Shown in pieces: positions 1 through 63,350 of a stretch of 63,350 nt of DNA. The position numbers and the translations under genes were made by a program. The stretch's first letter is position 1. Every line of letters begins with the position of its first letter. Below the pieces are notes generated by a model that had not been told where the DNA came from, did not search any database, and worked only from the letters and a program-made list of their open reading frames with translations. The DNA comes from a virus: positions 1-63,350 of the IMG/VR virus record IMGVR_UViG_3300020159_004055. One strand, given 5' to 3'.

Positions 1-354
1 CCTGACCTTGGAGTTCCTGGAAGAAGCTATAATCAGAATCTTAATGACGATGTTTACGAAAACACTCCTAACTTCGGTAATCAGCTCGAGTCAAGCCGTG
101 TTTATGACGAGACAAGTTTAGTTTCATCAAGGGGTGAATTAAGATCTCCTGAAAATAATTTTGGACAACCTCCAGGAACTGTTTATCCTCCAGTAAGAAG
201 ACAGACTGCACAAGGAGAACTTGGAAGAATTTACCCAGTTACTTCTGGAGACTTTATTATTGATAAACCACTGAATTTAGGAAACGAAAAACCAGCGGAT
301 CAATATAATGTTAGTTTGGGTGACTTTAATCCTGAGGATTATCCGGAACAATAA
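1..354 (+). CDS. C-terminal end of a virion-associated protein (5' truncated)
   Basis: An open frame enters from the left edge and stops with TAA at 352-354. The 117 visible residues are rich in Asn, Pro, Gly and Arg and look like a disordered C-terminal tail, with no recognisable domain. The stop lies 10 bases before the next gene, a baseplate spike, so this is probably the preceding gene of the same tail operon and a structural protein. Function cannot be assigned from the fragment. Confidence 0.7.
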   Translation, partial: PDLGVPGRSYNQNLNDDVYENTPNFGNQLESSRVYDETSLVSSRGELRSPENNFGQPPGTVYPPVRRQTAQGELGRIYPVTSGDFIIDKPLNLGNEKPADQYNVSLGDFNPEDYPEQ

Positions 355-364
355 ATTTGTATAG

Positions 365-1039
365 ATGAGCTACTCACCACCTAAGATCTATTTAGGAGAA
401 ATCGTTGACATAGATGACCCACTAAAGGAGGGAAGAGCAAAAATACGGGTTTTTGGATTGTTTGACGGTCTGGACCACGACGATCTTCCTTGGGCAAGTC
501 AAGTGACGTTTGTATCTTTTTCTGGTAACGGTAATGGTGCAATTTCAGTCCCAAGGATGGGAACTGTCGTTGCCGTTGAATTCGATGGACAAAATTATTA
601 CAGATTTTATTACTATGCTGAATGGGAAACGTCTCCCGATCTTTTAGCTGAAATAGCAGAATCTTATGAAGGTGCTCATTCACTTATTTACGATACCCAA
701 GCTCAGCCTGGTCCTCTAAAAGTTTTCTACACACAGAAGAAAGGTTTAAACCTTGTCCTGGGAGATGCTAAGATTCAATTGGATACTCAGGATGGAGGTC
801 AACTCAGAGTGGTAATTGAAATGGGGGAAGACCAGATTCGAATGGAAAACAACAAAATTATTATCAACTCGAATAATATTGAGCTTGGCGAAAATGCAGC
901 AGAAGCTCTGATAAAGGGTAATACATTCCAAACTTACTTCAATTCACATACCCACATCGGAAACTTAGGTGGTGCTACCTCTCCTCCAGTAATCCCATCT
1001 GATCCAACACATCTTTCGAATATTTCCAAAACCAAATAA
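365..1039 (+). CDS. Baseplate central spike protein, gp5/VgrG-type OB-fold
   Basis: The 224-residue product begins with an OB-fold-like region (about residues 8-110) carrying the signature DPLKEGRAKIRVFGL followed by LPWA, which matches the N-terminal domain of T4 gp5 and related spike proteins. The second half (about 125-190) is a run of short alternating strands rich in Asp, Ile and Gln, as expected for the triple-stranded beta-helix of a cell-puncturing needle, then a His/Gly/Pro-rich tail (SHTHIG). There is no lysozyme domain between them, unlike T4 gp5. In a contractile tail it would sit at the tube tip and pierce the outer membrane. It is the first complete gene of the tail operon and is 3 bases from the next gene. 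Family assignment is good; the exact T4 equivalent is inferred. Confidence 0.8.
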   Translation: MSYSPPKIYLGEIVDIDDPLKEGRAKIRVFGLFDGLDHDDLPWASQVTFVSFSGNGNGAISVPRMGTVVAVEFDGQNYYRFYYYAEWETSPDLLAEIAESYEGAHSLIYDTQAQPGPLKVFYTQKKGLNLVLGDAKIQLDTQDGGQLRVVIEMGEDQIRMENNKIIINSNNIELGENAAEALIKGNTFQTYFNSHTHIGNLGGATSPPVIPSDPTHLSNISKTK

Positions 1040-1042
1040 TCA

Positions 1043-3847
1043 ATGGCAGTTTTACCAGACAAGATATTGGAAGACGCTGAAATTGAAGCATTTGTTGAAA
1101 GAGTAAATCAATCTGCTGAAAATATTGTAAGTGATTCTAAATTTAAAATAAGTAGCCCAAATTTACCTGGGATAGGTCTACTGCTTAAATTACAGATCAG
1201 AGCATTTGAAAAAAGTTTGGCTGGCACTTTCGCACCAATCTTCATAGGAAAGAAAGCACTTTCTGAAGGATTCTCTGGAATAAAAACTGCTTTCGAATCA
1301 ATCCAAACAATTTTTTCAAATCCGCTACAATTTCTTTTAGATGAGGGGGTCAATTCCATACTTGGTGAATTTCCATTTCCGATAAGACTTGAAATCGGAG
1401 GCGGTATTGATGGAGATTTAAAAGAAAAGTTTGCGGATCTCCTTACTGACAAGAAACAAACTGGCGATCCGCTAGATAAACTTCAAAATTTTAATTACAC
1501 TCTTGTTTACAATTCTAATACAAATCCAGCATCGGGTGAGATAACCACGTCATCCTCTTCTGTAAAAGATGTAAGCAAGATAGTTGTCAGTGGAATTACC
1601 AAAAACGAGCAGAAGAATGATTTGTTAGCATTGCTTAAGCCTGGTGATTCTATTCAACTTTCTGACCAAGAATTCAGTGGAAGTTTCACTATAAATTCTA
1701 TATCTGTCAATAGTGATAATACATTCAGCTTATCGGTTTCTTTGAACTCTATTTCTTCTCTTGATTCCCCAGATGGTGAGGTGAATGTCCCAGGTTTAAA
1801 AAATTCTAAATTGTCTGCGGATCGAAATATTTTTCTACGACAATTTTTGGATGAAAATGGAAATCTTAAAATACCAATTTCAGCTCTGGGACTTACACTT
1901 CCTTTGCTCTCCTCGCTTTCCATTTCCTTGGGGGATTTTAGTAAACTGAGAGATGATTCTCCAGCTAAGAAGTTTATGGAGAAATTGAGTGAGAGATCCG
2001 GACTGCAATTTTCTGAAATATTTGCTGGAATTATAGATGGAAAATTTCCCAAAATAGATTTCGAACAACTCCAAAAAGACGCTTCTGAAGGTAACACAGA
2101 AAGCACAGAGAAGGCAAAAGAAGATATGGTAGTTTTGGGTAGGCTTCTCCAAATTGGAAGCTCTGACCCTCTTTTTCTGATCAAGATAATTTTCAATTAT
2201 GTAAAACTACTTTTGCTTCCAATTAACGTAGTCATTGGAGTAATCAAAGGATTGGCAGAAATAATTACTGGACCCATATCGCTAATTAAAACATTAATAA
2301 GAGGAATTATCAATCCACTTGGTTTGTTATGTGATCTTATTTCTAAGGCGTTTTTAGAAGCTTTAAGACCATATATTCAAAATCCCATACTATCTATTGG
2401 AATGACTTGGGAAGAGGCTTTAAACGAGCCAGATTCGGACCGTAGGGGTTTGCAACCACTTATCTCAGATATGGTTTGTGGAAAGTTTTCTCGAGACCTT
2501 AAGAATTACACTCCGGATCAAAGTTTTTTCCAAAATTTAGCTAACACGATCCCTGATAAACAAATGGATCAGTTTCAGCCAGGATTAAATATAGATTACA
2601 ACACTTTCTTTGATTCAAGAAATCCATCTCAAGGGGAGGTCTCAGTAAACAATTCGGATCCTAAGCAAGTTACGGTTTTTAAAGTTTCTGGAATTTCATC
2701 AACTGTAGAAAATTCAACACCTCTTTTGACTTCCTTGAATGTTGGTGACGAGTTCAGTTTTTCCTTGCAAGATTCATTTTCAGTATTCAGAGTGGGAACA
2801 AAGAAGTTTGTTACCGATACAGAATCACCATTTTTTGAATTCACCGTTCAATACCTGAAATCCGATTTAGAAAAAGCACAAGAAAAAAGTATTGAAGAAT
2901 TGCAGCTTGAAGGGATTGATAATGGGGCTCTCAAGTCCAAGCTAAATGTTTCCAATCCGGATAAAACATTTTTATTTATTATAGAAAAATATCTGCCTGT
3001 TAAAATGATAGCAGTTTGGGAATCAATTAAGGGTGTTATAGGAATTTTTGGTGGTTTAGCGCAGCAGGTTCCTTCTCTGCTTCCAGCCATTATAAGAAGT
3101 CTTTTAGGTCTGAACACAAACAAATCTGTCGAGGAACTGGTCGAGGCAATTAAAAATGAGGAATCCGGTGGAGGGTCAGCTTCTATCGAAGGGGCAGCAC
3201 AGACTATAAATCTTCTTTATGACGGAGAAAGCTCTTTGATGTATTTAGGGACTGTTAACCAATCAGAAGGAGGTAGCAATTATGAGCAGGAAGCAAGGGA
3301 TGCTTTAGAGCTTTTAGTTCAGAATTCCAGTACTGATAACGAACCGGGAATAGAAAACATTTTCTATGATTTGCTTGTAGGACAAAAGGAAGCCGATAAA
3401 CCTACATCGATCGTAAAGGATAATCTTTCATCAGATCCTGGAAAAGATACAACTGACAATAAATTTTTAAACTATATAAAGAGTAATGCTTATCAATTTG
3501 CAGATCTTGCCCCGTCTAAAAATAATTTCTATTACGGAGAATTTGGCTTGGTGGATCTCGGAAATAGCGTAAAGGTACTTTCTGTAATCATGCTTCAGTT
3601 TAAAGATTTTTACTATTTCAGCAACAATAACGTAAACCTTGAAGATGTTTCTATAACTGTTTACATTAAACCAGCGGACGGTGGTGCAAGAACTACCCTT
3701 TATTCAGGGAACGTATACAATGCTTTACAAAGGTACAAGCTTACAAATCAGGGATTTGATAAGAGGGTTGATTACCGTGATGTCAGGATTATAATTAACC
3801 GGGAAATGAATTTTCTAGTTAACTATGCTTTACCTTCCTTGCAATAA
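1043..3847 (+). CDS. Large tail/baseplate hub protein with a long hydrophobic region
   Basis: This 934-residue protein is not recognised by family. It has three visible parts. Residues about 150-240 and 510-605 look like diverged copies of one beta-rich module (both contain NP-x2-GE, a VSGI core, and a PGD or VGD turn). Between them, about residues 360-445, is a long hydrophobic and amphipathic stretch rich in Ile, Leu and Pro, unusual for a soluble structural protein. The C-terminal part (about 780-934) is Tyr/Asn-rich. Its place directly after the spike gene suggests a baseplate-hub or tape-measure-associated role; a hydrophobic segment could interact with the host membrane during ejection. 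That role is inference. The start ATG is 3 bases after the spike stop. Confidence 0.6.
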   Translation: MAVLPDKILEDAEIEAFVERVNQSAENIVSDSKFKISSPNLPGIGLLLKLQIRAFEKSLAGTFAPIFIGKKALSEGFSGIKTAFESIQTIFSNPLQFLLDEGVNSILGEFPFPIRLEIGGGIDGDLKEKFADLLTDKKQTGDPLDKLQNFNYTLVYNSNTNPASGEITTSSSSVKDVSKIVVSGITKNEQKNDLLALLKPGDSIQLSDQEFSGSFTINSISVNSDNTFSLSVSLNSISSLDSPDGEVNVPGLKNSKLSADRNIFLRQFLDENGNLKIPISALGLTLPLLSSLSISLGDFSKLRDDSPAKKFMEKLSERSGLQFSEIFAGIIDGKFPKIDFEQLQKDASEGNTESTEKAKEDMVVLGRLLQIGSSDPLFLIKIIFNYVKLLLLPINVVIGVIKGLAEIITGPISLIKTLIRGIINPLGLLCDLISKAFLEALRPYIQNPILSIGMTWEEALNEPDSDRRGLQPLISDMVCGKFSRDLKNYTPDQSFFQNLANTIPDKQMDQFQPGLNIDYNTFFDSRNPSQGEVSVNNSDPKQVTVFKVSGISSTVENSTPLLTSLNVGDEFSFSLQDSFSVFRVGTKKFVTDTESPFFEFTVQYLKSDLEKAQEKSIEELQLEGIDNGALKSKLNVSNPDKTFLFIIEKYLPVKMIAVWESIKGVIGIFGGLAQQVPSLLPAIIRSLLGLNTNKSVEELVEAIKNEESGGGSASIEGAAQTINLLYDGESSLMYLGTVNQSEGGSNYEQEARDALELLVQNSSTDNEPGIENIFYDLLVGQKEADKPTSIVKDNLSSDPGKDTTDNKFLNYIKSNAYQFADLAPSKNNFYYGEFGLVDLGNSVKVLSVIMLQFKDFYYFSNNNVNLEDVSITVYIKPADGGARTTLYSGNVYNALQRYKLTNQGFDKRVDYRDVRIIINREMNFLVNYALPSLQ

Positions 3848-3864
3848 AGATAATTTTTCTAATG

Positions 3865-3873
3865 GATATATAG
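3865..3873 (+). promoter_or_regulatory. Putative late promoter motif GATATATAG
   Basis: The sequence GATATATAG lies 27 bases before the ATG of the S1-domain gene, in the short gap after the preceding stop. It matches the motif found before many units in this window and resembles the T4 late-promoter TATAAATA box. Confidence 0.5.
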
Positions 3874-3900
3874 AAAGGTTAACTTTTAAACAAAAAATAA

Positions 3901-5070
3901 ATGAACACTCCAGACTTAAATCGAACCACAGGTATCGAGGATTTTAATTGGAACATCACAAGCAAAAGAAAATTGAATCGCAGCGTTAACACAATTGACG
4001 ATGCTAAAGTTTTCTGCCAGGAAGATTATGCACAACATTTGTATGATCTAATGGCTGACAATTTGAGGTCCGTAAGTGGATCTAAGGATTTGAAAAACGG
4101 TCACGTTTATGAATGCCGTATTACTTCAGTCAACGAGAAGTATGCTATTGCACAAACAGTAGAGGGACAATCAATCTACATTGATCTCGTCAAAGAGAGA
4201 AAAGATGCTATCAAGTTAAATCTTGAAGGACTTAACTTTCAGGTAGGTGCGGAAACACAAGCTATTGTACGAAACGTAATGGGAACATATTACGGTTCTG
4301 TTATCGATTGCTTTATAGAAAACACAAAACTTGAGTTTTTCGAGCAGATTACAAAACAAAGTGTTGCTTACGAAGCTAAAATTGAATCAATCAACAACGG
4401 AGGTTACCTTGTTGAAGTTCAAGGAATCAAGTGTTTCCTTCCGGGGTCATTGGCTGCAGCCAATAAAATTACTGATTTCGAATCTTACCTGGGTAAAAAA
4501 ATCTATGTAATGATTGACGGATACGTTAAGAAGAAAGATATTTTCGTAGTATCCTATAAGAAGTATTTGACTAAGATCATGGATCAAAAAATCCAAGAAC
4601 TAGATCTTACTAAGAAATACAAAGGTCATGTAACTGGTACTTCCGATTTTGGAGTGTTTGTAGAATGGGAAGACATTTACACTGGATTGATCCATAAAAC
4701 AGAATTTGATAATCAGAAAGTTGCTGGATTTGTTGCTGGGGATGAGATTGAGTTTTACATCAAAGAAGTGAAGGACGACAATAGACTGACATTAACTTTT
4801 GGCCAGCCGGTTGATAAGACTTTGAAAGTATATGAAATTAAGAAGTCTATCGAAGACGGGGATAATCCGATTTTCACTGCAAGAGTTAAACACAAGAGGA
4901 AAAACGGAGCACTGGTTGAATTAGAAGAAGTTGGCCTTATGGCGTTGATCCCACAGGGAAGAATAACCAAAGACAGTAAAAACCTTAAGAGTGGAGACCA
5001 GTTGAAGGTTTCTGTTTATGAGGTAGACCCAGTGATGGGCAAAATATTTGCAGAACCTATAAATGAGTAA
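3901..5070 (+). CDS. Ribosomal protein S1-like protein with four S1 RNA-binding repeats
   Basis: The 389-residue product contains about four S1/OB-type repeats, roughly residues 67-135, 150-220, 236-300 and 315-385. The third is canonical (GHVTGTSDFGVFVEWE followed by GLIHKTEF). Cellular S1 proteins use such repeats to hold mRNA on the 30S subunit. The N-terminal 60 residues are unrelated to S1. It has its own promoter-like motif and overlaps the next gene by 8 bases. It lies inside a baseplate operon, which is odd for a translation factor. It may help phage mRNAs engage host ribosomes, plausible where Shine-Dalgarno pairing is weak, or bind phage RNA for another purpose. Domain identity is solid; function is inferred. 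Confidence 0.8.
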   Translation: MNTPDLNRTTGIEDFNWNITSKRKLNRSVNTIDDAKVFCQEDYAQHLYDLMADNLRSVSGSKDLKNGHVYECRITSVNEKYAIAQTVEGQSIYIDLVKERKDAIKLNLEGLNFQVGAETQAIVRNVMGTYYGSVIDCFIENTKLEFFEQITKQSVAYEAKIESINNGGYLVEVQGIKCFLPGSLAAANKITDFESYLGKKIYVMIDGYVKKKDIFVVSYKKYLTKIMDQKIQELDLTKKYKGHVTGTSDFGVFVEWEDIYTGLIHKTEFDNQKVAGFVAGDEIEFYIKEVKDDNRLTLTFGQPVDKTLKVYEIKKSIEDGDNPIFTARVKHKRKNGALVELEEVGLMALIPQGRITKDSKNLKSGDQLKVSVYEVDPVMGKIFAEPINE

Positions 5071-6460
5071 CCTTTCACATTTTGATAAAAGTCAGATACT
5101 TTCCTCTGCCATTCTCGGATTCGAATTTGAATTCTTTTCCGAGATGGTCAGGGGTAGGATTGTAGAGTCTTTATCAAAATTGTTGGGGAAGAAAATTATT
5201 CTAACGAATAAGTACCACTCAAAAACTCCAGTTAGCTCCGACACTTTCAAGCTTGAACCTGATTATTCAGGGGGAAGCAAAATGAACGAGCTAATTACCG
5301 GACCTTTACCTTATGCTGAAGCAATTCCTATTTTAATCAAGGTTTTAAGATGGATAGATGAAAATGGATGGACAAACGATAAGTGCGCTTTCCAATTTTC
5401 AATAAGCTTCGATAAGTTTGACCGAAGTATCAGGAGGATCGAAGAATTGGATAAACTTCAGTTCATCTTGGGGATTGACGAGGGAATGATTTATTCGAAG
5501 TTCGGTAATAGGACTAACAATGTTTATGCAAAGTCGATAAAAAGAGTAGTCCCGAGGAATAGATTTTCTATGCTAGAGAATATCACTACGATTGATCCCA
5601 AGATATTCAAGATCCCTGACGAGAAATATTACGGTGCTAATTTTACCAAGATACCGAAAGGTTACATGGAGATAAGGTATCTTGGAGGAAGGGATTATCA
5701 AAAGAAAATAAATTCAATTCGGGAGATCATTGATTATGTTCTCATGTTTACTTCTGATATTCTTTCCGGTCGTAGGGGATACACAAAAACTGATTTAGAG
5801 AATCTGAAATCGATGATGAAGGATTACACTAAGGTAGTTAGAAGTTTTTCAGATCCGGAGGCATTCTTTATGAACTTCCCTGATTTCCATTTGTTGGTAG
5901 ATCTGAAAGGTTACGAAGAAAACATCAAAACTTACTTTCCTGTCATAAGGGATAAAATCTTCGATCTTATTGTCGAGGGAAATGTTAGAACTGGTTTCTT
6001 TAACTATGACACTAGTAATGGCAGATTCCAACTAAAGGACGCTAAAATCAAAGATGCTTCTTTCATAGATAATTTAGATTTAATTGACTGTAAAATCCGG
6101 ACTTCTAAAGTTGATAACTGCAGACTATTTGGATGCGAAATTAAAAACTCGGAAGTTCACAATTCAGAGGTCGTTAATTCAAACAAAATAACAGATAGTA
6201 AAGTACAGAACACAAGCGTGTCTTTTGGTAACAAATTGTTCGGATGCTTTATTGATAGCCCAATGAAAATGGTTGATTGTGAAATCAATGGCGGTGTTAT
6301 TAGAAAAGCCGATTTGGGCAGAAATGCTAATGTTAGCGATTCAACCGAAAAGGTTAAGGATTTCAACGAGATAAGACAGAGCAGATTTGTAACTGACTCA
6401 AGGCTGAAGGATTTAAATGATCCTTTAACAAGGATAAAATTTAAAAATCAGAACTATTAA
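5063..6460 (+). CDS. Amidoligase-like protein with C-terminal beta-helix
   Basis: The N-terminal half (465 residues in total) opens with LGFEFEFFSE at residues 18-27, followed by FKLEPDYSGG (62-71) and NELITGP (75-81). This GxExE plus substrate-strand plus E-[IL]-[VI]-[ST]-G/S-P layout is that of the putative amidoligase family (glutamine-synthetase-like carboxylate-amine ligases). Residues about 320-420 form repeated short strands with D-C, N-S and D-S corners (for example LIDCKIRTSKVDNCRLFGCE), typical of a right-handed beta-helix or pentapeptide-like solenoid. The start overlaps the S1-like gene by 8 bases. In a tail operon the enzyme could be a virion-borne ligase or have lost activity and become structural. 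No standard T4 gene has this build. Confidence 0.55.
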   Translation: MSNLSHFDKSQILSSAILGFEFEFFSEMVRGRIVESLSKLLGKKIILTNKYHSKTPVSSDTFKLEPDYSGGSKMNELITGPLPYAEAIPILIKVLRWIDENGWTNDKCAFQFSISFDKFDRSIRRIEELDKLQFILGIDEGMIYSKFGNRTNNVYAKSIKRVVPRNRFSMLENITTIDPKIFKIPDEKYYGANFTKIPKGYMEIRYLGGRDYQKKINSIREIIDYVLMFTSDILSGRRGYTKTDLENLKSMMKDYTKVVRSFSDPEAFFMNFPDFHLLVDLKGYEENIKTYFPVIRDKIFDLIVEGNVRTGFFNYDTSNGRFQLKDAKIKDASFIDNLDLIDCKIRTSKVDNCRLFGCEIKNSEVHNSEVVNSNKITDSKVQNTSVSFGNKLFGCFIDSPMKMVDCEINGGVIRKADLGRNANVSDSTEKVKDFNEIRQSRFVTDSRLKDLNDPLTRIKFKNQNY

Positions 6461-6461
6461 G

Positions 6462-7238
6462 ATGACACAGGAAGAATTGATGCAAGAAATCAAGGACGAT
6501 CTTTCAGCAAGTTGTTCTTTGCCGTACAATCTCAATGATGATGAGATAGAAAGAATTATCCGAAGAGCGAAAGCCTATATGTATGATAACTATCAATATG
6601 CAGTTGAAGATAGGGTTTTCGTTTTAGCTAATAATTTATTTGCCCACCCGCAATTTAGAAAAACAAGGCAAATCCAACTTCCACCAAGAATAGTTTCTGT
6701 GTATGATGTAAGGGAAGTAAATGGTATGGGAATATCAGGAAATCCTGACAGGGATTTTGGTGATTCTAAACTATTAGGCTCCGAACTTCTCCTTTCACCT
6801 TTTACCGGGGACAACTTGGTTTATCGTACTGTTATGTACTCTTATTTTGATCTAGCACAAGCTTATCTTTTGCCAACTTTTGCATATAAATTTAACAAGA
6901 ACACCAAGAAATTAACTATCTTAGGTAGAGATCCAAATAGATCTGGCAGCGGCGGGGTAGGAACGGGCTACGACCAAAATGGAATGGATGTTGCGGTGAG
7001 ATGCTATGTTGCTATTGATGATGATGATCTATATGATGATGAATTATTCATCAGATATTGTCTCGCAAAATCTAAAATTTCTCTCTCTAGAGTTTTAAGT
7101 GCCTTCGATTACAATCTACCTGGAGGGGTCAGAGTAAACACTGCTGATCTTAGATCGGATGGGGAAAAAGAGCTCCAAGAAGTCATGGATATGATCAATG
7201 GAGAAAATACTCCATCTTATTTCTTACAGTGGAATTAA
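6462..7238 (+). CDS. Putative virion structural protein (neck/baseplate region)
   Basis: The 258-residue product is not recognised. It starts with an acidic helical segment (about residues 3-40, with DDEIERIIRRAKAYM) and continues as a mixed alpha/beta protein with a Gly-rich loop near residue 165 and an acidic DDDDLYDDE patch near 185-195. It starts 2 bases after the amidoligase stop and is the last gene before gp25, so a neck or baseplate-connection role is likely from context only. Confidence 0.5.
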   Translation: MTQEELMQEIKDDLSASCSLPYNLNDDEIERIIRRAKAYMYDNYQYAVEDRVFVLANNLFAHPQFRKTRQIQLPPRIVSVYDVREVNGMGISGNPDRDFGDSKLLGSELLLSPFTGDNLVYRTVMYSYFDLAQAYLLPTFAYKFNKNTKKLTILGRDPNRSGSGGVGTGYDQNGMDVAVRCYVAIDDDDLYDDELFIRYCLAKSKISLSRVLSAFDYNLPGGVRVNTADLRSDGEKELQEVMDMINGENTPSYFLQWN

Positions 7239-7242
7239 CCTT

Positions 7243-7250
7243 GATATATA
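7243..7250 (+). promoter_or_regulatory. Putative late promoter motif GATATATA
   Basis: The motif sits 18 bases upstream of the gp25 start and just upstream of a perfect 16-base palindrome. The short spacing implies a leader of only about ten bases. Confidence 0.5.
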
Positions 7251-7251
7251 T

Positions 7252-7267
7252 GGGGAATTAATTCCCC
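7252..7267. promoter_or_regulatory. Perfect 16-bp palindrome before gp25 start
   Basis: GGGGAATTAATTCCCC is perfectly self-complementary and ends one base before the ATG of gp25. It falls at the expected transcription start of the motif at 7243. It could be an operator or a start-proximal hairpin in the mRNA; no known regulator site is recognised. Confidence 0.5.
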
Positions 7268-7268
7268 T

Positions 7269-7640
7269 ATGGTAGAGATTTATAACAGAGATCCTTCAGA
7301 CTTAAACTATAAAACAAATATAGTCGAGGTTACCCAGCCAGTTGAGATTTGTCTCGGCCAGCTTAAAATGTTCCTCCTGACCAACAAGGGAGATGTTTTA
7401 GGAGATCCCAAATTTGGACTCAACTTAGAGGATCTTGTATTCAGTTTAGAACTTTCAGAAAAAACACTCAGAGATGAGATTGAGCAGGGACTAAGATTTT
7501 ATGTTCCGCTCTTTGCCCAACTTGGTGGATATTTTGATCTGAAGTTTTACCAAGGTACCGAAAGGGATATTTGTTTGCTTGATTTCTATATTCCCGCAAA
7601 TGGAAATGAAAGTCCTCTTGTCTCATTGAAAGTAAGTTAA
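7269..7640 (+). CDS. 25: Baseplate wedge protein gp25
   Basis: The 123-residue product matches the GPW/gp25 family in length and pattern: a helix, then LLTNKGDVLGDPKFGLNLEDLVF at about 36-58, then a helical repeat (EKTLRDEIEQGL) and a C-terminal beta hairpin. In T4, gp25 joins the gp6-gp7 wedge core to the sheath and starts sheath assembly. Here it is immediately followed (4 bases) by the gp6-like gene, the conserved order in contractile tails and type VI secretion systems. Assignment is strong. A promoter-like motif and a palindrome lie just upstream. Confidence 0.9.
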   Translation: MVEIYNRDPSDLNYKTNIVEVTQPVEICLGQLKMFLLTNKGDVLGDPKFGLNLEDLVFSLELSEKTLRDEIEQGLRFYVPLFAQLGGYFDLKFYQGTERDICLLDFYIPANGNESPLVSLKVS

Positions 7641-7644
7641 AAAC

Positions 7645-9375
7645 ATGGCTAATAACATTTTTAGAAAGAACAACATTCTCATAAGGGGTCTTCTCAGTGA
7701 TTCCTACGAGTTCTTGCAAAGAACTTACAACCAATCAAGAAATGTTTTTACTGTAGCTTCTGCTTGGGGGCAGATCCTTTTTGTAATCGAAAACCTTTCC
7801 CAGTTGATTCTTTACTTTATTGAAGATTCAATTACTGAACTAAATATGCAAGAAGCTACAAGGAGCTATTCCATAAAAAGTTTGGCAAGAATTGCAGGGT
7901 ATGATCCTGTTAGAGGTATGTCAGCTCAGGGTGAGGTTGCTATATCATGGAATCTTAAAGAAGCGGATGCTGGCGGTGGAGCTGTTATACTTAACGGATA
8001 TCCCAAAATACAAAACATTCAAAATGGATTACCTTACACTCTGATCCTTAACTCACCATCAATTAAGATTCCTCTCAGTAGGGGAACGACATTTAACTTC
8101 AAAATAGTCCAGGGTGCTTTTTCAAGTTCGAACTTCACAGGAACCGGAAGGGCTTTGCAAAGTTTTAATCTCCCATCTAAAGCTGGATCCTACATCGACC
8201 AATTCTACATCGATGTTTATGTAAATGGTACTAAATGGAGAAGATATGAATCACTATATGATATTCCTCTTGATGGTGAGGGATATTTAATTAGAAGTGG
8301 GATCGAAGAAGGAATTGATATTTACTTTGGAAATTCTAATTTTGGTAAAGTACCTCAATCGGGAAGCACGATAAGAGTAGAGTACTTACAAACCTCTGGA
8401 TTCAACGGTAACCTCCAGTCAAGAACTGATAGTCCTCTGACTTACAGATTTCTTGATTCTGGAACGGATCTCTTTGGAAATGACGTCAATCTGAATAACT
8501 ATTTAGGTATTGGCGGTGTTCTAGACCCTTCCTTCGGTGCAGACCCGGAACCAATCGAGATTACAAGATTGGTTGCACCAAAAACATCTCGTGCTTTCGT
8601 TTTTGCAAACGCTGAAAACTATGAGATTTTTCTTCAGAGGTTTAACATTTTTTCTCAAATACAGGCATTTTCGACTTTCGATGATGAATATTTGGACGAC
8701 GACAACGTTATTTACATTTTCTTGGTTCCTGATGTTACGATCTCTCTGACTTCAAACCAGGACTATTTTGATATCCCACAAACTCAATTCATCTTAACCA
8801 CAAGTCAAAAACTTTCTATTCTAAATCTTATCGAAGATTCAGGAAGAATGATCGCGACTACCGTTGTTAAAATTATAGACCCTGAAGTTTCAAGATATGT
8901 AGCTAATGTTTCCATGTCAATATTTGAAGGATATGATCCTGAGCTTATAAAGGATAAGGTCAGGACTTCAATTTCAGAATATATGCTCAATCTGAAAAGG
9001 AGAGATAGAGTTCCAAAATCAGATTTCATTGCTTTAATTGAAGCCATAGAAGGTGTGGACTCTGTTTCAGTTTATTTCATTGGACAAGAAAATGAAAGTT
9101 ACCACGCAACTGTCGATAATCTAGCAAATGCATCCTCGGCCCAACTCAATAGACAAATTGGTCTGGATGAATATGGCGATATAATTATTGGAAGGGGACA
9201 ACTAATCTTGCTTCGTGGTGGATGGAGCGACAGATATGGTGTTAATTATGAACAAGGAATTGTGGCTGGAAAACCAAGCGCATTAAACATAGCGATAACT
9301 TCAATAAATCCTAAAGATTTCTTGGGTGAACTTAATGCTCAAACCAAAGCAAGAATAATTCAACAAAATAGATAA
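7645..9375 (+). CDS. 6: Baseplate wedge protein gp6 (baseplate J-like)
   Basis: The 576-residue product directly follows gp25, the position of gp6/gpJ in contractile phages, and T4 gp6 is of similar size (about 660). The N-terminal helical segment (residues about 15-75, with LSQLILYFIEDSITEL) is followed by beta-rich domains and a C-terminal part (about 380-500) with a repeated alpha/beta unit (SKDFIALIEAIEGVDSV style) typical of J-like proteins. In the virion, gp6 forms the ring that holds the wedges together and drives the star transition. Identity rests on position, size and general pattern. Confidence 0.7.
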   Translation: MANNIFRKNNILIRGLLSDSYEFLQRTYNQSRNVFTVASAWGQILFVIENLSQLILYFIEDSITELNMQEATRSYSIKSLARIAGYDPVRGMSAQGEVAISWNLKEADAGGGAVILNGYPKIQNIQNGLPYTLILNSPSIKIPLSRGTTFNFKIVQGAFSSSNFTGTGRALQSFNLPSKAGSYIDQFYIDVYVNGTKWRRYESLYDIPLDGEGYLIRSGIEEGIDIYFGNSNFGKVPQSGSTIRVEYLQTSGFNGNLQSRTDSPLTYRFLDSGTDLFGNDVNLNNYLGIGGVLDPSFGADPEPIEITRLVAPKTSRAFVFANAENYEIFLQRFNIFSQIQAFSTFDDEYLDDDNVIYIFLVPDVTISLTSNQDYFDIPQTQFILTTSQKLSILNLIEDSGRMIATTVVKIIDPEVSRYVANVSMSIFEGYDPELIKDKVRTSISEYMLNLKRRDRVPKSDFIALIEAIEGVDSVSVYFIGQENESYHATVDNLANASSAQLNRQIGLDEYGDIIIGRGQLILLRGGWSDRYGVNYEQGIVAGKPSALNIAITSINPKDFLGELNAQTKARIIQQNR

Positions 9376-9376
9376 G

Positions 9377-9910
9377 ATGGCAAAAAGGGACTTTTCTCCG
9401 TTTCTTCCACCCGTGGAATCATCATACACGGTAAAAGGAATAAAATTTAACACTTCAACAACTAATTTTGAAGAGCCTGACGATCTATACAAGAGCATAA
9501 GTAAAGCTGAAGAAAGGGCTTTTAATATCGGTTGTTCTGGATACAGGAGCGTGACTACAAATGCAGTTGGTGACCAATTGTATGGTCCCTGCTCTAGCTT
9601 AAATGACTATGTGAATATCACTAAGCAAATAAGACCTGCTCAACGCCCCCGTGAGTACTACAGTTTCGATCCAACGGACAATTTGTACGACGTTAGAGAC
9701 TCTGTCAATGACGCCAACATTAGGGAAGGTTTTAATTACAAGAATGAAATATTCCCCAGAACTATGTCACAGATTATTTTCAGAGATCCCAGAAGAACCG
9801 AGATTCTTGAAAATATGCAAAGGATCATATTTGCAATGATCGAATCAGTTAAGCAAATTCGAAATTTTGTTAACTACACGGTTCCTTCGAACAATAAAAG
9901 GGTATTCTAA
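9377..9910 (+). CDS. Putative baseplate protein
   Basis: This 177-residue product lies 2 bases after gp6 and 3 bases before the next large baseplate gene, so it belongs to the wedge operon. It is Tyr/Asn/Arg-rich with a Pro-rich N-terminus (FSPFLPPVE) and a C-terminal amphipathic helix (residues about 145-165). It has no recognised family. In T4 the small wedge component gp53 is about this size, so it could be a functional counterpart, but no sequence motif supports that. Confidence 0.5.
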   Translation: MAKRDFSPFLPPVESSYTVKGIKFNTSTTNFEEPDDLYKSISKAEERAFNIGCSGYRSVTTNAVGDQLYGPCSSLNDYVNITKQIRPAQRPREYYSFDPTDNLYDVRDSVNDANIREGFNYKNEIFPRTMSQIIFRDPRRTEILENMQRIIFAMIESVKQIRNFVNYTVPSNNKRVF

Positions 9911-9912
9911 TA

Positions 9913-12900
9913 ATGGCAGATAGACATTTAAAGTTTTTTGATAAGAAGGGACTTCCACTTAATTTTGAATATGTTGGTGCTGAGGTTTCGTACCCTTTGA
10001 ATTTAGTTTTTAATTACGAAACGAGTTCGAACAATTCTACACCCACAGCCGGGAAAATATCTTTCTTTGATTTAGGTAGCAATGTCATTTATTTGAATAT
10101 TCTTGACATGAACGGCCTGAATATAACAAACTGGGCTCAATCTGTTAATGATAGCTTAATTCAGGGAGGTAAGATTTCTCTAAAAATGAATGTGATCCCA
10201 GCAATTGTTGTTACTGCTGAGATCTCTTCAGTTTCTATCTCTTCCGGAATAATAACTTTAAATCTGGTTAGGTTTGTTGGACCTACCTCCATTTCAAACG
10301 GAAACGTTACATACTGTGAAACTATCACGCAGGATTTACCCGGCGGATATTTTAGAGGTAATATCTATTTTGATCCTGTTTCTGCTGGTCTTTATGAGAA
10401 CGAACAGATTTTTATTGTCCAACAATTTAAGGATACTGCCACAAATTCCCAATTTATTGGATATCCACACACGGGAGTAACTGGTGCCGCCGGAAATCCT
10501 TTATGGAGAACCAGATGGGAGGATGATACTTACGGTAACGTTGATGTTAGCAACATCATTTTTACTTACAAAATTGAAGAAAATGATCCCGACATTGGTG
10601 GAGATCCTTCTATAACAAATTACCAGAATATAGCCATTCCAGTAGTTCAGGATCTCAACGACTATTATGCTGGCGGGTATATCAACACTCTTGAAGCTTC
10701 AACACCCTCTAGGGCTCTTCAAGTAAATGTTGCTATCAACGGACCAGAACAGGGAGCAGAAGTTTATCAAAGAAGACTTATCATTGAAGATATAACTTCT
10801 ACTACTACAAAGATCGCAGAAATAGACTTTTATGGACAAATAATAGGATCCGATGAAAGACTTGATGTTTTAACACGAAATTTAGGCAGGGCTTTTCTGG
10901 CGGAAGACTCTACAATTTTAAGAACACATGATCCAAGTGAGCCCCTTCCTAACTACATAGAAATAAACGAAAAAAGGAAAGAGTTAATGGTAGCGGGGGA
11001 AGAAATTTTCCCTTATATCGGAAGCTATAAAGGCCTTATAGGAGCTTTAAAGTTCTTTGGATACCAAGACCTTAGAATTAAAGAATATTGGCTTAATCTT
11101 AATTATAACCAGGTAAGCTTAACCCCTCTACAAGAGACCCAACAATTTTTAAATAGGTACACAAATACTGCGTCCCCAAACCAGACTATTTTAATTGCCG
11201 ATGTTCTTGATAATGAAAATTCCGGAAAGTATAGATTAGAGCAAACGTACGGACCAAACTCTAGTGGTGAGTATGTTCTAGATGTTTCCTCCGAGAATAC
11301 GCTGGTTCCTTCAAGAACATACAAGAAAACCTCTTTATTCGGACTATACTATGATATAAACACAACCTCAGCCCTCACTGATGAGTTTGGTTACCCAATT
11401 ACTCCGGAAGCTTTCGCTTTTACGCAGGAAGAGGTTTTAGTTAAATTATTTGCACTCAAACAAAGATTGAAGCAATCTTATTTGCCTTTGAATGCAAGAA
11501 TCATTGACATAACAGGGGAGGGAGTTTATTATAACGTTTACAACACAAAATCTTGGACAGACACAGTAGACCGTAGTGATGTTGAATCTGGAAATAACAT
11601 AAGCTTCAAGACTAATCCAGATTTCGGGTTTATAGAAGATTTAAGAGCTTTCGGAACCAGAACTACTCCTATTTCTATTCAAGCTCCTATGAACTACTTT
11701 AACGTTGAAGATATTGACGTTTCTGTAGTTGGAGGTACCGGCGATGCATTTTTATTTTCCTCGTCGACCCGGTATAATGCAAGCTTGGAATTGACACGAG
11801 GAAAAAGATATGACTTTTCTTTATTGACTTCGGGCTTTGATTTTTACATAACCCAGGATATTAATCTGACACAGGTTGATCCGAATGGTGTGACTGGAAA
11901 TGGAGCAACTGGGGGAACACTAACATTCGACGTTACTCCACAGGCAACTGGTCCTTACTACTATTACTCTTCTGTTAATACATCAAAACTAAATGGAACA
12001 ATAACTTTCGTTGATGCCTCAATTTCAGATTTTGGTAATATCGTTGCTCCACTACAAAATGGGCAGAATTATACAGCTTCTCAGAATCTTTCGATGATCG
12101 AGGCAATCAATAATTTCTATGAGCTCAAGATGGATGGCGATATCATTAATTTAGGAGACAATATTGGACTGCCTGAGGGTGGAGTACCTGTTGGTATGCC
12201 GGTCGTTTTGGAATTGGATGTTGACACCTGGGATTGGGACGAAATGGGAATGTCCTGGGACTCTATGGTTTTACCACAATTCTTAAGCAACCAAAGTGCA
12301 CTTACTTGGCAAACTATTGACTTTTCGGCATATAATGAAATTGAGTGGGTTTTAGAAAAATCGCAAAATCAACCAGGATCTGGATATTACTTTTCGCATA
12401 GAGGATATGCAATTGATTTTTTCAGACTTGCCCATTTCCTACCTTACACTGGAGAATATGATGTTACTTGTTATCTCTATGATGCCTTCAATTTCAAAAA
12501 CAGAAAAATATCAAAATCTGCAATTACGGTTTCTCCAAGAACCATTCAAATAGATGCTTGGACTAGATACAGAGAAAATGAGATTTATCTATGGGACCAA
12601 ACTGTCAGGGATTGGGATTCTTATGAATCCATTTGGGAAGCTCCAGCTGAAGGAAAAACAATCAATGAGCTGACCAAGCAGATCCCTGAAGCAATTTTAG
12701 ATTTTGCTATTTATGGGAATAACTCTATCGATGGCCAGCAATTAGAAGTTAAGATGGATGTTGATTCTATCGGTGCATCCGGTAACGTTTCAATCACACA
12801 AAACATACTCGACGTATCTAAAATTTACTCCCTTTTGATATCTGGTAGTCAATATGGATACGCTCAAGTACACACCACTCAACCACATGGGTTTCAAAAT

Positions 12901-13929
12901 GGTTCCCAGGTTTACATTTCGGGATCCATCCCAGACTTGAATAAATCTTGGAACATCACTATTCCTAGTGGGGCAACAGGTTACTCTTTTGAAATATCAT
13001 ATATTCTAGGGGCACAATCTGGTGTTGGTGCTACTTCCGGTTCCGGATCTATAGCGGGTGGAACGGCTTATTATGTTCTTCCTTCTACATACCCGGATCA
13101 GGTTGTTACTGGGGGTGGAAGCATTTCAGTTTCAATAAATGGAAGAGTCATAGGGGCAACAGCATCTGGATCCAATCTACAATCTACAGCAAACTCTATT
13201 ATACAGGAGATTAATTCGGTAACTACACAGCCTGACTACTTTGCTCAAACGTTTGATCCAGAGGCAGACCCGGTCCTCATAAATCTAGTTGCTGACACAT
13301 CAACGGGGAATATTGGAAACGGTGATGTTGTAACAGTTTCACTGAGTGGATCCCTTAATTTAGTCAGTGCAGATCCATCATTAAGCGGAGGAGTAACTGG
13401 AAGTACACAATACGTTACTTGGGATCCAGCCAGCGGATCTTTGCCTGTAGAAAATCTGAAATTCTTTGGAACTAAAAATTTAGTTTGGGAGACTTTTACT
13501 GACGCTGCTTGGGATAATGCTTATGCACACGGTTGGGATGATTTTGAGTACGAAAACGGATGGCTAGGTGGGTTTGAAATACACTCTGCAAAGGTTGGCG
13601 ATAATATTAAAGTAAGCACAGGTAATGAAACTTACCCATTTCCCACTGGGGTAACTTTCGAAGCTGGAACCGGAGGCACCGGAGCATCTGCATATCTTTC
13701 TTTGGGATCTGCGGCAACTCAATTAAACGGTTCAGGAGATCCTAATATTACAAATTTTTACTACCGCGTTGTTCCTTCTACAGAAACGGCAACTTTGACC
13801 ACTTCCGGACCAACAAGCGTTTCAATTTTCCCATTTGCTGCAACCGGTGGTTCTCTGGCTGTACCGTCTTCTGTTCCGGGATCTCCACCACCTCTAGTAG
13901 TTTCATTCACAGTAGCCACCGGACCGTAA
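9913..13929 (+). CDS. Very large baseplate/tail protein in the gp7 position
   Basis: The 1338-residue protein follows gp25 and gp6, where T4 encodes gp7 (about 1030 residues), the outer wedge scaffold. The N-terminal third has beta-rich repeats, and residues about 345-400 contain a helical block (KRKELMVAGEEIFPYIGSY) with conserved-looking Trp/Tyr positions. The middle (about 770-900) is Trp/Asp-rich (DTWDWDEMGMSWDSM), and the last 350 residues are Gly/Ser/Thr-rich strands suggestive of adhesin domains. I infer a wedge protein with added surface domains. No catalytic motif is visible. It is followed after 14 bases by the PKD-domain gene. Confidence 0.5.
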   Translation: MADRHLKFFDKKGLPLNFEYVGAEVSYPLNLVFNYETSSNNSTPTAGKISFFDLGSNVIYLNILDMNGLNITNWAQSVNDSLIQGGKISLKMNVIPAIVVTAEISSVSISSGIITLNLVRFVGPTSISNGNVTYCETITQDLPGGYFRGNIYFDPVSAGLYENEQIFIVQQFKDTATNSQFIGYPHTGVTGAAGNPLWRTRWEDDTYGNVDVSNIIFTYKIEENDPDIGGDPSITNYQNIAIPVVQDLNDYYAGGYINTLEASTPSRALQVNVAINGPEQGAEVYQRRLIIEDITSTTTKIAEIDFYGQIIGSDERLDVLTRNLGRAFLAEDSTILRTHDPSEPLPNYIEINEKRKELMVAGEEIFPYIGSYKGLIGALKFFGYQDLRIKEYWLNLNYNQVSLTPLQETQQFLNRYTNTASPNQTILIADVLDNENSGKYRLEQTYGPNSSGEYVLDVSSENTLVPSRTYKKTSLFGLYYDINTTSALTDEFGYPITPEAFAFTQEEVLVKLFALKQRLKQSYLPLNARIIDITGEGVYYNVYNTKSWTDTVDRSDVESGNNISFKTNPDFGFIEDLRAFGTRTTPISIQAPMNYFNVEDIDVSVVGGTGDAFLFSSSTRYNASLELTRGKRYDFSLLTSGFDFYITQDINLTQVDPNGVTGNGATGGTLTFDVTPQATGPYYYYSSVNTSKLNGTITFVDASISDFGNIVAPLQNGQNYTASQNLSMIEAINNFYELKMDGDIINLGDNIGLPEGGVPVGMPVVLELDVDTWDWDEMGMSWDSMVLPQFLSNQSALTWQTIDFSAYNEIEWVLEKSQNQPGSGYYFSHRGYAIDFFRLAHFLPYTGEYDVTCYLYDAFNFKNRKISKSAITVSPRTIQIDAWTRYRENEIYLWDQTVRDWDSYESIWEAPAEGKTINELTKQIPEAILDFAIYGNNSIDGQQLEVKMDVDSIGASGNVSITQNILDVSKIYSLLISGSQYGYAQVHTTQPHGFQNGSQVYISGSIPDLNKSWNITIPSGATGYSFEISYILGAQSGVGATSGSGSIAGGTAYYVLPSTYPDQVVTGGGSISVSINGRVIGATASGSNLQSTANSIIQEINSVTTQPDYFAQTFDPEADPVLINLVADTSTGNIGNGDVVTVSLSGSLNLVSADPSLSGGVTGSTQYVTWDPASGSLPVENLKFFGTKNLVWETFTDAAWDNAYAHGWDDFEYENGWLGGFEIHSAKVGDNIKVSTGNETYPFPTGVTFEAGTGGTGASAYLSLGSAATQLNGSGDPNITNFYYRVVPSTETATLTTSGPTSVSIFPFAATGGSLAVPSSVPGSPPPLVVSFTVATGP

Positions 13930-13943
13930 AAAGATTATAGAAT

Positions 13944-15548
13944 ATGCCTTCAACAATAACTATTTACCAATCTCAATCAGTGCTATTCACAGACACCTCC
14001 AGTGGTGGTGTTCCTCCATATTCAAGACTTTGGTCTTTCACAGGCGGTGACATCTCCAGTTCAACCGGAGCTACAGCACTAGTTACCTATTCAAATCCGG
14101 GAGCTTACACTGCTTCTCTCACTGTTACTGATGACATTGGGGTTGCTGCTTCTTATAACAGTTTAAGTGGTATTACTGTTAACCCTCCAGTAATTACTGC
14201 ATCATTTACTAATTCTCCATCCAGCTCTGTGCTAATGTCACAAACCATTTCATTCACCGATACAACTACTGGTCTCCCCGTCGGTGCAACCGGATGGTCT
14301 TGGAGCATAGGGGGAAGCGGATTTGCTACTACCCAAAATTCAAGTTTAACCTTCAACGATTGGGTTTTAGTTCCGGGATCTTCAATTGCTGACCCAGCTG
14401 GTACATCTTTATCTGCGAACGTATCTTTGCTAGCTTCAAACTCTTATACCTCAGATACTGAATCTAAAAATATTACTTTTAGTAAGGTAGGAACAACAGA
14501 AACAACGATTTTAAATAGATCTGCGCCATCCGGTGCTTATTCTAGGTACGCTGATGTGAGTTACTCTGGGGTTCTAGCTTCATCCCTTGGATATCCCACA
14601 GCTACTTATGTGTATGAAATAGATCTTGCAAGTTATGGTCACACTGTTGACCAGTTCCATTCTGATCGTGAGGTAGCATATATGGTTGTTACCGGATTAA
14701 CTGGAAAACCTGAATTTTTGCAAAATGGGGTATCAACGGTTAGCGGTTACATTCTGGTTGATGATTCTTTATATGGATCGGGTGCACCCGAGATATCTCT
14801 AGGAAGATATTTGACACCTGCATTAAATGCCAAAAAGATATTCTTTACCGACAGTGGTACCGTGGGCAACATTACAAATTTGATAACTGCAAAAAATTGG
14901 ACTACGTCTTTAATATCTTCTGTGCTGACAAACATTTACCCACAGCTTAATTCTGCACAGGGGATTTACTATGGAATAGTATACCCTGCTTCCGCCTTCA
15001 GTTCGGGTAGGAATCCTATAGTTTATTCCCCCCAGTACTTAGCTTCCTTGGGAGCGTCTGGACAAAGTATAGAAATAGGATTAGCTGTAGTTTTTGGAAC
15101 TTCTTATTCCGTAGTTTGTAATCTTAATGACAACGCGGGGGTTGGTAATGAAACTGGTGGAGACTATTACTTGATGCAGAGTGTTGGCGGTAACTTAGGT
15201 GTTGCTGCCATGCTCAATTCTGCAATAGCAGCTTCTAGTGTTCCTGGTGGCACTGCCTCTATAGAATTCGTGTCTGATTCAACCTTGAATATTTACCCCG
15301 CAAGTACCCCTGCTTCATACAGCGGACTTCGAATGGAGGTAAAAAATAGATCAATAACCTCGGTCTCTTTAAGTGATAACACAGAAACATTAAATGCAAC
15401 ATACGGCTTATCACTTTTGCCCGTCTTTTATAATTACACTGGTACAACGCAACCTTCTTGCATAGGAATGCCTCCCTACTTTAATTTGAATAATCTGGAT
15501 TACCTTTCCAATGGAACTAGCATAGTCTACGGAAACTCTATTTTCTAA
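13944..15548 (+). CDS. PKD-domain tail adhesin
   Basis: The 534-residue product begins with one clear PKD (Ig-like) domain, residues about 5-80, containing FTDTSSGGVPPYSRLWSF and YSNPGAYTASLTVTDD. A second, less regular copy follows (about 85-155, with FTDTTTGLPVG and WSWSIGG). The rest is Ser/Thr/Tyr-rich beta structure without a recognised family. PKD domains are protein- or glycan-binding modules and are common in Bacteroidota surface proteins. In a phage tail operon it is most simply a receptor-binding or decoration protein. PKD identity is firm; role is inferred. Confidence 0.65.
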   Translation: MPSTITIYQSQSVLFTDTSSGGVPPYSRLWSFTGGDISSSTGATALVTYSNPGAYTASLTVTDDIGVAASYNSLSGITVNPPVITASFTNSPSSSVLMSQTISFTDTTTGLPVGATGWSWSIGGSGFATTQNSSLTFNDWVLVPGSSIADPAGTSLSANVSLLASNSYTSDTESKNITFSKVGTTETTILNRSAPSGAYSRYADVSYSGVLASSLGYPTATYVYEIDLASYGHTVDQFHSDREVAYMVVTGLTGKPEFLQNGVSTVSGYILVDDSLYGSGAPEISLGRYLTPALNAKKIFFTDSGTVGNITNLITAKNWTTSLISSVLTNIYPQLNSAQGIYYGIVYPASAFSSGRNPIVYSPQYLASLGASGQSIEIGLAVVFGTSYSVVCNLNDNAGVGNETGGDYYLMQSVGGNLGVAAMLNSAIAASSVPGGTASIEFVSDSTLNIYPASTPASYSGLRMEVKNRSITSVSLSDNTETLNATYGLSLLPVFYNYTGTTQPSCIGMPPYFNLNNLDYLSNGTSIVYGNSIF

Positions 15549-15566
15549 CCAAAGATAAATAAACAA

Positions 15567-18500
15567 ATGCCAACTACTTTTTTATACATTAACGACGCTA
15601 AACTAGATTCATTCGGGGATGTTTGGGCTGTAGGAAGGGATCTTACTAAATACGACGGAGAATCTTGGTCATACTACGATTCGTCTAATTCAGTAGTTCC
15701 GACCAATTTACCATATTATCTAGATACTCGTTCCATTTCGATAGATAATTTTGACAATAAATGGGTTGGTTGTGCAGTCACGACATCTTTATCTCAGGAG
15801 TTAGTATTTTTTGCAAAAGGTCCACAAGCTGCAACTGGATCCAGCTGGTCTTTAAGTGATTTTGGATCTTTGTCTACAATTTCTCCCAATTGGGATGTTC
15901 CAACTATATTCGCTTCTCCTTACGCACAAGAAGTACTTGCATTTATTTCTCCGCTGAACGGCGGTGCAGGAACGGGGGGTACAGCAAATGTAGGAGTGAC
16001 CGGTGGATATCTTTGGAAATATGACATCGTTTCTGAAACTTGGTCTGAGGTTTCTCCTGGATACACATGGCCACACATCTATCAAATAAATGCGAAAGGA
16101 ATAGATGGTACTAACTTTGAATACTACTTATCTACTGATGATGGTCTACAAATTATTCCCCCGGGGGATCTAGACACACAAACGCTAGATGACGGATCAC
16201 TTTTCATACCACAACTTCGTAAATACAATTCTTACACCTCAGGCATAGGTGGTGATATAGTTTATTCGGTTTCCTTTGACGAAAATGGTAATTATTGGGC
16301 TGGAACCGAAAATGGAATATCCTATTGGGATGGCAGGAAATATTTTACATGGGACTATGGATCCGGTGTTGGTGTAACAAAGGTAGTATCAAGAAAAAAT
16401 GGACACGTATTTTTCAGAATTGGAGACCCGTTCCTCCTAAGTTCAACCTCCGTTGGTTTTTACCATTTTAATGGGGACACTTTTACTCAATTTACAAGTT
16501 CAAATTCGACTCTTCCCGATGATAGGGTTATTTCTATTCTTCTTGCAGAAGAAAAATCTGAAGCAGGAGCACTAACTGTCTATGAAAATGATCTTTGGAT
16601 AGTCTCTGGAAATTACGTGTCTCTGTTTGATTATGTTTTACCCCACGTGTATGCAACATCAAAATACGCTGGCACTACTGGATGGAACTTTGTAAATTAT
16701 TCTTATACCACAGAGGGAGGAACTACAGACACTGCAAGAATTCCAAAGGCAGACAAATATAGCTGGGTCTATCCATCGTGGAGACCTTATGAAAATAAGT
16801 ATCTTGAAAATTTACATCCCGGTTTGGATCCAAGGAATCTTTTCTTAGAAACCAATTTCAAAGATATAGCAAATGGTAGAGCTGGGACACAAGACTACTG
16901 GAATAAGGGTGAAATAGTTCCTATAGAAGAAGTTGATGTACAAAAGCTTATTCCCAATTATGAGTGGTTAACTACAACGACATCTTTTGAAGTTACATCA
17001 GTTTCTAAATATAAAAATTTGAACGTTGTAACTGGATACAGTAGCGAGTCTAGCATTACTCTAGGAGAAGTAAACAACAACAATCCTAGCTATGCCTTAA
17101 CTAATCCAAACCCAACAAATTCTGCGGGTGGAACTGGAAACGTTGGATTTGTTTCCATATATTCCGATGCCGGTCAGCTAACTTCTGTTATTCCATTTAG
17201 AGGTTTCGAGACTAAGGTCTTTAAAGCTATCCCTTCGCTAGACGATTCCTCTATTTTTGTCGTTGGTAGTTTTAAAAAATTTATAGAATTTTCGGAGTTT
17301 GTTTTCCCGTCGAATTATCCAGGCGCATCCCTAATGAATGTGACTGGAGTGACTGGTCCAACCGGAGGTCCTATTGGATTTTCGAACATAGCAGCACCCG
17401 GACTAACTTCTGGATTCCCTTATCCTTGGATTTTAAATGGTGCAACCGGTGCAACCAGCGGAATTTACTTGCCGGATACTAGCTTTTTAGAGGACCGGGA
17501 GGCAATGTTTATAGCAGAGATAGATGTTGACCTAGGAAACACTGTTAGTTATGGTGATATTGATTTTTCCCAAACAAATGCTCTTTCTAAATTTTGTTTG
17601 AAAAATTTCAGATATTTTCCGGGAGCTGATGGAAGCTATGATCCAACGGGTGTTATTGATCCGAGTTTCCCGACACCTTTATCCTTTGAGAAACTGGATC
17701 TTTCGATTTCTAAAAATTCAGTAAGAATAACAAGCAATTATTTAGGAGGGATAGCCACTCTGAAGAACGGCTGGACCGGGCAAAGTGATTTCAACAATTC
17801 ACCAGAATTCCTATTTTCAGCAAAACAATCTGCAACTGGATCATATGACTACAGTGGTTCGTATCTGGACCTCAATTCAAGTTTAGATCTCAGAAGTGGT
17901 TTTATTGTCGGATTGTCTGGAGCTGGCACGTCTTACTTAGATGGAATTACCTCTTTGATCAATGCATCAACTTATTTACTAACTGGAACTTCAACATTTG
18001 ATGTAGTTTCACCTCAGGTGACCCTATCACACCCACAGCCTGGTTATTCATTACCTTATTTCATTCTTAATGATCTAAACAGTACCGGAATAACTGCAGG
18101 GTTCATAATCAACAATGCTGGGGAAACTGGAGCTGGGTACACGACCTGGTACGACACAATAAAAGGATATAAATCGGACAATCAATATTATTTGAACTCT
18201 TTGTATACTTCTAGTGGTTCTGTTTTAACACCAGTTTCCCAAATATCCTTCTCTGGAACTACTGGAAGTGTGAACATCGTAACACTTTCTCTTAAACCAG
18301 GTGGGCTTCTGGAAACAGCCTCGACATATGAATTTTTAGATGAAAATTACGGAAGCCCATTTTTGGTTTCTTTAAGTGATCAAAGTGATACTCTTGATAA
18401 TCGTGATCAATATACCTCAATTTATTACCCATATACACCAGGTGTTACCGGAAGTGGACATGTAATTCTAAAGAGAAATGTTAGCGGAACCTACATAGAT

Positions 18501-19226
18501 GAATTTTCAGCATTCTCAATTGGAAATACTGGTGATCAATCCCAATTGAAATTCCACGTCGATGTGGATTTAGATGTTTTTGTTGCAGGATCAAATAGTG
18601 GGGGAACTGGTCCGGATAACCTTCCATATTCTTCTGCCACTGGATCTTTTGTATCTTTGCTAGAAAGCTACAAACCGGGAGTGGGTATAGATTTAGGGAA
18701 CATAATTTCCAGAGCTGGAACGGCAGCTTGGAATTGGGTTGATGTTCATAATTCCGATGCAGATCTTTTTGTTCCTCTTTTATCCATGGTCTTCATGAAC
18801 AACTACGATTCTAAAATATTTGGAAAGACCAACAACAGGTGGGTACTTACCAATTCAATAACCGGTGAAGTTCTTTTGGATGTAAGAGATGTCCAATATT
18901 TTATTTACACATTTACCCAGTCTGGCTATTATTCTATTCAAAACACAGTTGAGGATTCTGCTGGTAATGTCTACGAAATTTCTAAGCCTGCTTTTATAAA
19001 GGTTGTAAATCAGACATTCCCAAGGCCTGACGATCCTAATCCGGATTTCGTGAATTCTTATGATTATGGATTTATAGATCCTTACACCGGTTCGGGTACA
19101 CAATACAATAAGCTTGGGAAAAGCTTGTTGGAACAACAGGTTCAAATCATGCTCCAAAACGTTGTTCCATTCGGTTCTGCCCTTATCATTCCGGATAACC
19201 CGGACGCTACGTTCAACCCTCTTTAA
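15567..19226 (+). CDS. Tail protein with N-terminal beta-propeller repeats
   Basis: The 1219-residue protein starts with repeated blade units of the two-component-regulator propeller type. Examples are DSFGDVWAVGRDLTKYDG (about residues 11-28) and YWAGTENGISYWDG (about 242-255), each followed by an aromatic strand and a D-D-R-V type turn. These span about residues 1-350. The remainder is Gly/Thr/Ser-rich, with a PKD/cadherin-like segment near residues 1040-1130. Propellers of this type are usually sugar-sensing domains of Bacteroidota hybrid histidine kinases, so a glycan-binding tail role is plausible. Its stop codon overlaps the stop of the convergent phoH gene. Confidence 0.6.
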   Translation: MPTTFLYINDAKLDSFGDVWAVGRDLTKYDGESWSYYDSSNSVVPTNLPYYLDTRSISIDNFDNKWVGCAVTTSLSQELVFFAKGPQAATGSSWSLSDFGSLSTISPNWDVPTIFASPYAQEVLAFISPLNGGAGTGGTANVGVTGGYLWKYDIVSETWSEVSPGYTWPHIYQINAKGIDGTNFEYYLSTDDGLQIIPPGDLDTQTLDDGSLFIPQLRKYNSYTSGIGGDIVYSVSFDENGNYWAGTENGISYWDGRKYFTWDYGSGVGVTKVVSRKNGHVFFRIGDPFLLSSTSVGFYHFNGDTFTQFTSSNSTLPDDRVISILLAEEKSEAGALTVYENDLWIVSGNYVSLFDYVLPHVYATSKYAGTTGWNFVNYSYTTEGGTTDTARIPKADKYSWVYPSWRPYENKYLENLHPGLDPRNLFLETNFKDIANGRAGTQDYWNKGEIVPIEEVDVQKLIPNYEWLTTTTSFEVTSVSKYKNLNVVTGYSSESSITLGEVNNNNPSYALTNPNPTNSAGGTGNVGFVSIYSDAGQLTSVIPFRGFETKVFKAIPSLDDSSIFVVGSFKKFIEFSEFVFPSNYPGASLMNVTGVTGPTGGPIGFSNIAAPGLTSGFPYPWILNGATGATSGIYLPDTSFLEDREAMFIAEIDVDLGNTVSYGDIDFSQTNALSKFCLKNFRYFPGADGSYDPTGVIDPSFPTPLSFEKLDLSISKNSVRITSNYLGGIATLKNGWTGQSDFNNSPEFLFSAKQSATGSYDYSGSYLDLNSSLDLRSGFIVGLSGAGTSYLDGITSLINASTYLLTGTSTFDVVSPQVTLSHPQPGYSLPYFILNDLNSTGITAGFIINNAGETGAGYTTWYDTIKGYKSDNQYYLNSLYTSSGSVLTPVSQISFSGTTGSVNIVTLSLKPGGLLETASTYEFLDENYGSPFLVSLSDQSDTLDNRDQYTSIYYPYTPGVTGSGHVILKRNVSGTYIDEFSAFSIGNTGDQSQLKFHVDVDLDVFVAGSNSGGTGPDNLPYSSATGSFVSLLESYKPGVGIDLGNIISRAGTAAWNWVDVHNSDADLFVPLLSMVFMNNYDSKIFGKTNNRWVLTNSITGEVLLDVRDVQYFIYTFTQSGYYSIQNTVEDSAGNVYEISKPAFIKVVNQTFPRPDDPNPDFVNSYDYGFIDPYTGSGTQYNKLGKSLLEQQVQIMLQNVVPFGSALIIPDNPDATFNPL

Positions 19227-19858
19227 GAATAGGAATAAAGCAATCTGAGGACTTCGTCGATCGATTCATGTCGGTGATTGTCTTTAAGATTGACTGTGTA
19301 AACGTATTTTGAGCCTTTCAATTTAGGTACCTCGTGAATTGCTGAGTCATTATTAAACTTAAGGTCTATTTGTTGGCCGTCCCCACAAAGGATCATTACC
19401 GAGTCTTTGCCAAGTCTTCCTAAAACCATACCAAGTTGTTGTTTCGTAAGGTTCTGAAATTCGTCTACAATTACAACTGAATTTTCAAAGGTTCTCCCTC
19501 TAAAATGTGTAAGTGAAACTAATTCAATTTGTTCGTCCTTTTCCATTCTTTCTAGGTGATCTACACGAGCATAAACCTTTCTCATGTTAGATCTGATCGG
19601 AACTAGCCAGGGTTCCATCTTTTCTTCTAAAGATCCTGGGAGAAATCCGTTATCTTCATTTGAAACTGTTGGTCTTGTTATGACTATTTTTTCACATTCC
19701 TTTTTAAGTAGTCTATCCAAAGCTATTTGGACTGCTAGGAGGGTTTTACCACTTCCGGCTTTTCCTGTTACAAAATTAAAAGGGTGCCTAAGAATTTCTG
19801 TTTTTGCTACCTTTTGCTCTTCGGATAGAGGAATTGAGAATTTGCTTTTTTCGGTCAT
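19223..19858 (-). CDS. phoH: PhoH-like ATPase
   Basis: The 211-residue product has Walker A GKAGSGKT at residues 32-39, ITRP-T at about 60-64, and Walker B VIVDE at 129-133 followed by FQN and a CGDGQQID motif (158-165), the standard PhoH layout. PhoH proteins are P-loop NTPases widely carried by marine and other large phages; some are fused to RNA-metabolism domains, and the phage role is unsettled. It is the only - strand gene between 1 and 57 kb, is convergent with the propeller gene (stop codons overlap at 19223-19226), and is divergent from the next tail gene. Its leader contains hairpin sequences. Confidence 0.9.
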   Translation of the reverse strand: MTEKSKFSIPLSEEQKVAKTEILRHPFNFVTGKAGSGKTLLAVQIALDRLLKKECEKIVITRPTVSNEDNGFLPGSLEEKMEPWLVPIRSNMRKVYARVDHLERMEKDEQIELVSLTHFRGRTFENSVVIVDEFQNLTKQQLGMVLGRLGKDSVMILCGDGQQIDLKFNNDSAIHEVPKLKGSKYVYTVNLKDNHRHESIDEVLRLLYSYS

Positions 19859-20058
19859 CTATTGGTTTATTTAGGATTTGATGAAATTTTGTAAACACAA
19901 ACGCATGTTAGCGTTTGAGGCCTATGATATATCGACAATAAAGTTTTTAGTGATAAAAATGCTCTAAATATCTGAAGATTATCTTTCAGCATGTTTTGGT
20001 GTTTGAAAATGATGTGATATATATTCCAAATTACAAAGGAAGAAAAAAAATTTAAAAA
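19859..20058. promoter_or_regulatory. Divergent intergenic region between phoH and tail genes
   Basis: About 200 bases without a gene. It holds an inverted repeat CAAACGC-N6-GCGTTTG at 19898-19917, a GATATATC at 19926-19933 that could serve the - strand, an imperfect dyad CTGAAGAT/ATCTTTCAG at 19972-19989, and GATATATAT at 20016-20024 before the + strand gene. No tRNA or small ORF with support is seen. The hairpins lack T-tracts, so they are more likely regulatory than terminators. Confidence 0.5.
20016..20024 (+). promoter_or_regulatory. Putative late promoter motif GATATATAT
   Basis: The motif lies 34 bases before the 20059 start and would drive the second tail operon, away from phoH. Confidence 0.45.
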
Positions 20059-20949
20059 ATGTCAACAGTAAATACTACTTCCATTTTAGGATCAGATTCT
20101 ATCTCGGGATCGAGAACGACTATCAACTCAAACTTTTTGTTGCTTCAGAATTGGATCAATAATTACGACACTGTCTTTGGATTAGATACAGTGAACGGAA
20201 TTATAGATTTAACTGGTGCATCTACAGGAAGGGTTTCTGCTAAAACTGGAAAATTCGATTCGATCATAGTTCCAAGTGGCGGAACTGCTCTTGCTCAAAT
20301 TAACTCGTCGGGAGCTGGGTCCTTCGCTAGTTTGTCAACTACCGCACTTAGTGCAAGTGGAGTAATTACATTCGGTCCAGGATCAACTTTAACTCAATCC
20401 GGAACAACAACTTTTTCTGGAACAACAACATTGAGTGGTTCAACAACGATCAATGCTACTGCTACTTTAGGACCTTTGGGTAATTTTGCTAGCCAAAATT
20501 CTGTTGGAGCTTCTGGAGCTACTGCTGGTACACCTTTCGCTGACTCCGCAACAGGAGGTGGAGGCGGTAGAGTAACATCTATTTCGAATCCTTATGTTAT
20601 TACCGGATTAGAAGATGTCATATATGCAGCTTGTTCTGCCGGATTATATCTAAGTGTTGGAACTACTGGTGCTACTGCTGCTAATTTACCTGCTGGTTTA
20701 AGAATAACAATCATCAACACGGAGACATCTGCTGGAACTATTATGACTGGCGTACAGGGTTCAAATTACACTGGATTTAATACAATTTCTGGATATGGAC
20801 AATTCCCATCAACTGGTATTACTGTAGATGCAAACAGACCATATCAGGCTTCCCTACAACTTCAGTGGGAACCTAGGGTAGGAAAGGGAACTTCTGTCGA
20901 AGAGGGATCTTGGGTGGTTCTTTCTGCAACTAATATGTCTTGGACTTAA
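20059..20949 (+). CDS. Short fibre-like tail protein
   Basis: The 296-residue product begins with an ILGSDSISGSRTTINSNF segment (about residues 9-26) that parallels the N-termini of the two collagen-like fibre proteins further on. The middle consists of short Ser/Thr/Gly repeats (residues about 75-150, with SGTTTFSGTTTLSGSTT), typical of a beta-solenoid shaft. The C-terminus is a compact domain ending near a Trp-rich strand. It probably is a fibre or decoration protein attached through the shared N-terminal motif. It opens the operon that continues through 20967. Confidence 0.55.
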   Translation: MSTVNTTSILGSDSISGSRTTINSNFLLLQNWINNYDTVFGLDTVNGIIDLTGASTGRVSAKTGKFDSIIVPSGGTALAQINSSGAGSFASLSTTALSASGVITFGPGSTLTQSGTTTFSGTTTLSGSTTINATATLGPLGNFASQNSVGASGATAGTPFADSATGGGGGRVTSISNPYVITGLEDVIYAACSAGLYLSVGTTGATAANLPAGLRITIINTETSAGTIMTGVQGSNYTGFNTISGYGQFPSTGITVDANRPYQASLQLQWEPRVGKGTSVEEGSWVVLSATNMSWT

Positions 20950-20966
20950 TAAAAAAATTATAATAA

Positions 20967-23180
20967 ATGGCAAAAACCCCATTTATAAGACCTCTTCAAG
21001 TACAGGGTGGAACGTTTTACGCTTTTTCATCTGCTGCGGAAGACTTGTCTTTTACATTCAATAACTCAGTCAATAAGTTTAAGTTTTCTAAATTTGCACT
21101 GCTCAATATTCCTGACATAAATTCAGGGGATCCGCTAGGAAACAGTTTGAAGCTTAATGCTCCGGACAGTGCGTTTCTAGATTTGGCAAGTGGTGCAGGA
21201 AATATTATTACCGGTAATGCCAACGTAGATTTTTCTCAAAGCTTTCAAAGCTATTGTTTGAATCTTGAGACTACTATTTTGAGTTCTGATAACTACAATT
21301 CAAACCTGAAGCAAAACATCTCTGAAAGAGTATTTTTTAAATGGCTGAAAGAACTTGGAGGAATCAGATTTCAACCTGCAGCATCTACCCAGGTAGTTTC
21401 TACACTCGATCAAAATACTGTTTTGACGGTAAACAGCCTCCCAGTAACTCAAAAGAGATATGTTGAGGGCGATCCAACAGGAGGAACTGGTTCATATGGC
21501 CTAACCGGAGGAGTAACTTATGATAGGGTAGTTCAGTATGTCGGAAACCTGGACATTGTTAATTCTGTAAAAAACAACAATAACACCTATTCGGAGGTTT
21601 ATGTTTACGTCCCAACTAAGGACGGTAACACCCCTACGGTTCTTTTCAAAAATGTGGTTGACGAAAACTATTATCCTGACTATCAATGGACGAATAATCC
21701 AGCTGATCCTTTGGATGATGAGTATTTAACTGGAAGATCTTATGACGAGCTTAACCCAAGCGGATTGACAAATTTGGCAATTTTCGACGATGACGTTTTA
21801 GGATCACCTGACGTAACCTATGAGGACACAACCAATGGGTCGACAGGGTCTGGAAACTGGTACTCTCCAAGAGACACAGCTAATACTTATTTTACTGATT
21901 CATCATTTACAGATCCCACAGCTTTAATTATTTCCAAATCTGTTTCTGGTGCAACAGCAGGAGTAGGTTTTCAACAATATGTCAGAACAAAGCTTGACTC
22001 TGTAGGTATTGATTTTGATCCTGATTCATACAAGCAAATTGTTGACGATGCATCTATCTCAACCCTTGAAGAATTCAACTCAACATCTCTTTCCCAAGAT
22101 TTTGATTTCAACTGCGTTCTTATCTATTATGATGTTTATGATCCTGCGAATCCAACAGATTCTGCAACTAATCTTTATGGAGTTCTTTTCTTAGACGATG
22201 TTCAAACTACAGGGTCTGGAATTTATTCAATACCAACATTTAAAAAATACAAACCAAACATTGTTACCAAACTCAACGGTAACTCTTATGGTCTAAAAAT
22301 CAATATCAAGTTCGACGTCGACGTCGATCAGACTGGTGTTGAGCAGGCAATAAATGACTATTCGCCATTCTCACTGACAATGTTCATGGATGCTGTGAAT
22401 GTTCTTCAGGATGCTTCAAGTACCTTAAATAACAATGCTTCTGGGTTTATTGGTTTAGAAGAAAGGGTTAGTCAGATGGAGAATTTGCTTCTGACATCAA
22501 GCACTTCTTTGTCTTTGGATAGGAGAATAAACTCATTAGAACAAACCATTGCAGCTAATCAAGCATTGTTCAACAACACCCAGTCTGTCATGGGATTAAT
22601 CAACCAGAACTATGAACTAATTAGGGCTTTGATTAACAATGAGACATCGGTTGAGGTATCATACAATCTGGACTTGATCAAGCAAGGATCGGGTGTAATC
22701 GTTGATAGATCTATTCCTAATCAATTGACAATTTCGAATTCTAATGAGGATTATAATATAGGAAATAACTTAGGCGTTGTTACTTTACAAAATTCTGCAC
22801 CTAATGTGATTCCTTTGAGGAACTTTAGTAATTACGTCAAACACGTAAATAACGGGACTCCAATTTCGTTGACATCAGACCTTGTGATTAGAATAGACGA
22901 TTCTGCTATCAATTGGAAAAAGGGACAGAGCTTTAAATTTGGATTTGGTGACCAGATTTACCCTGGGGATTTCAACATAAGCTTTTTAACAAATGCTGTT
23001 GGGAAATATCCTATAGCAAATCCAACTGGGGTTGCTTACTCTAAGCTGATTATTTCGCTAGTTGATTCGGATCTTTTAGCTTATGATTTCATGCCTGTAA
23101 TTGAGATTATATGTGTGAATGAGGAAAACCAGATTTTCCAAGTAGACATAATTGGAAAGAGTTTAACAAACAATGCTTAA
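20967..23180 (+). CDS. Tail structural protein with C-terminal coiled coil
   Basis: The 737-residue protein is unrecognised. Residues about 1-480 are mixed beta structure rich in Asp/Asn/Tyr. Residues about 485-560 form a helical coiled-coil segment (LEERVSQMENLLL, then SLDRRINSLEQTI), and a small beta domain closes the protein. This layout of globular head, trimeric coiled coil and tip is common in phage fibre and baseplate-peripheral proteins. It lies in a run of five large tail genes with short spacers. Confidence 0.5.
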   Translation: MAKTPFIRPLQVQGGTFYAFSSAAEDLSFTFNNSVNKFKFSKFALLNIPDINSGDPLGNSLKLNAPDSAFLDLASGAGNIITGNANVDFSQSFQSYCLNLETTILSSDNYNSNLKQNISERVFFKWLKELGGIRFQPAASTQVVSTLDQNTVLTVNSLPVTQKRYVEGDPTGGTGSYGLTGGVTYDRVVQYVGNLDIVNSVKNNNNTYSEVYVYVPTKDGNTPTVLFKNVVDENYYPDYQWTNNPADPLDDEYLTGRSYDELNPSGLTNLAIFDDDVLGSPDVTYEDTTNGSTGSGNWYSPRDTANTYFTDSSFTDPTALIISKSVSGATAGVGFQQYVRTKLDSVGIDFDPDSYKQIVDDASISTLEEFNSTSLSQDFDFNCVLIYYDVYDPANPTDSATNLYGVLFLDDVQTTGSGIYSIPTFKKYKPNIVTKLNGNSYGLKINIKFDVDVDQTGVEQAINDYSPFSLTMFMDAVNVLQDASSTLNNNASGFIGLEERVSQMENLLLTSSTSLSLDRRINSLEQTIAANQALFNNTQSVMGLINQNYELIRALINNETSVEVSYNLDLIKQGSGVIVDRSIPNQLTISNSNEDYNIGNNLGVVTLQNSAPNVIPLRNFSNYVKHVNNGTPISLTSDLVIRIDDSAINWKKGQSFKFGFGDQIYPGDFNISFLTNAVGKYPIANPTGVAYSKLIISLVDSDLLAYDFMPVIEIICVNEENQIFQVDIIGKSLTNNA

Positions 23181-23200
23181 AATTTCAATAGAACAATAAA

Positions 23201-26200
23201 ATGGCTTCAACACAAAATTCAATAAGTTCTCTAGTAGCTCAATTTCTTAGACTTCAAAAAAATGCTCTAGAGATCATTAATGGCCTTAATGAGGTTGCGA
23301 CCTCAACTAATGAGAATGTTCAGATTGAGTTACTTGATGAAAATGGATTACCATCTTTAGCAAGTATCCCAGCATATGGATATTTAAGAAGCCAAATCGA
23401 AAGGCTAGATTCGAATATCCAATCTTTAGCTGGCCTTGGTGACAATCTAGCAGCGGTAAGAAATCCTGATGGGACATACAGCCAAATTTATAGAGCAGAG
23501 CCAATCAAAGATCCAGCTGCATTGCAAAATTTACAAGTACCAAGTACTTTTGCAACTAGAGACAATTGGTTTTTCGAAAGTTTTCTGAGCCCTCTTCTAT
23601 ACATTACTATTGATGTAACTGGGCAAGTTGCTGATGATGCTGATCGGATTAGAGTAAAGAGAATCATTGCCAACGCGAACTCTGACGAGAAAAAAGCTTA
23701 TTTCGACCAAAATCTCAAGGGCAGAAATGATCTGACAGAGCAAACATTTATAAACGAGTTAGTAGATGCAGGAATCGATTATTTCGTCGATGAAGACAAT
23801 ATTGATTTGCCTCTTAGAACTATTAGAAACAAGGGTAATTTTAGTGTTATTTCTTTCTTTGATGATCTGGTCACTATCACAGATTCCAATGGCAACCAAG
23901 TTCAGGAAACACGTAGAAACTACAAATTAAACACGGTAAATTATACAGACACAACTTCCAATGTCACGAACGGAAGAACTTTGGCCGTTGGTAATACATT
24001 ACTGACTGGCGATGGTACGAGATATGAGATTACTGCAATAAACATTGAAGACACCTCGGTACAATTGAAGAGAGCTTCTGGTTATCAGCCTGTTCAAATT
24101 GGTGCAGACGTTTTGACCCTGTCTTCTGTTCAATTATCACCAAAAACAATACAGGTCAACGTTGGATTTGACGAGAGACAAGGTGTATTCTTCAAACAAA
24201 TAGACGACAATTATAATATAGTCGGATCAACTTGGTCTAATGGAGTTATTTTCTTCAGTAACGAGCTCAGAATCAATACGGACTCTGGTGTACAAACTTT
24301 GGAGCAGTTTTATTTAACTTCGGTTGCGGATTTGGGCCAGATTTTTCTAGGGATGGCCAAGGAGAAAAAAATAAATGCAATAAGTGGTTTAGTTCCCGAT
24401 GCACCAACCTTAGCTGAGACCAATTTTAAAGTTGTTCAGATTAACACCCAGTTAACACAAGGAACGGACGCCCAAACATTAAGTGAAAAAGTTGCTCTGA
24501 AGTCTACCCTGCAATCAGAAATTCAGCAACTAGATAATGCCATTACTAAGAATAGGTCGGACATTAATTCTTCATCAAATACAAACGTCAATTCTGGATC
24601 AAGAAATCAGACAATATCTTCCGTTACCACTCAAAACCTTAATTCTAGCGGGAACCAGAATACCAGTTCACTCCAGGCTAATTTAAACTCATTAACCGAA
24701 CAAAGGACCCAAAAGCAACAATTACTTTCATCTGTTGTGTCCGAAATAACAACTATTTCTGAAAATAATCCTCAGCTTAAGGTAGAGCCTAAATATCGAG
24801 TTAGAGGTTTTTGGGCAATCCCTCCTGCAAAACAAAGCCAGGTAACTGGACCTCAAAGTGTTATTCAATTTATTGTACAATACAGATATCTTTCCGAATC
24901 TGGGGCAGCGCCTGCTATTCAACAGATTAACTTTTTAGATAATAACGGACAGGAAAAAACCGGAGCATTTTCCAACTGGAATGAAATCAAAACCGAAATC
25001 AGGAAAAAAGTTTACGACCCAAATACTGGAACGTATGTCTGGGCACCAGAAGATACTGATAATGCGGATGCAACAAATATAAATCAGCTCGACGTTCCCA
25101 TCACAAAAGGGGAAAGAGTAGAAATTAGAATTAAATCTGTATCTGAAGCGGGATGGCCAGATAATCCAGTCACCTCCGATTATTCACAATCTATTATAGT
25201 ATCATTCCCAGCGAACGCGAGTACTCAAAGCACTACAGAGAGTGTAAGTTCTAATCTCAGGGATGAAGCTGTTCTAGCAATTCAGCAAGACCTTGCTTCA
25301 AAAGGAATTGATGGATTGCTCACTAAACAGGTAACAGTCGGAGGTAAAACATTTTATCTCGACGCAGTATCTGTTCTGAGTGGTTTTTACGATTCGTCAG
25401 GATCACCCCTTGATCTTTTCCAAAAGATTGCAGAATTGCAAGACGAGCTTAATTCATTAAGAGGTGTTGTAGAAAGATCTAGAGGAGCACTTGAAGTTTC
25501 TATAGCTGAACCTGGGTCAGCTGGTGGAGGAAGTCAGATTATAGTCAATGGATCTTCAATTACCCTTACAGCAGGATACTACAATCAATTCTTTAGCAAT
25601 CCTTTAACGTCGGATGCTGGTAAAATAGCATCATTTATATTCAAATTAAGGATCACAAATATTGGGGCAGGTGTACTGGAATTAGCATCTGTTCTCCCAG
25701 GAGGTTTGGACACATTGGCAGGAAGCAGCACTACTTACAGTTTGCCTGACGGGTATGCAACTAACCTGAGGTATGGAGAAACTCCTATTTCTATAACATC
25801 ACTTACTACTGCTGATATTGTCCCAGTAGGGTCAACTGGTGGTGCAAATAGTGAATCCCTTACTATGTATAGGCAAGCCCCTCCTTACGCTTCAGGAAAT
25901 TCTAATAGCCAATTTGTTTACCCAAGATGGAAATCGGTCGGATTGGACACTGATTTATACATAGCACCTTCCGCTTTTGCTTCCTCGTACCTTTACACTG
26001 GAGATTCTTCAGGTTTACCAAGAAATGGAAGTCAACTTTTACCTTATGATCCATCGGTAGCTGGAGTACCAACTGCTTCTGGAATAAATGCATCGGTTTG
26101 GAACGGCGGTATAACAGGAACTACCGGATCTTATGCTGGTGAAGGTAACGGAACTCTAAGTGAATTCTGTATTCATAAAGATCACCCAGCTCTGACAACG

Positions 26201-26779
26201 GGACTCAGCTTCACCAATCTAGTAAAACCTGATTATTCCGGAGGTTCGGTTGTTTATCCTTATTTTAGACATTCTGATTATTTCTACGTTGATAGCACAG
26301 TTCAAGGCTATCTTACCCAACTAGGTTATCAGCCTGCACAGGACGACTTCGTTACCGGTGCTACTGCATCAAGAGAGGATTCAATGTATCCTAATAAATT
26401 AGGATTTACAGCAAATGATGAATATCTGATTGGTAGATATACCTGCGGTGCTTACCTATTTGTAGCACCTCCAACTGCATCTTTACTACAAGTTGAAGGA
26501 TCTACACAATTAGCTTCAATGTATGTCCAAAGCGGAGAACAAAATTCACTAACTATTCCTATTGTATTCCAATTTAGAGCTGTAGATAAGCTCGGATACA
26601 TTGGAGGATTTAGAGCAGATGGAAACCCAACCAACGTGTCTTACACCAAGAAAATAGGAATTGATATACAGGTAAGGAATGCCGCTCCTTTCTCTTTTGA
26701 CCTGCAGGTAATTGGCAAATACAAAAATGACAATTTATCATCTCCTAACTTTTCTTCTGCAAGTGTGAATGTTGGATAA
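23201..26779 (+). CDS. Large tail fibre protein with coiled coil and Fn3-like domain
   Basis: The 1192-residue protein has an N-terminal helical segment with heptads (about residues 1-90), a low-complexity Asn/Ser/Thr linker with flanking coiled coil at about 435-520, a fibronectin-III-like domain at about 530-660 (IQFIVQYRYLSESG, then ERVEIRIKSVSEAGW and a closing VSFPAN strand), another coiled coil near 735-770, and a Gly/Ser/Tyr-rich C-terminal region. Such modular build suits a long fibre. Fn3 modules are frequent in phage tail proteins. The specific T4 equivalent is unknown. Confidence 0.55.
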   Translation: MASTQNSISSLVAQFLRLQKNALEIINGLNEVATSTNENVQIELLDENGLPSLASIPAYGYLRSQIERLDSNIQSLAGLGDNLAAVRNPDGTYSQIYRAEPIKDPAALQNLQVPSTFATRDNWFFESFLSPLLYITIDVTGQVADDADRIRVKRIIANANSDEKKAYFDQNLKGRNDLTEQTFINELVDAGIDYFVDEDNIDLPLRTIRNKGNFSVISFFDDLVTITDSNGNQVQETRRNYKLNTVNYTDTTSNVTNGRTLAVGNTLLTGDGTRYEITAINIEDTSVQLKRASGYQPVQIGADVLTLSSVQLSPKTIQVNVGFDERQGVFFKQIDDNYNIVGSTWSNGVIFFSNELRINTDSGVQTLEQFYLTSVADLGQIFLGMAKEKKINAISGLVPDAPTLAETNFKVVQINTQLTQGTDAQTLSEKVALKSTLQSEIQQLDNAITKNRSDINSSSNTNVNSGSRNQTISSVTTQNLNSSGNQNTSSLQANLNSLTEQRTQKQQLLSSVVSEITTISENNPQLKVEPKYRVRGFWAIPPAKQSQVTGPQSVIQFIVQYRYLSESGAAPAIQQINFLDNNGQEKTGAFSNWNEIKTEIRKKVYDPNTGTYVWAPEDTDNADATNINQLDVPITKGERVEIRIKSVSEAGWPDNPVTSDYSQSIIVSFPANASTQSTTESVSSNLRDEAVLAIQQDLASKGIDGLLTKQVTVGGKTFYLDAVSVLSGFYDSSGSPLDLFQKIAELQDELNSLRGVVERSRGALEVSIAEPGSAGGGSQIIVNGSSITLTAGYYNQFFSNPLTSDAGKIASFIFKLRITNIGAGVLELASVLPGGLDTLAGSSTTYSLPDGYATNLRYGETPISITSLTTADIVPVGSTGGANSESLTMYRQAPPYASGNSNSQFVYPRWKSVGLDTDLYIAPSAFASSYLYTGDSSGLPRNGSQLLPYDPSVAGVPTASGINASVWNGGITGTTGSYAGEGNGTLSEFCIHKDHPALTTGLSFTNLVKPDYSGGSVVYPYFRHSDYFYVDSTVQGYLTQLGYQPAQDDFVTGATASREDSMYPNKLGFTANDEYLIGRYTCGAYLFVAPPTASLLQVEGSTQLASMYVQSGEQNSLTIPIVFQFRAVDKLGYIGGFRADGNPTNVSYTKKIGIDIQVRNAAPFSFDLQVIGKYKNDNLSSPNFSSASVNVG

Positions 26780-26783
26780 GTTT

Positions 26784-26793
26784 ATTATATAAG
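26784..26793 (+). promoter_or_regulatory. Possible late promoter, TATTATATAA variant
   Basis: A variant of the GATATATAA motif lies about 20 bases before the 26814 start, with TTA replacing GATA. It is weaker than the other examples. Confidence 0.35.
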
Positions 26794-26813
26794 AGACCGA
26801 AAACAGAATTTAG

Positions 26814-29800
26814 ATGGCTGCACCGAAACTATATGATTATAATTCATCCTTTGGCTTAACAAGGGTAAATCCAAAATTAACGGGAAATGTAAAGGTTACA
26901 CTTGACTCAGAAGGAGGGGTTTGGCTCAATTCTTTCAACGTCAATCCAACACTCAGCCAAGATAGGTATAAAAAATTTCAAGTCACTGGTGATCAAACAT
27001 TTGCCAATGACATTTACAATTTTTTTGATCGCGGAAGGGTTTCAAATGATCTCATTTTTCAGGTTGGCCAATTTACTGATGGAACTAATAAAGCGGTAGA
27101 GAATTTTCAATCACAGTATGACTTCTTTTATGGATCAGGTGCATCAACCCTTGTTGATAAAAATTATCCGGAAAATTTCAGTTATCTCCAACCTTTATGG
27201 CTTAGAAACGAGCTTCCCGAATTTTTCGTAATTTTCAAACTTCCAGAGCCATTAAGTTATCCTTACACAGAAAATGTTACAACAATCGAGGTTGGCAAAC
27301 AGTACAAGGTAATTCAAGCTCCTGATTCTGATTTTCCATTTACTATTTCTTATGGAACAGATAACTCCGGATCACCTGTTATTTACGGAGAGAATGAAAT
27401 TTTTACAGGCTTACAGCTTTTCAATAATTACAATGTTTTGACCGGATCCGGATCCGTTGCTGAAATGGATGAGCTGAAGTTTCAGCCTCAAGTAAGTGAT
27501 GTTGAATCTTTCTTCAACACAAAAGTTCTACCAAACGCAAGTGTTGTTGCTACATTCGATTTAAGGGAGGATACAAATATTGGTAAATACATTCGATCAA
27601 TAGTCAATAACACTGGATATAAGCAATCCCCAATAGATTTTTCTTTCCAATTGAATACTTATACATACTTCAATGGGGCTTCGGTCAAGGATGGTGTTTT
27701 TACAAGTAAAGGAGAACTTCTTTATGATTACCTTATCGGATCTGGTTCTTCCATACAGTCTGACTTTGAGAACTACGTAACCGGTGGTTTTGAAAGGAAT
27801 GGCGTAGTATGTTCCAATGTTCTAAATCTCGAATTTCTTTTTAATGATACTGACTCCGATTTATATTCTATCAATAGGTATTTTGGATTCTATGTTTCTA
27901 AGAATGATACTGGGGATTTCCTCCTAAATGGAAATTACTTCTACGAATTTAAGAACAATGATGAGAATTTAAATTTACCCAAACCATCTAGAAATAACGT
28001 TGGATTTTACAACAGTAACACATCCGCTTATCAATCTAGCACTGGAGGGGTTAGACTTTTTTACGAGGGAGCTTCAGGATGGATCCCGGGATCATACGAT
28101 ACCAATGTATTGAATCCACAGAAGCTTTTTTATATCACAGACAAGAAGGATCGGTTTTATTCACTTAAAAGATTTGAAAACTATAATTCATCAACAGATA
28201 CCTGGGAAAATAATACACCTCCATACTGCCAATATGGACCATTTGACGGGCAGACTTTTGGGATCACTGCCAATCCTCAATTACCCACGGGTTCTGTAGT
28301 TATTCCTAATCGTTCTGTTGATTTAAGTAATTTCACCGGTGTTGGTGATAAACTTGGTTCATTTCCAGGAATTCTCCCAAGAAGTAACGGTAAAGCAAAT
28401 ATTGGAATTGAGTTCCTTCAGCCTTTGGAACTTAATAACGAAATCGTTTTCAAAGTTTTCTGGCCAAACGGAACTTTGTCAGAAAGTGCCGGAAAATATG
28501 ACCTAATAAAATCCGGTGAATTTGGTGGCACCTTGGTAGGTTGGAGGGCAGGATCTTCCTATAATGTTGGTAACCAACATTTTTTCAACGCCATCGGCGG
28601 GGTTACTTCTGACATAGCAAAATCATTTTCCGAATGTGTTTATGCAGTAAGTGATGTTGTCTGGGATTCTGCAATTTCGCAATCTACTTCTATTATCAGA
28701 ACGAAAGCATCTGGCTCTAAATTAAACAACGAATTTAGAGTTGCTGTTTTCGACGATTATTCTACTTTTTCAAATAACTATGTCGGAATTTGGGATACAA
28801 ACTCTGGGTACACTTCTGGTCAGATTGCTGATTTTGCTGGCAATTTTTACGAGGCTCAAAATAATATTTCACAAGTAAGCCCAGGAAACGAAAACATTGA
28901 TCCTGCTAACGACATAATTAACTGGAATCTTTACTCAACATTTTCTAATAGTGGCTATATTAGAATCAATGGAACTGATGCTTCCCAATTACAAGGAACT
29001 GTAACATTTGAGGGTGGAACCGACTATCCTTTATCCAGGGTAGCTTTCAGTATTCAGGACCAGGAAAAAATCCAGGAGGGATATTGGATAGAAGTTCAAA
29101 CGGGTACTGGAATTACAGGGGGAGTTTCTAGAATTTCTTCAATTACCAGATATGTTGATAATCCAGCTTTTGACTCCAGCGGGGATGTTTCCGCTTTTGT
29201 TGGGTATCAGGAATTTCTTGTAGCAAATCTAGAGGATGAAAAAGCAATCATTAGTCTTGGATCTAATAATATGTTCAACGTTTATGAGATGCCTAAGGTT
29301 AATGCGGGGGTTTTCTCATTCTTTGACGTAAAGGAGTTTGATTTCGATTTCTGGGCTTCTAATTACGGAATAACACCAACCGCTGAATTCAATAGATATT
29401 TCCAAATTGTTCCCGAGCAAGCTGGACAAATCAAGAGCGGTGTTAAATATCTGGTAAGATCTGGACAGATCCTTATAAACAAAGGAACTCCATCCGAAAC
29501 AATTGTTCTGGCAGGTACGGCTTTTATTGGTGGGTCTGTTGATTATTTTGAGGATATTTCTGCAGCATCTACGGGAATAAATTCTGTTGTAGTGCCAGCA
29601 ATATTCACACAGATTCCATGGGTCAGTACATCAACGACTTACGATATTGCTCAAATTTTAGCAGAGCAGAATTTAGATACTTTTGATGGATTCTATGGAA
29701 TACAATCTATCAACGCATCCTCCAGCGTTTCACAGCAGAATACAAAAGAGTACATTTTCAATTACGGAAAACTTGACACCGAGTACGAATACCTCGAAGA

Positions 29801-32336
29801 AAATTATACGAGGCCTAGGGCTAACAGATCTAAGCTTGTTCCTTACATAAATAAATGGGGTTATTTTGGCGGAACTGATGCCAGAGGAAATTCCTACAGG
29901 CTAAACGTTTCTCCTGCATTCAGCCCCACTAATTTTTCTCCAAGTTTTGAAAAAGAAACTCCGGATCCTAGATACCTAACACACGAATGGTGGCTTTTAG
30001 AAGGGGTTCCTCAAGACTTTCCCATAAATTCAATTGAATCTCAAAATAACTATCTGCCATCAACGGTTAATTTGTCTAGGATAAGAAGCGCTGACCCGGA
30101 TGACTCGCTTTACTTCTCTTCTTTCTTTACCGTCGATCCAACCGATTATCCAGCACCGTACTCGATTGCAGCTAACACAACCAAAGAACTATTCACACCC
30201 TTTGTTTATAATACTTCGACAGGTTTTTATGATACTTTATTTAGAGGTGCCAAAATATCTTTAAAGAGAAGAAGCACTGTACAAAATCCTCAAAGCGATC
30301 TTGAAAAATATGTACCAAATTACAGAGGATTCGAGGATTATAAGTTTGCATCTATTTTAAGAGTGGTTCCCGAGGACAGTACTAGTATACAGTCTCCGGT
30401 TACTTATGAGATCATAGAAAACACCCAGCAAAAATGTCTCCTATTCGTATGTAGCGTGGTTCTAAAGGACTATCGTGCTCTTCCCTTAGGATATACTGGT
30501 GGCACGGGCGGAAGTCCAGTACTGGACTATTTATTGATGTATTCACTGAGTGATAAAAAGAAGGATGCTGGAATAGGAAACACTGGTGCAAGTGGAGGTT
30601 CTATACTATATGCTATCGATGACATAAAACTTTCTTCTGCCTTGGATTTGTCCATAACTTCACAAAGTTCTGTGACAAGTGTAACTAATCCTGGATACAT
30701 TTATTCAATAGCTAATCCAGATTATGATACGGACCTCAGAGAAGAAATAAGTTTGATCTATCCTGTGGGTGGAACTGCTTCAATTTCACCAACGGGTACT
30801 GGAAGTTTTTCTGTACCTAATATTTCATCAACTTATCCTTGGCCAACTGGAAGATCCCAAAATCTGGTGTCTTTCGGACCGGTTGGAACTAACTATACAT
30901 TCACAATACCTTTTGCATTCTCCTCTCCGGTTACGATTCCTGTTGGACCTAGAAGTGCATATGCGGGGAACCCAGTTTTTCAACTTGGTGGTGGTGAAAA
31001 GTATTTTGATTTCATCATGAGAAGAATTTCTCTATCTCAGGTTGCAAGCAGAATCAATAACGAAAGTCCTTACGTAACTTACTCTACTTATTCTTGGAAT
31101 GAAACCACGCAAACTACCGAGATCAGAAGCAATTATTTCCAGATAAGCTTTAGTCAACCAACAGCTTTATTCCGACCGAACGGTACTTTCCCAGTCGAAG
31201 ATTATTCCGGTCCTCAAACACTTGGACAGAATCAACCAACTGGTTTTGAAATAGGAGTATCTCAAAATTATAGATCAGACATTCTAAGATATGCTGGACC
31301 TTATGAACCTCTTTTCAGAAAAATTATGTTGTTCAAAAATGACAAAACTGATGCTCTGAATGGATATTCTTCTATTGATTTAAGTTATCGAAACTGCACC
31401 TTCGCTCCAGAGAAAAACAACTTTGGAGTACTTAGGAATTTGAATTACAGCAAAGTTTCACTGGGAAGGAATATCTTGGAAAAATCTGCAAATCTTCCTC
31501 TCGGGCCGGTCTATCCATTAATTGGGGAGAGCCCTATAGATAAGAAAGATTTCTCGATCTTCCTCTCCTCGTGGGATCCTGGGTATTACAACCTTTATAC
31601 ATCTTCAACACAAAACGATGCAGTAGCAGGAACTCGCAGCATGGCGGAAAGAAAGAGCTTCTTCGGATCTAAAATGATGCAAACCCCTTACACCATCAAT
31701 GCATATACTTTCATCACTCTTCAACTTTCAAGAATAACTGGACAAACTGATGTTCAGAAGATAAATCAAGAAGCGGGAGCTGCATTATCTGCAATTCAGA
31801 ATATAAACAAGCAAACCTCAGGTACGGGAATTGGTCAATTAGGTACTGTTTTCACCAGTGTGGATCTCCCTGTTTTCGATGAGGGGATATACCCAGACGT
31901 TGAAGTCTTTTGGCAAAAGATTGAAAAAACAAACACTCTTATAGGAACTATACGTTTGGATCGTATTCTTAGAAGATTTTTGCTCAACGCAGGAATAAGC
32001 AAGGTGTTTGTCGAAAACATGATCAGCGAGTACGGTGTTGGAGATCCCGATAATATTAATGATGACGTTAAAGCTTACATTGACCAGAACATCGTTCCCA
32101 TATTTGAGGGAATAGCTTTTGAGCTCTATGTCAAAAAGACAGGTACAGCACTTTCAGCAAATGAATTGTTAGTAAGAGGTGACTTGATTAACCCGGACAG
32201 AATTAGATATTCTTATTATTTGGAACCTAATTTCAAGCTTACTCGAAGAACTGCACTGTCATACACATTTGAGCTACCACTTGAATCTGGTAAAAATTAT
32301 TCTACAACTTTCTCGTTTCGTATTCAGAAAATATAA
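26814..32336 (+). CDS. Giant tail/fibre protein (1840 residues)
   Basis: This is the longest gene of the window. The product is rich in Asn, Ser, Tyr and Phe and appears to be almost entirely beta structure, with many short aromatic-containing strands and no recognised catalytic motif. The last 170 residues contain an alpha-helical segment (about 1700-1790, with LDRILRRFLLNAGISKVFVENMI) and end with a beta domain. It lies in the tail-fibre operon and may form the proximal part of a side fibre or an outer baseplate ring. Family unknown to me; role inferred from size, composition and neighbours. Confidence 0.5.
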   Translation: MAAPKLYDYNSSFGLTRVNPKLTGNVKVTLDSEGGVWLNSFNVNPTLSQDRYKKFQVTGDQTFANDIYNFFDRGRVSNDLIFQVGQFTDGTNKAVENFQSQYDFFYGSGASTLVDKNYPENFSYLQPLWLRNELPEFFVIFKLPEPLSYPYTENVTTIEVGKQYKVIQAPDSDFPFTISYGTDNSGSPVIYGENEIFTGLQLFNNYNVLTGSGSVAEMDELKFQPQVSDVESFFNTKVLPNASVVATFDLREDTNIGKYIRSIVNNTGYKQSPIDFSFQLNTYTYFNGASVKDGVFTSKGELLYDYLIGSGSSIQSDFENYVTGGFERNGVVCSNVLNLEFLFNDTDSDLYSINRYFGFYVSKNDTGDFLLNGNYFYEFKNNDENLNLPKPSRNNVGFYNSNTSAYQSSTGGVRLFYEGASGWIPGSYDTNVLNPQKLFYITDKKDRFYSLKRFENYNSSTDTWENNTPPYCQYGPFDGQTFGITANPQLPTGSVVIPNRSVDLSNFTGVGDKLGSFPGILPRSNGKANIGIEFLQPLELNNEIVFKVFWPNGTLSESAGKYDLIKSGEFGGTLVGWRAGSSYNVGNQHFFNAIGGVTSDIAKSFSECVYAVSDVVWDSAISQSTSIIRTKASGSKLNNEFRVAVFDDYSTFSNNYVGIWDTNSGYTSGQIADFAGNFYEAQNNISQVSPGNENIDPANDIINWNLYSTFSNSGYIRINGTDASQLQGTVTFEGGTDYPLSRVAFSIQDQEKIQEGYWIEVQTGTGITGGVSRISSITRYVDNPAFDSSGDVSAFVGYQEFLVANLEDEKAIISLGSNNMFNVYEMPKVNAGVFSFFDVKEFDFDFWASNYGITPTAEFNRYFQIVPEQAGQIKSGVKYLVRSGQILINKGTPSETIVLAGTAFIGGSVDYFEDISAASTGINSVVVPAIFTQIPWVSTSTTYDIAQILAEQNLDTFDGFYGIQSINASSSVSQQNTKEYIFNYGKLDTEYEYLEENYTRPRANRSKLVPYINKWGYFGGTDARGNSYRLNVSPAFSPTNFSPSFEKETPDPRYLTHEWWLLEGVPQDFPINSIESQNNYLPSTVNLSRIRSADPDDSLYFSSFFTVDPTDYPAPYSIAANTTKELFTPFVYNTSTGFYDTLFRGAKISLKRRSTVQNPQSDLEKYVPNYRGFEDYKFASILRVVPEDSTSIQSPVTYEIIENTQQKCLLFVCSVVLKDYRALPLGYTGGTGGSPVLDYLLMYSLSDKKKDAGIGNTGASGGSILYAIDDIKLSSALDLSITSQSSVTSVTNPGYIYSIANPDYDTDLREEISLIYPVGGTASISPTGTGSFSVPNISSTYPWPTGRSQNLVSFGPVGTNYTFTIPFAFSSPVTIPVGPRSAYAGNPVFQLGGGEKYFDFIMRRISLSQVASRINNESPYVTYSTYSWNETTQTTEIRSNYFQISFSQPTALFRPNGTFPVEDYSGPQTLGQNQPTGFEIGVSQNYRSDILRYAGPYEPLFRKIMLFKNDKTDALNGYSSIDLSYRNCTFAPEKNNFGVLRNLNYSKVSLGRNILEKSANLPLGPVYPLIGESPIDKKDFSIFLSSWDPGYYNLYTSSTQNDAVAGTRSMAERKSFFGSKMMQTPYTINAYTFITLQLSRITGQTDVQKINQEAGAALSAIQNINKQTSGTGIGQLGTVFTSVDLPVFDEGIYPDVEVFWQKIEKTNTLIGTIRLDRILRRFLLNAGISKVFVENMISEYGVGDPDNINDDVKAYIDQNIVPIFEGIAFELYVKKTGTALSANELLVRGDLINPDRIRYSYYLEPNFKLTRRTALSYTFELPLESGKNYSTTFSFRIQKI

Positions 32337-32352
32337 GGTCATTGGCTAGGTT

Positions 32353-32362
32353 GAATATATAA
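32353..32362 (+). promoter_or_regulatory. Putative late promoter motif GAATATATAA
   Basis: A one-base variant of the GATATATAA motif, 19 bases before the start of the first collagen-like fibre gene. Confidence 0.45.
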
Positions 32363-32381
32363 ACAAAGTCAATGAAATAAA

Positions 32382-33884
32382 ATGCCGACCCTGAATATTC
32401 AAAGTTTAAACCTTGGTGACACGCAAGAGTCAATTATAGAGAAGGTTAACACCAATTTTGACGCCATCGTTGCAAATGGCGGAGGACCGCAAGGTCCAAA
32501 AGGAGATCAAGGCCTGCAAGGGGCTATTGGTCAAGCGGGACCTAAGGGTGATCCTGGAGAGGAGGGAACTAGAGGTACAAGATGGTTTGTTCAAAGCGTA
32601 GAACCTACTGGTGGAATTAATAACCCTATTCTTGTTGGAGATTACTGGGTTCAAACATTGGCGAACAATTCTATTTATGAATATACATCAGCAGGATGGA
32701 TAGACACGGGGTATAATTTAAAAGCAACGGAAGTTTTTGAATTAGTTACTGGTATTTCAGGTCCGACTGGTAATAAAAATGCAATCGTAATTAGCTCGCC
32801 TTCTCCCGAGTTAAATACTTTGGTTCTTAGTGATTCTGTTGCTGCTACATCAACTGTTAACCCAACTTATTCTAAACTTTTAATTTCTACTAATGGGACG
32901 AATGATTATCCCATCTTAGAATTTTCTAAAACTAACGCATCTGGTTTAGGAACACCAGCAGATTACAATAGACACCCACAATTTAGATGGCTTAGCCCTT
33001 CTGGGAGTAATTATGACCTCCTGTTTTCAGTTCCACAGGATTCATTAGAAGTTAGAAGTGGAGGTTCATTAACACTGCAATCGACTGCATCAACAATGAA
33101 CATATCTGGTAATCTTGGTGTAAATATTACGTCGGGATCTCAAATGAATCTGACTTCAGTTGGTGCTATGTCATTTTCGTCGGGATCCTCGGTAATGACT
33201 TTCACATCACAGAAGTTCAATCTGAGTTCTACTTTATTTTCACTTACCGTACCAATAAATATTACAAGTACCTCCCCAGCAGTTCTTATGAACTTCATTA
33301 ACAATGGGACAGGAGATACTTTGCTAATTTCATCATCAAGTTCTTCAACTTCATATTTCTTGTTCAGAACTATTTCTTCCGGAACGGAAAGGTTCTCTGT
33401 CAGAAACGATGGTAAAGTAACATTTAATAGGAGTGCAAATTATACAGCCGGACAAACATCCAGCAGCGCTTCCTACACCACAACTATTTCTTCAGTAACC
33501 TACAGTAGCTGGTTTTATGGACCAAACTCAGGTACTTCTGGAGGTGTGAATGTCTATTCTTTTGGCGAGGGTAATATCTCTTATGCAAATTGGACAACTT
33601 CAAATAGCAGGATTATTGGGATTCCAATGATTCCGAATGTATCTAGTTGGGGAGATTATTTAGCAAACTACGAGTCTATAACTCTACGATATTTTGCTGT
33701 AAATGGTAAACCTTTCAATGGTATTGTGTGGATGACGGGGGCTCCGCCAAGTTCCATAACACCATATGATATTTTCGCAAGCTCAGCTAGTATGGTAGAG
33801 GTAACAATTTTAAGATTGACGTCTACATCATCTTATAAAATTTACTGGCGTACTTGTTCAGGTGAATGTGGAACCTTAGTTTAA
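32382..33884 (+). CDS. Collagen-like short tail fibre protein A
   Basis: The 500-residue product starts with an attachment motif (NLGDTQESIIEKVNTNFDAI, about residues 10-29) followed by a collagen-like Gly-X-Y tract at about 34-66 (GPQGPKGDQG and GPKGDPGEEG). Next comes a W/Y-containing module (GDYWVQTLANNSIYEY) seen in many Bacteroidota phage fibres, a Ser/Thr-rich beta shaft (about 220-320), and a compact C-terminal head. The head is probably the receptor-binding part. It is a paralogue of the next gene, with the same domain order. Confidence 0.7.
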   Translation: MPTLNIQSLNLGDTQESIIEKVNTNFDAIVANGGGPQGPKGDQGLQGAIGQAGPKGDPGEEGTRGTRWFVQSVEPTGGINNPILVGDYWVQTLANNSIYEYTSAGWIDTGYNLKATEVFELVTGISGPTGNKNAIVISSPSPELNTLVLSDSVAATSTVNPTYSKLLISTNGTNDYPILEFSKTNASGLGTPADYNRHPQFRWLSPSGSNYDLLFSVPQDSLEVRSGGSLTLQSTASTMNISGNLGVNITSGSQMNLTSVGAMSFSSGSSVMTFTSQKFNLSSTLFSLTVPINITSTSPAVLMNFINNGTGDTLLISSSSSSTSYFLFRTISSGTERFSVRNDGKVTFNRSANYTAGQTSSSASYTTTISSVTYSSWFYGPNSGTSGGVNVYSFGEGNISYANWTTSNSRIIGIPMIPNVSSWGDYLANYESITLRYFAVNGKPFNGIVWMTGAPPSSITPYDIFASSASMVEVTILRLTSTSSYKIYWRTCSGECGTLV

Positions 33885-33891
33885 TTATATT

Positions 33892-35466
33892 ATGGCGGAT
33901 TTCAACACAAAATATATTTTACCGGGTGACAACAAGGACATTATTCTTGATAAAATAAATTACAATTTTTATCAGGTTTTCTTTAATGGTGTCGGTGAAG
34001 AGGGTCCTGTAGGAGATGTCGGTGCGACAGGTCTTAGAGGTCAAGCTGGAAGGGACGGAAATCACGGTGCTACCGGGGAAAGAGCAGCGAATTGGTATTT
34101 TTCTTCCACAGAGCCAACTGCAGCAGAGTCCCAGCAAAATGATATTTGGATAAACACTGGGTCCACCGGTGGTCAACAGGTTTACATTTATTCGTCAGGA
34201 TCCTGGGTTTATACTGGTGAAACTTTACTTTCATCTGGCCAGTTCGCAACATTGATTGGCGCATCAGGACCGGGTGGTTCGACAGACAACAATGCCATTT
34301 ATATTAATGGCAATTCTATAAACAAATCACTAGTTCTCTCAGATGCTATAGGAACCACCGGTGATATAAATCCAAATCTTGCCAAGCTTCTAATTTCTAC
34401 CAACACGTCCAGTACTTCGGACTTTCCGTTACTTGGATTTGCTAAAACTTTCCTGACACAAACCCCAAATGGGATACCATCTTTAAAATGGAAAGAAGTT
34501 GGAGGAAACTACAAAACAGATTGGATCTTACCTGGTAATAGTATTATCCAAAGTGGCCTGACGGGAAGTTATTCTGCAACCGGGGGAACAGCAAATATTT
34601 CATCTGCAGGTATTACTAATATTACCTCTCAGTCCACCATGACTCTAACTGGGGCAACTGGTGTATCTGGAGCTTTTGCGTTTACTACAAACGGAATCTT
34701 AAATTTTACATCATCCAACGTAAATTTAAGTACCTCTGTTGCCTCCGTCGTTTTAGGAATAGGTGGAACAGCTTTTGTTTCTGCAGTTTCCACTCCTAGC
34801 ACTCCTCTTGTTTACTTGCAAGGTCCAGGAGGAGGAATGATTGTACAATCCACAGCAGATACTAGTAACCAGCTTTTGCAAGTTTTGGATGTAAATGACA
34901 AAGTTCTAATGTCTTCTGGAAGACAAAATAAATTTGTTTTTGGTGGGAGTGGTGCAACTGGTTTTAAGGAAACAAAAAGAATATCAACGACTTCTCCCGT
35001 AACTTTTCCCACATTTACCAGAGGAGCATTTACTAATAATTATTTAGATTGTGGATCTCCAACAAATGATCTTTGTCTAGTTACACCATCTTATTCTGGA
35101 TCTTCTTCAGCAGATGGTAGATCTAATAGGGTATATTTGTCGGTTGGATCGAATTATTCTTGGGCAACCGATCTAGTTTCTATTGGTCAATCAAGGGCAT
35201 TCGATTTTTATTTGAATAGCTCAACCTATTCATTCGGTGGAATAAGAGCTGTCACTGCTCAATCTGGAGGGATAAATTCAGCTCAGATAAATGATCTCGG
35301 ATCTGGGGCAACTGGATGTCAACACATTAGATTGACATTTTTTGATAGCAGTGTTGCTGCTTTCCACTATCAAGCTTTTTCTAATACAAATTATTCTTGT
35401 GGGTGGATAACCTACACAGTAGCTGAACTAGCACCAGGTGCTGGTGGTTCTAAGTCATTCTTTTAA
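33892..35466 (+). CDS. Collagen-like short tail fibre protein B (paralogue)
   Basis: The 524-residue product repeats the architecture of the preceding gene: the motif ILPGDNKDIILDKINYNFY at about residues 9-27, a Gly-X-Y tract at about 34-64 (GPVGDVGATGLRGQAGRDG), the module NDIWINTGSTGGQQVYIYSSG, a Ser/Thr shaft, and a different C-terminal head. The two genes lie 7 bases apart and look like a tandem duplication whose heads have diverged, which would give two receptor specificities. The head shows a few Cys residues near its end. Confidence 0.7.
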   Translation: MADFNTKYILPGDNKDIILDKINYNFYQVFFNGVGEEGPVGDVGATGLRGQAGRDGNHGATGERAANWYFSSTEPTAAESQQNDIWINTGSTGGQQVYIYSSGSWVYTGETLLSSGQFATLIGASGPGGSTDNNAIYINGNSINKSLVLSDAIGTTGDINPNLAKLLISTNTSSTSDFPLLGFAKTFLTQTPNGIPSLKWKEVGGNYKTDWILPGNSIIQSGLTGSYSATGGTANISSAGITNITSQSTMTLTGATGVSGAFAFTTNGILNFTSSNVNLSTSVASVVLGIGGTAFVSAVSTPSTPLVYLQGPGGGMIVQSTADTSNQLLQVLDVNDKVLMSSGRQNKFVFGGSGATGFKETKRISTTSPVTFPTFTRGAFTNNYLDCGSPTNDLCLVTPSYSGSSSADGRSNRVYLSVGSNYSWATDLVSIGQSRAFDFYLNSSTYSFGGIRAVTAQSGGINSAQINDLGSGATGCQHIRLTFFDSSVAAFHYQAFSNTNYSCGWITYTVAELAPGAGGSKSFF

Positions 35467-35495
35467 TTATTGTAACTTTTAAAATTTAGATAAAT

Positions 35496-35741
35496 ATGTT
35501 CGAAATGAATCTAACAGGAGAAGAAAAAAAGATAGCTAACTTGATAAAATCAAGATTTGGTGAGGTAAGATCCGATATAAGCTCAATTGAGAAGGAGATG
35601 GAAATCTTAACTCATAAAGCCGGGACTTTGGTTAGAGAGTTGGAAAATCTTAGGGAGGAAGAGAAAAAATTCATTGAAAACCTAGAGAATAAATACGGGA
35701 AAGGAATACTTGATCCCTTCCGTCTGGTATACACAAAATAG
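35496..35741 (+). CDS. Small coiled-coil protein
   Basis: The 81-residue product is almost all charged alpha helix with heptad spacing (residues about 8-68, EVRSDISSIEKEMEILTHKAG then LVRELENLREEEKKF). No family is recognised. It lies between the fibre genes and a membrane-anchored coiled-coil protein, 10 bases from the latter, so it could be a fibre chaperone or a partner in lysis. Either is a guess. Confidence 0.6.
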   Translation: MFEMNLTGEEKKIANLIKSRFGEVRSDISSIEKEMEILTHKAGTLVRELENLREEEKKFIENLENKYGKGILDPFRLVYTK

Positions 35742-35751
35742 AAAAACAAAA

Positions 35752-36549
35752 ATGACCAAATTATTAAATCTTAGGAATCTTTCTTTAGTTGCGATAGTCA
35801 TACTCGCTCTTTTGCTTTTAAGACAGTGTGGAGTGGCTAATGATGCTAAAAAAGAGGCTGAAAGAAGTCTGCACAATCTTCTTGCTGAACAAGATTCGGT
35901 TAGAACGATTAAATCGAAGCTTGGGAATGTTCTGGTTGAAAAGTCTGCATTCCAGCTAAAGTATTCGGAACTAACTAAAGAACAAGAACAACTCATAGCA
36001 CAACTTGAGCTCGAAAAAAACAAAAGGCCTGGAGTGATAATTGAAACACAGGTGGTTTACAAGGATACTTCCATTGTAGTACCTGTCCAAAATAGAATAA
36101 AGGATGGTGTTAACACTCTTTCTTTTCTCTATAACCCAACCCTTCCTGGAGCTAACAAACTCAACATTTCTGGGAATCTACCTTACAATGTTAAAACGGA
36201 TACTTTGGCTGATGGGTCTTTTTCTGCCTCTGTTATTCCTGGGAACGTCCAGCTTTCTATCGAGCAAAGAATAGACTTAGTAACTGGTCTATACAGGGAT
36301 CCAAAAACAAACAGACTTTATGTCAGGGCTTCCACTTCATTCCCAGGAATAACATTTAATGATATCCAAGCACTGGATATGGTTGATGATCCGGGTACAA
36401 GAAAGGCCATGAAGGGAGCTAGAAAAACTTGGTCATTTGGAGTCAATGCTGGATATGGCTTAGTGTTTACACCTAATGGATATAGCACAGGTCCGAGCAT
36501 CGGATTTGGACTCAATTATTCACCAAAATTCCTGCAGTTTGGCAAATAA
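35752..36549 (+). CDS. Membrane-anchored coiled-coil protein, possible spanin-like
   Basis: From the ATG at 35752 the product is 265 residues. Residues about 9-25 form one transmembrane helix (LVAIVILALLLLRQC) after a short basic N-terminus, so it should sit with the C-terminus in the periplasm. A long coiled coil follows (about 30-95), then a beta-rich C-terminal domain. A single N-terminal anchor plus periplasmic coiled coil fits an inner-membrane spanin or a tail-sensing membrane protein; similar proteins occur in Bacteroidota phages. An upstream in-frame ATG at 35710 would overlap the previous gene by 32 bases and place charged residues before the helix, so 35752 is preferred. Confidence 0.6.
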   Translation: MTKLLNLRNLSLVAIVILALLLLRQCGVANDAKKEAERSLHNLLAEQDSVRTIKSKLGNVLVEKSAFQLKYSELTKEQEQLIAQLELEKNKRPGVIIETQVVYKDTSIVVPVQNRIKDGVNTLSFLYNPTLPGANKLNISGNLPYNVKTDTLADGSFSASVIPGNVQLSIEQRIDLVTGLYRDPKTNRLYVRASTSFPGITFNDIQALDMVDDPGTRKAMKGARKTWSFGVNAGYGLVFTPNGYSTGPSIGFGLNYSPKFLQFGK

Positions 36550-36561
36550 ACTATAAAAAAC

Positions 36562-39117
36562 ATGTCATTTTCTACCACCTCTAAATTCGTTCAACTTTCA
36601 CCTTACATGGTGATGGAGTACATGTACGCTGACAATCCCAATCCAGAAACTTACTTCGTTAACACTGGTTCTCCCGCAGTTGGATATGACAGGTTGGTGA
36701 ATGATGTTTTATTAGATGCTAATTCACAGCCTTCTGGAGCTGTACAAATATTCAACCAGGATCAAAATACAGCAACGACAAATAACACTAGAAGCAACAG
36801 TGTTGTTCAAACTACGGAAAACACCTTCATTACTCTAGATCCTAACTTGGTTATCCCATATAATGATTTTAATAGTAATCTAACTGATACAGCAAACCTT
36901 CCTATTGTGTTCCCTTCGAACATCTCTGTAGTTTATGACTCGATAAGATATCACATTCTTGCTGGTTATAATCTTAATAACACTGACGGACTCATCATGC
37001 AGGTACAATATCCTGATGTGGATGGTTCTTTGGTAACGTTTTCCCAGATTAAGATTTCGAGCGGTTCTTCTCAGTCTTACATATTAAATCCAAGCCCAGT
37101 AACTATTGGCTCAAACATTTATGACAAGTACGTTGAGGTCAAGATACCAAGCCTTGTAGATATGAACAATCAATATGGTGCTGCTACACCAATGAACAAA
37201 CCAAACACACTGGCGGGTAAAACTTCTAAGAGCGGTAATGGTTTTCTAGTGGCTGCGCCAATCAGAATCACTGCAAGACAAATTATCAACACCACATTAA
37301 CGAATGGATACACGACATACGGAACACAAATTTTAGCAGTACTTTCTTTAGAATCAACAGATCCGTTCCAAAATATAGGTGCTTACATTGCTCCTGCTGA
37401 TACTGGGGATTTCTTTGAATATTTTGCAACCGATAATGGAGGATTCCCAGAGGATTTCATTCTATTCCAGAATTCAATTGGAAACTCCTACTACATCCAG
37501 CATTCGGTCGAGGTTTTAGAGCAGGTAGGTGCTGCTTTGCTGAACACTTCGAATTTTAACACCATTCAAACTACTGCATACGACGTTCCTAACCTTTTCA
37601 GACCAATAGTTAGGTATCCTCAAGTTGCTGTATCATTCACTTTGAGGTACACAATGACATTGGTAAATAGCGTTGACCAATCGAGGCTTATAAGAATTTC
37701 AACATACACCTCGAATGATGTTGGAAGATATGGAGCGGATATCCAACCTTTGCAATTATCTGTTTTACCCCAGCAACAAAAAATTTATAACAAAGTTGCG
37801 GGAGCTACAAATTTGGCTATTGGTGGAAACTCCAACGCACCTCAGCAGGTTACAAAGTACACAAATGTTTTTATAGATAGAACATTGGTTAACACAACCC
37901 TTACTAATCTTTCTGTAAACGGAACACTTATTAGACAGGACAACGTTGATCAAGCAAGCCAAATCTCGTATGGTATTGGACAAGCTTATATCACGATCAG
38001 TCCTTTTGATAATTACTTCAAATTCACTTTCTTTCAAAAGGCTAAGGATGGAACAACTAAAAATATTGACCTAACATCAGCCGGAACTTATTCTATGGTT
38101 TTTGTGGATAATAATAACAATAAGGTCCACGCTCCATCCATAACAGATAACAATTTGGCAAAGCCCGCATTGGGCGAGATTGCTTTTAAAGTTTCAGAAA
38201 GCATTGCTCAGCAGGTCCTACAATTTACAAATCGAAAATTTTACATCTCCAACTCCCCAGTTCTTGAGGATCCAAATACTAATTCGAATCAGCAGGGATT
38301 ATCAAAAATAACAAATGCAGCGAAACGCTTATCTGAAAGATCTGTGGCTCTCAGTGACTCGGTTACTGAATTGAAAATTCAGGCACTAAAGGACAAAAAT
38401 ATCAGCCAGGTAAATGCTTCTACAGCTCTAATATCTAAAGCGGTTGATTCTGCCAGGATTTCTGCTAAATCATCTTCAGTAATTTATTGGGGAAATTGGT
38501 TGAAAGAGGGAGAAATTGCTCCTCAGGTAACTGCATTCTCCGGGCAAACATTTATTACAGGTCAAGGAACATCTGGACAATCCGGTAACGATTCTAGAGT
38601 AGGAAAGAGCTCATGGCAAATCTTCGGTTCTACCTCTGGAAGTACACAGGCTAATTCTCCTAGCCCAATTACTACTTCAACATCTAACCAGGTTAGACAA
38701 TTACTAACCCAACAACAATTGATCTCTTCGATCTCTTCGGATGTTCAGGGTAAGATAAGCATAGGATGGTCTACACCGGATATACTTTCTTACTTCCTAG
38801 ATCCGTCTAGTACTGGATATCAACTTTATGCCGGTATAACTAAACAAATTTTCATTCAGGCTGTAACTGGTATTTTTTCAGCAAATGATCTAAATTTAGC
38901 CCTTGCTTACGGAAATACTGAAGCCGGGATTACTACTGGTGGTGCTGGAGCCCTTGGTGGTTCAACAAGCGGACAGGCTGCTGGCGATGGTGGAAGCTCT
39001 ATCGCAACACCTAACATAACATTCAGCATTCCTGGAATTTCTAACACAAATACACCAGGACAGGCATCGGGAATTATGGCGGGATCGCAAGGTCCTCAAT
39101 TTACCCCCCTAATATAA
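36562..39117 (+). CDS. Large virion structural protein
   Basis: The 851-residue product begins with Tyr/Met-rich sequence (LSPYMVMEYMYAD), then Asn/Thr-rich beta structure to about residue 560. Residues about 580-650 are helical with repeated Ala/Ser/Lys (NAAKRLSERSVALSDSVTELKIQALK). The last 100 residues are Gly/Ser/Thr-rich and probably flexible. It is unrecognised. It lies just before the tube-like gene (9 bases), suggesting a tail-tube, sheath-terminator or connector role. Confidence 0.5.
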   Translation: MSFSTTSKFVQLSPYMVMEYMYADNPNPETYFVNTGSPAVGYDRLVNDVLLDANSQPSGAVQIFNQDQNTATTNNTRSNSVVQTTENTFITLDPNLVIPYNDFNSNLTDTANLPIVFPSNISVVYDSIRYHILAGYNLNNTDGLIMQVQYPDVDGSLVTFSQIKISSGSSQSYILNPSPVTIGSNIYDKYVEVKIPSLVDMNNQYGAATPMNKPNTLAGKTSKSGNGFLVAAPIRITARQIINTTLTNGYTTYGTQILAVLSLESTDPFQNIGAYIAPADTGDFFEYFATDNGGFPEDFILFQNSIGNSYYIQHSVEVLEQVGAALLNTSNFNTIQTTAYDVPNLFRPIVRYPQVAVSFTLRYTMTLVNSVDQSRLIRISTYTSNDVGRYGADIQPLQLSVLPQQQKIYNKVAGATNLAIGGNSNAPQQVTKYTNVFIDRTLVNTTLTNLSVNGTLIRQDNVDQASQISYGIGQAYITISPFDNYFKFTFFQKAKDGTTKNIDLTSAGTYSMVFVDNNNNKVHAPSITDNNLAKPALGEIAFKVSESIAQQVLQFTNRKFYISNSPVLEDPNTNSNQQGLSKITNAAKRLSERSVALSDSVTELKIQALKDKNISQVNASTALISKAVDSARISAKSSSVIYWGNWLKEGEIAPQVTAFSGQTFITGQGTSGQSGNDSRVGKSSWQIFGSTSGSTQANSPSPITTSTSNQVRQLLTQQQLISSISSDVQGKISIGWSTPDILSYFLDPSSTGYQLYAGITKQIFIQAVTGIFSANDLNLALAYGNTEAGITTGGAGALGGSTSGQAAGDGGSSIATPNITFSIPGISNTNTPGQASGIMAGSQGPQFTPLI

Positions 39118-39126
39118 AAAGGATAG

Positions 39127-39687
39127 ATGAGCATTCTTAACGCAAGAGCAAACAGTTTTTACTTTGTATTCCCAAAAGGATTCTTTCCCGATAAGGTACA
39201 CCAAAAGTATATTGACTATTTGAAAGCACAACCTACGCCTTATGATACCTTGACGTCATACATGAATAGCACTATTCAGGCAATTACATTCCCTTCAATG
39301 TCAATTGATTCTGTTGAGCAGGTTAGAAATCTTGGTAAGAAAGTTAATTATCAAAGTGCTACCCCAGTACAGGATTTATTTGCTAGAGATTTTCAAGTCA
39401 CATTCCGTGTTGCAGAAGGATTCATAAATTATTTCATAATGCTTGAAACCGTACTCGACTATCTTGACTTCAAAAATCCTGCAATCTATGTACAAAATTT
39501 ACCATTAAGGACTCTCGATAATCAGGGTAATATTATAACGACAGTTATGTTTAAAGAAGTCATTTTTGGGTCTTTTTCGGAATTAAACTTCAACTACACA
39601 CAAAATGCTCCTACCGTTACAACATTCAGTGTTGGATTTAGATGCAACTATATAGGTTTAGATCTAGAAATTGACAGGATGAAATAA
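39127..39687 (+). CDS. Tail tube-like protein (gp19/gp48/gp54 fold)
   Basis: The 186-residue product resembles the phage tube fold: an N-terminal segment, a long beta hairpin containing AITFPSMSIDSVEQVRNLGKK (about 53-73), a strand DFQVTFRVAEGFINYFIMLE (about 87-106), and a C-terminal sheet with SELNFNYTQNAPTVTTFSV (about 155-173). The TFSVGF-x-CNY ending is similar to tube proteins that bury a central sheet. Its size (T4 gp19 is 163) fits either the tube or a tube-initiator/completion protein. Spacing to the previous gene is 9 bases. Confidence 0.55.
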   Translation: MSILNARANSFYFVFPKGFFPDKVHQKYIDYLKAQPTPYDTLTSYMNSTIQAITFPSMSIDSVEQVRNLGKKVNYQSATPVQDLFARDFQVTFRVAEGFINYFIMLETVLDYLDFKNPAIYVQNLPLRTLDNQGNIITTVMFKEVIFGSFSELNFNYTQNAPTVTTFSVGFRCNYIGLDLEIDRMK

Positions 39688-39697
39688 GATATATAAA
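39688..39697 (+). promoter_or_regulatory. Putative late promoter motif GATATATAAA
   Basis: The motif begins right after the tube-like gene stop codon and lies 20 bases before the start of the small gene at 39718. Confidence 0.55.
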
Positions 39698-39717
39698 GAA
39701 CAAAAAAACAAAAAGAA

Positions 39718-39963
39718 ATGAAAAAGTTTTCAGAGCTCACTAAAATCAACGAGATGAAATACGGTCAACCTATGTACGGTGAAGACGATCTCAAACAACA
39801 CATGAAAGACCTGCTCGTAGCAGCTTCAGGTAATGACCAAAGGGTTCTTAATGACGTCGTGTCTTGCTTGACTGAGCCCCAAATGAAAGCTTGTTACGAT
39901 AAGTTAATCAATGTTTACAATTACACTGGCAAGAAAGGTGAAGTTGTAAAGCCAGAAATTTAA
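39718..39963 (+). CDS. Small protein with capsid-targeting-like N-terminus
   Basis: The 81-residue product starts MKKFSELTKINE, resembling the T4 capsid-targeting tag (consensus near MKxFxEFxxE, cut by the prohead protease after Glu). The rest is a small helical protein (about 20-80). It is a monocistronic unit: a promoter motif precedes it and a strong terminator follows at 40007. This suits a highly expressed internal head protein, but that is an inference. No other family is seen. Confidence 0.55.
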   Translation: MKKFSELTKINEMKYGQPMYGEDDLKQHMKDLLVAASGNDQRVLNDVVSCLTEPQMKACYDKLINVYNYTGKKGEVVKPEI

Positions 39964-40006
39964 TCGACTTTTAGGAAAGAATCTTAGGAAAGATTAATAG
40001 ATTTTT

Positions 40007-40033
40007 AGCCCCCTAGTTATAGGGGGCTTTTTT
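40007..40033 (+). terminator. Rho-independent terminator
   Basis: Stem AGCCCCCT (40007-40014), loop AGTTAT, stem AGGGGGCT (40021-40028), then six T. It ends the 39718 unit and is followed within 10 bases by the next promoter motif. Confidence 0.9.
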
Positions 40034-40038
40034 GTTTG

Positions 40039-40047
40039 GATATATAA
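40039..40047 (+). promoter_or_regulatory. Putative late promoter motif GATATATAA
   Basis: It lies directly after the terminator and 23 bases before the TTG start of the RuvC-like gene, and would drive the RuBisCO-like cassette. Confidence 0.55.
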
Positions 40048-40070
40048 ATGGCATTTTAAACAATAAAATT

Positions 40071-40736
40071 TTGAAAACATTAATCGGAATCGATTTTTCA
40101 CTAAACTCCCCAGCATTTTGTGTTAGAAAAGGCAATCAATTGATTTGGGGATCATTGACAAGAAGCGAGAGGGATAGGGAATCATATATCAAAAGTTCGA
40201 AAAAACCCTATGCTGTCTTGGATCCACAAGAGGAGTTCAATTTTCTTTTTATGGATAAGAAGAAAATGCCAGATGACTATTCTGAAAAGGAGAGAATCAA
40301 GATTGATTATTTTCAGGAGCTTGTTGACATATTTTGGACATCGATAATGGAAATATGTAAAGATGAAGAGATTGTGGTTGCGATGGAGGGTCTAAGTTTT
40401 TCCTCCAATGGCAACGCTTTGATTGATATTTCTATGGCTACTGCCTTGCTAAGGAAAAAGATCGTAGACCAAACCGGAAGCTCGAATTTCCATGTATTTT
40501 CACCCACCTCTGTCAAAAAATTTGCACTCAAGGGAAATGCAAAAAAGCATGAACTTTATGAGTCTTTGGTAAATCTTGATTCTGGAGAAACCAATCTGGG
40601 CAAATTCACTAAAATTTTAGAAGACAATAAGCATGAATGGATCACCGGGGGTGGAAACGTAAATAAGCCTCTAGACGATATGATTGATGCAACTTACATA
40701 TGTCTCTATCTATATGACACAGTCGGAAAAAATTAA
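40071..40736 (+). CDS. RuvC-like Holliday junction resolvase/nuclease
   Basis: The product (221 residues from a TTG start at 40071) has the RNase H-fold nuclease pattern: IGIDFS with Asp8, VVAMEGLSF with Glu106, and PLDDMIDATY with Asp202/203 and Asp206 at the C-terminus. This is the acidic set of RuvC-type resolvases and phage relatives. T4 instead uses endonuclease VII (gp49), so this may be the functional replacement, needed to debranch DNA before packaging. The TTG start is chosen because upstream sequence overlaps the promoter motif and terminator. The gene overlaps the next by 23 bases. Confidence 0.75.
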   Translation: MKTLIGIDFSLNSPAFCVRKGNQLIWGSLTRSERDRESYIKSSKKPYAVLDPQEEFNFLFMDKKKMPDDYSEKERIKIDYFQELVDIFWTSIMEICKDEEIVVAMEGLSFSSNGNALIDISMATALLRKKIVDQTGSSNFHVFSPTSVKKFALKGNAKKHELYESLVNLDSGETNLGKFTKILEDNKHEWITGGGNVNKPLDDMIDATYICLYLYDTVGKN

Positions 40737-41460
40737 CATCCTGATTCCTTTGGGAGGAGCCGGAAAAAGGTTTAGTGATAGCGGATACGAAGTGCCTAAA
40801 CCTTTTATTGATGTTGATGGTGAAACAATGATAAGAAGTGTTGTTAGCAACCTTAAACACGACCACTCGCATTTCATTTTTATAATAAACGAGCAAAGTA
40901 TTGGTATTTCTGATTTTCAGAAACACATTGAGGATTTATCAATTAGTTTTTCAATTTATGCAACACCATCTCTAACCGAGGGACCGGCTAGCACTGTCCT
41001 TTTAGCTAAAGACGAGATCAATACGGATATCCCACTGATAGTCGTTAATTGTGACCAGATCATACTAGACTTCAGTCTAGAAAACCTATTGTCGTTTTCT
41101 AAAACAACCGGCTGTGATGGAATACTCGGATGCTTCCTTTCTTCTTCAAAAAAGAATAGTTACGTTAGATTGGATCCAAACGGGGAAATTAGTGAAGTAA
41201 AGGAGAAGATAGTCATCTCAAATGTCGCAACTAATGGTTTACACTATTGGAAGTGTGGATCACTCTTTGTTAAATCTGCAGAGCAAATGATTGCTTTGGG
41301 TGACAGATATAATAATGAATTTTATGTTGCTCCTTCATATAACTACCTTATCAAGGAGGGGAAAAAAATACTTCCTTTCTTTTACAATTTACACTTTCCG
41401 ATTGGAACACCTGAAGACTTACAAACATACTTAGACATAAAGAAAAATGCAAATATTTAA
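40714..41460 (+). CDS. Sugar-phosphate-type nucleotidyltransferase
   Basis: The 248-residue product has the NTP_transferase fold signatures: ILIPLGGAGKRF at residues 9-20 (GGxGxR pyrophosphorylase loop), VPKPFIDV at about 27-34 (PKP), and VVNCDQI near 109-115 (metal-binding Asp). Such enzymes make NDP-sugars or related nucleotide-activated compounds from a phosphorylated substrate and NTP. It overlaps the RuvC-like gene by 23 bases and the cupin gene by 14 bases, so it is translationally coupled. It is probably the first step of the cassette containing the RuBisCO-like protein. Substrate is unknown. Confidence 0.8.
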   Translation: MTQSEKINILIPLGGAGKRFSDSGYEVPKPFIDVDGETMIRSVVSNLKHDHSHFIFIINEQSIGISDFQKHIEDLSISFSIYATPSLTEGPASTVLLAKDEINTDIPLIVVNCDQIILDFSLENLLSFSKTTGCDGILGCFLSSSKKNSYVRLDPNGEISEVKEKIVISNVATNGLHYWKCGSLFVKSAEQMIALGDRYNNEFYVAPSYNYLIKEGKKILPFFYNLHFPIGTPEDLQTYLDIKKNANI

Positions 41461-41785
41461 GATTGAAGATATGACTGGTGGCTGGTATGCAGGGGATTTT
41501 TCACCCTGTGCTTATCCCACTAAAGATTTTGAAATTTGTTATAAGAAACATCACAAAGGCGAATCGTGGCCAGCCCACTATCACAAAGAAGCTGACGAAA
41601 TAAATTTCCTTCGGAGTGGTAGAATGATCATACAAGGCAAGGAACTAGTGGCTGGTGACATTTTCATTCTCAAAAAGGGTGAGATAGCAAATCCGGTTTT
41701 TCTTGAAGATTGCGAAGTATTTATTGTAAAAACCCCAAGTGTAATCGGTGATAAATTCATATTAGGAGATGATCAGCATATTTAG
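41447..41785 (+). CDS. Single-domain cupin
   Basis: The 112-residue product is one cupin barrel: motif 1 HYHKEADEINFLRSG gives metal ligands His44, His46 and Glu51, and motif 2 (GDIFILKKGEIANPVFL, about 70-86) follows with no second His, since an Asn is in its usual place. Cupins of this size act as isomerases, epimerases, dioxygenases or lyases on small molecules. It overlaps both neighbours (14 and 17 bases). A cupin acts just downstream of a RuBisCO-like isomerase in the Rhodospirillum rubrum methylthio-sugar pathway, so the pairing is suggestive, but that cupin is not obviously an orthologue. Confidence 0.75.
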   Translation: MQIFKIEDMTGGWYAGDFSPCAYPTKDFEICYKKHHKGESWPAHYHKEADEINFLRSGRMIIQGKELVAGDIFILKKGEIANPVFLEDCEVFIVKTPSVIGDKFILGDDQHI

Positions 41786-43004
41786 AAAACAAAAAGGGAT
41801 TGATCTAGAGAAATATTTCGTCGTAACCTATTTTTTAGGTGCAAAAACTTCGTTAAGGGAAGCTGCCTGGAATTTAGCTATTGGCCAAAGTATAGGTAAT
41901 CCCAATAACAGAAGCGTTTGGGAAACTGAAGAGATGTTTGAGAACCACAGTTGCTTTATCATGCATGACGAGGAGGAACTCAAAAATTTAAAAGAAGGTG
42001 AAATTAAAATCGCGTTCCCTCTTGATAATTTAGATTTAGAAGAAGACGGGATTTCACAGATCCTGTGTCATATTGCTGGCGGGCAGGTTGATATATTGGA
42101 GATTGAAAAATGCCATATATTGGACGTAACTCTCCCCAAAATCATTGAAGAAATCTTTGCTCTCAAACCTGCTTACGGCATTGATGGTTTTAGAAAGTTC
42201 AATGGGGTGGATGGTAAGCCCTTTCTAGGAGGAATTATCAAACCCAAAGTGGGAATGTCTCCAGCGGTATTACTTGAGGCGGTGAAGGAAATGGTTTCTG
42301 GTGGTGTAAACTTCATCAAAGAGGATGAGCTACTAGCAAATCCTTCCCATTGTCCTTTAGAAGAAAGGGTTCCCCTTATAACTTCTTGGCCGAAAGAAAA
42401 TGCACCTGACGTAATTTATGCTTTCTGTATAAATGGCGACAGTCCTTATGCTTTGGAGAGAGCAAAATTTGTTTCTGAAAATGGTGGCAATGCCATTCAT
42501 ATTAATGTTTGGAGTGGGCTTGGAGTTTACCGGGCAATCAGAAAACAAAACCCTTGCCTCTGGATACACTTTCAAAAAAGCGGTGATAAATTTTTTACCG
42601 ATAGAAGAGCACCATTCCATATCTATTGGCCACTTATTTGCAAGATAGCTGGCTGGTCGGGGGTTGACTCCATTCACGCTGGTATGATTGGTGGATATAT
42701 GAATCAAGACGAGAAGGAATTGGCAGATTGCTTAAGTATGCTTTGGCATTATAATATAGTCCCAGCTCTCAGCTGCGGGATGCACCCCGGACTTGTTGAT
42801 TTTATAAACAAGCAATTAAATTCTGTTGACTGGATGGCAAATGTAGGTGGAGCAATGCACGGACATCCGTCAGGGACAAAAGCTGGTGGTCTCGCGATGA
42901 AGCAAGCAATCAACGGGGAGGTTCAATCTGAAGAGTATTTACAAGCAATAGAAAAATGGGGAATAAAAAGCTTCCCTGAAGATTTAGCATATAGAATTTT
43001 TTAA
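41769..43004 (+). CDS. RuBisCO-like protein (form IV)
   Basis: The 411-residue product aligns by motif over the whole RuBisCO large-subunit barrel: GGIIKPKVGMSP (residues 154-165, Lys158 and Lys160 for Lys175/177 of plant RuBisCO), GGVNFIKEDE (178-187, the carbamylated Lys184 with Asp186 and Glu187), WIHF (His267 for His294), SIHAGM (His303 for His327), LSCG (Ser335 for Ser379), and GGAMHGHPSG. Several carboxylase residues are changed: loop-6 Lys334 is Tyr310, Arg295 is Phe268, and Asn123 is not conserved. So it keeps the metal site and one phosphate site but should not fix CO2. It fits RuBisCO-like enolases/isomerases acting on phosphorylated sugars. Its start overlaps the cupin gene; the next gene begins 3 bases after the stop. 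Confidence 0.9.
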   Translation: MISIFRKQKGIDLEKYFVVTYFLGAKTSLREAAWNLAIGQSIGNPNNRSVWETEEMFENHSCFIMHDEEELKNLKEGEIKIAFPLDNLDLEEDGISQILCHIAGGQVDILEIEKCHILDVTLPKIIEEIFALKPAYGIDGFRKFNGVDGKPFLGGIIKPKVGMSPAVLLEAVKEMVSGGVNFIKEDELLANPSHCPLEERVPLITSWPKENAPDVIYAFCINGDSPYALERAKFVSENGGNAIHINVWSGLGVYRAIRKQNPCLWIHFQKSGDKFFTDRRAPFHIYWPLICKIAGWSGVDSIHAGMIGGYMNQDEKELADCLSMLWHYNIVPALSCGMHPGLVDFINKQLNSVDWMANVGGAMHGHPSGTKAGGLAMKQAINGEVQSEEYLQAIEKWGIKSFPEDLAYRIF

Positions 43005-43007
43005 GTC

Positions 43008-43466
43008 ATGAGATTAATCTCACATCGTGGAAATGTAAATGGTCCTTATTCGAATCTGGAAAATAGTCCTCATTATATCGATAAGGCGATTTCACAGGGA
43101 TTTGATGTTGAGATTGATGTCTGGGTTGTAGAAGAACAGATTATGTTAGGTCACGATTTTCCACAATTTATGGTAGATCTTGATTGGATTAAAGAAAGAC
43201 ATGATGTTCTTTGGATCCATTGCAAGAATATAGAAGCTATTACTTTCTTTGCAAGATATGATGTGCTTTTTGGGATGACCCATCCTGCATTTAATTATTT
43301 CTGGCACGAGACTGATAAGGTCACTTTAACTTCTAAAGGCGTAATATGGGCTTATCCTGGTAATCAGCCAATTTCAGGAAGCATTGCAGTTTTACCTGAA
43401 CTACATGATGATGACCTTGGAGATTGCTTTGGGGTTTGCTCTGATTTTGTAACTAGATATAAATGA
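43008..43466 (+). CDS. Compact GDPD-like phosphodiesterase domain
   Basis: The 152-residue product has the early motifs of glycerophosphodiester phosphodiesterases: ISHRGN (His6, Arg7), ENS (Glu18, Asn19), VEIDVW (Glu35, Asp37) and GHD (His49). It is much shorter than the usual 230-260 residues and seems to lack part of the TIM barrel's second half. The metal and first catalytic residues are retained. It may hydrolyse a phosphodiester, or act in transfer chemistry on an intermediate of the cassette. The stop overlaps the next gene's start (ATGA). Confidence 0.65.
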   Translation: MRLISHRGNVNGPYSNLENSPHYIDKAISQGFDVEIDVWVVEEQIMLGHDFPQFMVDLDWIKERHDVLWIHCKNIEAITFFARYDVLFGMTHPAFNYFWHETDKVTLTSKGVIWAYPGNQPISGSIAVLPELHDDDLGDCFGVCSDFVTRYK

Positions 43467-44245
43467 GGGTAGCACTTTTACTTCCAGGTCAAATAAGGGA
43501 GGCCAAAGATGTATTTCCTTTCATAAAGGGTAAAATCATAGATAAATTCAAAGCTGATGTTTTCATTTCAACGTGGGCACCTTCGAACAAAATAAAACAA
43601 TCCCTACACGCGGATAGTTCACACCTTGTGGATTCATTAACACTGAATGATGCCTTAGAATCTTTTAAACCAAAATCTTTTTTAACAGAAGACTACGAAT
43701 CCGAAGGTATATCAAATATAATTCAGCGTGCTTTTTCATATGATCCTTTGAGTCCAGGCACCGGAGAGATGAATCCTGCCTCAGTTTTTCTGATGTGGTA
43801 TAAAGTTATGCAATGCTTCAATTTGATGTGCGACTACGAAAAAATCATTGGTGAAAGATACGACTATGTTATAAAAGGAAGATTTGACATTAAGATCCAT
43901 AACGACTTGAATTTAGACCCGAATTTGAATACAATCTGTGTACCTCCTGGATATGATTGGAGGGGAGGAGTAAATGACGTTTTCGCTTGGGGAGGCAGAG
44001 ATGCTATGGAATGGTATAGTTCAATGTTCATGCACTTAGAAGAGTATATTCTAACGTTAAACTTTTTCCATCCGGAAACTCTTCTCCGCCGGCATTTAGA
44101 GGTTGGCCCTTATAATTTAGACCGGCCAGACCTCCACGTTTCTCTACGTGGAAAAAATGTTTGGGAAACTGAAGTGCTTGCAGAAAAATTTAATAAAAAA
44201 AGTTACAGATATATAGAATCTAAGGGAAACATTTGGGACACTTAG
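43463..44245 (+). CDS. Glycosyltransferase-like protein
   Basis: The 260-residue product resembles the group of phage and capsule-locus glycosyltransferase-like proteins that begin with VALLLPGQIR (residues 3-12), have a DVFISTWA strand (32-39), a YKVMQCFNL helix (113-121) and YDYVIKGRFDI (133-143), where RFD is the likely nucleotide-sugar binding triad. The C-terminal part is helical. It closes the cassette and, if active, would attach the product made upstream to DNA, protein or a glycan. A membrane anchor is absent. The acceptor is unknown. Confidence 0.6.
   Translation: MRVALLLPGQIREAKDVFPFIKGKIIDKFKADVFISTWAPSNKIKQSLHADSSHLVDSLTLNDALESFKPKSFLTEDYESEGISNIIQRAFSYDPLSPGTGEMNPASVFLMWYKVMQCFNLMCDYEKIIGERYDYVIKGRFDIKIHNDLNLDPNLNTICVPPGYDWRGGVNDVFAWGGRDAMEWYSSMFMHLEEYILTLNFFHPETLLRRHLEVGPYNLDRPDLHVSLRGKNVWETEVLAEKFNKKSYRYIESKGNIWDT
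44208..44216 (+). promoter_or_regulatory. Possible late promoter motif GATATATAG for gp32
   Basis: It lies inside the end of the glycosyltransferase-like gene, 68 bases before the gp32 start. It matches the motif before the 3901 and 48627 genes. Confidence 0.35.
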
Positions 44246-44284
44246 AGATTAAATAAAGGAATTTAAAAATAAATTTAAGGAATC

Positions 44285-45256
44285 ATGAGCAATTTAGACA
44301 TTTTTAACTTGGATGCAGAAGCATTCGTAACCAAGGCAAAAAAGGAGCAATCCGAAGGAATCGAATTTTACAAGCCTTATCCAGAAAATGGAAAGGACGG
44401 GGTTTACAAATCTCTTATTCGTTTCTTACCAAACCACGTAGATCCTACGAAATCAAAAATCCACAAGTACTACGTTTACTTAACTGATCCTTCCTCTGGA
44501 GACGGATTTGTAGCTGACTGTCCTTCCACTGTCGGAAAGAAGTCAATTCTGAAAGACATGTTCTGGAAGCTAAAGAATTCACATTCTGCTGCTGACCAAG
44601 AGCTTGCTAAGAGCTTCTCCCGTAAGGAAGATTATTATTCATTAATCCAAATTGTTCAGGACAAACATAATCCTGAGCTAGAAGGTAAAATCATGATCTT
44701 CAAATTTGGTAAAAAGCTTAACGACATGCTCGAGGCACAGCTTAAGCCAGAATACGGAGACCCTGTAAATCCATTTGATCTGTTCGAAGGAAAACTTTTC
44801 TCCGTACACACAAGAAAAGTTGGTGATTGGAACAACTATGATCTTTGCTCTTTTGTTGGAGATAGGCTTCCTATTGAAATCAATGGCAAAAGAATGCAAA
44901 AGAATAAGCAAGATATGGACACCATCCTTGAGTATTTGAAAACTGGACCAGACAATCTTACTCAATTTGATTACAGAGATTGGGATGATAATATGACTGA
45001 TCGAGTGATGAATGTTATCAGAAATTCAGTTCCTGACGGACGTATGGTAAATGAGGTTCTGTCGGGAGTAAATACATCTGCACCTTCAAAACCATCATCT
45101 AACAATTCTAGACCAACAACTTCTTCCAGCATTTATGAAGAAGCTTCTCATACTAAAGTTGGTGCCCAGCCAGAGCCGGTTAAGTCCGAAGGGATTGTAA
45201 GGCCAGAAGCACCTGAAACTTCTTCGTCTTTGGACGACCTATACGCAGATCTCTAA
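44285..45256 (+). CDS. 32: Single-stranded DNA-binding protein gp32
   Basis: The 323-residue product matches T4 gp32 in layout: an N-terminal cooperativity segment, an OB-fold core with HNPELEGKIMIFKFGKK (about 137-153), corresponding to the ENEGKVFKYRFGKK region of T4, and an acidic C-terminal tail ending SSLDDLYADL, used for protein contacts. The T4 zinc site (H-C-C-C, including CPVC) is absent; only one Cys remains near residue 80. It covers ssDNA during replication and recombination. It precedes primase and the UvsY/UvsW genes and is followed by a terminator, giving a strong single-gene unit, as in T4. The AAGGA before the ATG is one of few Shine-Dalgarno-like leaders here. Confidence 0.85.
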   Translation: MSNLDIFNLDAEAFVTKAKKEQSEGIEFYKPYPENGKDGVYKSLIRFLPNHVDPTKSKIHKYYVYLTDPSSGDGFVADCPSTVGKKSILKDMFWKLKNSHSAADQELAKSFSRKEDYYSLIQIVQDKHNPELEGKIMIFKFGKKLNDMLEAQLKPEYGDPVNPFDLFEGKLFSVHTRKVGDWNNYDLCSFVGDRLPIEINGKRMQKNKQDMDTILEYLKTGPDNLTQFDYRDWDDNMTDRVMNVIRNSVPDGRMVNEVLSGVNTSAPSKPSSNNSRPTTSSSIYEEASHTKVGAQPEPVKSEGIVRPEAPETSSSLDDLYADL

Positions 45257-45268
45257 TTTGCAATCGAG

Positions 45269-45306
45269 AGGGAACAGTCAAGCAAGTCTTGCTGTTCCCT
45301 TTTTTA
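45269..45306 (+). terminator. Rho-independent terminator after gp32
   Basis: Stem AGGGAACAG (45269-45277) pairs with CTGTTCCCT (45292-45300), with a 14-base loop that can itself pair in part, followed by six T. Confidence 0.85.
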
Positions 45307-45325
45307 CAATCAAAGGTATTTTAAG

Positions 45326-46387
45326 ATGGATTTAGGAAGAGTTCAAGAATTAGTTAGTGAAATTTTAAGAAAAGAATTTGCAGGTAATTCAGACAAGCAA
45401 AAGATCTACCAAGCTGCAAATAGATTAAATTTCTCTTGCCCCTACTGCGGGGATAGCTCCTCGGCAAGAAAAAAGAGAGGGAATTTTTATCTGGACACTC
45501 TCACTTACAAATGTTACAACGGCGGCTGTGGCATTTACAAGGATGCTTTTTCCATGTTCAAGGATTTTTCAGTCATATCGAGACTTGAGGGTGAAGAAAA
45601 ACAGGACATCATCGAGACAATTAAGCTAGGAAAGGAGAAGAGAAGAACTCACTTTGGTGATATTGACATCTCTCTGTTTTTTGACGCTGACTTTTCAAGT
45701 GTTGTTATAGACAGGAATGACTTTGTCCAAAGGATGAATCTCGAGGAGGTTAAAGGTTCAAAGATTGAAAATTATTTGATCCGGAGAAACCAAACAGCAG
45801 ACAACAAGTTTGCCTGGGACCCTAAGGGAGAGAAGCTTTATCTTTTCAATCTAACCAAGGACGGTAAAATACTAGGATTGCAGTTTAGAAACATGTCGGG
45901 TACATCAGGTTCAAAATACTACACTTATAAGTTAAGTGGAATCTGGGAAAAAATGCTTGGAGTTACAAACCAGGAGTTCCTAGATGAGGCCAGAAAGATA
46001 GATCCTGTAAGTCATGTGTTTAACGTTGGAATGATATCCTTTGATTCGACAATTACTGTTTTCGAAGGTCCAATGGATTCTTGGCTTTGGAAAAATTCGG
46101 TTGCATTATGTTCGGTTGAGAATAAATTCCCATTCGAAGTTGAAAACATACAATACTGGTATGATTGGGATAATGCAGGAAGACAAAAGCACTCGGAGCT
46201 ATTGTCCGAGGGCAAAACAGTTTTCAATTGGAAGAAATTTTTACTAGATCACGAGCTTCCGATAAATAAAAAATGGGATCTTAATGATCTTGTAAATTAC
46301 CTTCGTGCGAAGAGGATTAAAATAAGAAGATTAGATAACTATTTCACAGAAGAAATTCTAGACTTATCTGATTTCATTTATGCTTGA
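45326..46387 (+). CDS. 61: DNA primase, gp61-type
   Basis: The 353-residue product has an N-terminal zinc ribbon with CPYC (Cys38, Cys41) and CYNGGC (Cys63, Cys68), then a linker, then a TOPRIM domain with VFEGPMDS (about 248-256) and WYDWDNAGR (about 278-286). This is the CHC2-zinc/TOPRIM layout of phage primases such as T4 gp61 and T7 gp4. It makes RNA primers for lagging-strand synthesis with the gp41 helicase, which is not in the window. Its end overlaps the small gene at 46380 by 8 bases. Confidence 0.85.
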   Translation: MDLGRVQELVSEILRKEFAGNSDKQKIYQAANRLNFSCPYCGDSSSARKKRGNFYLDTLTYKCYNGGCGIYKDAFSMFKDFSVISRLEGEEKQDIIETIKLGKEKRRTHFGDIDISLFFDADFSSVVIDRNDFVQRMNLEEVKGSKIENYLIRRNQTADNKFAWDPKGEKLYLFNLTKDGKILGLQFRNMSGTSGSKYYTYKLSGIWEKMLGVTNQEFLDEARKIDPVSHVFNVGMISFDSTITVFEGPMDSWLWKNSVALCSVENKFPFEVENIQYWYDWDNAGRQKHSELLSEGKTVFNWKKFLLDHELPINKKWDLNDLVNYLRAKRIKIRRLDNYFTEEILDLSDFIYA

Positions 46388-46607
46388 AATGCCAACAATT
46401 GATAAAACTGAAGAATGGGAAGATAGGCTAGACCAAGGACAGGGAGTTGTGAAATTTCCTGTAACTCTCTTTGACCAGCTGGAAGTTATTGACACCAATT
46501 TCGAATTTCCTGAGGTCAAGGTAAACACACCCAAGCTCAAGAAAAATTCAGTGAAAGAAATAAATCTAGGCAAAAAGCCTAAAAATAAAGGAAAAGAACT
46601 TTTTTAA
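46380..46607 (+). CDS. Small hypothetical protein between primase and uvsY
   Basis: The 75-residue product is acidic at the N-terminus (EEWEDRLDQG) and Lys-rich at the C-terminus (KKPKNKGKELF). Its start overlaps the primase stop (ATGCTTGA) and the next gene begins 2 bases after its stop, so it is cotranslated with the recombination genes. No family is recognised. An internal ATG at 46389 is an alternative start. Confidence 0.6.
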   Translation: MLEMPTIDKTEEWEDRLDQGQGVVKFPVTLFDQLEVIDTNFEFPEVKVNTPKLKKNSVKEINLGKKPKNKGKELF

Positions 46608-46608
46608 A

Positions 46609-47055
46609 ATGTCAGAAGCACAAAAAGTAGACTACGTAAAGCTTTTCGAGCAGGAGAGGCTAGAATGGAAAGAGAAAATACAAGTCATCTCACTGAGTTT
46701 GAAAAGAATCCAAACTGTAGCAGAAGCCCAAGTAGATCTCTTTTCCAATAGACAAATATTGCTAGAATATAGCTATAAGCTCGCACAGATAGTTAGTAAG
46801 CTCGCAACAAGGGAAAGACAAGCTAGAGCTGCTAAACTTAAAGAATACGCCACTAATAGCGATGTTAGATATGGTTCGAATGAGACAAAGGTTTTAATCG
46901 AGAGTGATATTTCAGAAATCTTAGAAAAAATTCAACTTGTCGAAGGACACAGAAAATTCATAGATCAAACGATTCAGACTGTTGATCATATGCTGTATGG
47001 TATCAAGTCCCGTATTGCCTTAGAGGAATATTTGAGGGGGAGTACCGTAAAATAA
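46609..47055 (+). CDS. uvsY: UvsY-like recombination mediator
   Basis: The 148-residue all-helical product resembles UvsY in length (T4 137), in a central basic helix (about 58-80, LATRERQARAAKLKEY), an aromatic DVRYG turn, and a C-terminal DHMLYGIKSRIALEEYL segment. UvsY helps load the UvsX recombinase onto gp32-coated DNA. The gene order gp32, primase, UvsY-like, UvsW supports the call. Sequence similarity is weak, so structure comparison would be needed to settle it. Confidence 0.6.
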   Translation: MSEAQKVDYVKLFEQERLEWKEKIQVISLSLKRIQTVAEAQVDLFSNRQILLEYSYKLAQIVSKLATRERQARAAKLKEYATNSDVRYGSNETKVLIESDISEILEKIQLVEGHRKFIDQTIQTVDHMLYGIKSRIALEEYLRGSTVK

Positions 47056-47064
47056 AATGACAAC

Positions 47065-48588
47065 ATGCTTAAGTTTAACGTTTCGGAAGATCAACAGTGG
47101 TTAATACTCGCACAGGTAAGCGACGAGATAGAGAAGAGACAGATAGAGATTTCTTTAACCAAAAAAATACATAACTGGTATTTCCATCCGCTAGTCAAGA
47201 AAAAGCTATGGGACGGGAGTATTTGCTTTATAGAAAAAAAAGGTGCATTTTGGAAGGTCCCAATTGGACTCTGGAGGGAAATTTTCGAGATTGGTAAAGA
47301 ATTCGGTCTTGAGATTGAAATCGAAGGTTTGGATCGCTTGGTTCTTTCAGATCTTAGTCTGGAAGAATTCCAGCAGTGGGTCGATGAATTTTTTGAAGGT
47401 AAAGATATACAACCGAGGGATTATCAGGTAGAAGCTGCCTGGAAGATAGTTAAGTATAGATATTCTGTCTCTGAGATCGCAACTTCTTCTGGAAAAACAC
47501 TTATCTCATTTATGATCTTTGCTTTCTTGAAACAAAGAGGACTGATCAGAAAATTTTTAATGATCGTACCCAGTACAAACCTGGTATTCCAGGGAAACGA
47601 TGATTTCATCGATTATGGGATAGGAGAACTAGGAGTTAGAATACAACAGATTGGTGGTGGCAGTAAGCTGAGAGACGAGTGTGATCTTATCATCGGTACA
47701 TTCCACTCCCTTGTGAAAAAGGATGAGGACTTTTTTGAAGAGGTTGATGCAGTTTTCGTCGATGAAGCTCACCACACAAACTCTATGTCGATTAAAAAGA
47801 TCGTAGCCAAATGTTTGCATAGTAAATGGAGATTTGGACTTACCGGTACACTTACGAAAAGAGGTTCCGCGGATCACTTGACAATTCAGCAATTTCTTGG
47901 GCCGGTTATCGTAGAAATTTCTCCAGACTTTCTATTTAAGAACCAGCACGCCACACCGGTAAATATCAAGGTAGTAATGCTGGATTGGTTAGATCTTGAA
48001 ATAAAAAACAAACTGGCGGATTTGAAGCTCAACTCTGCTAACCTTGAAGGGAATGAAGTTTATAACCTGGAACGTAAATTAGTTATTGAAAGTGAGAAGC
48101 GGCTAAAGTATGTTGTAGATTTTATTGCGAAAACTTCCAAAAATTCACTGGTTCTTTTTCAATCTGTTAAAGACGAATATGGAAAACAGATATGGAACCG
48201 TTTAAGAGAAATAACAAGCAATAAGGAAGTTTTCTACGTAGATGGAGACACGGACGAAAAACTAAGGGAGGAATATAAAGAAAGAATGTCAGGTGGAGAA
48301 AATAAAGTACTTGTAGCAACTTTCGGAACATTCTCAACCGGTATTTCGATAAACAACCTTCACAACATCTTCTTGGTAGAATCTTACAAAAGTGAAATCC
48401 TTATTAAACAGTCTCTAGGAAGGGGTATGAGAAAGATGGAGGGAAAGGATAAAGTAAATGTCATTGATTTTGTAGATGACTTTTCCACTCCTAGATATAA
48501 GAATTACCTGGTAAAACACGGAGAGGCAAGAATTCAGATCTACAAAAACGAGAAATTCAAGTACCAAATATTTAAAGTCAAGCTTTAA
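47065..48588 (+). CDS. uvsW: UvsW-like superfamily 2 helicase
   Basis: The 507-residue product has an N-terminal UvsW-type substrate-binding domain (about 1-110), then helicase motifs: Q-like RDYQ (118-121), motif I ATSSGKT (139-145), DEAH (233-236), TGT (260-262), and motif VI QSLGRGMRK near 450. T4 UvsW unwinds R-loops and branched DNA and moves Holliday junctions, turning off origin-dependent initiation late in infection. It follows the UvsY-like gene by 9 bases. Assignment is strong. Confidence 0.9.
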   Translation: MLKFNVSEDQQWLILAQVSDEIEKRQIEISLTKKIHNWYFHPLVKKKLWDGSICFIEKKGAFWKVPIGLWREIFEIGKEFGLEIEIEGLDRLVLSDLSLEEFQQWVDEFFEGKDIQPRDYQVEAAWKIVKYRYSVSEIATSSGKTLISFMIFAFLKQRGLIRKFLMIVPSTNLVFQGNDDFIDYGIGELGVRIQQIGGGSKLRDECDLIIGTFHSLVKKDEDFFEEVDAVFVDEAHHTNSMSIKKIVAKCLHSKWRFGLTGTLTKRGSADHLTIQQFLGPVIVEISPDFLFKNQHATPVNIKVVMLDWLDLEIKNKLADLKLNSANLEGNEVYNLERKLVIESEKRLKYVVDFIAKTSKNSLVLFQSVKDEYGKQIWNRLREITSNKEVFYVDGDTDEKLREEYKERMSGGENKVLVATFGTFSTGISINNLHNIFLVESYKSEILIKQSLGRGMRKMEGKDKVNVIDFVDDFSTPRYKNYLVKHGEARIQIYKNEKFKYQIFKVKL

Positions 48589-48599
48589 CTTACAATTCC

Positions 48600-48608
48600 G
48601 ATATATAG
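48600..48608 (+). promoter_or_regulatory. Putative late promoter motif GATATATAG
   Basis: It lies 12 bases after the uvsW stop and 18 bases before the ATG at 48627, and would drive the 48.6-52.4 kb accessory operon. Confidence 0.55.
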
Positions 48609-48626
48609 GATAAATTATTTAAGTTG

Positions 48627-49163
48627 ATGCAAAATCTAAAAAACTACGGGGAATTCCTTAACGAGAAGGCCAAGCCAAAAATCAAAAGGGATTATAGGGA
48701 GTATCTTGATGATGACTACACTAACCTGAGGATCAAGGAAATTCGGGATAGGATTGACATATCAACAGGTAGCTCAAGAATGGATCAAACTGTTTATGAT
48801 GAAGGTGGCGCTTTGAAAAGGCTAGTTTCAGGAACGGTTGAAAACGTTGGAAAGTTTAAAAAGCACATGTCTGATCTTTTCAAAAGCCAAAAGCTAAAAG
48901 ATATGGACCTCGAAAGCCTTAAGAAAGATAAGAAAGGCGTTCTTTCAAAATGGGGTGACTCAATAAAAACTTCTGGCAAGAACAAGGAAAAAGATTTTGA
49001 AACTTTCTACAAGGACTCTGTTGACAGAGGTAGACAAACTTTCGGTAAAGATTTTGACATGGACGAACCTAAATCAAAAGAGGAAAGAATCTACCGAGAT
49101 TATGTTTTAGGGGCTAGTAAATACTTCGAATTTGAAAAGGATGGCAAGCGTTCTAAATTATAG
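48627..49163 (+). CDS. Charged protein with capsid-targeting-like tag
   Basis: The 178-residue product begins MQNLKNYGEFLNE followed by KAKPK, the clearest capsid-targeting-like tag here (aromatic-x-E-F-L-x-E, with predicted prohead-protease cleavage after Glu13). The remainder is very Lys/Asp/Glu-rich, helical and soluble, like T4 internal head proteins. No enzyme motif is visible. The ATG at 48627 is preferred to an adjoining TTG. It overlaps the next gene by 23 bases. Packaging in the capsid is inference from the tag. Confidence 0.6.
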   Translation: MQNLKNYGEFLNEKAKPKIKRDYREYLDDDYTNLRIKEIRDRIDISTGSSRMDQTVYDEGGALKRLVSGTVENVGKFKKHMSDLFKSQKLKDMDLESLKKDKKGVLSKWGDSIKTSGKNKEKDFETFYKDSVDRGRQTFGKDFDMDEPKSKEERIYRDYVLGASKYFEFEKDGKRSKL

Positions 49164-50052
49164 TAAATTCATATCCCTCTTTGAGGGCGGTGCTGCTGTT
49201 AAATCTGCTAGGAGGATTAAAGAGAGAGAAGTACCTGCAACTCTTGAATCGATCGAACAGGCGATAATTCCTCTTTTGGGTGGGGGCACTATGGGGGAAG
49301 ATTATCTCATAATCGGTAGCATTGGTAAGAAGAACGATCCCGAGGATACATCAGGTGATATCGATCTAGGGGTTGATCAAAGTTTCATTGCAAGAAAATT
49401 AAACTTAGATCCAAACAACATTCTTGAGGGTGTTGAAAAGGTCTTAACTGAAGAACTTCCCGATATTCTAGGATTCACGCCAGAAATGAAATTAATGAAG
49501 GGGATCAATGTTCTCTCTATTGGCTGGCCAATCGAAGGCGATCCAACTAAGGGGATAGTACAATTAGATCTTATACCTATAAGCGGAATGGATTGGGCTA
49601 AATTCATTTTCTACTCTCCAGACTACAGAAAAAATGAGAGCAAGTATAAATCAGCCCACAGGAATTGGCTGATTCAATCTATCCTCAGTGCACTGAAGGA
49701 GGTAGAATCTAAAGACGAAGAAGGCAATGTTGAGAATTACTCAGCTTATTCACTTCGTTTAAGCGATGGGATTTTTAAAAACAAGAAAACTTTTCGTGGT
49801 GCTACAAAGAGGCTTAAAAACCCAACAACCATCCAAGGAACCAATGAGTTCATCACAAGAGATCCCGATGAAGTAATTAAAATGGTTTTTGGTCCTGGTT
49901 ATTCTCAGGACGATGTAAACACTTTTGAAAAAGCATGGTCTATCGTTTGTGCTCCAAATTATATGTACAAGGATAAATTGGATCAAATAAAAACCTACCT
50001 AAAAGATTACCTACAAAAAGGCGATTTTGAAATACCATCTGAAATTATATAA
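49141..50052 (+). CDS. Polymerase-beta-type nucleotidyltransferase with capsid-targeting-like tag
   Basis: From ATG 49141 the product is 303 residues. It opens MASVLNYSKFISLFE, with a predicted cleavage after Glu15 before GGAAV. The core then shows the nucleotidyltransferase pattern: IIGS (Gly59, Ser60), GDIDLG (Asp73, Asp75) and QLDLIPI (Asp143), the metal-binding set of the superfamily that includes CCA-adding enzymes, aminoglycoside nucleotidyltransferases and MNT toxins. A helical C-terminal domain follows. It would transfer an NMP to RNA, a small molecule or a protein. It is coupled to both neighbours. The substrate cannot be told from the sequence. Confidence 0.7.
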   Translation: MASVLNYSKFISLFEGGAAVKSARRIKEREVPATLESIEQAIIPLLGGGTMGEDYLIIGSIGKKNDPEDTSGDIDLGVDQSFIARKLNLDPNNILEGVEKVLTEELPDILGFTPEMKLMKGINVLSIGWPIEGDPTKGIVQLDLIPISGMDWAKFIFYSPDYRKNESKYKSAHRNWLIQSILSALKEVESKDEEGNVENYSAYSLRLSDGIFKNKKTFRGATKRLKNPTTIQGTNEFITRDPDEVIKMVFGPGYSQDDVNTFEKAWSIVCAPNYMYKDKLDQIKTYLKDYLQKGDFEIPSEII

Positions 50053-50504
50053 TGGAATTTACAGCAAGAAATAATGATCTGATTTATGGTGCTTTGGAGG
50101 TATTTTTGGAGCATGACTCTCCTATTCTTGTGGCAAGAGAATCGGATCACACAGTCTCATTTTCAACAATACTCGGTCAAGATGGAAGAATAAAGCCACT
50201 TGAAAATGGTGATTGGGAAATACTCCTTGAGGGAAATTCTGTTTACACCATTGAGAAAGAAATTTACGAGCTCATAAATTACCAAGAAAACACTCCACCT
50301 GTCGAGGATCTTTTACAGATTCTTTCCGAAATTTACCAACACAATTTACAGGATAAATCGAAAATTCTTGTGGAAACTATCATAAGAGGATTAGCAGGAT
50401 TAATCATAGACCAAAAGATAAGTTCCAACGTGGATTTACAATTAGGTCCTTATTTGATCACTAATAATGGAAAAATTGGAAACATCAAAATTGTACTAAA
50501 TTAA
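50052..50504 (+). CDS. Small hypothetical protein of the nucleotidyltransferase/ligase unit
   Basis: The 150-residue product starts within the stop codon of the nucleotidyltransferase gene (TAATG overlap) and ends 3 bases before the ligase fusion, so it is coupled to both. It has two parts: a beta-rich N-terminal half (about 1-70) and a helical middle (about 75-120). No family is recognised. Tight coupling suggests a partner of the nucleotidyltransferase. Confidence 0.6.
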   Translation: MEFTARNNDLIYGALEVFLEHDSPILVARESDHTVSFSTILGQDGRIKPLENGDWEILLEGNSVYTIEKEIYELINYQENTPPVEDLLQILSEIYQHNLQDKSKILVETIIRGLAGLIIDQKISSNVDLQLGPYLITNNGKIGNIKIVLN

Positions 50505-50507
50505 GAG

Positions 50508-52424
50508 ATGGCAGGAATTAATCATTTATACGACATTTACAACAAGAAGGGATCCGACTTTGTAAATCAACTTTTCAACCAGTTCGTAACCATCAATGAG
50601 AAAATGGACGGTTCAGCTTTTTCTTTCGAAAGAGACAAAGAAACTGGAAAATTCAAGTTCTTCAGAAGGGACCAAAGAAATCCTATAACTTTGGTTGATC
50701 GGACCTTAATGAAGTACTATGAGAAGCCAATCCAGTATATTGAATCGTTGCCACCAAACATACTTGAAAAAATACCGAGAGGATGGAGATTTGGTCTCGA
50801 ATATTTTGCTTCTAGACAGCCCGTAGAAATTACCTATGATAGACTACCCAAAAACAATTTAATCCTTTCTTACGTCCATAAAATGGGCGAAGGTGAGAAG
50901 ATTCAGACTACTATCCAAGATAAAGAGAAGCTTGATAATTGGGCGGATCTTTTGGGTGTTGAGAGACCACCGATTATTTTCCAAGGTTTGCTGGACGAAG
51001 ATCAAAAATCTAAATTGCTTGAATTTCTAAACACCCCTTTCAAGGAACTTGTAGAAAAATTTAAGACACAATCTTTCGTCAGATTCCTGATTTCTACACT
51101 TAACCCAGATCTAGAAAAGACAGCTCTTAATGACGACCTAGATAAAGACGTTGAAGGAATAGTTTTCAGATTTGGTGATCCGGATAAAGATAGTGAGACC
51201 ATCCTTGCAAAAATGGTAGATCCTATTTTCACTGAAATAGCAAAGGAAAAGTTTGCTGACAAGCAGGCCAAAAAGCCCAGCGATTTTCTCGGAATCACGA
51301 TTATGGATGTTATGAATTTCATCCTAGAAAAGGGCCTCGACGAGTTTGAGGTTGATGGTGAAAGCGACGATGAGAGATACATTTCATTCATGTCGGATGT
51401 TTATGTTAAATTCTTAGATGAATACTCGGACAAATATAAGGGCACTGACTTTGAAGAACCTGAGTATTTAAAAAGGGATGAATTCAGACTCAATCTCGAT
51501 AAGGTAAAAGACAGAAGAGTTAGAAAGTATGTAGAAAAGGATGAGGCATTCGAATCACTATATAAGCTTATCCTTAATTCATTTAGAAAAATCAAGACAA
51601 GATCTGGTGGAATAGTATCCTCTGGGATGAAGGACCAATTTAACCTCCTGATTCAGGATATTAAAGACTATATCAAAAAACCTAAGGCTAAGATAAATGA
51701 ATCGAATTTTGTTAGCTTCGGTGAATTTAGAAAGGAACTTTCTCCTCAGGTAGATTACATGCAGACAGAATCTGAAGATTCTGATAAATTGGAAGATCCT
51801 TTTTATTCTTTTGAAGAATTCATTACCAAATTAGAAACTATAGGAAACGAATCCTTGCCAAAAGACATAGAGTTGATTGAGGAGGAAACTGGTGATGATT
51901 CCAAGTCGGTAAATGTTATTATGGGTAGATTTCAACCATTTCACAATGGTCATTTACAAATGACCAAAGCAATGAAGGAAGAAAATGGACATCCCACTGT
52001 TTTATTGGTAGTTTATCCAGGTCACAATAAATCTGGCGAATCTCCATTTGACAGCGAAGCAATCAAAAGATACATGGATGCTGTCGTAAATAATAACGAA
52101 GAAATTGATTCCTACATTGTTATGAATCGTGGTCTACTCGGTTCTGGAATTGCCAAGCTAGTTGATAAGGGGTACAATCCAATTTTGATCGGATCAGGTC
52201 CAGACCGTTACGAGGATTACCAAAAGCAAATGGATTATATTAGAATGTCCGATATCAAAGACAGGATTAGTAAAGATATGAAGCTTTTTAAAACCGAAAG
52301 AACTACGAGCGGAACAAAAGCCAGAGAGTATTTGACACAGGGAGACTTTTCTAAATTCAAAAAGATCGTTCCGAAGGAGGTTGCTAATCTTTACAATGAC
52401 TTAGTTACCTTTGTCAAGGACTGA
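50508..52424 (+). CDS. RNA ligase-like domain fused to NMN adenylyltransferase-like domain
   Basis: The 638-residue product joins two enzymes. Residues about 1-245 have covalent nucleotidyltransferase motifs: EKMDGS (31-36, adenylated Lys32), RFGLEYF (94-100), EGIVFR (216-221) and ILAKMVD (232-238), as in ATP-dependent RNA/DNA ligases. Residues about 468-630 have GRFQPFHNGH (473-482) and TTSGTKAREYL (599-609), the HxGH and C-terminal motifs of NMN adenylyltransferase/cytidylyltransferases. The linker (about 395-445) contains FVSFGEFRKEL and FYSFEEFITKLE, resembling the tags at neighbouring N-termini. NMNAT makes NAD+ from NMN and ATP. The combination is unusual; possible roles are tRNA/RNA repair, NAD+ restoration, or both. 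Confidence 0.75.
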   Translation: MAGINHLYDIYNKKGSDFVNQLFNQFVTINEKMDGSAFSFERDKETGKFKFFRRDQRNPITLVDRTLMKYYEKPIQYIESLPPNILEKIPRGWRFGLEYFASRQPVEITYDRLPKNNLILSYVHKMGEGEKIQTTIQDKEKLDNWADLLGVERPPIIFQGLLDEDQKSKLLEFLNTPFKELVEKFKTQSFVRFLISTLNPDLEKTALNDDLDKDVEGIVFRFGDPDKDSETILAKMVDPIFTEIAKEKFADKQAKKPSDFLGITIMDVMNFILEKGLDEFEVDGESDDERYISFMSDVYVKFLDEYSDKYKGTDFEEPEYLKRDEFRLNLDKVKDRRVRKYVEKDEAFESLYKLILNSFRKIKTRSGGIVSSGMKDQFNLLIQDIKDYIKKPKAKINESNFVSFGEFRKELSPQVDYMQTESEDSDKLEDPFYSFEEFITKLETIGNESLPKDIELIEEETGDDSKSVNVIMGRFQPFHNGHLQMTKAMKEENGHPTVLLVVYPGHNKSGESPFDSEAIKRYMDAVVNNNEEIDSYIVMNRGLLGSGIAKLVDKGYNPILIGSGPDRYEDYQKQMDYIRMSDIKDRISKDMKLFKTERTTSGTKAREYLTQGDFSKFKKIVPKEVANLYNDLVTFVKD

Positions 52425-52432
52425 TATATAAG
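52423..52432 (+). promoter_or_regulatory. Putative late promoter motif GATATATAAG
   Basis: It overlaps the stop codon of the ligase fusion gene and lies 16 bases before the GTG start at 52449. Confidence 0.5.
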
Positions 52433-52448
52433 AAAATAACTACATAAA

Positions 52449-52988
52449 GTGAGTAAAAAGATTTACAGTTTTTCGGACTTCATCAACGAAACTAAAGTAA
52501 ACGAGGGAGACGGCTTTGGTACTTTGCCTTTCCTGTTGGTTAGGGACGGTGACATCTACAATTATCTCTTCCAACTGGATATGGAAAATGGGTCACAAAA
52601 AGGATTCTTACTTTCGATTGGAAAATATTCCCAATACGAAACTACAGAAGGACCTAAAAATTCTTACGCCGTTTTAAACGTGAACGAGATAGCTCCTGAA
52701 ATGATTGAAGATATCGCCATTAAAAAATCAGAAATTCCAGCTCTAAACGACGAGAAATTCAAGTTGAAGGACAATGATCTCAGCAGATTTTTAGAGCAGG
52801 TTTCAGACTCGGTTCAGAATTACTTAGAAAAAAATCCCAAGGTGATTAGGATTTTCGACGAAATGAGCGACAATTTAGATATACCGGATTATGAAGAGAT
52901 GGTTAAATCTGTTCTTCTGTCTTTCCTTGGCCCCGAATGGTCAATGCAAGAAGCTTCTCATGAGGGATCATTTATTTTCAGTAGATAA
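52449..52988 (+). CDS. Protein with capsid-targeting-like tag (GTG start)
   Basis: The 179-residue product starts with GTG and reads MSKKIYSFSDFINE before TKVNEGD, a tag with predicted cleavage after Glu14. The rest is acidic with mixed beta and helix, and no recognised motif. GTG is chosen because no upstream in-frame ATG exists after the promoter motif and the tag fits it well. It is probably an internal head protein or packaged effector. Confidence 0.6.
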   Translation: MSKKIYSFSDFINETKVNEGDGFGTLPFLLVRDGDIYNYLFQLDMENGSQKGFLLSIGKYSQYETTEGPKNSYAVLNVNEIAPEMIEDIAIKKSEIPALNDEKFKLKDNDLSRFLEQVSDSVQNYLEKNPKVIRIFDEMSDNLDIPDYEEMVKSVLLSFLGPEWSMQEASHEGSFIFSR

Positions 52989-53045
52989 ATAAAAAAGTGA
53001 AACTTTTATTTCATTAAACACTATAACAAATAAATTCACATAATT

Positions 53046-53219
53046 ATGGAATCATTCGAACAAATCAAACAGATCATGTCGGGCGTAGAAGGTGACTTGG
53101 CTAAGTTCCTCGAAAAAGGTAACAAAACAGCTGGAACCCGCGTTCGCCAGGCTATGCAAGAAATCAAAAAACTTGCACAGCAGGTAAGAGTTGACGTTCA
53201 GGGAAAGAAAAATTCCTAA
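53046..53219 (+). CDS. Histone H1-like DNA-binding protein (Hc1-type)
   Basis: A 57-residue gene below the usual length cut-off. It reads MESFEQIKQIM, then EGDLAKFLEKGNKTAGTRVRQ and MQEIKKLAQQVR, which matches the short histone H1-like proteins of Bacteroidota (helix, K/G-N-K-x-A-G-T-R-V-R core, helix). These bind DNA non-specifically. Codons such as CGC GTT CGC differ from the AT-rich neighbours, hinting at acquisition or high expression. A strong terminator follows, making it a single-gene unit. It may compact phage DNA or affect host DNA. Confidence 0.75.
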   Translation: MESFEQIKQIMSGVEGDLAKFLEKGNKTAGTRVRQAMQEIKKLAQQVRVDVQGKKNS

Positions 53220-53241
53220 ACTAATAAACCCCTACTAGAAG

Positions 53242-53268
53242 AAGCAGCCTTTTTAGGCTGCTTTTTTT
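53242..53268 (+). terminator. Rho-independent terminator
   Basis: Stem AAGCAGCC (53242-53249), loop of six, stem GGCTGCTT (53256-53263), then a T run. It ends the histone-like gene. Confidence 0.9.
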
Positions 53269-53295
53269 GTTTGCCCGGAATAAACTCCTGAGTGA

Positions 53296-53305
53296 GATAT
53301 ATAAG
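53296..53305 (+). promoter_or_regulatory. Putative late promoter motif GATATATAAG
   Basis: It lies 17 bases before the 53323 start, after the terminator. Confidence 0.55.
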
Positions 53306-53322
53306 TAAGTAAAAACACAATT

Positions 53323-53529
53323 ATGGGATACTACGTAGCAAAAGTAAATTTTGAGTCCACAGAGACAAAAAGAAATGGTGATCCAGTTATCATCAAATCT
53401 GAATTTTTAGTAGCCGCTGAATCTGTTCTGGAAGTAGAAACAAAGGTAGCAGAATTTCTAAGCGGTACTACTGGATTTTTCGAAACAACACAAATTTCGA
53501 AATCCAAAATAGAAGCAGTAATCGACTAA
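53323..53529 (+). CDS. Small protein, DUF4494-like
   Basis: The 68-residue product has a beta-rich pattern (YYVAKVNFES, then KSEFLVAAESVLEVETKVAEFL) that resembles small DUF4494-type proteins seen in Bacteroidota phages. Function is unknown. It overlaps the next gene through TAATG, so the two are cotranslated. Confidence 0.5.
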   Translation: MGYYVAKVNFESTETKRNGDPVIIKSEFLVAAESVLEVETKVAEFLSGTTGFFETTQISKSKIEAVID

Positions 53530-54542
53530 TGGCCGAGACTGGAAGTTACATACCACCACAATCACCAATTGCTATCCAACCCGGAGACAAAGGATTTGAA
53601 ATCGTTGGAAAGGGTTACAATAGATGGCTATGGACGTTTCCTGATTGGAAGAAGGGCAAAAAGAAGATCATCGACCCCAATGCAAATTGGGGTTTAAATG
53701 CTAAACCAATGTCCCAAAGCGAGATCAAGAAAAAAATGAAGGGTCTTTATTTACAAGAGGATTCTCATGAGAAAATCGAGGGTGGAATATCTTCTGGTAA
53801 GGATCTTAGGGAAATAGCAATCCTACACACTTATGACGATTCAAAAGATCACGTAGATAGGGATGCAATAGAAAAGATGCTTAGTCATTTAAAAAAACAA
53901 TTGTCCATGGGAATCCAAGTAGAATTGGAACACACGGATGACCCATCGATGGCGGCTGAGATCGCAAAGGACCACCTTACTGAGGACCCAGATTACTACA
54001 CCAAATTAAAAAAAATTGAGGAGGGCATGAAACATGTCGTTAATTACGAATCTTTCTTAAATGAGAGTAAAATTCTTGAAGTTGAAGCTACGGCAGCAAC
54101 CCCTATAGAAGATGCAAAAACATTCCCAGTAGAGATTTCACCAACAAAAACCAAAATATCTGTAGTGAAGACTCAAAAACAAGTAGGGGTAGATTCTAAA
54201 ACGGGTAAACCTAAATTTAAGGTGTATAACGGTGCTATAAGATTGGCATATCCAGGTAAAAAACATATGGATTACAAAATTGAAACACAATCTACAGTTT
54301 ATGATGGTCCCGTAGTACCAGCTAATTTTTTTAAAAGTAAAAAAGGTGACTATTATGTAATGATGACTAATGCGGATCAAACACAGAGAATAGAAACTGA
54401 AGATATTAATAAAGTTATTGCTGGATACAAAGATGGTAAGACTTGGATGTCGATTCCGGTTTATAAGGATGTTTTAGGAATCTCTGCTAAAGTTGCCGAT
54501 TTAATATTTAAGAAAACGTCGGATTTCTCAAACATAAAATAA
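53529..54542 (+). CDS. DUF5661-like protein with internal capsid-targeting-like segment
   Basis: The 337-residue product has a DUF5661-like middle (about 95-160: LGREIA-type helix, GIQVELEHTDDP, EIAKDHLTEDPDYYTKL). Immediately after, MKHVVNYESFLNE (residues 167-179) reads exactly like the N-terminal tags of neighbouring genes, with an ATG at 54027 preceded by GAGGAGGG. So it is either a fusion or the gene has a second start that yields a tagged 171-residue protein of strand-rich type. The C-terminal part (about 200-337) is Lys/Thr-rich beta. Confidence 0.55.
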   Translation: MAETGSYIPPQSPIAIQPGDKGFEIVGKGYNRWLWTFPDWKKGKKKIIDPNANWGLNAKPMSQSEIKKKMKGLYLQEDSHEKIEGGISSGKDLREIAILHTYDDSKDHVDRDAIEKMLSHLKKQLSMGIQVELEHTDDPSMAAEIAKDHLTEDPDYYTKLKKIEEGMKHVVNYESFLNESKILEVEATAATPIEDAKTFPVEISPTKTKISVVKTQKQVGVDSKTGKPKFKVYNGAIRLAYPGKKHMDYKIETQSTVYDGPVVPANFFKSKKGDYYVMMTNADQTQRIETEDINKVIAGYKDGKTWMSIPVYKDVLGISAKVADLIFKKTSDFSNIK

Positions 54543-54551
54543 TTTAAACCT

Positions 54552-54986
54552 ATGCCTTCAGTAAGCAAAGCACAGCAAGCAATTATGGGCCAGGCCTGGG
54601 CTCTTAGACAAGGTGACCTTAAGCAAAAGGATATAAATCCTATGTGGAAGGATGAAATTAAAAAGATTGCTTTTGGTTACAAAGACAAAGATGGTAAGTT
54701 TGTACCTCCTATGACAGACAAGGAACTTAGAAAATACGCCACAACCAAATCGAAAAATTTACCTGAAAGGGTTGAAGATGGAAAGCCGATAAACGAGGAG
54801 AATGCTACTCTTGGTGTGGTAGATTCTGCTGAAATGCCAAGTTTTACTCCAAAGCAAACATTCGGAAAAAACATTAAGCCAATCGTACCTTTTCTAAATC
54901 CGGATTCTAAAAAGAAAAAAGCAGGTAAAGGTAATCTTGAAAATCTCAAAGATTATAGGGATTGGATCAAAGAGAACAAAAAATGA
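54552..54986 (+). CDS. DUF3008-like protein
   Basis: The 144-residue product begins MPSVSKAQQAIMGQA, the signature of DUF3008 proteins (SKAQQRFMG-type), followed by a KD-rich region and a basic C-terminus. Function is unknown; such short proteins recur in phages and bacteria. Its last bases overlap the next start (ATGA at 54983). Confidence 0.55.
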   Translation: MPSVSKAQQAIMGQAWALRQGDLKQKDINPMWKDEIKKIAFGYKDKDGKFVPPMTDKELRKYATTKSKNLPERVEDGKPINEENATLGVVDSAEMPSFTPKQTFGKNIKPIVPFLNPDSKKKKAGKGNLENLKDYRDWIKENKK

Positions 54987-55393
54987 AAACTATCCTCGAG
55001 TTCGAAGACTATGACCCGCGATCCGAGTATATCGAGGATGAAAGGAGAGAGCTGGATCTAGATTGGATTAGAGGCACTAAGGAATATAGACAAATACTGG
55101 ATCTGGGGTTCGAAGACATCACGTCGGACCAGCAGGAACTCAACAACACTCTCAAACTACAAAGAAAAAAACAGCCAGATATCGAAGGATATTCTAAGGT
55201 TTTCTATACTATCCACCCAACCGGAACAGTTAGGAGATATAACCCGGTAGATTCTGATGAGATCCCACAAGGTCAAGGCAATACAATCAGAACTTATCCA
55301 AGACCATTCAGAGACTCTAGAGAATATAGGAAAGCACTTAGATATTTGTTTAACTACCTCAGAAGAAAAGAACTTAAAAAAGATTATAGATAA
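54983..55393 (+). CDS. Basic/acidic hypothetical protein
   Basis: From ATG 54983 the product is 136 residues. It begins MKTILEFEDYDPRSEY, with a weak similarity to the capsid tags, then alternates acidic and Arg-rich stretches (ending RKALRYLFNYLRRKELKKDYR). No family is recognised. A TTG 21 bases upstream is possible, but the ATG overlapping the previous stop is typical for coupling. Confidence 0.55.
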   Translation: MKTILEFEDYDPRSEYIEDERRELDLDWIRGTKEYRQILDLGFEDITSDQQELNNTLKLQRKKQPDIEGYSKVFYTIHPTGTVRRYNPVDSDEIPQGQGNTIRTYPRPFRDSREYRKALRYLFNYLRRKELKKDYR

Positions 55394-55400
55394 ATAGATT

Positions 55401-55646
55401 ATGGGATGCGGATGTACAAAAGAATTTGGGGGTAATCAACCAACGGGAACCCAAAGGATTTCAAGCAAGGGAGAAAGCTATGTTGATTTGACCGGGAAAA
55501 TGGTTGAAGACAAAAATGGTAACCAGCTATTAGTTTTAGACCCAATATTCGATGCATACAAGGATGTGATCGGATATACTGTTAAAACCCTAGATCAAAG
55601 AACTCTTAGGATCTTTGCTAAAGATATACAAAAAGTATTAGACTAA
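55401..55646 (+). CDS. Small hypothetical protein with N-terminal Cys pair
   Basis: The 81-residue product begins MGCGCTKEFGG, then has a beta-rich body ending RIFAKDIQKVLD. A Cys-x-Cys at the N-terminus could bind metal, or be a modification site; there is no signal peptide. It is 2 bases from the next gene. Confidence 0.55.
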   Translation: MGCGCTKEFGGNQPTGTQRISSKGESYVDLTGKMVEDKNGNQLLVLDPIFDAYKDVIGYTVKTLDQRTLRIFAKDIQKVLD

Positions 55647-55648
55647 AA

Positions 55649-56107
55649 ATGAAAAGTTTATTTTACCCAACAGGAGACACAACCCAAGGCAGAACATTAA
55701 TTTGTATGTGTTGCGAGGAGGATATGCCCGTTATGGAGGAGCAAGATTCCCCCAATTCCATCGAGAAAGATATCAAGAGTTGGCTTGATGATAATGGATT
55801 TGTCGTTGAAATGTGGCAGATGGAAGAGAAAATGGCAAGCTGCGGTGCAAAGGGATATCAAATGACTGAAATGGAGGGAGGTTTTTCAAGTTTAGACGCA
55901 ACTGCAGGAATGGGAAATGTTATTGCACCCCAGGGACCTGGAACTAATGCAAACTTCTACAACGATGCTTACCAAGGTTCAGGCGATAAATTCACAACAT
56001 TAACTGTAGGAACTCCTGCTGCCAAGAGTAAGAAGAAAAAAAGTGACAAAAGAGTTAAGGTTTTTTCTGATTTCATTAAGATGATGAAAGCTTCACAATC
56101 TAAATAA
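55649..56107 (+). CDS. Hypothetical protein with CMCC motif
   Basis: The 152-residue product has TLICMCCEEDMP (about residues 16-27) near the N-terminus, a Gly-rich middle (about 85-110), a Lys-rich stretch and a C-terminal helix VKVFSDFIKMMKAS that resembles the tag motifs but lacks the cleavage Glu. The Cys cluster may bind metal with Cys65. A terminator follows, closing the operon that began at 53323. Confidence 0.55.
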   Translation: MKSLFYPTGDTTQGRTLICMCCEEDMPVMEEQDSPNSIEKDIKSWLDDNGFVVEMWQMEEKMASCGAKGYQMTEMEGGFSSLDATAGMGNVIAPQGPGTNANFYNDAYQGSGDKFTTLTVGTPAAKSKKKKSDKRVKVFSDFIKMMKASQSK

Positions 56108-56132
56108 CCTACTCATAAAATTTATACTAAAA

Positions 56133-56157
56133 ACCAGGCCCTCAAGCCTGGTTTTTT
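56133..56157 (+). terminator. Rho-independent terminator
   Basis: Stem ACCAGGC (56133-56139), loop CCTCAA, stem GCCTGGT (56146-56152), T run. It separates the accessory operon from the heat-shock gene. Confidence 0.9.
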
Positions 56158-56172
56158 GTTTGTTATCGAAAT

Positions 56173-56216
56173 GACAAAATGTCGTTTGTTATCCTTATCC
56201 GATAGGACAAAATGTC
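56173..56216. promoter_or_regulatory. Two copies of operator-like dyad GACAAAATGTC before hsp20
   Basis: GACAAAATGTC, an inverted repeat (GACA-AAA-TGTC), occurs at 56173-56183 and again at 56206-56216. The centres are 33 bases apart, about three helical turns, so both copies face the same side of the DNA. The downstream copy overlaps where a -33 element would lie for the TATATTTC at 56243-56250. A host repressor or sigma factor could act here. Confidence 0.5.
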
Positions 56217-56242
56217 TTATTTTCATCAATTTTTCGAATTGG

Positions 56243-56250
56243 TATATTTC
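56243..56250 (+). promoter_or_regulatory. Bacteroidota-like -7 element TATATTTC
   Basis: TATATTTC matches TAnnTTTG at seven of eight positions and lies 31 bases before the hsp20 ATG. No clear -33 TTG was seen, so the call is tentative. Confidence 0.3.
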
Positions 56251-56281
56251 TTGCTTACTAATAATTAAAAAAAACAAAACT

Positions 56282-56638
56282 ATGGAAACACACAAAATTT
56301 ATCACCCTCTCGAAATGATGGAAAGACTTCTGCAAAACACAACACCTATAGTGCAAAGTAGAAAGTATTTCGTGGATGAAAAGGAAGATTCTTTTATCTT
56401 AGAAATGCCAGTTCCTGGATTTGAACAAGATGCAATAAATTTAGAAGTGGACAATGATATGCTTGTAATTTCAGGGAAAGATTCGGATTCATATTGGACG
56501 GAGGATTTTACTAAGAAATTTAAGTTACCCAACACGGTAGATCAAAATGGAATCAAGGCTAAAATATCGGACGGGATATTGAAAATCAATCTTTCCAAGA
56601 AGAAAGAATCACTTCCCAAAAAGATTAAAATCTCTTAA
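56282..56638 (+). CDS. Small heat-shock protein (Hsp20 family)
   Basis: From the ATG at 56282 the product is 118 residues, with an alpha-crystallin domain: KEDSFILEMPVPGFEQDAI, then VDNDMLVISGKDSD, then a final strand GILKINLSKKKE. It is shorter than most bacterial Hsp20s, with a reduced N-terminal arm. T4-like cyanophages carry such a chaperone. It holds unfolded proteins, possibly during head or tail assembly or host stress. An upstream TTG-started extension (from 56156) lies over the operator-like sites and is not credible. Confidence 0.85.
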   Translation: METHKIYHPLEMMERLLQNTTPIVQSRKYFVDEKEDSFILEMPVPGFEQDAINLEVDNDMLVISGKDSDSYWTEDFTKKFKLPNTVDQNGIKAKISDGILKINLSKKKESLPKKIKIS

Positions 56639-56670
56639 ATACGAAATTTTATCCTAGATTTGTAATAAGA

Positions 56671-56701
56671 AAGCTCGATCACCAAAAGATTGAGCTTTTT
56701 T
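56671..56701 (+). terminator. Rho-independent terminator after hsp20
   Basis: Stem AAGCTCGATC (56671-56680), loop ACCAAAA, stem GATTGAGCTT (56688-56697) with one G-T pair, then a T run. The next start codon is only a few bases downstream. Confidence 0.85.
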
Positions 56702-56704
56702 ATT

Positions 56705-56917
56705 ATGTCAAGAGAAAGAGAAATGTTAGACACCTGGGCAAAAGAGTTTGCCTCGGATATCTTAAAGAAAGAAGAAGATCCAGACTTCGAATCCGTTTTG
56801 GATAGAACACTTATCGTTAGGAAGCTTTCGGTAGTTATGGAAATGTCCTATGCAGAGACTGCAAGTGCTTTGGATAGTAAAATAAATGAATATAAGAGAA
56901 AACTAAGGTTCTCATAA
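56705..56917 (+). CDS. Small hypothetical helical protein
   Basis: From ATG 56705 the product is 70 residues, all helical and charged (MSREREML start; LIVRKLSVVMEMSYAETASAL in the middle). No family is recognised. It overlaps the next gene by one base (TAATG), so it may be a partner of the DNA glycosylase. A TTG 15 bases upstream would lie inside the terminator and is not used. Confidence 0.55.
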   Translation: MSREREMLDTWAKEFASDILKKEEDPDFESVLDRTLIVRKLSVVMEMSYAETASALDSKINEYKRKLRFS

Positions 56918-57306
56918 TGGAAAGACTGATTCAGGAAGATTTTACAGACAGCCCATGGAAAATGACCGTGATCTGTATTCTTCTGAATCAGACTACCAAC
57001 CAACAGGTAAGAAAAGTTCTTCCAGAACTTTTCGAACTCATTCCAGATTGTACTATTGCATCGAACGCTCAGGAGAATCAGATCTATGATGTCATAAAAT
57101 CTACCGGCTTTGGCAACGTCAAAGCTAGAAGAATAATTCAAATGAGCAAAAAATGGACCTCTGGGTTTTCTAAACCCGGAGAGCTTCCGGGGGTTGGTAA
57201 ATACGCCTTGGAATCTTGGAGTATTTTTGTTGACGGTAAAACTAACTTTATTCCTTCCGACAAGAAGCTAAAACTTTATCTAGAGACTCATTATCACCTT
57301 GATTAG
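56917..57306 (+). CDS. MBD4-like HhH DNA glycosylase
   Basis: The 129-residue product matches the catalytic domain of MBD4-type thymine/uracil DNA glycosylases: SPWKMTVICILLNQTT (12-27), KSTGFGNVKARRII (61-74), the helix-hairpin-helix LPGVGKYALESW (90-101), and PSDKKLKLYLETH, where Asp115 corresponds to the catalytic Asp of HPEDHKLNKY in human MBD4. It lacks the methyl-CpG-binding domain. It would remove U or T mispaired with G, or a modified base. The small gene upstream overlaps it by one base, and its end overlaps the convergent endolysin by 27 bases. This family is rare in phages as far as I know. Confidence 0.75.
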   Translation: MERLIQEDFTDSPWKMTVICILLNQTTNQQVRKVLPELFELIPDCTIASNAQENQIYDVIKSTGFGNVKARRIIQMSKKWTSGFSKPGELPGVGKYALESWSIFVDGKTNFIPSDKKLKLYLETHYHLD

Positions 57307-57975
57307 ATCTGGGTGTGGATAGCAACTGAGCTTATCAATTCTTACATTAGAATGTGACCATAACCCAGGAGAACCAGAAAGGGCTTGCTCGTTCATTTCA
57401 AAAGGTGCGGAATTTCCTGACTTGGATATCTGTTTCTGCAATCCTTTTTTTAAATTAATATCAAATTCTTTCCCCAGGTCTATAAGCAACTCGTACAAGG
57501 AATCCAATTGTTTTGGAGTGTAGGAATGAAAATACTTACTTCCTCTAAAATCGGATTCTAGAATGGTTACGTCTTGCTTCCTTATCTTTATGTTGGTGGA
57601 TGTGTAAAACTCTCCTCCGGATGTTTTAATCAGTTCTCCGTAATTGCATAGTTCTATTCCTATGCTTTTTTGGTTTAGGAAGGTGTTGTTTTTGGCCTTG
57701 ATAAAAAGATGGTGTGACCACATCTGAGGGTCGAAAGCTTTGTAAATCTGCCCGTCGAATTCATCAGATTCCGATATTTCGTGGTTTGATCCACCTATTA
57801 CAAAAGCAGATCCGGACCTAATTTTATTTGTTGATTCTATCCTGTCTCTCCCCCAAGAGTTTATAACCCAATCGGGCCTGAAGAATCCGCTAGTATGACG
57901 TATGAAAATGGAGTCCTTAGGAATTGACTCTTGATAATATGATCCTTCCGAAAGAGGATGCTCGACACATTCCAA
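57280..57975 (-). CDS. N-acetylmuramoyl-L-alanine amidase endolysin
   Basis: The 231-residue product is an Amidase_2/PGRP-type enzyme: FIRHTSG (zinc ligand His27), WSHHLFI, KSIGIELCNYG (103-113), and WSHSNVRIDKLSCYP with His208 and Cys218, comparable with the His-His-Cys zinc set of T7 lysozyme. It cuts the amide between MurNAc and the stem peptide to release progeny. There is no signal peptide, so a holin or other exporter is needed. The TTG start at 57975 fits the 16-base gap after the preceding - strand gene; an internal ATG exists only well inside the fold. Confidence 0.85.
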   Translation of the reverse strand: MECVEHPLSEGSYYQESIPKDSIFIRHTSGFFRPDWVINSWGRDRIESTNKIRSGSAFVIGGSNHEISESDEFDGQIYKAFDPQMWSHHLFIKAKNNTFLNQKSIGIELCNYGELIKTSGGEFYTSTNIKIRKQDVTILESDFRGSKYFHSYTPKQLDSLYELLIDLGKEFDINLKKGLQKQISKSGNSAPFEMNEQALSGSPGLWSHSNVRIDKLSCYPHPDLIKVIMSL

Positions 57976-57991
57976 TTTAGTTTAATAATTT

Positions 57992-58315
57992 TTATTTTTC
58001 AGAAGTCTTTGCCTTGGATGAAAGCTCTTCGTGAATTCTTTTCTTAAGGTATTTAACTACTTTTTCCGGTGCGTCTCTATTCTCTATCATTTTTACAAAT
58101 TCCTCCTCTTCTTGGAGGGTGTCTAGATAGTTGTATAGATCTGTTGTTTGAAACATCGTGTCAACAACTTGGGGCATTTGTGTGTATGCTGGTCTGAAGT
58201 TCCTAGAGTTAACATTGTCCTTGTACCACTCACCAGGAACGACCACTGAACCTGGGGACTCAGAAATATAATATTCATTCAGGAAATTCTCGAAACTTTT
58301 GATGTTACCTTTCAT
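57992..58315 (-). CDS. Protein with capsid-targeting-like tag, upstream of endolysin
   Basis: From ATG 58315 the product is 107 residues, starting MKGNIKSFENFLNE before YYISES, one of the best tag matches (cleavage predicted after Glu14). The C-terminal half is helical and Lys/Glu-rich (about 60-107). It lies 16 bases before the endolysin in a two-gene - strand unit, so it may be a lysis-associated or head-internal protein. An in-frame ATG at 58333 would overlap the promoter motif and is less likely. Confidence 0.6.
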   Translation of the reverse strand: MKGNIKSFENFLNEYYISESPGSVVVPGEWYKDNVNSRNFRPAYTQMPQVVDTMFQTTDLYNYLDTLQEEEEFVKMIENRDAPEKVVKYLKKRIHEELSSKAKTSEK

Positions 58316-58322
58316 AAGTAAG

Positions 58323-58331
58323 CTATATATC
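58323..58331 (-). promoter_or_regulatory. Possible late promoter motif GATATATAG on the minus strand
   Basis: Read on the - strand, GATATATAG lies only 7 bases before the ATG at 58315, so the transcript would be nearly leaderless. It shares the motif with the + strand sites but the spacing is atypical. Confidence 0.35.
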
Positions 58332-58370
58332 ATTAGGATTTAGCTTGTCTCTGAATCAAAAAGAAATTAC

Positions 58371-59783
58371 ATGATTGTAGATATTGAAAATAAAGGAACT
58401 TATCTCAAGGTTTCATCCTTCTCGGATGAGGGGGATTTAATTTTTATAAACGTGCCTATTCCAGAAAATGAAAGGTTTGTCTGGGAGAAATGCTCACACT
58501 CTGATAGAAGGAGGGATCCCGATTGGAAATCTTGGGATGGCATGTCGGTGAGGAAAGAAAAATCCCAGCGGTATGATAAGTACAGAATGGTACAAATTCT
58601 AGAAGAGGCTGATCCAGAAATTACAAAATCTCTTTGGGATTTTCAAACTCCAAAAAAGTACTTTGTCGATATTGAGGTTGAGATGACCGATGAAATGGGG
58701 GATTCGTTGGATACTGCTTCTGCAAAAAATAGGATACTGTCAATTGGTATTGCCACAGATAAATGTAAATCAATCATACTTGGACTGGACCCACTGACTC
58801 CTGAGGAGAAAGCAGACATACACCACAAGGTAAATGACTATCTTGCACCCATGGGAGATGAGTGGAGCTTTAGATATCAACAATTCGAAAGCGAATATGA
58901 TATGCTTTACACTTTTTTCAAGGACCTTGCTCCAAAAATGCCTTTGATAACAGGATGGAACTGGTTTGGATATGACTGGCCTTATCTGGTTAATCGGGCT
59001 AAGCGGTTAGGGATAGATCCTAAAATCATTTCACCCGGAAATTATCTTATTGGAAAGGACAACCTACCGATGCACCTCTTAATGGTCGATTACTTGGAAA
59101 TCTACAAGAAGTGGGACAGAGTAATTAAAATCAAGGAAAGCAATCGATTGGACTATGTTGCAGAAAAAGCAACGGGTCTTAAAAAGATAGTTTATGAGGG
59201 TTCTCTGAGGAATTTATATCAATCAGATTTTCCAAAATTTGTCCTCTACAACGTTATTGACTGTGCGCTAGTACATTACATAGATGTAAAGCTAAAGACG
59301 CTTCTAACCTACTTTAAAATAGCAAATTTGAATAGAGTAGAGATCAGCAGAGCTCTATCTCCCGTCTGGGCAACCGAGGTCATGATGCTTAAGAAATTCT
59401 TGGAGAGAAACCATGTGTTTGTTAATGAAAGGAAAGACGAATCCCACGTCAAATTCATAGGCGGATATGTTAAAGAACCAATAAAGGGATTACATGAATG
59501 GGTTGCCTGTTACGACTTTGCATCTCTATACCCGAACACTATTGTTCAATGGGGAATTTCCCCCGAGGTTTATAAAGGCAAACTTGGGAAAGACATTGCT
59601 GATGTGAAGGACGGATGGGTTAGAACATCTTCATCTGCTATCTTCGGAGGGGATGACGAAAGCCCCATTCTGAAGACTATAATTAAGGATCTTTATTCCA
59701 AAAGAAAGGCCACCAAAAAAAGAATGTTGGAACTACAGATAGAAATTGATCAATTGGAGAAACAATTGAAAAATTTAACGTAG
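58371..59783 (+). CDS. 43: Family B DNA polymerase, N-terminal half of a split gp43
   Basis: The 470-residue product has an exonuclease domain with Exo I FVDIEVEMTD (Asp100, Glu102), Exo II GYDWPYL (Asp202), and Exo III YNVIDCALV (Asp297), then polymerase motif A YDFASLYPNT (Asp382) with SPEVY. It ends after LYSKRKATKKRMLELQ, in the first helix of the fingers. Motif B (KxxxNSxYG) and motif C (DTDS) are missing and I find them nowhere else in the window. So this is half of a split polymerase, and the other half must be encoded outside. Split gene 43 is known in Aeromonas T4-like phages. The two halves would join after translation. It is divergent from the tag gene at 58315. Confidence 0.85.
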   Translation: MIVDIENKGTYLKVSSFSDEGDLIFINVPIPENERFVWEKCSHSDRRRDPDWKSWDGMSVRKEKSQRYDKYRMVQILEEADPEITKSLWDFQTPKKYFVDIEVEMTDEMGDSLDTASAKNRILSIGIATDKCKSIILGLDPLTPEEKADIHHKVNDYLAPMGDEWSFRYQQFESEYDMLYTFFKDLAPKMPLITGWNWFGYDWPYLVNRAKRLGIDPKIISPGNYLIGKDNLPMHLLMVDYLEIYKKWDRVIKIKESNRLDYVAEKATGLKKIVYEGSLRNLYQSDFPKFVLYNVIDCALVHYIDVKLKTLLTYFKIANLNRVEISRALSPVWATEVMMLKKFLERNHVFVNERKDESHVKFIGGYVKEPIKGLHEWVACYDFASLYPNTIVQWGISPEVYKGKLGKDIADVKDGWVRTSSSAIFGGDDESPILKTIIKDLYSKRKATKKRMLELQIEIDQLEKQLKNLT

Positions 59784-59820
59784 AATTTTTCCAAAATTAC
59801 CGCACTCTGGGGACCCACTT

Positions 59821-59830
59821 GATATATAAA
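59821..59830 (+). promoter_or_regulatory. Putative late promoter motif GATATATAAA
   Basis: It lies 47 bases before the dUTPase start, in the 94-base gap after the split polymerase gene. Confidence 0.45.
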
Positions 59831-59877
59831 AAACCCAGCGTCGGGGAGACCAAAAAACTAGTTCAAAATAATAAGAT

Positions 59878-60345
59878 ATGGCAAATACAGACAATGAATG
59901 TGCAGATCTTTTGATTAAGGATCTCTACCGAGAATCAAAAGACACATTAGGAGACATCCTCAACTTACAGGCAGAAACACAAAAGAATGTTTATGGATAT
60001 GACTTTGAAAGTATGTCTTTGAGGCAGGTGATGGAATTCTGGCACATGAACAATCATGCGATGATCGACGAAATTCACGAAGCTACCGACGCACTGGGAG
60101 GAATCAAAGATGGCAACGGCAATGCCATCTGGAAAAAATGGAAGAATGCATATTCTTCTTATGCCGACATAAGATTTTCCGACTTATCTGAAATTGACAA
60201 GCTAGAATGTAAATTCGAAATTGTAGATATGCTACATTTTTTCATGAATTACGCAGCTTCAATTGGGATGACCCCACAAGAAATGTACAACATGTACATG
60301 AGTAAAAACGAGGAAAATCGTCGCAGACAAGCCAACAATTATTAA
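59878..60345 (+). CDS. Dimeric dUTPase (MazG-superfamily)
   Basis: The 155-residue all-helical product has two ExxE/ExxD motifs: EIHE (Glu65, Glu68) and EIVD (Glu114, Asp117), the metal-binding set of dimeric dUTPases. It hydrolyses dUTP to dUMP and PPi and so limits uracil in DNA and feeds dTMP synthesis. It starts a nucleotide-metabolism unit with nrdB and nrdA, 26 bases apart. Assignment is good, though a related MazG-type NTP pyrophosphatase is possible. Confidence 0.75.
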
Positions 60346-60371
60346 AATCAAAAGAAATTAGAATTAAAACT

Positions 60372-61355
60372 ATGAAGGAGAACTATTCTTTACCTGAACC
60401 AATTTTGCAGGAAAATCCAAACAGATTTGTTATTTTCCCAATCGAACACCAGGATATCTGGGAAATGTATAAAAACCAAGAAGCTTGTATTTGGACAGCT
60501 GAAGAGATTGATTTATCAGCTGATATCAACGATTGGAGAAACAATCTTAATGATAATGAAAGACACTTTATCAAGCATATTCTGGCTTTCTTTGCTGCAT
60601 CTGATGGGATCGTAAATGAGAATTTGGCAGAGAACTTTGTTAAAGAAGTACAATACTCAGAAGCTAAATTTTTCTATGGTTTCCAAATCATGATGGAGAA
60701 CATACACTCCGAAACTTACTCCTTGCTAATAGACACATACATTACAGACCCTGCAGAAAAGCACATGCTCTTTAATGCCATTGAAACCATCCCTGCCGTT
60801 AAGAAAAAGGCAGAGTGGGCACTTAAATGGGTAGAGTCTGAGCATTTCCAAGAAAGACTCATTGCATTTGCCGCAGTGGAGGGTATTTTCTTCTCTGGCT
60901 CATTTTGTTCAATCTTCTGGTTAAAGAAGAGAGGTCTTATGCCAGGTCTAAGCTTCTCGAATGAACTTATCTCGAGGGATGAAGGAATGCACTGCGACTT
61001 TGCTGTGATGTTGCACAACAACCACTTGGCAAATAAGGTTTCTGAAGAAAGAATCAAAGAAATCATTCTAAGTGCTCTTGAAATTGAAAAGGAGTTCATT
61101 ACAGAATCCCTTCCAGTAAAGTTGATTGGAATGAACCAAGACCTCATGAAGCAATACCTTGAATTTGTGACAGACCGACTTCTGGTTGATTTGGGTTGTT
61201 CCAAGGTGTTTAACGCTGAGAATCCATTTGATTTTATGGCGAATATTTCATTGCAAGGAAAAACTAATTTCTTTGAGAAAAGAGTTGCTGAATACCAAAA
61301 AGCCGGAGTGCTTAATTCCTCCGAGAATGCGTTCGATTTGGACGTAGATTTCTAA
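60372..61355 (+). CDS. nrdB: Ribonucleotide reductase class I beta subunit (R2)
   Basis: The 327-residue product has all R2 metal ligands: Asp78 (ASDGIVNEN), Glu109 and His112 (MENIHSETY), Glu170 (AVEGIFF), Glu204 and His207 (RDEGMHCDF), with the radical tyrosine Tyr116. The sequence around these is very close to eukaryotic and Bacteroidota R2, including the last residues FDLDVDF that bind R1. It makes dNTPs with the large subunit encoded next, 25 bases downstream. Confidence 0.95.
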
Positions 61356-61380
61356 TTAAAATAAATCAATAACCAAAACA

Positions 61381-63350
61381 TGTTTGTAACAAAGAGAGAT
61401 GGATCTAAAGAAGCGGTAAGATTCGATAAAATTTCAAACCGCATTAAAAAAATGACCTACGGTCTGAACACCGATTTTGTAGATTGGATGGGGATTTCAC
61501 AAAAGGTGATTGCCGGAATTTATGATGGTATTTCCACCGTGGAGTTGGATAATCTAGCTGCAGAAACAGCAGCTTCTCTGATTCCTTCCCACCCGGATTA
61601 TTCTATTCTTGCCTCAAGAATTGCAGTATCAAGATTGCATAAAACTACAAAGAAGAAGTTCTCCGAGACCATTGAAGATCTGTATCATTACATCGATCCA
61701 GAAACTGGTAAACCAGCTGGACTGATTAACGATAGCACTTTCGAAGCTGTTCAAAAGAACAAGGACAAGTTTGATTCAGCAATAATTCACGACAGGGATT
61801 TTAGCTTTGAGTATTTCGGGTTCAAAACTCTAGAGAAATCATACCTGCTTAAAATGCATGGGGTTTCCGCCGAAAGCCCTCAACACATGTATATGAGAGT
61901 GGCGGTTGGAATCTGGGGAGATGATATTAAGAACGCTCTCAAAACATATGAGCTACTATCAACTCATATGATGACCCATGCAACTCCAACCCTTTTTAAT
62001 GCAGGAACAAAGAAACCACAGCTTTCGTCTTGTTTCTTGTTAACAATGCATGATGATTCTATTGCTGGAATCTACAAAACTTTATCCGACGTTGCACTCA
62101 TCTCTCAAAACGCCGGTGGTATTGGTTTAGCAATTCATAACATCAGATCGACTAACTCTTACATCAGAGGAACAAATGGCCAATCGAACGGCATCGTTCC
62201 GATGCTTAAGGTTTTCAACGAGACCGCAAGATACGTTGATCAGGGAGGTGGTAAAAGAAAAGGCTCGTTTGCAATTTACTTGGAACCATGGCACGCAGAC
62301 GTTGAGGACTTTTTAGATCTACGAAAAAACACAGGTAAGGAAGAAAGAAGGGCACGTGATCTTTTCTTGGCCTTATGGATCCCGGATCTCTTCATGGAAA
62401 GAGTTGAGAATGACCAAGAATGGTCACTATTTTCACCTTCAGAAGTTCCAGGATTACACGAGATATATGGTCAGGAGTTCGTGGACAAATACACCCAAGC
62501 TGAAGCAGAAGGTAAAGCAAGGAGAGTGGTTAAAGCCAGAGAACTTTGGGCAAAAATTCTAGAATCACAAATTGAAACTGGAACACCTTACATACTATTC
62601 AAAGACTCTGCTAACAGAAAGTCCAACCAGCAAAATTTAGGAACTATAAAATCTTCAAATCTTTGTTGCGAAATCATCGAATACACCGATAAAGACGAGC
62701 AAGCAGTTTGTAACCTAGCTTCAATTCCTGTCAATAAATTCTTGAAATCTACGGATGCTAGAACTAACAGAATTGCAAGAGGAAAATGTGAGGTAGATCA
62801 TCAATTACTCTATGAGGTATCCTACCAGACAACAATTAATTTGAACCGTGTTATTGACGTCAATTTTTATCCAACCCCAGAAACACTAAAATCGAACATG
62901 AGACACAGACCTATTGGAATTGGTATTCAAGGTCTTGCTGATTTGTTTGCGATGATGGGAATTGGATTCACTTCAGCCGAAGCAAGAAAAACAAACTCTG
63001 AAATCTTCGAGACGATCTATTTTGCCTCTATGACAGCATCTAAGGATCTTGCAAAAAAAGACGGAGCATATGGAAGCTTTAACGGATCTCCTTTAAGTCA
63101 AGGTAAATTCCAATACAACTTATGGCAAGTAGAAGATCCTGAATTGTCCGGAAGATGGGATTGGGCTAAGCTCAGAAAAGAAGTAATTAAGCATGGTGTT
63201 AGAAATTCATTGTTGCTTGCACCGATGCCAACGGCTTCGACTGCACAAATTATGGGGAACAACGAGGCATTTGAACCATTTACTTCGAACATTTACACAC
63301 GTAGAACTTTGAGTGGTGAATTCATCATCATTAACAAGCACCTTGTTAAA
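61381..63350 (+). CDS. nrdA: Ribonucleotide reductase class I alpha subunit (R1), 3' truncated
   Basis: The frame is open from the ATG at 61381 to the window edge, giving about 656 residues. An N-terminal ATP-cone segment ([16 protein letters not shown]) comes first, then QLSSCFLL (about 215-222, catalytic Cys), NLCCEI (with the Cys and Glu of the active site) and VCNLASIP. These are the class I large-subunit catalytic motifs. The C-terminal part with the redox Cys pair lies beyond the window. It works with nrdB; order nrdB-nrdA is the reverse of E. coli. Confidence 0.95.

Follow-up and report, generated by a model that had tools for sequence, protein, structure and literature searches.

What does a RuBisCO-like protein (RLP) do in a phage, and what do the genes packed around it contribute? 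The question is raised by a five-gene cassette at positions 40714–44245 of the IMG/VR record IMGVR_UViG_3300020159_004055, whose full 63,350 bp were analysed and are called the window here. According to the ORF calls, the cassette consists, in order and all on the plus strand, of a sugar-1-phosphate-type nucleotidyltransferase (NT; 40714..41460, 248 aa), a small metal-binding cupin (41447..41785, 112 aa), the RLP (41769..43004, 411 aa), a mini GDPD-like protein (43008..43466, 152 aa) and a putative glycosyltransferase (GT-like; 43463..44245, 260 aa). The successive junctions are a 14-nt overlap, a 17-nt overlap, a 3-nt gap and a 4-nt overlap, which agrees with the preliminary description of five genes overlapping or within 4 bases of each other after a RuvC-like gene. 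The latter encodes a RuvC-like resolvase (40032..40736, plus strand; phrog_159, 8.5e-15) and overlaps the NT gene by 23 nt, but is regarded as a flank outside the pathway. On the other side, 39 nt separate the GT-like gene from that of the gp32 single-strand-binding protein (44285..45256, plus strand; PF08804, 1.8e-14), so that the cassette is placed between the RuvC-like gene and gp32/primase.

A strong terminator-like hairpin (40007–40028; 9 pairs, T-rich tail) lies immediately 5' of the RuvC-like gene, and transcription of the cassette may thus begin there. The number of promoter-like sites across the cassette region is not above chance. The contig carries T4-like features, i.e., a baseplate wedge, gp32, a primase, a helicase and a DNA polymerase. 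The closest relative of the helicase comes from a 462-kb uncultured phage (44% identity), so the contig is possibly a piece of a larger genome. The window also encodes a 638-aa protein with an RNA-ligase domain (PF09414) and a cytidylyltransferase-like domain (PF01467) at 50508–52424, and a small heat-shock protein (Hsp20) at 56156–56638.

That the third gene belongs to the RuBisCO fold is clear from its Pfam matches (PF00016, 3.4e-32; PF02788, 4.8e-5) and from its matches to solved RuBisCOs and RLPs, the best being PDB 3nwr (3.2e-34). Its best NCBIfam match is the type III RuBisCO model (2.4e-45). Annotation pipelines label such matches as carbon-fixation genes, and a 2025 paper counts viral rbcL among the genes for CO2 fixation, noting that it groups with 'RbcL-like' proteins (PMC12607003). 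By this explanation, the phage protein would be a genuine RuBisCO, carboxylating RuBP on behalf of the infected host. However, the scores against the RuBisCO equivalog models are all far under the cut-off (155 vs 497 bits), and the genomic context is one of NT, cupin and glycan genes.

The active site speaks more directly to this point. In RuBisCO, the carbamate and the metal serve enolisation; CO2 itself is covered by K334 and E60 and positioned with the help of N123. We have aligned the residues to the spinach RuBisCO numbering. Across the RLP family, in phages and cells alike, K175, K177, K201, D203, E204, H327, S379 and G381 are kept, and the carbamate/metal site (K201, D203, E204) together with the base K175 is present in every member compared. 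By contrast, N123G, H294Q, R295K, H298D, K334Y and G380C are fixed replacements in both phages and cells; a single viral sequence deviates at R295/H298, and a single one at H327. In addition, Q stands in place of E60, and GNPNxR is found at the T65-W66 loop. In the contig's own numbering, the metal site is K184, D186 and E187, K158 and K160 correspond to K175 and K177, and G105, Q269, K270, Y310 and Q40 replace N123, H294, R295, K334 and E60, respectively. As the carboxylation residues are replaced while the carbamate/metal site is intact, the protein is predicted to be a metal-dependent enolase or isomerase, not a carboxylase. Although the intact site and the PF00016 and type III matches would suit carbon fixation, the family-wide loss of N123, H294, R295, K334 and E60 makes a true phage RuBisCO barely credible here, and judging from the residues, CO2 fixation by any member of the family is very unlikely. 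Caution is needed with viral 'rbcL' matches, which may be read as carbon fixation though the needed residues are gone.

The RLP family is also separate from its known relatives by score and by phylogeny. With the family profile, members reach at least 318 bits, while the other RuBisCO homologues tested stay at or below 202 bits. In the tree, support of 100/100 separates the family from forms I, II, III, OiaX and the other sampled RLPs; two sequences with very long branches (L097 and L100) are excluded from its final version. MtnW was compared by model score, and the family may overlap with the marine RLP class 'IV-GOS'. The sampled viral RLPs fall within a single inner clade (100/99), which also holds six cellular sequences, and the Patescibacteria RLP branches among the viral ones. 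Between near relatives, dN is 0.13–0.19 and synonymous change is saturated, which indicates strong purifying selection on the RLP. An OiaX role was considered and rejected, given the different residues, the separate clade and a score of 126 bits where the cut-off is 700.

The preliminary description took the phage-encoded RLP in a coupled five-gene cassette from one contig; the RLP in a conserved cassette turns out to be far more general. A single-sequence scan of IMG/VR yields 89 viral relatives, on contigs up to 518 kb, and a profile-based scan yields at least 355 viral contigs with the family, some from huge phages; the latter number is a lower bound, as the scan uses exact patterns. No member turned up among isolated phages (50,697 phage records). 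Among bacteria and archaea, 23 RLP loci were found in the collection searched, and the carriers include Pelagibacteraceae (SAR11), Patescibacteria, Bacteroidota, DPANN archaea, Verrucomicrobia, Elusimicrobia, Azospirillum and Legionella; some of the short contigs among these loci could be viral in origin. Plasmids yielded other kinds of RLP only, with ~30% identity at best among the matches listed. Three of these plasmid RLPs (L320, L321 and L322) adjoin four-carbon acid sugar kinases, and the haloarchaeal one carries a RuBisCO annotation.

Whether the cassette itself is a unit was judged from 56 viral loci with adequate flanks, dereplicated at 95% RLP identity, where genes within ~3 kb of the RLP were counted as near and the GDPD and GT-like neighbours were counted with separate profiles. 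NT is near the RLP in 54/56 loci, the cupin in 51/56, GDPD in 47/56 and the GT-like gene in 34/56. That is, the first three accompany the RLP in 84–96% of viral loci, so that the refuting condition named beforehand, a lack of co-occurrence in related phages, does not hold. NT, cupin and RLP are contiguous in 38 of the 56 loci, and all four core genes stand in the contig's order in 16, while the exact five-gene order is mostly restricted to near relatives. Near relatives share the gene order, and much more distant phages still have the core, so chance does not explain the arrangement. To call it a complete five-gene pathway was nevertheless an overstatement, considering the GT-like count, the 16 loci with the full core order, and the cassette of this contig, within which no kinase or phosphatase is found.

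The surroundings of the cassette vary. RuvC and primase flanks as in this contig occur at 17 loci, the RuvC flank in near relatives only. Most phages thus carry the cassette in another setting, usually a glycan cluster. The wider neighbours of the RLP include NAD-dependent epimerases, UDP-GlcNAc 2-epimerase, GT2, DegT aminotransferases and FkbM/TylF-type methyltransferases. Compared with this contig, the relative on a 232-kb contig (L005) has an RLP of 83% identity but an NT of 45%, while the relative sharing the whole gene order (L066) shows 52% for the RLP and 68% for NT; this contrast implies that the RLP partly moves on its own. SAR11 repeatedly shows the order GDPD-NT-RLP-NT next to genes that appear by eye to be thyX and hflK/hflC, so the cassette should be chromosomal there. 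The cupin is often absent from cellular loci (2/11).

This variation bears on where an activated sugar would go. Here the cassette lies among replication genes (RuvC, gp32, primase) and includes a transferase-like gene, which would suit an anti-restriction role in which the sugar is attached to phage DNA and not to a glycan. Against it stand the glycan-cluster setting in most other phages, the occurrence of the cassette in cells, and the contig itself, on which no modified-base synthesis gene was noticed in a non-systematic look. We consider DNA modification unlikely. The glycan-type neighbours support the theme of sugar activation and transfer, as does the NT family, and the preliminary description was right in this respect; the neighbours do not, however, reveal the destination of the sugar.

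The other four cassette genes all match PHROG families without assigned function, and the evidence on them is of unequal strength. NT is the clearest case (PF00483, 3.3e-11, 43.7 bits vs a cut-off of 21.2; phrog_3980, 1.6e-56; PDB 4evw, 1.2e-10). Its conserved signature comprises G-G-R, KP, D124 and E174-K175, numbered from a longer ORF starting at 40684, and the HddC model is among its better NCBIfam matches (4.3e-7, under the cut-off). The cupin matches phrog_24762 (4.3e-28), stays under the Pfam cut-off (Cupin_7, 9.7e-4) and matches solved cupins weakly, and its metal motif H44-x-H46-x4-E51 is invariant or nearly so. The GDPD-like protein matches phrog_34507 (2e-30) and no Pfam family. It carries the conserved pattern HRG..EN..ExD..GHD..K, and its AlphaFold model is of high confidence (pLDDT 97); the nearest solved GDPDs are weak fold matches, and the weak profile matches to them span only about the first 55 residues. 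For the last gene, phrog_13607 (2.4e-13, function unassigned) and the context hint at a glycosyltransferase; it has no Pfam match, and its AlphaFold model (pLDDT 42) is unusable.

More can be learned from what NT is fused to. Related NTs are fused to a HAD phosphatase at either end. Where an NT immediately precedes the cupin, it carries the HAD fusion in 10/10 loci lacking the RLP but in only 3/65 loci having it; the counts are uncorrected for phylogeny, and the RLP-less contigs may be incomplete. This suggests that RLP and HAD phosphatase are alternative steps: in other phages the NT-cupin-GDPD core has the HAD phosphatase in the RLP's place, and the two may process the same kind of sugar bisphosphate. 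One locus (L024) also appears, by eye, to have HAD together with a transaldolase-like gene, and six loci have a RibB homologue ~5 kb away from the RLP. The substrates of HAD, RpiB, RibB and transaldolase-type enzymes are small sugar phosphates, for instance ribulose-5-P. In Synechococcus phage Bellamy (L105, 6998–8155), an NT annotated as 'phosphatase' is fused to an RpiB-type sugar isomerase, and in Synechococcus phage S-SKS1 (L108, 5001–6428), an NT in a glycan cluster is fused to 3,4-dihydroxy-2-butanone-4-phosphate synthase (RibB, DHBP synthase).

Two salvage pathways have to be weighed at this point. RLPs include the enolase MtnW, cupins include acireductone dioxygenase, and RLP, cupin and HAD families do meet in these clusters. 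The cassette could thus resemble methionine salvage, with the RLP as DK-MTP-1-P enolase, the cupin as an acireductone-dioxygenase-like protein and HAD as the phosphatase. Yet HAD and RLP are mostly mutually exclusive, the cupin has only 107–112 aa, NT is nearly always present, and the MtnW models score 117 vs 409 and 92 vs 514 bits, both under the cut-off; we regard this pathway as clearly improbable. Nucleoside or pentose salvage, like that of the archaeal type III RuBisCO in AMP breakdown, could account for the best NCBIfam match being type III, and the RpiB and RibB links suggest ribulose phosphates. However, neither AMP phosphorylase nor ribose-1,5-bisphosphate isomerase is among the annotated neighbours, NT is present in nearly all loci and the active site is replaced, which leaves it highly improbable. 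A ribulose-type substrate fits the RibB and RpiB links, while methylthioribulose, proposed beforehand, is disfavoured by the MtnW scores.

Overall, the RLP family has an active site of its own and belongs to a cassette for sugar activation. Our best reading, to which we give slightly more credence than doubt, is that the cassette serves to produce an unusual nucleotide-activated sugar, via a non-carboxylating RLP, and to use it in a glycan of the host surface or the virion. For the RLP, we propose metal-dependent enolisation or isomerisation of a small sugar phosphate or bisphosphate, with no CO2 added, and the cupin probably epimerises or isomerises the sugar intermediate. NT, whose family is evident, would join the product to a nucleotide, and the GT-like protein might then transfer the activated sugar. 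The weakest step is that of the GDPD-like protein, probably the cleavage or exchange of a phosphodiester in the intermediate or product. The broader proposal, for and against which we see equal chances, is that a so far undescribed, mainly viral RuBisCO-fold family, whose new active site is fixed, supplies the precursor of a nucleotide-activated sugar for phage glycans, and is interchangeable with a HAD phosphatase in the NT-cupin-GDPD module. If true, the RuBisCO fold would gain a reaction and a biological role new to it, viruses would be a large reservoir of the fold, and phages would make an activated sugar not known so far.

We have found no description of an NT-cupin-RLP cassette in the open-licence literature, in line with the earlier statement that no phage cassette of such form is described; no open-licence paper found names RuBisCO-like, nucleotidyltransferase and cupin together, and an earlier description elsewhere is possible. 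Marine RuBisCO homologues outside the known clades have been described (PMC1821046). The landfill-phage 'RbcL-like' gene (PMC12607003) is likewise a phage-encoded non-standard RuBisCO homologue, which may belong to another family than the present one, and the accessible part of that paper reports it for carbon fixation, with no cassette or active-site analysis.

Among known systems, the RLP falls under the broad definition of form IV, i.e., a RuBisCO homologue without the carboxylation residues. It shares with form IV the common fold family and the enolase-type site with carbamate/metal residues, but is a separate clade among those sampled, with its own residue signature and NT-cupin-GDPD partners. 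OiaX and the related sugar-acid RLPs act on small sugar phosphates, and 3nwr is the closest solved RLP to the protein of this contig. Unlike the present family, OiaX-like proteins retain H294/R295/K334, and some relatives stand beside four-carbon acid sugar kinases. The Synechococcus phages Bellamy, S-SM2 and SynMITS9220M01 carry homologous NT, cupin and GDPD in glycan clusters, but without the RLP. Finally, the NDP-heptose pathway (GmhA/kinase/GmhB/HddC) follows a similar logic of isomerase, HAD phosphatase and NT, whereas here RLP, cupin and GDPD replace the heptose enzymes.
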